Shown in pieces: positions 1 through 23,867 of a DNA stretch of 23,867 nt (position 1 is the stretch's first letter; each line of letters begins with the position of its first letter). Source of the DNA: a virus. The stretch covers positions 1 to 23,867 of IMG/VR virus record IMGVR_UViG_3300048586_000397; one strand, written 5' to 3'. The position numbers and the translations under genes are program-made. Under the pieces are notes generated by a model. That model saw nothing but the letters and a program-made list of their open reading frames with translations, was not told where the DNA came from and ran no database searches.

Positions 1-2
1 CG

Positions 3-2039
3 CGACGCGGTTGGCCGGGGCTGATCGCATTGCCACGCCTGGTGGATGGCACTCGCGCGCAGGGTATTCACCGGACCTTCCTGCTCGACGACGGCAGCGC
101 CAAGGCGTCTGCCGGGAAGAAGATGCTGGGATCGGTAGCGGATGCGGCCGTGCGCCTGTTCGCCATGCCTGCGGACGGCCACCTTGGCATCGCTGAAGGC
201 ATCGAGACGGCATTGGCAGCACATGCCCTGTTCGGCACCGCCGTCTGGGCGGCGCTGTCCGCGGATGGCGTCGCGCGATTGCGCTGGCCCGAGGGCACGA
301 CGCGGATCACAATCTACGCCGATGCAGGCGACGCAGGTCGTCAGGCCGCTGCGACCCTGTCGGATCGACTGAACCGGGCCGACATTCCGAACCAGATCGT
401 GGTCCCGCTGCATGGCGATGATTTCAACGACGATCTGATGCGCGGGGCGCGTGCGGCCGACTATCGCCCGGAGATTTCGGCCGACGAGCCGGTCGGTATT
501 GAGGCCATGACGACAGCGGCAGCTCCGACGCCTGGCGATCCGGACGTTCTGATTGCCGCCGCCGAGGCGCTGACCAACCCGCCCGAACTCGCCGCGCTCT
601 CCAGCCTTCTCGGCCGCCTTGCGCTTGCCCGGCTCGATCCGCTGCCCGAACGCCAGATCCTTGCCCGGATCAAGACTGCGACCGGCATCTCCATGTCCAT
701 CCTCGACAAGCAATTGACGGAGCTGCGCCGCCGCGTGCATGCGACGGGCGATCCGCAGGGCCGGATCGCGCGGCCCGCCTGGTTCGGACGGCTGTGCCAG
801 GATCTGTCCGGCACACCCGAGCGCAACGAGGCCAATGTGATCATCGCCCTGTCCTCGGATCCAGTCTTTGCCGGGCTCCTGGCCTTCGATGAATTCGCCC
901 AATCCATCGTGGTTCGTCAGCCGTTGCCCTGGGATGATCCGGCCATCCGAACTCCGCGCCCCTGGGACGATGCCGACGATGTGCGCACCGCCGAATGGCT
1001 GCAGTTGCGCGGGCTCAACGTCGCCCCGATGGTTGTCAGCCGGGGTGTCGGCGCGGTGGCCCGCGACATGCGCATCCATCCGGTTCGCGACTGGCTCGAC
1101 ACCCTGAAATGGGACGGCACGCCCCGCATCGAGACCTGGACCAGCATCTATCTCGGCGCGGCGCCGACATCCTTCCATCACACCATCGGCGCGCTTTGGC
1201 TGATCTCGGCTGTGGCCCGGATCTACCGACCCGGCGTGAAGGCTGATCATATGTTGATCCTCGAAGGCCCGCAGGGCGCGCGCAAGTCGACAGCCATCAA
1301 GGTGCTGGCGGGCGAGGACTGGTTCACCGACGAATTGCCCGAGCTTGGGTCCAAGGACGCGGCCATTCACATGCAGGGCGTCTGGATCGTGGAAATCGCC
1401 GAGCTCGACGCCATCGGCCGGGCCGAGGTCTCGCGCATCAAGGCCTTCCTGACCCGCACCACCGACCGCTTCCGCCCGCCCTATGGCCGCTATACCGTTG
1501 AGGTGCCGCGCCAATGCGTCTTCGCAGGCACCGTGAACCCCGACACCTATCTGCGCGACGAAACCGGCAACCGCCGCTTCTGGCCGCTACGCTGTGGAAG
1601 CATCGACATCGCCGCAATCGCTCGCGACCGGGATCAACTCTGGGCCGAAGCCGTCCACCGTTTCCGCGAAGGCGCGATTTGGTGGATCGACGATCCTGCG
1701 CTGCTTGCCGAAGCCGCCGCGGCGCAGGAAGCGCGCTATCAGGCGGACGCCTGGGACGCCCGGATCGACCGCTGGCTGACCCACGACACCCGCAGCGTCA
1801 ATCGCGGCCAAGCAGGCTGGGATGATTGGCAGGATGAAGAGTTCGAACGTCCCGAGCCGATCCGCGATGTGTCGGTGGGCGAAATCCTCGAAGGCGCGCT
1901 CGGCATCGAGCCCGCGAAATGGACCAAGGGCGACCAGATGCGCGTGGGGGCTTGGCTGAAGTCGCGGGATTGGGAGCGATACCGCAGCGGCGCAGGCGCG
2001 ACCCGCGAATGGCGCTACCGCAGATCGCAGCGCGGCTGA
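3..2039 (+). CDS. Toprim/VapE-family phage primase-helicase protein, 5' partial
   Basis: The frame is open through the left window edge, so the true start is outside; an internal TTG at 30 is only the first possible start inside the window. Counting from there, residues 50-130 form a Toprim-like domain with the acidic motifs EGIETAL and YADAGDAG, as in phage primases. Residues 335-590 match the virulence-associated E (VapE) P-loop domain: Walker A GPQGARKST at about 413-421 and a Walker B-like stretch VWIVEIAEL at about 451-459. A late conserved TGNRRFWPL motif is also seen. Such proteins act as primase-helicases in prophage or plasmid replication. It is the first visible gene of the rightward early module and lies directly before a repeat-rich, origin-like gap. 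The family call is firm; the helicase activity is inferred from the family. Confidence 0.9.
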   Translation, partial: RRGWPGLIALPRLVDGTRAQGIHRTFLLDDGSAKASAGKKMLGSVADAAVRLFAMPADGHLGIAEGIETALAAHALFGTAVWAALSADGVARLRWPEGTTRITIYADAGDAGRQAAATLSDRLNRADIPNQIVVPLHGDDFNDDLMRGARAADYRPEISADEPVGIEAMTTAAAPTPGDPDVLIAAAEALTNPPELAALSSLLGRLALARLDPLPERQILARIKTATGISMSILDKQLTELRRRVHATGDPQGRIARPAWFGRLCQDLSGTPERNEANVIIALSSDPVFAGLLAFDEFAQSIVVRQPLPWDDPAIRTPRPWDDADDVRTAEWLQLRGLNVAPMVVSRGVGAVARDMRIHPVRDWLDTLKWDGTPRIETWTSIYLGAAPTSFHHTIGALWLISAVARIYRPGVKADHMLILEGPQGARKSTAIKVLAGEDWFTDELPELGSKDAAIHMQGVWIVEIAELDAIGRAEVSRIKAFLTRTTDRFRPPYGRYTVEVPRQCVFAGTVNPDTYLRDETGNRRFWPLRCGSIDIAAIARDRDQLWAEAVHRFREGAIWWIDDPALLAEAAAAQEARYQADAWDARIDRWLTHDTRSVNRGQAGWDDWQDEEFERPEPIRDVSVGEILEGALGIEPAKWTKGDQMRVGAWLKSRDWERYRSGAGATREWRYRRSQRG

Positions 2040-2104
2040 CATCGCGATGGCAGTGTCAGGCACCGAAGGGGCATCCATCCGGGTGCCCCTTTTCATTTGC
2101 CGCT

Positions 2105-2373
2105 GTCCCACTTCGCGGCGTGTCCCACTTCAAGTCCAAGGTAGGACAGAAAAAACCATTTTAAATTAATCCTGTCCCACCTGTCCCACTTGGACCGCCA
2201 ACTTCTCTCTTTCCCATATGGAGCGTATGTGTGCCCCTCGACCTCGTTCTTCCTCATGCGACATGGGGAAAAAGGTGGGACAAGTGGGACAGGTAGGACG
2301 CGCCTTGTTTTGAAAGGAAAATCTGGCGTCCCACTTTGATCGGCAAGTGGGACAACCCGAGACCAGGTGGGAC
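2105..2373. repeat. GTCCCAC iteron-like repeat array
   Basis: This gene-free stretch between the VapE gene and the resolvase gene holds nine exact copies of GTCCCAC. On the plus strand they start at 2105, 2122, 2174, 2183 and 2328; as GTGGGAC they start at 2275, 2284, 2347 and 2367. Two variants GTAGGAC start at 2141 and 2293. Several neighbours are exactly 9 nt apart (2174/2183; 2275/2284/2293). An AT-rich tract at about 2150-2172 lies inside the array. Dense short repeats plus an AT-rich element beside a replication gene resemble a phage or plasmid origin, or a multi-site operator. The repeats are seen directly; the function is inference. Minus-strand ORFs here encode only CPTC repeats generated by the array and are not taken as genes. 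Confidence 0.8.
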
Positions 2374-2473
2374 AGAAGCATCGTCTGGCGCATTTTTCTT
2401 GAATGGGTGCGCATGTCATGATTCTCTGCCCATGATCAAAGCCGAAGGCCCACGTTTCAGGTGAGCCTTCAAC

Positions 2474-2995
2474 ATGACGCCGACCATCCAGACTGCGGAT
2501 CTGCACCTCGAACAGGGGCGCCTTTCCACGTCCTGCATCCTTGCCCTCGACCTCGGGACAACGACAGGTTGGGCCTTGCGTGGCCATGACGGCCTGATCA
2601 CCTCTGGCACGATGTCCTTTCGCCCCGGGCGGTTCGACGGCGGCGGTATGCGGTATCTTCGCTTCACCAACTGGCTGATCGAGGTCGACCGGCTATCAGG
2701 CCCCATCGCTGCGATCTGGTTCGAGGAAGTCCGCCGCCATGTCGGCACGGACGCTGCCCATGTCTATGGCGGGCTGATGGCCACCCTCACGGCATGGGCC
2801 GAACTCCGCGGCATCCCCTATGAGGGCGTTCCGGTCGGCACCATCAAGCGCCATGCCACCGGGAAGGGCAACGCCGACAAGGTGGCGATGATCGCGGCCG
2901 CGCGGGCGCGCGGGTTCAGCCCCGCCGATGACAACGAGGCGGATGCCATCGCCATCCTGCATTGGGCGATCGAAACGAACGGGGGTGTCGCGTGA
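2474..2995 (+). CDS. RuvC-like Holliday junction resolvase (phage type)
   Basis: The 173-aa product has the RNase H fold signature of RuvC-like nucleases: a first strand ILALDLGTTTGWA with Asp26, a second strand IWFEEVRRH with Glu84/Glu85, and a C-terminal helix DDNEADAIAIL with Asp153/Asp157. These acidic residues would bind the two metal ions that cut four-way junctions. In a phage it would resolve recombination or replication branches before packaging. The start at 2474 is supported by an AGGTGAG ribosome site at 2459-2465. The next gene overlaps its stop by 4 nt, so the two are probably translationally coupled. Length is normal for RuvC (about 160-180 aa). The specific substrate is inferred from the family. 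Confidence 0.85.
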   Translation: MTPTIQTADLHLEQGRLSTSCILALDLGTTTGWALRGHDGLITSGTMSFRPGRFDGGGMRYLRFTNWLIEVDRLSGPIAAIWFEEVRRHVGTDAAHVYGGLMATLTAWAELRGIPYEGVPVGTIKRHATGKGNADKVAMIAAARARGFSPADDNEADAIAILHWAIETNGGVA

Positions 2996-3192
2996 GGTGG
3001 TATCCCCGAGGCTACGGTGGCACCCGGCGTGATCCAGATCGCGTCAAGCAGGACGGCTGGCATGACCATGGGCTACTGGCCGTGTCCATCGACGACCCAC
3101 GTCTCACCTGGCCGGAGCAGGAACTGGTCCGCCAGCTGGGCGAAAAACTCTACGGCCCGCGTATCGTGCCAAGGGAGATGGCCAATGGGTGA
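2992..3192 (+). CDS. Small conserved phage hypothetical protein (66 aa)
   Basis: GTG at 2992 overlaps the resolvase stop in a GTGA arrangement, the usual sign of translational coupling; the earlier ATG at 2962 in the same frame would lie well inside the resolvase gene and is less likely. The product is 66 aa, basic at the N-terminus (RWYPRGYGGTRRDPDR) and ends in a helix-like PEQELVRQLGEKLYG segment. There is no signal peptide or membrane segment. I do not recognise a named domain. Similar small proteins sit at this position in rhodobacterial prophages as far as I recall, so it is probably real. Its function is unknown. Confidence 0.65.
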   Translation: MRWYPRGYGGTRRDPDRVKQDGWHDHGLLAVSIDDPRLTWPEQELVRQLGEKLYGPRIVPREMANG

Positions 3193-3610
3193 TTGGACCC
3201 CGGCCATGGTCGAAGCGCGCCTTGAGAGCGCGGCCGATGTCTTCCGGTCGCTGCCCGAGGTGAAGCCACAGGGCTACTTCAACGCCTGGCCCGAGTATTT
3301 CCACAGCTTCGCCGATCAGGTCGGCCAGGAACCTCGGATGCGGCGGCCGAAGCCCGGCCCACGCGACATCACCCAAGCCGACGACGCTCTACTGTGGTTG
3401 CGCTGGCTGGACCCGGCTGACGCGCGCCTAGTGTGGCTCCGGTCGAACCGTAAGCCATGGAAGCCGATCTGCTGGGAGTTGGGTATCAGCCGCGCCACCG
3501 CCAACCGGCGCTGGCAATATGGCATCGCGGTCATCGTCTGGCGTCTGAACGGCAAGCGGGTGCCGTCGAAGCGCTCTATGGATTTCGTGGTGGCGAAGGT
3601 GACGCACTGA
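3185..3610 (+). CDS. DUF6362-family phage protein with HTH-like C-terminal half
   Basis: The product has 141 aa and starts at ATG 3185, eight nt inside the previous gene, with GGGAG at 3173-3177 as ribosome site. A longer frame back to 3017 is rejected because it would overlap the 66-aa gene entirely. The N-terminal half is aromatic-rich (GYFNAWPEYFHSFADQ). The C-terminal half has WLDPADARLVWLRS followed by ICWELGISRATANRRW, which reads as a helix-turn-helix of the sigma/transposase type. I assign it to DUF6362, a family common in alphaproteobacterial prophages between replication and packaging genes. A DNA-binding, possibly late-regulatory, role is inferred from the HTH-like segment only. 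Confidence 0.75.
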   Translation: MGDWTPAMVEARLESAADVFRSLPEVKPQGYFNAWPEYFHSFADQVGQEPRMRRPKPGPRDITQADDALLWLRWLDPADARLVWLRSNRKPWKPICWELGISRATANRRWQYGIAVIVWRLNGKRVPSKRSMDFVVAKVTH

Positions 3611-4064
3611 ACCTGTCAATAGCCGTCGCGTGGGCGAGACACTTTCAAGCGAGACACCAGACGCCAAGACAGATCGCGTCCAGGGCGCTACAGATTGAAT
3701 ATACTCGGGAGAGGAGCGCGCAGGCACAGGCCGCGTCGCTGGCTTCCGGGGTCCAGCGAGGGGACCAGTCGGGGTCCGAACTGCCAAGCCTTTGATACCT
3801 TGGTTCCTTCCTGGGCGTTTCCGTATGCTGGCGGGCGAAGCGCGGCATATCGCCAGCGACAGGGCCGGATTTTTGGGAAGCCACCCCGGCCGGAAGCCAC
3901 CACGCAATCTGAAATAACAACGCAATAACAGCGTCTTGGCTGGTGGACTCCGGGGTGGATACCCTGGACTCCGGAATCCAGCCGGGGCCGGTGGACTCCG
4001 CCATGCCGGAATCCACCGCGCAGCGCTGCTGATTGCTGCCCATTCATCATCGACAGGACTTCTC
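3611..4064. other. 454-nt gap without a convincing gene; several hairpins
   Basis: No ORF here has a good start, ribosome site and protein-like composition; those on both strands look like GC-driven shadows. Structure is present: an inverted repeat GCTGGCG (3827-3833) / CGCCAGC (3851-3857), a short CCAAG/CTTGG hairpin at 3784-3803, a direct repeat GGAAGCCACC at 3876-3885 and 3892-3901, and the GGTGGACTCC repeat cluster listed separately. The gap could be a leader or regulatory region for the methyltransferase pair, a small RNA, or a decayed gene. None of these is proven. Confidence 0.5.
3942..4017. repeat. Inverted/direct repeat cluster upstream of the methyltransferase
   Basis: GGTGGACTCCG occurs at 3942-3952 and 3990-4000. 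A near-perfect palindrome CTGGACTCCGGAATCCAG lies at 3964-3981. CGGAATCCACC at 4007-4017 pairs with the 3990 copy, with one mismatch, to give a hairpin with a six-base loop. The cluster ends 47 nt before the methyltransferase start. It may be an operator, perhaps for autoregulation, or an RNA structure; the repeats are seen directly and the role is inference. Confidence 0.6.
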
Positions 4065-5390
4065 ATGACTCTCGCCTTCGCCCCCGAGCGGATCGAGCAG
4101 TGGCCGCTTGCGCGCCTGCAGCCCTACGCGAAGAACGCGAAGCTGCACGGTGCCGACCAGGTCGCGAAGCTCGCCGCCAGTATGGCCGAGTTCGGCTGGA
4201 CCGTGCCCTGCCTTGTGGGCGAGGACGGCGAGCTGATCGCGGGCCATGGCCGGGTGCTGGCCGCGACGCAGCTGGGGCTGACCGAGGCCCCGGTGATCGT
4301 GCTCGGCCATCTGACCGAGGCGCAGCGGCGGGCCTATCGGATCGCGGACAACAAGCTGACCGAACTCGGCAGCTGGGACGAGGCGCTGCTGTCGGCGGAA
4401 CTGAACGAACTGCTGGCCGAGGATTTCGATCTGTCTCTGGTCGGATTTTCCGACGGCGAACTCGACAAGCTTCTGGCCTTCGTGCCGGAGAGCGATGGCG
4501 AGGATGCTGGCGCCGGGGGCTCGGTGCCGCCGGTGACCATCCCCGAACCGCCGCGCAACCCGGCGTCGCGGACCGGCGATCTCTGGATCCTCGGCGACCA
4601 CCGCCTCCTCTGCGGCGACAGCACCAGCGCGGCCGATGTGCGCCGCCTGATGAACGGCGAGCGGGCGGTGCTCTTCGCGACCGACCCGCCTTACCTCGTC
4701 GACTACGACGGCTCGAACCACCCGACGCGGAACAAGGATTGGAGCCAGTCCTACGGCGTGACCTGGGACGACAGTTCACAGGGCGCCGAACTCTACGACG
4801 GCTTCATCGCCGCCGCCGTGGCCGAGGCGATCACCGAGGATGCCGCCTGGTATTGCTGGCACGCCTCGCGCCGCCAGGCGATGCTGGAAGCCTGCTGGGA
4901 AAAGGCCGGGGCCTTCGTCCATCAGCAGATCATCTGGGTGAAGGATCGCGGCGTCCTGACCCGGTCGCATTATCTCTGGAAGCACGAGCCCTGCTTCATG
5001 GGCTGGAGGCGCCCGAACCGCCCGCCGAAGGTGGCCGAGCAGACGCTGCCCTCGACATGGGAAATGCCGAGTTTCGCCAAGGACGAGCGCCCCGACCACC
5101 CGACGCCAAAACCGCTGGACGCGTTCGGGATCCCGATGCGTCAGCATGTGGCGCGTGGCGGTCTCTGCTACGAGCCGTTCTCGGGCTCGGGTTCGCAGAT
5201 CATGGCGGGCGAGGCCAATGGCCGCCGCGTCTTCGCGATGGAGATCAGCCCGGCTTACGTCGATGTCGCCGTGGAGCGCTGGCAGGCGGACACGTGGCGC
5301 GAGGCGATCCTCGATGGCGATGGCCGGAGCTTCGCAGCCGTAAGGGCCGAGCGGCTGGGCGAGGACACAGACACCGACGCTGCCGCCTGA
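4065..5390 (+). CDS. ParB-domain N6/N4 DNA methyltransferase (phage orphan type)
   Basis: This 441-aa protein joins an N-terminal ParB/Srx-like nuclease-fold domain (about residues 10-110, with AGHGRVLAA and YRIADNKLTELG motifs) to an amino-methyltransferase domain. The catalytic motif IV DPPY is near residue 207 and the SAM-binding motif EPFSGSGS near residue 370, the order typical of the beta class. It transfers a methyl group from SAM to adenine N6 or cytosine N4. The start at 4065 follows AGGA at 4054-4057; an in-frame upstream start at 3936 would run through the hairpin cluster and is rejected. Its stop overlaps the start of the C5-methyltransferase gene. No restriction enzyme is adjacent, so anti-restriction or regulatory methylation is likelier than a restriction-modification pair. 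Target sequence is unknown. Confidence 0.9.
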   Translation: MTLAFAPERIEQWPLARLQPYAKNAKLHGADQVAKLAASMAEFGWTVPCLVGEDGELIAGHGRVLAATQLGLTEAPVIVLGHLTEAQRRAYRIADNKLTELGSWDEALLSAELNELLAEDFDLSLVGFSDGELDKLLAFVPESDGEDAGAGGSVPPVTIPEPPRNPASRTGDLWILGDHRLLCGDSTSAADVRRLMNGERAVLFATDPPYLVDYDGSNHPTRNKDWSQSYGVTWDDSSQGAELYDGFIAAAVAEAITEDAAWYCWHASRRQAMLEACWEKAGAFVHQQIIWVKDRGVLTRSHYLWKHEPCFMGWRRPNRPPKVAEQTLPSTWEMPSFAKDERPDHPTPKPLDAFGIPMRQHVARGGLCYEPFSGSGSQIMAGEANGRRVFAMEISPAYVDVAVERWQADTWREAILDGDGRSFAAVRAERLGEDTDTDAAA

Positions 5391-6406
5391 TGGCCGTCTA
5401 TTACAACGATTCCGACCCCGCGGCCTGTGCCTGGCTGCGGGACCTCATCGCCGCCGGCCACCTTCCGGCTGGCGAGGTGGACGAACGATCCATTCTCGAC
5501 GTGGAGCCGTCCGACCTGCGCGGCTTCGCGCAATGTCATTTCTTCGCCGGGATCGGCGGTTGGCCCTACGCACTGCGCCTCGCTGGCGTGGCCGAGGACC
5601 GGCCGGTCTGGACCGGATCGCCGCCCTGCCAGCCCTTCAGCCAGGCCGGGAAACGCAAGGGACAGGACGATGACCGCCATCTCGCCCCCGCTTTCCTGCG
5701 CCTCGTTGCCGCCTGCCGCCCGGAACTCGTCTTCGGCGAGCAGGTTGCCAGCGCGGCGGTGCTCGGACCATCTGGCCGAACGGTTGGAACGACGGCTGAA
5801 GGTGCGGCTGGCTGGGCGTGGTTCGACGCTCTGGCGGCTGACCTGGAAGCGGCATCTTACGCCGTCGCGGCGGCCGATCTGCCGGCTGCGGGCATCGGCG
5901 CTCCGCATATCCGCCAGCGGCTGTTCTTCGGCGCCGTCGCCCTCGGGCCAACACATGGCGGGCTGGGCCACGGCCTCGGCGCGGGATTACAAGGATGGAT
6001 CGGAATGTCCGGCCGTTCCGATCAACGCGCTGCTGGGCCGTCAGGTCTGGCTGGCGGGTTGGCCGACAGCGATGGCGGGCTCGCCCGCGACGGAGCGATA
6101 CAACGCCGCCGGCAACACCGATGCGAGCCGCAGGACGGTGAAGCTGGTGGATTGGTCGAAGGCGCTGACCCCGCCGGGACCGGCACGACGGACGGCGTCT
6201 GGCGAGATCCGGACTGGCTCCTCTGCCGCGATGACCGCTGGCGGCCCGTTGAGCCCGGAACATTCCCGCTGGCTGATGGGGTATCCGGTCGCATGGGGCT
6301 GCTGCGGGGCTACGGCAATGCGATCGTGCCGCCGCTCGCGGCGGAGTTCGTGATCGCGTTTCTGGAGAGCCTGCCGGAGGGGGTGCGATGCAGCAGAGCC
6401 GCCTGA
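5390..6406 (+). CDS. C5-cytosine DNA methyltransferase (Dcm-like, phage)
   Basis: The 338-aa product starts at ATG 5390 on the previous stop (TGATG overlap). Conserved C5-methyltransferase motifs are in order: motif I FFAGIGGW (51-58), motif IV SPPCQPFSQAGKRKGQ with catalytic Cys80, motif VI as GEQVASA, motif VIII as HIRQRLFFG, and motif X GYGNAIVPPLAAEF near the C-terminus. The stretch between VIII and X, where the target-recognition domain lies, is low-complexity and Gly/Arg-rich. The same DNA in the +1 frame encodes another phage-like protein (separate entry). The protein would methylate cytosine C5 using SAM, probably to protect phage DNA. The family call is firm; whether the recognition segment is functional in this frame is less sure. 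Confidence 0.85.
   Translation: MAVYYNDSDPAACAWLRDLIAAGHLPAGEVDERSILDVEPSDLRGFAQCHFFAGIGGWPYALRLAGVAEDRPVWTGSPPCQPFSQAGKRKGQDDDRHLAPAFLRLVAACRPELVFGEQVASAAVLGPSGRTVGTTAEGAAGWAWFDALAADLEAASYAVAAADLPAAGIGAPHIRQRLFFGAVALGPTHGGLGHGLGAGLQGWIGMSGRSDQRAAGPSGLAGGLADSDGGLARDGAIQRRRQHRCEPQDGEAGGLVEGADPAGTGTTDGVWRDPDWLLCRDDRWRPVEPGTFPLADGVSGRMGLLRGYGNAIVPPLAAEFVIAFLESLPEGVRCSRAA
5670..6353 (+). CDS. Possible overlapping gene inside the C5-methyltransferase (+1 frame)
   Basis: A 227-aa reading frame lies wholly inside the C5-methyltransferase gene, shifted +1. ATG 5670 has an AAGGGA ribosome site at 5657-5662. Its product contains segments I recognise as typical of separately annotated phage proteins: AGRGSTLWRLTW, WATASARDYKDG, INALLGRQVWLAGWPTA, YNAAGNTDASRRTVKLV and, near the end, SRWLMGYPVAWGCC. 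This recall could not be checked by a search. GC-rich genes often carry long shadow frames, and database entries could themselves be artefacts, so a real product is unproven. A frameshifted fusion to the upstream methyltransferase half is another possibility. Confidence 0.3.
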   Translation: MTAISPPLSCASLPPAARNSSSASRLPARRCSDHLAERLERRLKVRLAGRGSTLWRLTWKRHLTPSRRPICRLRASALRISASGCSSAPSPSGQHMAGWATASARDYKDGSECPAVPINALLGRQVWLAGWPTAMAGSPATERYNAAGNTDASRRTVKLVDWSKALTPPGPARRTASGEIRTGSSAAMTAGGPLSPEHSRWLMGYPVAWGCCGATAMRSCRRSRRSS

Positions 6407-6612
6407 TGTCGCTGGTCGAATCCACGACCAATGTCGTGGTCGGCTATGTGCTGGCCATCGCGACGCAGATCGTCGTGTTCCCATGGTTCGGTATCGAGAC
6501 GGGGCTCGCGGAGCATCTGACCATCGGCCTCGCCTTCGTCGGCGTATCGCTGGCACGCGGGTACCTGCTGCGGCGACTGTTCGAGACGATCCGGCTTCGG
6601 AGCGCCAAATGA
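6388..6612 (+). CDS. DUF7220-like small phage membrane protein
   Basis: The 74-aa product starts at ATG 6388, 19 nt inside the 3' end of the C5-methyltransferase gene, with a strong GGAGGGGG site just before it. It begins MQQSRLMSLVESTTNVVVGY, followed by two hydrophobic segments (about 15-34 and 44-58) and a basic tail LLRRLFETIRLRSAK. This pattern matches DUF7220, a small inner-membrane family found beside methyltransferases in alphaproteobacterial prophages. Role unknown. It is the last rightward gene before the convergent minus-strand pair. Confidence 0.75.
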   Translation: MQQSRLMSLVESTTNVVVGYVLAIATQIVVFPWFGIETGLAEHLTIGLAFVGVSLARGYLLRRLFETIRLRSAK

Positions 6613-6665
6613 TCGACCGCCGCCCCGGCGAGACGGCGATCATCAACTTGTTGGAGTCTGATGCG

Positions 6666-7238
6666 TCAGGCGGCAGGGAGTTTGTACACGCGCCCCCGGT
6701 CCTCGACCTTCTCGGAGGTCACCTCGAGCCCGAGCTTCTTTTTCAACGCCCCGGCCATCGCGCCCCTGACCGTGTGGTGAGTCCATTCGAGTGCGGTGGC
6801 GATTTCCTCGATGGTCGCGCCCTCCGGCGCGCGCAGCATGGCGATCAGGGTCGCCTGCTTGGTGCCCTCGCGCGGCGTGCGCGTCTTGGGCGCGGCTTCG
6901 GGTCCGGTGGGAGCTTCCGGCGCAGGCTCCTCGGTCGGCGCGGCCGTCGCGCCCGCAGGCGCGGGGTTCGCGTCCTCGGGCTCGATGCCGATGGCGGCGA
7001 GGCCTGCGTCGGTGGCGATCAGTGTGACGCCGTGGCCGCAGCCGGTCTCGCGCCAGACGAGCTCGCCCTTGCGCATGTCGGCGTCGACCTCCTGCAGGAG
7101 GCCCTTGGCGAGCATCGCGCCGACCACCTTGGCGGCGGCGCCACCCCGCAGGCTCTCGGGCAGCGGCAGGGCGACGCGGTCCTCGCGCTGTGCGGCGGCG
7201 CTGAGGATGATGGCTTGGGTGTCGGAAATCTTGGTCAT
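6666..7238 (-). CDS. DUF3489-domain protein
   Basis: This leftward gene encodes 190 aa. Residues 1-85 form a small folded domain with a start resembling a chromatin- or helix-type regulator (ISDTQAIILSAAAQRED), followed by a Pro/Ala/Glu-rich linker (about 90-122). The C-terminal DUF3489 domain reads GTKQATLIAMLRAPEGATIE and later TALEWTHHTVRGAMAG, a winged-helix-like segment. GGAG lies just upstream of the start on the minus strand. DUF3489 proteins are common in proteobacterial mobile elements and are thought to bind DNA; the exact role is unknown. It runs opposite to the surrounding phage genes and behind a 90-aa leftward gene, which suggests separate, possibly lysogeny-stage, expression. 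Confidence 0.85.
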   Translation of the reverse strand: MTKISDTQAIILSAAAQREDRVALPLPESLRGGAAAKVVGAMLAKGLLQEVDADMRKGELVWRETGCGHGVTLIATDAGLAAIGIEPEDANPAPAGATAAPTEEPAPEAPTGPEAAPKTRTPREGTKQATLIAMLRAPEGATIEEIATALEWTHHTVRGAMAGALKKKLGLEVTSEKVEDRGRVYKLPAA

Positions 7239-7333
7239 GGGGTCGTCTCCGTATTCGGGCCCGCGACATGCGGCGCCTTCTACGACCCCGAGCCGCGCGG
7301 GGCGCGCGGCGGGAGTTCCGGCTCGGCCGGAGA

Positions 7334-7606
7334 TCAGCGGGCGTGTTCGCCCTCGCCAAAGGCGCTGTCGGTGATGCGCTTCAGCAGGCTGGCGTAGTGT
7401 TCGAGGGTGCCGACCATGGCCCAGCCAACCTCGTCGGGGGCGCAGTTGAAATGGTCGTCGCTGAGCGCCAGCAGGCGAGCGAGCATCTCGTCGATCTCGG
7501 CCTTCTTGCCGATGAAGGCGGCGAGCGCAGCTTCCTTGTTGCGCCGGGCCTTGTCGGCGCGGGCCTCAAAGCGCGGGGTGGTGATCGGGTTCAGGCGCGT
7601 GGTCAT
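7334..7606 (-). CDS. Conserved phage hypothetical protein (90 aa), leftward
   Basis: The 90-aa product is charged and predicted largely helical (TPRFEARADKARRNKEAALA, then KKAEIDEMLARLLALSDDHF) with no signal or membrane segment. A GGAG ribosome site precedes the start on the minus strand. It lies 95 nt upstream of the DUF3489 gene in the same direction, so the two may share a promoter in the 7607-7717 gap. I recognise no named domain. The competing plus-strand ORF in this region is basic and low-complexity and is rejected as a shadow. Function unknown. Confidence 0.65.
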   Translation of the reverse strand: MTTRLNPITTPRFEARADKARRNKEAALAAFIGKKAEIDEMLARLLALSDDHFNCAPDEVGWAMVGTLEHYASLLKRITDSAFGEGEHAR

Positions 7607-7717
7607 CGTTGTGGCTCCGGGTGAGTTGCATCGTCCTCGTGGGATGGACGTTCGCTCTGTCCGCGAGGCTTATCAACGATATAAGCACCTGACTTTGAAT
7701 GATAATCGAGGCCGGCG
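7607..7717. promoter_or_regulatory. Divergent intergenic region, likely promoters for both directions
   Basis: This 111-nt gap separates the leftward 90-aa gene from the rightward small-terminase gene. It is AT-richer than its flanks around 7669-7706. An imperfect palindrome CTTATCAACGATATAAG lies at 7669-7685, overlapping a possible -10 TATAAG (7680-7685). GAGG at 7708-7711 serves the terminase start at 7718. No convincing -35 is seen, so the promoter call is tentative; the palindrome could be an operator for late transcription. Confidence 0.4.
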
Positions 7718-8302
7718 ATGCAGGGCATGAGCGAGCGCCAGTATGCCGCCCATGTCGGGCTATCGCGCGGCGCGATCCAGAAGGCGAAGGCTGCCGGCCG
7801 GCTGGTCCTGCACGAGGATGGCAGCATCGACGCCGCGGCTTCGGACAAGCGGCGGGCCGAGACGACGGACCCGTCAAAGACCCGCAAGCCGTCCGCGCCG
7901 AAGCTGAAGCCCGTGCCCGAGGCCGCCGTCGCCGCCGTGGGCGACACGCTTCGGGAGCAGGGTTTGACCGCCCCGGCCATCGGCGGCGGCACGACCTTCC
8001 TGCAGGCCAAGACCGCGAACGAGGTGCTGAAGGCGCAGGAGCGACGCATCCGGCTCCAGAAGCTGAAGGGGGAGCTGGTCGACCGTGCGCGGGCGGAGAC
8101 GCTGATGTTTCGGCTCGCGCGCGACGAGCGCGACGCGTGGGTGACCTGGCCGGCGCGGGTTGCCGCGCTCATGGCCTCTGAACTCACCGCGGCGCTTGGG
8201 GACACATGCGAGGTGGAGGCGGCGCTGATGCAGAAGGTTCTGGAGGCCCATGTCCGCGCCCAGCTCGACAGCCTCGCAGAGATCCGACCCGGGCTTGGAT
8301 GA
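7718..8302 (+). CDS. Phage terminase small subunit (Nu1-like)
   Basis: The 194-aa product opens with a helix-turn-helix SERQYAAHVGLSRGAIQKAK followed by a wing-like GRLVLHEDGSIDAAAS, as in Nu1/small-terminase DNA-binding domains. A Pro/Lys linker (about 48-68) precedes a helical C-terminal half rich in KAQERRIRLQKLKGELVDR, which would carry oligomerisation and large-subunit contacts. Small terminase recognises phage DNA at the packaging start site. ATG 7718 has GAGG seven nt upstream; ATG 7727 is an alternative. The large-subunit gene starts inside its 3' end, the normal order, but is truncated, so packaging is not possible from this locus. Confidence 0.8.
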   Translation: MQGMSERQYAAHVGLSRGAIQKAKAAGRLVLHEDGSIDAAASDKRRAETTDPSKTRKPSAPKLKPVPEAAVAAVGDTLREQGLTAPAIGGGTTFLQAKTANEVLKAQERRIRLQKLKGELVDRARAETLMFRLARDERDAWVTWPARVAALMASELTAALGDTCEVEAALMQKVLEAHVRAQLDSLAEIRPGLG

Positions 8303-8505
8303 CGACCTCTTCGGGTTCGACGGCGCCGCCGCGCTGATCCGTGCCTGGTCGCGGGGTCTGCGTCCTGATCCTGACCTGACCGTCTCGAGCTGGGCCGACC
8401 GCCACCGGAAACTCGCCTCGCGGGCCTCGGCCGAGCCCGGGCAGTACCGCACCGCGCGCACGCCCTACATGCGCGAGATCATGGACCGGCTCTCGCCCGG
8501 CGATC
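8250..8505 (+). pseudogene. Large terminase subunit, N-terminal fragment only
   Basis: From ATG 8250, 53 nt inside the small-terminase gene, the frame encodes a GpA-like terminase N-terminus: GFDGAAALIRAWSRGLRPD, LTVSSWADRHRKLASRASAE and RTARTPYMREIMDRLSPG. After GDP at about 8505 the similarity ends. The frame continues only as Arg/His-rich nonsense to 8786, because the following DNA belongs to a holin-like gene in another frame. The normal protein is roughly 600-700 aa with an ATPase Walker A soon after this point and a nuclease domain; none of that is present. It is a deletion remnant with no expected function. Confidence 0.85.
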
Positions 8506-8556
8506 CTCGCCGCCTGGGGCGCGCTCGGCGGCGCCACGAACGCACTGACCACGAAG

Positions 8557-8790
8557 ATGCGGCTGCGCGATGCGCTGCGGCACATCCTGCTCGGCGGGCT
8601 GATCGCCGCCGGGATGGGCAGCCTCTCCATGGCCGTGATCACCGCCTGGCTCAGTCTGCCGCCCGAGGCGATCCCCGCAGGCGGAGCGGCGGGTTCGGCG
8701 GCCTATCTCGTCGGGGTCTTCGGACCGGCCTTCATCGAGATGCTGCTCGCCCGCCTCCGCCGCGCCAACGAAGGCCGCGGCGATGAATGA
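8557..8790 (+). CDS. Holin-like phage membrane protein, probably lacking its N-terminus
   Basis: The ORF from ATG 8557 gives 77 aa with two hydrophobic segments (about 8-30 and 42-66), separated by a short LPPEAIPAGG loop, and a charged tail LLARLRRANEGRGDE. Phage-like sequence in the same frame extends upstream to about 8503 (AILAAWGALGGATNALTTKM), a first membrane-like segment, but has no start codon before it meets the terminase fragment. The original gene therefore lost its beginning to the deletion; ATG 8557 could still yield a shortened protein. The family probably makes the inner-membrane pore releasing endolysin. This role is inferred from its place in front of the lysozyme gene. Confidence 0.65.
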   Translation: MRLRDALRHILLGGLIAAGMGSLSMAVITAWLSLPPEAIPAGGAAGSAAYLVGVFGPAFIEMLLARLRRANEGRGDE

Positions 8791-8914
8791 GCTCATTCGC
8801 CTCGCGCGCTCCCTCCGCTGCGAGCCTTCCGCTCCACGGCAGGCTTTCGCCCATCGCCTGCGCATTGGCCTTGCCGTCGCGGCACTGATCCTGATCCTCT
8901 CGCTTCTCCGGTAA
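8783..8914 (+). CDS. Small single-pass membrane protein (43 aa)
   Basis: ATG 8783 overlaps the stop of the holin-like gene by 8 nt. The product is 43 aa: a basic N-terminal half (NELIRLARSLRCEPSAPRQA) and one C-terminal membrane segment (IGLAVAALILILSLL) ending in Arg. It ends five nt before the endolysin start, so it belongs to the lysis cassette by position. No family recognised. It may be a lysis modulator such as an antiholin, but nothing in the sequence proves this. Confidence 0.5.
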   Translation: MNELIRLARSLRCEPSAPRQAFAHRLRIGLAVAALILILSLLR

Positions 8915-8918
8915 TCTC

Positions 8919-9578
8919 ATGCACATGACCGACCGGGGCCTGCTGGCCCTCGTCCGGCACGAAGGACTCGTGCCCGGACCCTATCTTGATGTGAAAAAGG
9001 TCTGGACCTTCGGCATCGGCCACACGGCTGCCGCCGGGGAGCCCGATCCGTCCACGATGCCGCGCGGCATGCCCGCCGATCTCGACGCCGGGATCCGCGA
9101 GGCGTTCCGGGTCTTCCATGCCGACCTCGCCCGCTACGAGGCCGCTGTCCTGCGCGCCGTGAAGGTTCCGCTGGCGCCGCACGAGTTCGATGCGCTGGTC
9201 AGCTTTCACTACAACACCGGCGGCATCGCGAAGGCCGCGCTCACCCGGCACCTCAACGCCGGCAATCGCGTTGCAGCCGCCGACGCGTTTCTGAACTGGC
9301 GGCGACCGGCCTCCATCATCCCGCGCCGCGAAGCCGAGCGCGACCTGTTCCGCCACGGCCAATATCCCGGCGGCACGATCCCGGTCTGGTCCGTGGACCG
9401 CGCGGGCCGCGTGGACTTCTCCAGGCCGATCCGCCGCCTGACGGAAGACGAGGCTCTGGCCCTGCTGCGGCCGTCGCCGCTGCCGAGACCGCCGGTCTTC
9501 GATCTTGCTCCCGACGCGCCGACCGGCTGGCTCGCCCGCCTGGCCGCCTTCTTCTCCATCCTGATCCGGAGGGCCTGA
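8919..9578 (+). CDS. Phage endolysin, GH24 lysozyme
   Basis: The 219-aa product is a T4-type lysozyme. Catalytic Glu15 (LVRHEG), Asp24 (YLD) and Thr30 (VWTFGIGHT) have the same spacing as Glu11/Asp20/Thr26 of T4 lysozyme. FDALVSFHYNTGG and LNAGNRVAAADAFLNW are further family signatures. Residues 1-150 form the glycosidase domain; the rest is a Pro-rich linker and a hydrophobic C-terminal segment (WLARLAAFFSILIRRA) that might bind the membrane. No cleavable signal peptide is present, so export probably depends on a holin. It cuts the MurNAc-GlcNAc bond of peptidoglycan. ATG 8919 and 8925 are both possible starts. Confidence 0.92.
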   Translation: MHMTDRGLLALVRHEGLVPGPYLDVKKVWTFGIGHTAAAGEPDPSTMPRGMPADLDAGIREAFRVFHADLARYEAAVLRAVKVPLAPHEFDALVSFHYNTGGIAKAALTRHLNAGNRVAAADAFLNWRRPASIIPRREAERDLFRHGQYPGGTIPVWSVDRAGRVDFSRPIRRLTEDEALALLRPSPLPRPPVFDLAPDAPTGWLARLAAFFSILIRRA

Positions 9579-9581
9579 CCC

Positions 9582-9812
9582 ATGCGCTACATTCGTCCGA
9601 CCTCGCTCACCTGGTGGGCGGGACTGCTCGCCATGCTCACCGGCATTGCCTCTCTCGCGTTGCCCGCGACCGGGCCGCTCGGGGAAGTGTCCCGCCTCGT
9701 CGCACTGCTCGCCGGCTCGGGGGACGCTTCGCCCGCGGGGCTCATGTTCCTCGGTCTGGGCCTGATCGGTCTGCGGGACCGGATCGAGCGCGGGTTCCGC
9801 GGCGATGCTTGA
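9582..9812 (+). CDS. Holin-like two-segment membrane protein (76 aa)
   Basis: A strong GGAGGG site at 9568-9573 supports ATG 9582, three nt after the endolysin stop. The 76-aa product has two hydrophobic segments, WWAGLLAMLTGIASLAL (about 11-27) and SPAGLMFLGLGLIGL (about 51-65), and a charged C-terminus RDRIERGFRGDA. This shape fits a small holin or holin partner, and the place in the lysis cassette agrees, but I do not recognise a named family. With the 8557 gene damaged by the deletion, this could be the working membrane component. That is inference. Confidence 0.6.
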   Translation: MRYIRPTSLTWWAGLLAMLTGIASLALPATGPLGEVSRLVALLAGSGDASPAGLMFLGLGLIGLRDRIERGFRGDA

Positions 9813-9906
9813 GTTCTTCGCAGGTGTCGTCGTGGGCGGCTGCCTCGGCGTATTCGTCGTCGCCCTCTGCATGGCCGCCGCACGCGGGGAGCGGGACGAT
9901 GGCTGA
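9805..9906 (+). CDS. Tiny membrane protein, DUF3789-like (33 aa)
   Basis: ATG 9805 overlaps the previous stop by 8 nt. The product is 33 aa: MLEFFAGVVVGGCLGVFVVA, the rest of a single membrane helix, and a short charged tail. The MLEFxxGxxVGGxxGV start resembles DUF3789, a family of very small phage proteins. Its stop overlaps the start of the inner spanin candidate by 8 nt, so it is embedded in a chain of coupled lysis genes. Function unknown; confidence is limited by its size. Confidence 0.45.
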   Translation: MLEFFAGVVVGGCLGVFVVALCMAAARGERDDG

Positions 9907-10129
9907 ACTCCTCATCTGGCTGGTCGCGGCTCTCGGCGCGGTCGGGGGCGTCGTCCTCGGCCGGGTCTGGGGCCGAGTGGAAGGGGAACGTGCAGGCAAA
10001 CGGGAGGCGGAACGCGATGCGATCAAAGACAAGAACAACCGTGTCGAGCGCGGGCGGGATGCGGTTCGTGATGGCCGCGGCGCTGGCGATCCCGCTGACC
10101 GGCTGCGCCGCAACGATGGGCGGTGGTGA
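9899..10129 (+). CDS. Inner-membrane spanin-like protein (Rz-type candidate)
   Basis: The 76-aa product starts at ATG 9899, overlapping the preceding tiny gene. It has one N-terminal membrane segment (LLIWLVAALGAVGGVVLGRV) followed by a highly charged helical tail (GRVEGERAGKREAERDAIKD), the layout of an i-spanin anchored in the inner membrane with a periplasmic coiled coil. A lipoprotein gene overlaps its 3' half in another frame, exactly as Rz1 overlaps Rz. Spanin pairs fuse inner and outer membranes in the last step of lysis. The call rests on topology and gene arrangement, not on recognised sequence similarity. Confidence 0.65.
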   Translation: MAELLIWLVAALGAVGGVVLGRVWGRVEGERAGKREAERDAIKDKNNRVERGRDAVRDGRGAGDPADRLRRNDGRW

Positions 10130-10259
10130 CGCCGGCTGCGCCTCCTACGCCGAGGCGCGGCTCGCCCGGCCGCCCGCCGAGACTGTCGCAGCCGTGCCGC
10201 CGGACTGGGCGAGCTGGATCGCCGATCTCGACGACCGAATGACGGGAACCTGCCGATGA
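10059..10259 (+). CDS. Outer-membrane lipoprotein spanin-like protein (Rz1-type candidate)
   Basis: From ATG 10059 the 66-aa product starts MRFVMAAALAIPLTGCAATM: a short signal peptide with lipobox LTGC, lipidation expected on Cys16, leaving a mature 51-aa protein. ATG 10017 in the same frame would add 14 polar residues before the signal and is less likely. Two further Cys follow (GDAGCASYAE and the C-terminal TGTCR). The mature part is Pro-containing (RPPAETVAAVPPDW). The 5' part lies inside the i-spanin gene in a different frame and the 3' end overlaps the DUF2163 gene by 4 nt. A small o-spanin lipoprotein is the best fit. Confidence 0.65.
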   Translation: MRFVMAAALAIPLTGCAATMGGGDAGCASYAEARLARPPAETVAAVPPDWASWIADLDDRMTGTCR

Positions 10260-11140
10260 AATCCCTCTCGCCCGAGCTTCAGGCGCATCTCGACGAGGGC
10301 ACGACGACGCTCGCCTGGTGCTGGCGCATCACCCGTGCCGACGGCGTCACCTTCGGCTTCACCGATCACGACCGGACGCTGAGCTTCGACGAGACCGACT
10401 TCGAGCCCGAGAGCGGGTTGACCGCCTCCGAGGTCCGCTCGGGCTCGGACTTGTCGGTGGATGCGCAGGACGCGGAAGGCGTGCTGACCTCGGACCAGAT
10501 CACCGAGACCGACATTCTTGACTGCCGATGGGACAACGCCGAGGTCGAGGTCTGGCGGGTGAACTGGGCCGACACTGGCCAGCGCGTGCTGATGCGGCGC
10601 GGTGCCATCGGCCAGATCCGGCGCGGGCGGCTCGCCTTCGTCGCCGAGGTGCGCTCGCTCGCCCATGTGCTGGGCCAGACGGTCGGGCGGACCTTCCAGG
10701 CAACCTGCGATGCAGCACTCGGCGATGCACGCTGCGGTGTCGATCTGGAGGACCCGGCCTACAAAGGGACGGGCGCCGTCATCGATCTCCTGCGCGACAG
10801 GGCCTTCACCGCCTCTGGCCTCGGCGGCTTCGCCTCCGGCTGGTTCACCTTCGGCACGCTGAACTGGACGAGCGGCGCAAATGCGGGGCGGCGCACCGAG
10901 GTGCTGGGCCATGACGTCACGGATGGCATTGCCGTGCTGACGCTCCTCGAGGCGCCGGTGCGCGCGATCGCCGAGGGCGACGGTTTCACCATCCGCGCGG
11001 GCTGCGACAAGCGCATGGAGACCTGCGGGACGAAGTTCGCCAACACCGCCAACTTTCGCGGCTTCCCGCACATCCCCGGCCAGGACGCGGTGCTGCGCTA
11101 CGCCACGAAGGATGGCGGGCACGAGGGGTCTGTGCTGTGA
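10256..11140 (+). CDS. DUF2163 phage/GTA tail hub protein (GTA gp13-like)
   Basis: The 294-aa product matches the DUF2163 family (formerly BR0599-like), the baseplate hub of rhodobacterial gene transfer agents and siphophages. The N-terminus HLDEGTTTLAWCWRITRADG and the ATEVRSGSDLSV-type region (here SGLTASEVRSGSDLSVD) are family hallmarks. Four cysteines sit as C151-X8-C160 and C250-X6-C257, a layout that fits the iron-sulfur cluster reported for the GTA hub protein and for lambda gpL. It would link the tail tube to the megatron. The start overlaps the o-spanin stop (ATGA) and its stop overlaps the NlpC gene (GTGA). Length is normal, so the gene is intact despite loss of the tail tube genes. 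Confidence 0.9.
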   Translation: MKSLSPELQAHLDEGTTTLAWCWRITRADGVTFGFTDHDRTLSFDETDFEPESGLTASEVRSGSDLSVDAQDAEGVLTSDQITETDILDCRWDNAEVEVWRVNWADTGQRVLMRRGAIGQIRRGRLAFVAEVRSLAHVLGQTVGRTFQATCDAALGDARCGVDLEDPAYKGTGAVIDLLRDRAFTASGLGGFASGWFTFGTLNWTSGANAGRRTEVLGHDVTDGIAVLTLLEAPVRAIAEGDGFTIRAGCDKRMETCGTKFANTANFRGFPHIPGQDAVLRYATKDGGHEGSVL

Positions 11141-11571
11141 CCTCCGCCGATCCCACCCGCGTCATCGCCATCGCGCGGGCCTGGCTCGGCACGCCGTACC
11201 ACGACCAGGCGAGCCTGCGCGGCGTCGGCTGCGATTGCCTCGGGCTCGCGCGCGGGGTCTGGCGTGAGGTCGTCGGCCCCGAGCCGTTCCCGATCCCGCC
11301 CTACAGCCGCGACTGGGGCGAGACGGGTCCGCGCGAAGTTCTGGCCGAGGGCGCGCGGCGGATGATGATCGAGGTGCCGCCTGCCGAGGCCGGTCCCGGC
11401 GCGCTGGTGCTCTTCCGCATGAAGCCCCGCGCCATCGCCAAGCATGTCGGGATCCTGACCGGTCCCGCCTCCTTCCTCCACGCCTACGAGCGGCTCGGCG
11501 TGATCGAGGAACCGCTCGCCCCATCCTGGCTGCGGCGCATCGCCTTCGCTTTCCTGTTCCCGCAACGCTGA
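11137..11571 (+). CDS. NlpC/P60-family phage cell-wall peptidase (GTA gp14-like)
   Basis: GTG 11137 overlaps the hub gene stop. The 144-aa product is an NlpC/P60 cysteine peptidase: AWLGTPYHDQASLRGVGCDC carries the likely nucleophile Cys34, with His in AKHVGILTG and a further His in FLHAYERLGV. Such proteins sit in the tail tip and cut peptide cross-links of peptidoglycan to let DNA through during infection. It lies between the hub and megatron genes, the same order as g13-g14-g15 in RcGTA. Family and order agree, so the call is firm. Confidence 0.92.
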   Translation: MTSADPTRVIAIARAWLGTPYHDQASLRGVGCDCLGLARGVWREVVGPEPFPIPPYSRDWGETGPREVLAEGARRMMIEVPPAEAGPGALVLFRMKPRAIAKHVGILTGPASFLHAYERLGVIEEPLAPSWLRRIAFAFLFPQR

Positions 11572-11580
11572 GACTCCGAC

Positions 11581-14500
11581 ATGGCCACCCTCGTTCTCGG
11601 CGCGGCCGGCGCCGCCATTGGCGGCAGCATCGGCGGCGCGATCCTCGGCGTCAGTGCAGCCACCATCGGGGGCTTCATCGGCTCCAGCATCGGCTCGGTG
11701 GTCGACAGCTGGATCATCTCGTCGCTGGCGCCCACACAGCGCATCGAGGGCGCGCGGCTCGACACGCTCCGCATCACCTCGGCCACCGAGGGCGCGGTCA
11801 TCCCGCGGCTCTATGGCCGGATGCGCATGGGCGGCAACATCATCTGGGCGACCGATTTCCGCGAGGAGACGAAGACCACCACGCAGGGCGGCGGCAAGGG
11901 CGGCGGAGGCGGCAAAGTCAAGACGACCGAGTATCTCTACTTTGCCAGTTTCGCCGTAGCGCTCTGCGAGGGCCCGATCACCGGGATCGGCCGCATCTGG
12001 GCCGACGGCAAGCCGATGGACCTCTCCGGCGTCACCTGGCGCTGGTATCCGGGCGACGAGGCGCAGACGGCGGACCCGTTCATTGCGGCGAAGATGGGCG
12101 CGGCCAACACGCCCGCCTATCGCGGCACCGCCTATGTGGTCTTCGAGGAACTGGCGCTCTCGACCTACGGCAACCGCCTGCCGCAGCTCTCCTTCGAGGT
12201 GTTCCGGCCGCTGGCCGATCCCGACACCGCCGAGGGGCTGACCCGCGCGGTCACCATGATCCCGGCCTCGGGCGAGTTCACCTATGCCACGCAGGCGATC
12301 CGGAAGACCGATGGCGGCGCGTCGGTGCCCGAGAACCTGAACGCGCTGGCCGACTCCACCGACATGGTGGAGGCGCTCGACCGGCTGCAGGCGATGGCGC
12401 CTGCGGTCGAGAGCGTCAGCCTCGTCGTGGCGTGGTTCGGCGACGATCTGCGGGCGGGATCCTGCAAGGTGCGGCCGGGCGTCGAGGTGTCCGCAAAGTC
12501 GACCACGCCCGCCAGCTGGTCGGTGAATGGCGTGAGCCGCGCCGGTGCCTTCCTCGTCAGCCGCGACGATCAGGATCGCCCGGTCTATGGCGGCACGCCG
12601 TCCGACTTCGCCGTGGTGCAGGCGATCCAGGAGATGAAGGCCCGCGGGCTGCGCGTGACATTCTATCCCTTCATCCTGATGGACGTGCCGCCCGGCAACA
12701 GTCTGCCGAACCCCTATTCGGACAACGCCGCCGAGACCGGCCAGCCCGCGTTTCCTTGGCGGGGGCGGATCACCTGTTCGCCTGCAGCGGGCTTCGCCGG
12801 GACCGTGGACAAGACCGGCACGGCCGCCGCGCAGGTCGCGAGCTTCTTCGGAGCCGCGACGCCCGCGAGCTTTAGTGTCTCGGGCCAGTCGGTTTCGTGG
12901 ACCGGCCCGTCCGGCGACTGGGGCCTGCGGCGCATGGTGCTGCACTACGCCCATCTCTGCGCGGCGGCGGGCGGTGTCGACGCCTTCCTGATCGGCACCG
13001 AGATGCCGGGGCTGACGACGATCCGCTCGGGGGCCAGCACCTATCCCGCCGTGCAGGCCTATCGGGATCTGCTCGCCGATGTGCGCTCGATCCTCGGGTC
13101 CGGCACCAAGATCGGCTACGCCGCCGACTGGTCGGAATACTTCGGGCACCAGCCGGGCGACGGCAGCGGCGACGTGTTCTTCCACCTCGACCCGCTCTGG
13201 TCGGATGCCAACATCGATTTCATCGCGATCGACAATTACATGCCGCTCTCCGACTGGCGGGACGGGTTCGAGCATGCCGACGCGGCCGAGGGCTGGCCTG
13301 CGATCTATGACCGGACCTATCTGCAGAGGAACATCGCGGGCGGCGAAGGCTTCGACTGGTTCTATGCCTCTGCCGCCGACAGATCCGCGCAGGTCCGCAC
13401 CCCGATCACCGATGGCGCGGCGGCCAAGCCGTGGGTGTTCCGCTACAAGGACCTGCGCGCCTGGTGGTCGAACCCGCACTACAATCGCCCGGGTGGGGTG
13501 GAGAGCGGCACACCGACGGCGTGGGTGCCGGAGTCGAAGCCGATCTGGTTCACCGAGCTCGGCTGTCCGGCCATCGACCGGGGCACCAACCAGCCCAACG
13601 TGTTCTTCGACCCGAAGTCGTCGGAGAGCTTCACGCCGCATTTCTCGCGAGGCTGGCGCGACGACGCGATCCAACGCGCCTACCTCGAGGCCAGCTACCT
13701 CTGGTGGGGTCAGGGCGCGAACAACCCGACGTCATCCGTCTACGGCGGCCGGATGGTCCATGTCCCCGAATGCGCCGCCTGGACCTGGGACGCGCGGCCC
13801 TATCCGTTCTTTCCGGAGCTGACCGGCACCTGGACAGACGGCCCGAACTGGCGGCTCGGTCACTGGCTGACCGGACGGCTCGGCGCGGTGTCGCTGCCGG
13901 CCCTCGTGCGCCATCTCTGCCTGCGCGCTGGGCTGGCGGAAAGCCTGATCGACGTCTCGGGCCTCTGGGGCGCGGTCGAGGGCTATGTGATCGGGGCACT
14001 CGAAAGCCCCCGCGCCTCGATTTCCACCTTGGCCCGCCACTTCGGGTTCGATGCCATCGAAACGGAGGGCGTGATCCGCTTCGTCATGCGCGGCCGCGCC
14101 TCGGTTGCGACGCTCACCATCGACGATCTCGTCGCAAGCCGCGAGGGCGAGGCCTTCGAGCTGACCCGCGGCCAGGAGACCGAACTGCCCCAGGCGCTGA
14201 AATGGCAGGTCGCCCGCGCGGACGAGGATTATGACGCAGCGCTTGTCGAGGCCCGCCGTATCACGGTCGACACCACGCGCATTGCCTCGGAAAGTTTCCC
14301 GATGGCGATCCCGCCCGAAGAGGCCGAACGCCGCTGCCGCCGCGCGCTGATGGAAGCCTGGATCGGCCGGGAGAGCGCCACCTTCCGCCTGCCGCCCTCG
14401 CGGCTAGCCCTCGATCCCGCCGACGTCATCCGGCTGGCGCATGATGGCCGTGAGGTCGAGTTCCGCCTCGTCTCCGTCGCCGATGCCGAGGCGCGCGGGA

Positions 14501-15546
14501 TCGAGGCTGTCCGCCAGGACCGCGCCGCCTACGATCTGCCGCCCGGCGATCCCCGGCCCGCTTCGCTGGCCAGCCCCGTCGTCTTCGGGACGCCGGAAGT
14601 GGTGATGCTTGACCTGCCGCAGATCAGCGAAGACCAGCCCGCACATCGGCCCCTGATCGCGGCCCATGCCAGTCCCTGGCCGGGCGAGATCGCCGTGTTC
14701 CGCAGCGCCTCCACGGATGGCTTCGCGTTGCTGACGACCTTCGGTAGTCGGGCGCGGATCGGCACGCTGGCCTTCGACTTCTTTCCGGGGCCGACCTCGC
14801 GCTTCGATCTGGGCAACGCGCTGGTCGTCGATCTGCTGTCCGGAACGCTGGAGAGCGTGACGGACGTTGCGCTGTTCGGCGGGGTCAATGCGCTGGCGGT
14901 CGAGGCGGCAGCAGGGGTGTGGGAGATCATCCAGGCAGGCGCGGCGGAACTCATCGCCCCCGGCCGCTATCGCCTGACCCGCCTGCTGCGTGGCCAGCGC
15001 GGGACGGAATACGCGATGGGCACCCCGGCACCGGCTGGGGCGCGGGTTGTGGTCCTGGACACCGCGCTGTCATCGCTGCCCATCGCCGAAGCCGACCTCG
15101 GTCTGCCTTGGAACTGGCGCATCGGCCCTGCGGCACGGGCCGTCAGTGACGCAAGCTATGCCGCGCTGGGCTTCGCCCCCTCCGGCCGGGGGCTTGTCCC
15201 CTTCGCGCCGGTGCATGCCGAACAGCCGTGGCGAACGGCCCGCAACACGGGCGATCTGACCATCCGCTGGACACGACGGTCCCGCGCGCTGGTCGCCGAT
15301 GCCTGGGAGCAGGTCGAGGTACCCTTGGCAGAGGACCTGGAAAGCTACGACGTCCAGATCCTCGACGGGGCTGCGATCAAGCGCACTCTGACCAGCAGCA
15401 CGACCTCCGTCCTCTACGCCGCCGCCCAGCAGACCACTGATTGGGGCGCGCCGCTCGGGCCGGGGCAGACGCTGGCCATCCGCATCTTCCAGCTCTCGAA
15501 CCGCCTCGGCCGCGGCACGCCCGCCGCGGTCACGCTGCAATTCTGA
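11581..15546 (+). CDS. GTA-type megatron / host-specificity tail protein with TIM-barrel domain
   Basis: This 1,321-aa protein matches the GTA gp15 megatron. The N-terminus is Gly/Ala-rich and hydrophobic (residues 1-45), followed by the RLYGRMRMGGNIIWATDFRE region and a Gly-rich loop (about 100-115). A glycosidase-like TIM barrel spans about 225-700: FLIGTEMPGL with Glu474, FIAIDNYMPLSDW near 546-558, and WFTELGCPAIDRG with Glu659; the two Glu could be catalytic. The C-terminal 550 residues hold the phage-tail and receptor-side domains ending in LSNRLGRGTPAAVTLQF. It would form the central fibre that penetrates the envelope. It is intact and follows the NlpC gene by 9 nt. Catalytic assignment is tentative. 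Confidence 0.92.
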   Translation: MATLVLGAAGAAIGGSIGGAILGVSAATIGGFIGSSIGSVVDSWIISSLAPTQRIEGARLDTLRITSATEGAVIPRLYGRMRMGGNIIWATDFREETKTTTQGGGKGGGGGKVKTTEYLYFASFAVALCEGPITGIGRIWADGKPMDLSGVTWRWYPGDEAQTADPFIAAKMGAANTPAYRGTAYVVFEELALSTYGNRLPQLSFEVFRPLADPDTAEGLTRAVTMIPASGEFTYATQAIRKTDGGASVPENLNALADSTDMVEALDRLQAMAPAVESVSLVVAWFGDDLRAGSCKVRPGVEVSAKSTTPASWSVNGVSRAGAFLVSRDDQDRPVYGGTPSDFAVVQAIQEMKARGLRVTFYPFILMDVPPGNSLPNPYSDNAAETGQPAFPWRGRITCSPAAGFAGTVDKTGTAAAQVASFFGAATPASFSVSGQSVSWTGPSGDWGLRRMVLHYAHLCAAAGGVDAFLIGTEMPGLTTIRSGASTYPAVQAYRDLLADVRSILGSGTKIGYAADWSEYFGHQPGDGSGDVFFHLDPLWSDANIDFIAIDNYMPLSDWRDGFEHADAAEGWPAIYDRTYLQRNIAGGEGFDWFYASAADRSAQVRTPITDGAAAKPWVFRYKDLRAWWSNPHYNRPGGVESGTPTAWVPESKPIWFTELGCPAIDRGTNQPNVFFDPKSSESFTPHFSRGWRDDAIQRAYLEASYLWWGQGANNPTSSVYGGRMVHVPECAAWTWDARPYPFFPELTGTWTDGPNWRLGHWLTGRLGAVSLPALVRHLCLRAGLAESLIDVSGLWGAVEGYVIGALESPRASISTLARHFGFDAIETEGVIRFVMRGRASVATLTIDDLVASREGEAFELTRGQETELPQALKWQVARADEDYDAALVEARRITVDTTRIASESFPMAIPPEEAERRCRRALMEAWIGRESATFRLPPSRLALDPADVIRLAHDGREVEFRLVSVADAEARGIEAVRQDRAAYDLPPGDPRPASLASPVVFGTPEVVMLDLPQISEDQPAHRPLIAAHASPWPGEIAVFRSASTDGFALLTTFGSRARIGTLAFDFFPGPTSRFDLGNALVVDLLSGTLESVTDVALFGGVNALAVEAAAGVWEIIQAGAAELIAPGRYRLTRLLRGQRGTEYAMGTPAPAGARVVVLDTALSSLPIAEADLGLPWNWRIGPAARAVSDASYAALGFAPSGRGLVPFAPVHAEQPWRTARNTGDLTIRWTRRSRALVADAWEQVEVPLAEDLESYDVQILDGAAIKRTLTSSTTSVLYAAAQQTTDWGAPLGPGQTLAIRIFQLSNRLGRGTPAAVTLQF

Positions 15547-15567
15547 TCCCAATCCACGGGAATCCCC

Positions 15568-17490
15568 ATGTCCGACACCACGACCCATCTGGGCCTGCCG
15601 TATCTTCTGGCCGCCCAGGCGCAGAAGCACGTCAGCCACAACGAGGCGCTGCGCCTGCTCGACGCCATGGTGCAGCTCTCGGTCCTCGACCGCACGCGCA
15701 CCGCGCCCCCGGCCAGCCCGGCAGACGGCAACCGCCATCTGGTGGCCTCCGGCGCGACCGGCCTCTGGGCTGGGTGGGACTTGAACGTGGCCTTCTGGGT
15801 TGACGGCGCGTGGATCCGCCTCGTTCCTCGCACCGGCTGGATGGTCTGGGTCGCGGCCGAGGGGCTGTTCCTCGTCTGGAGCGGCAGCGTCTGGGAGGTC
15901 GTGGGCGAGCCGCGCGACGTCTCCGATGCCGTGTTCAGCCTGGTGAACGATGCGGACCCAACGAAGAAGGCGACCTTCTCGCTGGCGGGGATCAGCACCG
16001 GCACCACGCGGAGTTTCACCCTGCCCAACACCTCCTCTGAACTGGCAATCCTTGCAGGCACCCAGACCTTCACGGGCAACAAGACGTTTTCGGGGACTCT
16101 GACCGCCTCGGGCACGGTCACCGTCTCGGCAGCGTCCGCCAGCATCGGCACGGCCACGACGACCGCGACCTACGGAATGGGCACCGGGGCGACGACCACC
16201 GGCGTCACCAAGACCGTGAACCTCGGCACCGGCGGCGCCTCCGGATCGACCACGGTCGTGAACATCGGCTCTGCGACGGCTGGCGCAGGCGGCACGACGG
16301 TGGTGAACACGCCCACGGTCACCTTCGCCAATGCGGTCACGCAGGTCGGCATGCCGCAGGCGAACCTGACTGCTCAGCTTCTCGGCCTCGGCGGGGCCAC
16401 GGCGGACAGTTACAACCGGGTTTCGGTCAACACTCCGGCACTGCTGTTCAACAACGCAGGCGCAGGCATCGAGGCCACCGTCAACAAGGCGGCCGCCGGA
16501 AACGATGCAGCTTTCGCCTTCAAGACCGGGTTTTCGGCGCGGGCGCTGATTGGCTTGCTCGGCAACGACGATTTCAGCTTCAAGGTCAGCCCTGACGGAT
16601 CCACGTTCTTCGACGCGATCCGGATCGACCGCACCAGCGGCCAAGTGGAACTGCCGCAGCCGACGGTATTGCCGGGACTGGCGGCCGCGCCAACCCCGCC
16701 GCCCGCAGGCAAGGCATCGGTCTATGCCCGCAACCGCGCCGGAGCGCCGTGGATCGACGTCATGCGTCCCTCGGGACGGGATTTCCCCTTGCAGCCGCAC
16801 TTCGGGGTGAACCGGATCGCAAACTGGTCGCCCTCGGTCAGCACCACGATCACGACCGAAGGCCTGCCGATCACCTCGGTCGGCACCGTCTCGCACCCGA
16901 CCCTCGCCGCGACGAACCTCGCCGCCTCGATGCGGCGCTGGCGTCTGACCTCGGCGGCCGTCGTGGACTCGGTCGCCGACCAGCGCTCCGCAGGCTGGGC
17001 CTGCTGGCGCGGCAACGCGGCGGGCTTGGGCGGCTGGACCTTCGTCACCAGGATTTCGCTCACGACACTGCAGGCGACGGGCATGGGCTTCTTCGGCCTC
17101 TATGGTTCAACGGCAGCCCTTGCCACCACCCTGACACTGGCCGCAGCCATCAACTGCATTGGCATCGGCTTCCAGCGCGGGACGCACACCCGTTGGCAAC
17201 TGGTCGCGAATGACGGCACCGGGGCGCCGACGCTGACCGACTTGGGCGCGAGTTTCGGTATCGCCACAGGCGGAGTGCTGACGCTGTTCATCGCCGCGCC
17301 TCCGAACGGAAGCTCTGTCTGGGTGCGGGTGGTCGACGAGGTCTCAGGCGCGGTGTTCGAGCAGGAGATCACCGCCGACCTGCCAGCCACGACGCAATTC
17401 CTATCCCCACGGCTGTTCATGAACACCGGCGCGACAGCCGCCGCCGTCGCCTACGACTGCGCCGGGGTCTACGTCGAGACGGACTTCTGA
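15568..17490 (+). CDS. DUF2793 tail fibre protein
   Basis: The 640-aa product starts with a DUF2793 domain (about residues 5-115): THLGLPYLLAAQAQKHVSHN, LRLLDAMVQLSVLD and repeated Trp-rich strands (WAGWDLNVAFWVDGAWIRL). Residues 150-260 are Thr/Gly/Val-rich beta repeats (SGTLTASGTVTVS, TTVVNIGSATAG) typical of trimeric fibre shafts. The last 200 residues look like a globular receptor-binding head. Such fibres follow the megatron in rhodobacterial phages and decide host adsorption. GGGAA lies before ATG 15568. It is the last phage-type gene in the window. Receptor unknown. Confidence 0.85.
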   Translation: MSDTTTHLGLPYLLAAQAQKHVSHNEALRLLDAMVQLSVLDRTRTAPPASPADGNRHLVASGATGLWAGWDLNVAFWVDGAWIRLVPRTGWMVWVAAEGLFLVWSGSVWEVVGEPRDVSDAVFSLVNDADPTKKATFSLAGISTGTTRSFTLPNTSSELAILAGTQTFTGNKTFSGTLTASGTVTVSAASASIGTATTTATYGMGTGATTTGVTKTVNLGTGGASGSTTVVNIGSATAGAGGTTVVNTPTVTFANAVTQVGMPQANLTAQLLGLGGATADSYNRVSVNTPALLFNNAGAGIEATVNKAAAGNDAAFAFKTGFSARALIGLLGNDDFSFKVSPDGSTFFDAIRIDRTSGQVELPQPTVLPGLAAAPTPPPAGKASVYARNRAGAPWIDVMRPSGRDFPLQPHFGVNRIANWSPSVSTTITTEGLPITSVGTVSHPTLAATNLAASMRRWRLTSAAVVDSVADQRSAGWACWRGNAAGLGGWTFVTRISLTTLQATGMGFFGLYGSTAALATTLTLAAAINCIGIGFQRGTHTRWQLVANDGTGAPTLTDLGASFGIATGGVLTLFIAAPPNGSSVWVRVVDEVSGAVFEQEITADLPATTQFLSPRLFMNTGATAAAVAYDCAGVYVETDF

Positions 17491-17738
17491 TCCGGCTTGG
17501 TGGAGAACCAGCTCGTGTGAAGCCCGGGCCAGGCGACATCAGAACGGGAAGCGCCGAACGCCTCGACCGCGGCGCATCGCCCGGCCCGGATCACGGGTTC
17601 ACGGTTTCAAAAAGCGGCAGGGATTCGCTGCGCCGGAATGGTTGCACAGCTAAGCGGCATCTGTCCCCTGCGGCGATGGGCACAAATCTGCACCTTGGAT
17701 CAGGCCGAAATCTGAACCACGCTTTCCCCGAAGTCTCT
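17491..17738. other. Prophage-chromosome transition without a gene; short direct repeat
   Basis: No convincing ORF is present; the small ORF from 17,517 is unlike any protein I know. A direct repeat AAATCTGCACC (17684-17694) / AAATCTGAACC (17708-17718) lies close to the SOS box. The repeated motif with 24-nt spacing resembles ends of insertion sequences, so this may be a decayed element end, or simply the prophage border. No attachment site or terminator could be named with confidence. Confidence 0.4.
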
Positions 17739-17753
17739 GTTCTGGCAATGTTC
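17739..17753 (+). promoter_or_regulatory. LexA SOS box, GTTC-N7-GTTC
   Basis: GTTC at 17739-17742 and GTTC at 17750-17753 are separated by exactly seven bases, the direct-repeat LexA site of Alphaproteobacteria. It lies 31 nt before the SRAP start codon, and the genes downstream are classical SOS genes. LexA bound here would cover the putative -35, so the operon should be repressed until DNA damage. Confidence 0.9.
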
Positions 17754-17770
17754 CATCCTGTCTTTATGAT
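17742..17770 (+). promoter_or_regulatory. Putative sigma-70-type promoter of the SOS operon
   Basis: TATGAT at 17765-17770 matches the -10 consensus in five of six positions. Seventeen bases upstream, CTGGCA (17742-17747) matches the -35 in four of six and falls inside the LexA box. The predicted transcript would begin about eight nt before ATG 17785, a very short leader with no clear ribosome site, so the first gene may be translated almost leaderless. Confidence 0.5.
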
Positions 17771-17784
17771 TCCCGGACCTTCGC

Positions 17785-18465
17785 ATGTGTAATTTGTATT
17801 CCCAGACCAAGAGCCAGGACGCCATGCGCCATGTCTTTGACGACATGCGCGGGGATGACGAGGACTTGGTCGATCTGACCGGCAACCTGCCACCCATGAC
17901 CGGAATCTTCCCCGACTATCCCGCGCCGATCATCCGGCACGGGACACAGGGTGGCTGGCAATTGACCATGGCGCGCTGGGGTATGCCGACACCGCAGGTG
18001 TTTCTGGCAGGCAAGCGCACCGATCCGGGCGTCACCAATATTCGCAATGTCGCTTCGGCCCATTGGAGACGCTGGCTCGGGGTGGAGCATCGCTGCCTCG
18101 TCCCCTTCACCAGCTTTTCCGAGATCGACAGCCGCCCGGGCGCACCCCGCAACCATCCGGTTTGGTTCGCGCTTGGCCAGTATCGCCCCCTGGCCTTCTT
18201 CGCGGGCATCCGCACCGAATGGACCTCGGTGCGCAAGCTGAAGGAGGGCGAGGTAACGGCAGAGCTGTTCGGCTTTCTGACCTGCCCACCCAATGCCGAG
18301 GTCGCGAAGATCCATCCCAAGGCGATGCCGGTGATCCTGACCAGGCCCGAGGAGTGGCGGCGCTGGCTGACTGCACCGGTGGCCGAGGCCCTGCCGCTGC
18401 AACGCCCCCTGCCCGACGGTACGCTGCAGATCGTGGCGGAGGGAGTGCGGGAAGATGCGGCCTGA
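17785..18465 (+). CDS. SOS response-associated peptidase (SRAP/YedK/HMCES family)
   Basis: The 226-aa product starts Met-Cys; Cys2 becomes the N-terminal catalytic residue after Met removal and forms a covalent link to abasic sites in single-stranded DNA. Other SRAP active-site positions are visible: Asn34 (LTGNLPP), Glu113 (FTSFSEID) and His177 (KIHPKAMPVIL). The ARWGMPTPQ and TNIRNVAS segments and the LVPFTSFSE strand are typical. It protects abasic sites exposed at forks, which suits a place at the head of a damage-induced operon. Length is normal. It overlaps imuA by 11 nt and is preceded by a LexA box. Family call is firm. Confidence 0.93.
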   Translation: MCNLYSQTKSQDAMRHVFDDMRGDDEDLVDLTGNLPPMTGIFPDYPAPIIRHGTQGGWQLTMARWGMPTPQVFLAGKRTDPGVTNIRNVASAHWRRWLGVEHRCLVPFTSFSEIDSRPGAPRNHPVWFALGQYRPLAFFAGIRTEWTSVRKLKEGEVTAELFGFLTCPPNAEVAKIHPKAMPVILTRPEEWRRWLTAPVAEALPLQRPLPDGTLQIVAEGVREDAA

Positions 18466-19057
18466 GACCTTGCGCCCTGAACTGGCCCACGCCGACGAAT
18501 TCGACCTTTGTGGGCGACGTGTGCATGAAGCCGAAGGCCGCGGTCGCCGAACCTTTGCGCTGTTTCAGGCGGTGCGGCATCCCGGCCCGCTGGTCTGGAT
18601 CCTGCCCGCCCATGTGCCGGAACTGCCGATGCTGCGCGGGTTGCCGAAAGGTGTCGGCGAACGGCTGCACCTGTTCCGCGCCGAGGGCGAGACCGATCTG
18701 CTGTGGTGCATCGAGGAGGCACTGCGCTCGGCTCCCGTCGGCCTTGTCATCGCCGAACCGGAAAAGCCCCTGTCGCTGACCGCCGGGCGTCGCCTGCAAC
18801 TGGCGGCCGAGGCCGGGCGGACCACCGGCCTGATGCTGATCCGCGAAGGCGCGGGCAGCAATGCCACCGAAACGCGCTGGGCCTGTGCCCCCGTAGCAAG
18901 CCCGGCGGCGGACTCGACTCTGCATTGCTGGACCCTTAATAAGAACAAAAAGGGAACTTGCGGAAGTTGGATTGTGAACTGGAATGGCGCGACGGCTGCT
19001 GTCCATCTGGTTTCCGAGGCTGGGCAGCGACATCAGCCTGCGGAACCGCCCGGTTGA
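18455..19057 (+). CDS. imuA: ImuA, RecA-like SOS mutasome accessory protein
   Basis: ATG 18455 lies 11 nt inside the SRAP gene. The 200-aa product has the ImuA pattern: HEAEGRGRRTFALFQAVRHP, PLVWILPAHVPELPML and a RecA-core-like sheet GVGERLHLFRAEGETDLLWC, followed by APVGLVIAEPEKPLSLTAGR. The C-terminus [18 protein letters not shown] is strongly conserved in alphaproteobacterial ImuA. There is no intact Walker A, as usual for this family. It works with ImuB and DnaE2 in damage-induced mutagenesis; its exact job is not settled. The 3' end overlaps imuB by 74 nt in another frame, longer than the other overlaps here. Confidence 0.9.
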   Translation: MRPETLRPELAHADEFDLCGRRVHEAEGRGRRTFALFQAVRHPGPLVWILPAHVPELPMLRGLPKGVGERLHLFRAEGETDLLWCIEEALRSAPVGLVIAEPEKPLSLTAGRRLQLAAEAGRTTGLMLIREGAGSNATETRWACAPVASPAADSTLHCWTLNKNKKGTCGSWIVNWNGATAAVHLVSEAGQRHQPAEPPG

Positions 19058-20483
19058 AGGGCCCCTTGCCCTGAGCCTGCGCTCGGGCAATGCCGATCAT
19101 CTGCATTGCCTGAACCCCGCCGCCACGGCCCGCGGCCTGCATCGCGGCATGGCACTGGCCGATGCCCGCGCGATCTGTCCCGATCTTGCCATCCGCCCCG
19201 CTGATCTGGCGCGTGAGGCGGCGGCGCTGGTGTCCTTGCGCCGCTGGGCCAGCCGCTATGCCCCCATGATTGCCACGGATGGCGCGGACGGTCTTTTGGC
19301 CGATATCTCGGGCGTGCCGCATCTGTTTGGCGGCGAAGCCGATTTGCGCGAGGACTTGCACGCGCGACTGACGCGGGCGGGCCTGCATCCGGAAAGCGCC
19401 ATAGCAGGAACCCGAGGCGCAGCCCATGCGCTGGCTCGTAACGGCGGCGGCATCGTGCCTGACGGGCGACTGATCGAGGGAATCGGTCGCTTGCCGGTGA
19501 CAGCCCTCAGAGCGAATCCTGAAACGGCCGAGGCGCTGGCGCGGGTGGGTCTGGCACGTATTGCCGATTTGGCACATTTGCCGCGCGCGCCTCTGGCCCG
19601 CCGCTTCGGGCAAGGGCTGGTTCTGCGGCTGGATCAGGCGCTCGGGCAGCGGGACGAGCCCGTTGCAGCGGAACCGGACGCCCCGCATTTTGGGGTGCGG
19701 ATGACGCTCCCCGAACCGATCGGGCTGCAATCCGATGTCATGGCGGGGCTGGAGCGCCTGCTGGACCGGCTCTGCGCCAAACTCGCCCAGCATCGGATGG
19801 GCGCACGCCGGGTCCGGTTGGAGCTGCGCCGAGTTGATCGCCAATCTTCACAGGTCGAGATCGGTCTCGCCCGCCCGATGCGCGACGCGGCCCGCATCGT
19901 TGCGCTGTTTGCCAAGGGCGTGGACGAGGTGGATGCCGGTTTCGGCATTGATGCCCTTCGCCTGACTGCCCCGGTGACAGAGGCCCTTGCGCCGGAACAG
20001 ATTGGTGGCGGCCAGGCGATCCGGCACGACGATGCGTTGGCTGATCTTCTGTCCTCTGTCGGCAACCGCATCGGCTTTGACCGGGTGCTGCGGCTGTTGC
20101 CTGCAACCAGCCTGATCCCTGAGCGCAGTTTCCTCTTGGCCCCGGCTGCTTATTCCGCATCCGAACCGATCCCGCATCGCGGGGGGGCGGCGCGGCCGAT
20201 CTCCCTGTTTCCGCCCGAGCCGGTGACCGCCGCCTCGGGCAACCCGCCCGCGAGTTTCCGTTGGCGGCGCATGCGCTTCACCACGCTGCGCGCGCTGGGC
20301 CCAGAACGCATCACGCCGGAATGGTGGTTCGACGATCCCGCCTGGCGGTCGGGCCTGCGCGATTACTGGCGGATCGAAACCCGGGAAGGGCCGCGGCTCT
20401 GGCTGTTTCACACCCCGCAAACCCCGGACTGGCCCGCGCCCGGAGGGGCGCAGAACTGGCACGTACAGGGGGAGTTCGCATGA
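18984..20483 (+). CDS. imuB: ImuB, catalytically dead Y-family polymerase of the SOS mutasome
   Basis: The 499-aa product aligns by eye with Y-family polymerases (palm about 1-160, thumb/HhH about 165-240, little finger about 240-350). The first catalytic strand reads [11 protein letters not shown], with no acidic residue where Pol IV has its metal-binding Asp, and the second site reads [16 protein letters not shown] rather than the usual SxDE. ImuB proteins are known to lack activity and act as scaffolds. A candidate beta-clamp motif ISLF lies at residues 406-409. The C-terminal [20 protein letters not shown] is family-typical and would contact ImuA/DnaE2. ATG 18984 lies within imuA; the stop overlaps dnaE2 (ATGA), indicating tight coupling. 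Confidence 0.93.
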
Positions 20484-23400
20484 TTCCCTACGCCGAACTT
20501 TGCGTCACATCGAACTTCACCTTCCTGACCGGCGCCTCGCATCCAGAGGAACTGGTATCGCGGGCGGCAGAACTGGGGCTGAGTGCCATCGCCATCACCG
20601 ATCGCAATTCGGTGGCAGGCGTGGTGCGGGCCTTCTCCGCGCTGAAGGAACTGGCGCGTCTGCGCGACGAGGCGCGGACCGCGGCGGCAGAGGCGGGCCC
20701 AATCATCCGCTCGCAGCGCGTGACGGACCATTCCAGCCGCCAGACCGTGCCGCATTTCACCGGACAGACTGATGCCCCCGCCATGTCGGACGCGCCGCTG
20801 CCGAAACTGATCGCCGGGGCGCGTCTGGTGCTGACTGACTCCGCCGTGGAATGGCTGGCCCTGCCCACCGATCTTGCCGCCTGGTCGCGCCTGACCCGGC
20901 TTCTGTCGATTGGCAAGCGGCGCGCGGCCAAGGGCGAATGTCACCTGCAACGCGCCGATCTGGTCGAATGGGGCAAGGGCATGGTGCTGATCGCCCTTTC
21001 GCCCGACCCGCTGGACGATCCCGGCCCGAAAAGCACCCGCGGCGATCTTCGCGCCATCGGTCGCGCCTTCCCCGGTCAGTGCTTCCTGGGGGCCGCCCCG
21101 CGCTATGACGGCCGGGATCAGATCCGTTTCGACCGGATCGGCATTCTGGCGCAGGAGGTGAGCCAGCCGATGGTCGCTGTGGGCGATGTGCTGATGCACC
21201 GTTCCGCCCGTCGCCCCCTGGCCGATGTGCTGACCTGCATGCGCCTTGGCTGCACCATCGACGCTATCGGCGAACACCGGCTGGTAAATGGCGAGCGCCG
21301 TCTGAAATCCGGCGCCGAGATGGCGAAGATGTTTCACCGCCACCCCGCCGCGCTGCGCCGCACGCTGGAGATTGCCGACCGTTGCGCCTTTCGCCTCAGC
21401 GACCTGCGTTATCAATATCCCGATGAATCGGAGAACGAGCCAGCGCAGGACCGGCTGGAACGGCTGGCGCGCGAAGGTCTTCACTGGCGCTACCCTTCTG
21501 GTGCGCCGCCAAAGATCGTGCATCGCGTGGAAAAGGAACTGACCCTGATCCGCGAGGTGTACTACGCCCCCTATTTCCTGACCGTCCACGACATCGTGCA
21601 GTTCGCCAGATCGAAGGGCATCCTCTGTCAGGGGCGCGGCTCCGCCGCCAATTCGGTGGTCTGCTATCTTCTGGGCATTACCGAGGTGCCGCCCGAGTCG
21701 ATCACCCTGATCTTCGAGCGTTTCATCTCCAAGGAGCGGGGCGAACCGCCGGATATCGACGTGGATTTCGAACACGAACGCCGCGAGGAGGTGATCCAGT
21801 GGATCTATGCCCGCTATGGCCGCGAGCGTGCCGGCCTGACCGCAACGGTGATCCATTTCCGCAGCCGCGCCGCCATCCGCGAGGTTGGCAAGGTCATGGG
21901 ATTGTCGCAGGACGTGATCGCGCGGCTTTCCGGGCAAATCTGGGGCTGGTCCTCGCCCCCCCCCCGGCGAGGACCGGCTGCGCGATGCGGGCCTATCGCT
22001 TGCCGACCGCCGCGTGCAACTGGCCGTGCGACTGATCGGCGAGATCATCGGCTTTCCTCGCCATCTTTCGCAACACGTAGGCGGCTTTGTTATCACCAAA
22101 GGCCGTCTGGACGAACTTTGCCCAATTGAAAATGCGGCGATGGACGACCGCACCATCATCGAATGGGACAAGGACGACATCGACGCGCTTGGCCTTCTGA
22201 AGGTCGATATTCTGGCGCTTGGCATGCTGACCTGCATTCACAAGGCGTTTGCGCTTCTGGATGAGCATCGCGGGCAGCAGCTGACGCTGGCCAATGTGCC
22301 GCCCGAGGATCCGTCGATCTACGATATGCTCTGCCGCGCCGATGCGATCGGGGTCTTTCAGGTCGAAAGCCGGGCGCAATTGAACTTCCTGCCCCGGATG
22401 CGGCCGCGCAAATTCTATGACCTGGTCTGCGAGGTCGCCATCGTCCGCCCCGGCCCGATTCAGGGCGGCATGGTGCATCCCTTCATCAACCGCCGCATGG
22501 GGCGCGAAAAGGTCGAAGATCTCGGTCCCGCGATGATGGAGGTTCTGGGCCGCACCTATGGTGTGCCGCTGTTTCAGGAACAGGCGATGCAAATCGCCGT
22601 TGTCGCGGCAGGCTTCACCCCGTCCGAGGCTGACCGCCTGCGTCGGTCGCTTGCCACCTTCAAACGCATGGGCACCATCGGTTCGTTCCGCGACCGCTTT
22701 GTCAGCGGAATGCTCGCGCGGGGTTATGACGCCGATTTTGCGGCGCGCTGCTTTGCCCAGATCGAGGGGTTCGGCAGCTATGGTTTTCCCGAGAGCCACG
22801 CCGCCAGCTTTGCGCGGCTGGTCTATATTTCCGCCTGGCTGAAATGCCACCATCAGGCGGTCTTCACCTGCGCGCTTCTGAATTCGCAGCCGATGGGCTT
22901 CTATGCACCTGCACAGCTGGTCCGCGACGCCCGCGATCATGGAGTGGAGGTGCGGCCCATTTCGGTCAACCACTCGTTCTGGGACTGCACGTTGGAACCG
23001 CGCCCCGATGGGGCGCTGGCCCTGCGGCTCGGCTTCCGGCAGATCAAGGGGATGAGGGAAGAGGACGCCATCTGGATCGCAGCCGCGCGCGGTAACGGCT
23101 ATCCCGATGTCGAAAGCCTGTGGCGCCGGGCGGGCGTGCACGCCGATGCGCTGGAACGGCTCGCCGAGGCTGATGCTTTTGCCGCCATCGGTCTCAATCG
23201 CCGAGACTCTCTGTGGGCAGCCAAGGCGCTGAAAGCCCCTGCGCCGCTGCCCCTCTTTGGCTCCGACGGCGAGGGAGCTGCCGAACCCGACGTCAAGCTG
23301 CCCCAGATGACCCTGGGTCAGGAGGTGATCGAGGATTACCTGTCGCTGCGGCTCAGTCTTCGCGCCCATCCGATGGAGCTGTTGCGACCGCGCCTGACCG

Positions 23401-23828
23401 AAAGCCTGGCCCATGATCGCCTGCCACAGGCCAGTGGCCGCATCACAGTCACCGGCCTTGTCATCACCCGGCAGCGCCCCGGCACGGCGTCGGGCGTCAT
23501 TTTCCTCACTCTGGAGGACGAGACCGGCACAGCCAATGTCGTGGTCTGGAAGAAGGTCTACGAGACCTTTCGCAAGGCGGTGATCGCCGGGCGGCTCGTG
23601 AGCGTGACCGGCCGGATCGAGCGCGATGGCCCGGTCACCCATCTGATCGCCGAGAGGGTCGAGGATGTTTCCCCTCTGCTGGCCACTCTGGGCCGCCCCG
23701 TCCTGATCCCGCCCAACGACGGTCGCGCCGATGAAACCAGGCGCCCGACTGGCGGCAGCAGGAGACCAACAGCGCGCCATCCCCGCGAACAGGCACGGAA
23801 GCTGTTTCCGAGTCGGGATTTCCATTGA
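20480..23828 (+). pseudogene. dnaE2: Error-prone DNA polymerase DnaE2, split by a +1 frameshift in a C10 tract
   Basis: The first part (from ATG 20480) has the PHP domain ([20 protein letters not shown]) and the polymerase palm with catalytic Asp425 and Asp427 in [10 protein letters not shown]. At ten consecutive C residues (21956-21965) the frame changes; as written, translation ends at 22129 after 549 aa. The second frame continues seamlessly ([20 protein letters not shown], then [17 protein letters not shown]), carries the third catalytic Asp region LLKVDILALGML, the fingers, and a C-terminal OB fold (ITVTGLVITRQRPGTASGV). Removing one C gives 1,115 aa, a normal DnaE2 length. The polymerase would do the lesion bypass with ImuA/ImuB. 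Sequencing error, true null or slippage cannot be told apart here. Confidence 0.9.
21956..21965 (+). repeat. C10 homopolymer at the dnaE2 frameshift
   Basis: Ten consecutive C follow TGGTCCTCG. Nine C would keep the polymerase in frame (WSSPPP then GEDRL). Long C tracts are prone to polymerase slippage and to sequencing miscalls. Confidence 0.95.
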
Positions 23829-23867
23829 TCGGGAAAATGGAAGCACTCGCCCATCCGCAGGGCCTTC

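Follow-up and report, generated by a model that had tools for sequence, protein, structure and literature searches.

A probable two-polypeptide cytosine-C5 DNA methyltransferase of phages and prophages, with one subunit nested in the gene of the other

The IMG/VR virus record analysed here over its whole length of 23,867 bases (the window) carries a cytosine-C5 DNA methyltransferase gene (alpha, frame 0, plus strand, positions 5390 to 6406, 338 aa) inside which lies a second long reading frame of the same strand (beta, +1 frame, 5670 to 6353, 227 aa). Does this DNA encode two proteins, and what would the second one contribute? To our knowledge, long same-strand dual coding has rarely been documented in bacteria. 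An earlier note, made from the letters of this DNA, proposed dual coding or, alternatively, a product of frameshifting in which the recognition domain is exchanged. The first of these proposals is borne out by what we computed: both frames are under selection, they are obligatorily paired in whichever direction they are searched for, the methyltransferase motifs are placed across the two frames, and the +1 start and its ribosome-binding site are conserved. Real dual coding of the overlap is strongly supported, and the locus very probably specifies a nested two-polypeptide cytosine-C5 DNA methyltransferase resembling M.EcoHK31I, with a probable orphan, anti-restriction use.

Both translations were searched against protein databases, as the earlier note had advised. 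Alpha, whose start we set at MAVYYNDSDP (5390), the family N-terminus, while the mechanical ORF begins farther upstream, matches Pfam PF00145 (E 1.8e-12) and the phage family phrog_363 (1e-72); it has the catalytic domain with PCQ and the fold of the C5 cytosine DNA methyltransferase superfamily. Beta matches phrog_31772 (1e-27) and phrog_1008 (3e-12), both named 'DNA methyltransferase', in agreement with the earlier note, which placed its segments in many separately annotated phage proteins. These phage families stand in the database as separate methyltransferase families rather than as the two frames of one gene. Beta has no match in Pfam or NCBIfam, and sequence and profile searches of the PDB gave no meaningful match and no solved homologue. 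The following features read from the letters are present: the PCQ of catalytic motif IV (Cys80, 5624 to 5632, aligned to M.HhaI) and motif X (GYGNAIVPPLAAEF, 6308 to 6349) in frame 0, and the +1 reading frame with its ATG, an AAGGGA site and all four quoted peptides.

Codon-position variation was measured in 63 close homologues, and overlap-aware dN estimates were made on 56 representatives with a site counting simplified from published methods for overlapping genes. Positions 5390 to 5734 are constrained in frame 0 only and show the pattern of a normal gene, the frame-0 third position being the most variable (0.17-0.26); the beta frame in 5390 to 5668, outside the overlap, has a dNN/dNS of 1.06. 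Between 5960 and 6109 the pattern is flipped, with variation of 0.23-0.27 at the frame-0 first position (the third position of beta) and of 0.03-0.05 at the frame-0 third position (the second of beta). The overlap thus contains an internal control, a stretch in which only the nested frame is constrained: over 5960 to 6193, the variable recognition-like region of beta and a neutral linker in frame 0, dNN/dNS is 0.26 (0.15-0.39) for beta and dNN/dSN is 1.11 (0.70-1.75) for alpha. The comparison of synonymous variation in both frames, also proposed in the earlier note, detects, over this segment, purifying selection in the +1 frame alone, and selection confined to the methyltransferase frame, named there as a refutation, was not found. 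Over 5810 to 6355 as a whole, the ratio is 0.36 (0.25-0.50) for beta, 0.46 (0.33-0.64) for alpha and 2.66 for the +2 control frame.

On either side of the flipped segment, variation is low at every codon position, as predicted for double coding. This holds for 5810 to 5884 (0.033/0.041/0.064), which encodes the WFD..ADLE region of alpha and the GSTLWRLTWK hairpin of beta, and for 6260 to 6310 (roughly 6200 to 6310), in line with the earlier impression that both frames look family-typical especially around 6250 to 6340. The ratios of beta at these double-coded ends alone are 0.73 and 0.47, with wide intervals that reach 1 and no significance, so that for these ends it is the low variation, whatever the codon position, that speaks for double constraint. 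In distant clades both flanks are conserved and the middle has diverged beyond alignment, as expected for an exchangeable recognition region, and one small group outside the close homologues displays the +1 codon-position pattern as well. In the group to which the window belongs, alpha carries, within 5735 to 5809, a 17-residue insertion that seems to part its GEQV motif from the first helix of beta, as though it eased the overlap.

How widespread is the pair? A tblastn search of 50,697 phage records found beta in 188 and alpha in 285, some of the latter probably being ordinary methyltransferases. Both frames are annotated as overlapping genes in Escherichia phages K1G and K1ind2 and in Xanthomonas phage PhiXhv-28, the +1 frame alone in PMG1, vB_VIPECOMC04 and Cr-LKS3, and frame 0 alone in other phages. 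The 'Mte8-like' name used in K1 phages is perhaps, we presume, the UniProt mnemonic for EcoHK31I. Scans of virus and genome collections added hundreds of loci, mainly from Proteobacteria, with further ones in Desulfovibrio and relatives, a cyanophage, and single genomes labelled Nitrospira, Leptospiraceae and Phycisphaerales. Alpha was matched in 406 of 408 loci, and beta lay at +1 in every one of these 406. Because a +1 profile might echo a conserved frame 0, we also retrieved loci with beta peptides only, and alpha was found at -1, the expected frame, in 80 of 80.

An unbiased count of interruptions was anchored on the N- and C-terminal parts of alpha, which lie in one frame in all 395 complete loci. 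Both frames are fully open in 352 of them; in most of the remaining 43, a frame simply reaches its natural end close to the 3' end. Breaks in the interior are few and affect alpha in L010/L145, L335 and L204, and beta in one contig only (L075/L111); apart from the latter, +1 stops, which the earlier note had cited as evidence that would count against dual coding, were not found in homologues. At position 2971 of L010, a near-identical relative (window position 6140), one change is nonsense in the alpha linker and synonymous in beta. When frame 0 was recoded with the codon usage of the genes themselves, 434 +1-frame stops were expected for 93 diverse loci and none was observed, a zero that is partly so by construction; the recoding simulations predict roughly 3 to 9 stops in the beta frame of each locus. 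As the homologues are related, simulations and bootstraps overstate independence, and these statistical values are to be taken as guides. No single-frame relative combining recognition region, motif IX and catalytic part occurs among the collected loci. An E. coli prophage copy (L439, 2483 to 3652) is listed in RefSeq as two partial pseudogenes, yet both of its frames are open; a small duplication seems to part motif IX from motif X in this copy.

The start of beta is itself conserved. Its ATG (5670 to 5672) requires that Asp94 of alpha be encoded by GAT, which is the case in 54 of 55 close homologues, against 626 (44%) of all 1425 Asp codons. The likely ribosome-binding site, AAGGGA (5657 to 5662), is encoded by K-G codons of alpha and is kept together with this ATG in close homologues. 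Among 197 diverse N-terminal sequences, a start with a Shine-Dalgarno (SD) sequence was found 97 times at alpha codon 92 (34.5 expected from recoding) and 51 times at codon 93 (29.4 expected). A second and stronger site is located at alpha codon 37 (ATG with SD in 93, 10.6 expected; SD of at least 5 bases in 57, 3.8 expected), an excess which suggests that many relatives may start beta earlier, at this codon; the window locus has no start site there. Such a site (e.g. AAGGAG...ATG) is seen in L352, L402 and L149, and a few relatives of this kind have later +1 stops. In the window, the first ~30 residues of beta show no constraint, and no structure is predicted up to residue 27. Judging from these signals, beta is most likely made by internal initiation and not by frameshifting.

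What each protein would contribute can be approached through the C5-methyltransferase motifs. The earlier note credited frame 0 with the complete set, but alpha contains motifs I-VIII in its N-terminal part and motif X at its C-terminal end, and lacks motif IX. Alpha aligns with M.HhaI across motifs IV-VIII, and motif X forms its end. In the classical C5 enzymes encoded by the same genomes, motif X is preceded at a short distance by motif IX (R.LTP.E.ARLQGFP), whereas alpha has GKWRPVEPGTFPLA in that place. A motif IX-like segment lies in beta (GPLSPEHSRWLMGYP, 6243 to 6287): LSPEHSRWLMGYP (LNPAHSRWLMGLP in most) is nearly invariant among 91 sequences and ends at 6287, about where the motif X region of alpha begins. 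The best match of a motif IX profile falls on this SRWL segment of beta in 55 of the 91 sequences, with weak scores of which few exceed those of their own shuffles; the profile never picks out a segment in alpha.

The AlphaFold model of alpha has a mostly confident catalytic domain (residues 1-190), a disordered linker (residues 189-258, 5954 to 6163, pLDDT <50) that cannot be aligned among diverse homologues, and a confident motif X helix (pLDDT about 90). The linker is disordered where frame 0 is neutral. The best PDB matches of this model in Foldseek include M.HhaI, M.HaeIII and DNMTs; in alignments and model alike, alpha has neither the target recognition domain (TRD) nor the motif IX of a single-chain enzyme. 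Beta modelled alone reached a pLDDT of 64 with no trusted fold match. GnsA, the top VIA-align row (Z 4.1), covers 54 residues only and was rejected. Five rows from phage records were left out of the structure-prediction alignments.

Among known enzymes, the closest parallel is in motif layout. The M.EcoHK31I type is defined by a small polypeptide nested in another frame; in 1995, Lee, Kam and Shaw reportedly described the coding sequence of the small EcoHK31I polypeptide as lying within the large gene, in a different frame, and the two polypeptides are said to have about 309 and 176 aa. In M.EcoHK31I (E. coli, YGGCCR), the larger polypeptide contains motifs I-VIII, motif X and a predicted TRD, and the smaller one contains motif IX only (PMC3404938). 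Alpha has the same motif content as this large subunit, and the beta segment LSPEHSRWLMGYP, nearly invariant and weakly scored by the profile, is rightly placed to correspond to the motif IX of the small one; the nesting, too, is matched by a selected +1 frame within the alpha gene in 406/406 loci. The two differ in that M.EcoHK31I belongs to a restriction-modification system, whereas no restriction enzyme is adjacent to the window locus, and in that its TRD is predicted in the large subunit, whereas the recognition-like region is here selected in the frame of the small one. M.AquI similarly has motifs I-VIII in one polypeptide but is split differently, with motifs IX and X together in the second (PMC3404938), while motif X of the window locus is in alpha. 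M.HhaI and M.HaeIII share fold and catalytic motifs with the first 190 residues of alpha, but hold recognition domain, motif IX and motif X in one chain. By this analogy of motif layout, the locus most likely works like EcoHK31I.

Three other explanations have to be weighed against this reading. Could the +1 reading frame be untranslated, its apparent conservation reflecting that of frame 0 in G+C-rich DNA where stops are rare? The overlap is about 70% G+C and frame 0 is strongly conserved at both of its ends, as this would require, but between 5960 and 6193 it is the +1 frame that is conserved, with its own third position free, while frame 0 is not. Moreover, both frames are also open in loci of only 51-54% G+C, and the +2 frame, although placed equally, is interrupted by stops in 395 of 395 complete loci. 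The codon-position pattern already refutes an echo of frame 0 for 5960 to 6193, dNN/dNS, recoding simulation and interruption count reject chance or base composition, and we give this explanation virtually no credence. A programmed frameshift, by which ribosomes in frame 0 would slip to +1 after motif VIII and so join the recognition region to the catalytic part in one polypeptide, would accord with the lack of constraint on the first 30 residues of beta, as though these were not a true N-terminus. Such a product would nevertheless stop at 6353 and lack motif X, barring a second shift in the opposite direction; frame 0 is open through the linker in almost all of the 395 loci, which would be pointless if the product had left that frame, and beta has a conserved start codon and SD. 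We consider frameshifting most improbable, and the recognition-domain swap once suggested on that basis is not needed, since a separate start exists for the +1 frame and motif X lies in frame 0 again.

Alternatively, beta may be real but no subunit: an independent phage protein, for instance a regulator or an anti-restriction factor, overprinted on a self-sufficient methyltransferase. Its lack of a solved homologue and of a confident fold leaves room for this, but a self-sufficient alpha is difficult to reconcile with the absence from it of motif IX and of any ordered recognition domain, or with a motif IX-like segment of beta just upstream of alpha motif X. The pair never separates (406/406 and 80/80), and both polypeptides of M.EcoHK31I are required, as stated in the title of Lee et al. 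1995, cited in PMC3404938. An independent beta thus appears very unlikely.

We therefore retain the two-subunit methyltransferase. Alpha would bind AdoMet and catalyse the reaction through its motifs I-VIII, to which an unstructured linker connects motif X; beta, presumably translated from the internal ATG 5670 behind AAGGGA, would add the motif IX-like segment missing from alpha, together with the variable recognition-like region. By analogy with M.EcoHK31I, the two probably assemble into one enzyme. Since alpha evolves neutrally over the stretch that matches the recognition region, beta is most likely the subunit that recognises the target. On a broader view, to which we give even chances, the pair would form an old and large phage and prophage family with its specificity subunit lying wholly inside the catalytic gene, where the alpha linker is free, the nested segment is swapped as a target-changing cassette, and new sequence has arisen in each frame by overprinting on the other.

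The neighbourhood bears on the use of such an enzyme. Directly upstream of alpha (3936 to 5390), the window encodes a ParB-like domain fused to an N4/N6 DNA methyltransferase (phrog_498, phrog_620), and a small terminase lies near the alpha gene. A sample of 102 proteins flanking genome homologues includes products of phage replication genes, helicases, integrases and further methyltransferases. In the families listed for these 102 proteins (25 commonest per library), as among the scanned neighbours in the window, we recognised no type II restriction enzyme. With no restriction enzyme adjacent, the likely use would be orphan methylation of phage DNA against host restriction.

Our literature search found no paper presenting the nested alpha/beta pair as a phage family. 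The nested two-subunit kind appears to be known from one enzyme, and its spread and obligatory nature in phages, as well as selection of the variable recognition region in the beta frame, appear to be unreported. Hundreds of loci in phages and prophages, most of them of Proteobacteria, are obligatorily dual-coding, and annotation retains a single frame, distributes the family over unrelated entries or treats the gene as broken. Recoding the codons of the annotated frame for cloning would eliminate beta and, if our reading is correct, yield no activity. The family would also constitute natural split methyltransferases for targeted methylation, an application in which M.EcoHK31I has served before (PMC3439449).

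Finally, the right end of the window contains an error-prone DnaE2-type polymerase gene (DNA_pol3_alpha, finger and HHH domains) split over two frames (20261 to 22129 and 22014 to 23828), through either a frameshift mutation or an assembly error. Beside it are genes for a SRAP-domain protein (17785 to 18465) and an ImuB-like IMS-family polymerase (18984 to 20483), and these three genes would form an SOS mutagenesis cassette, perhaps in the host flank of a prophage.
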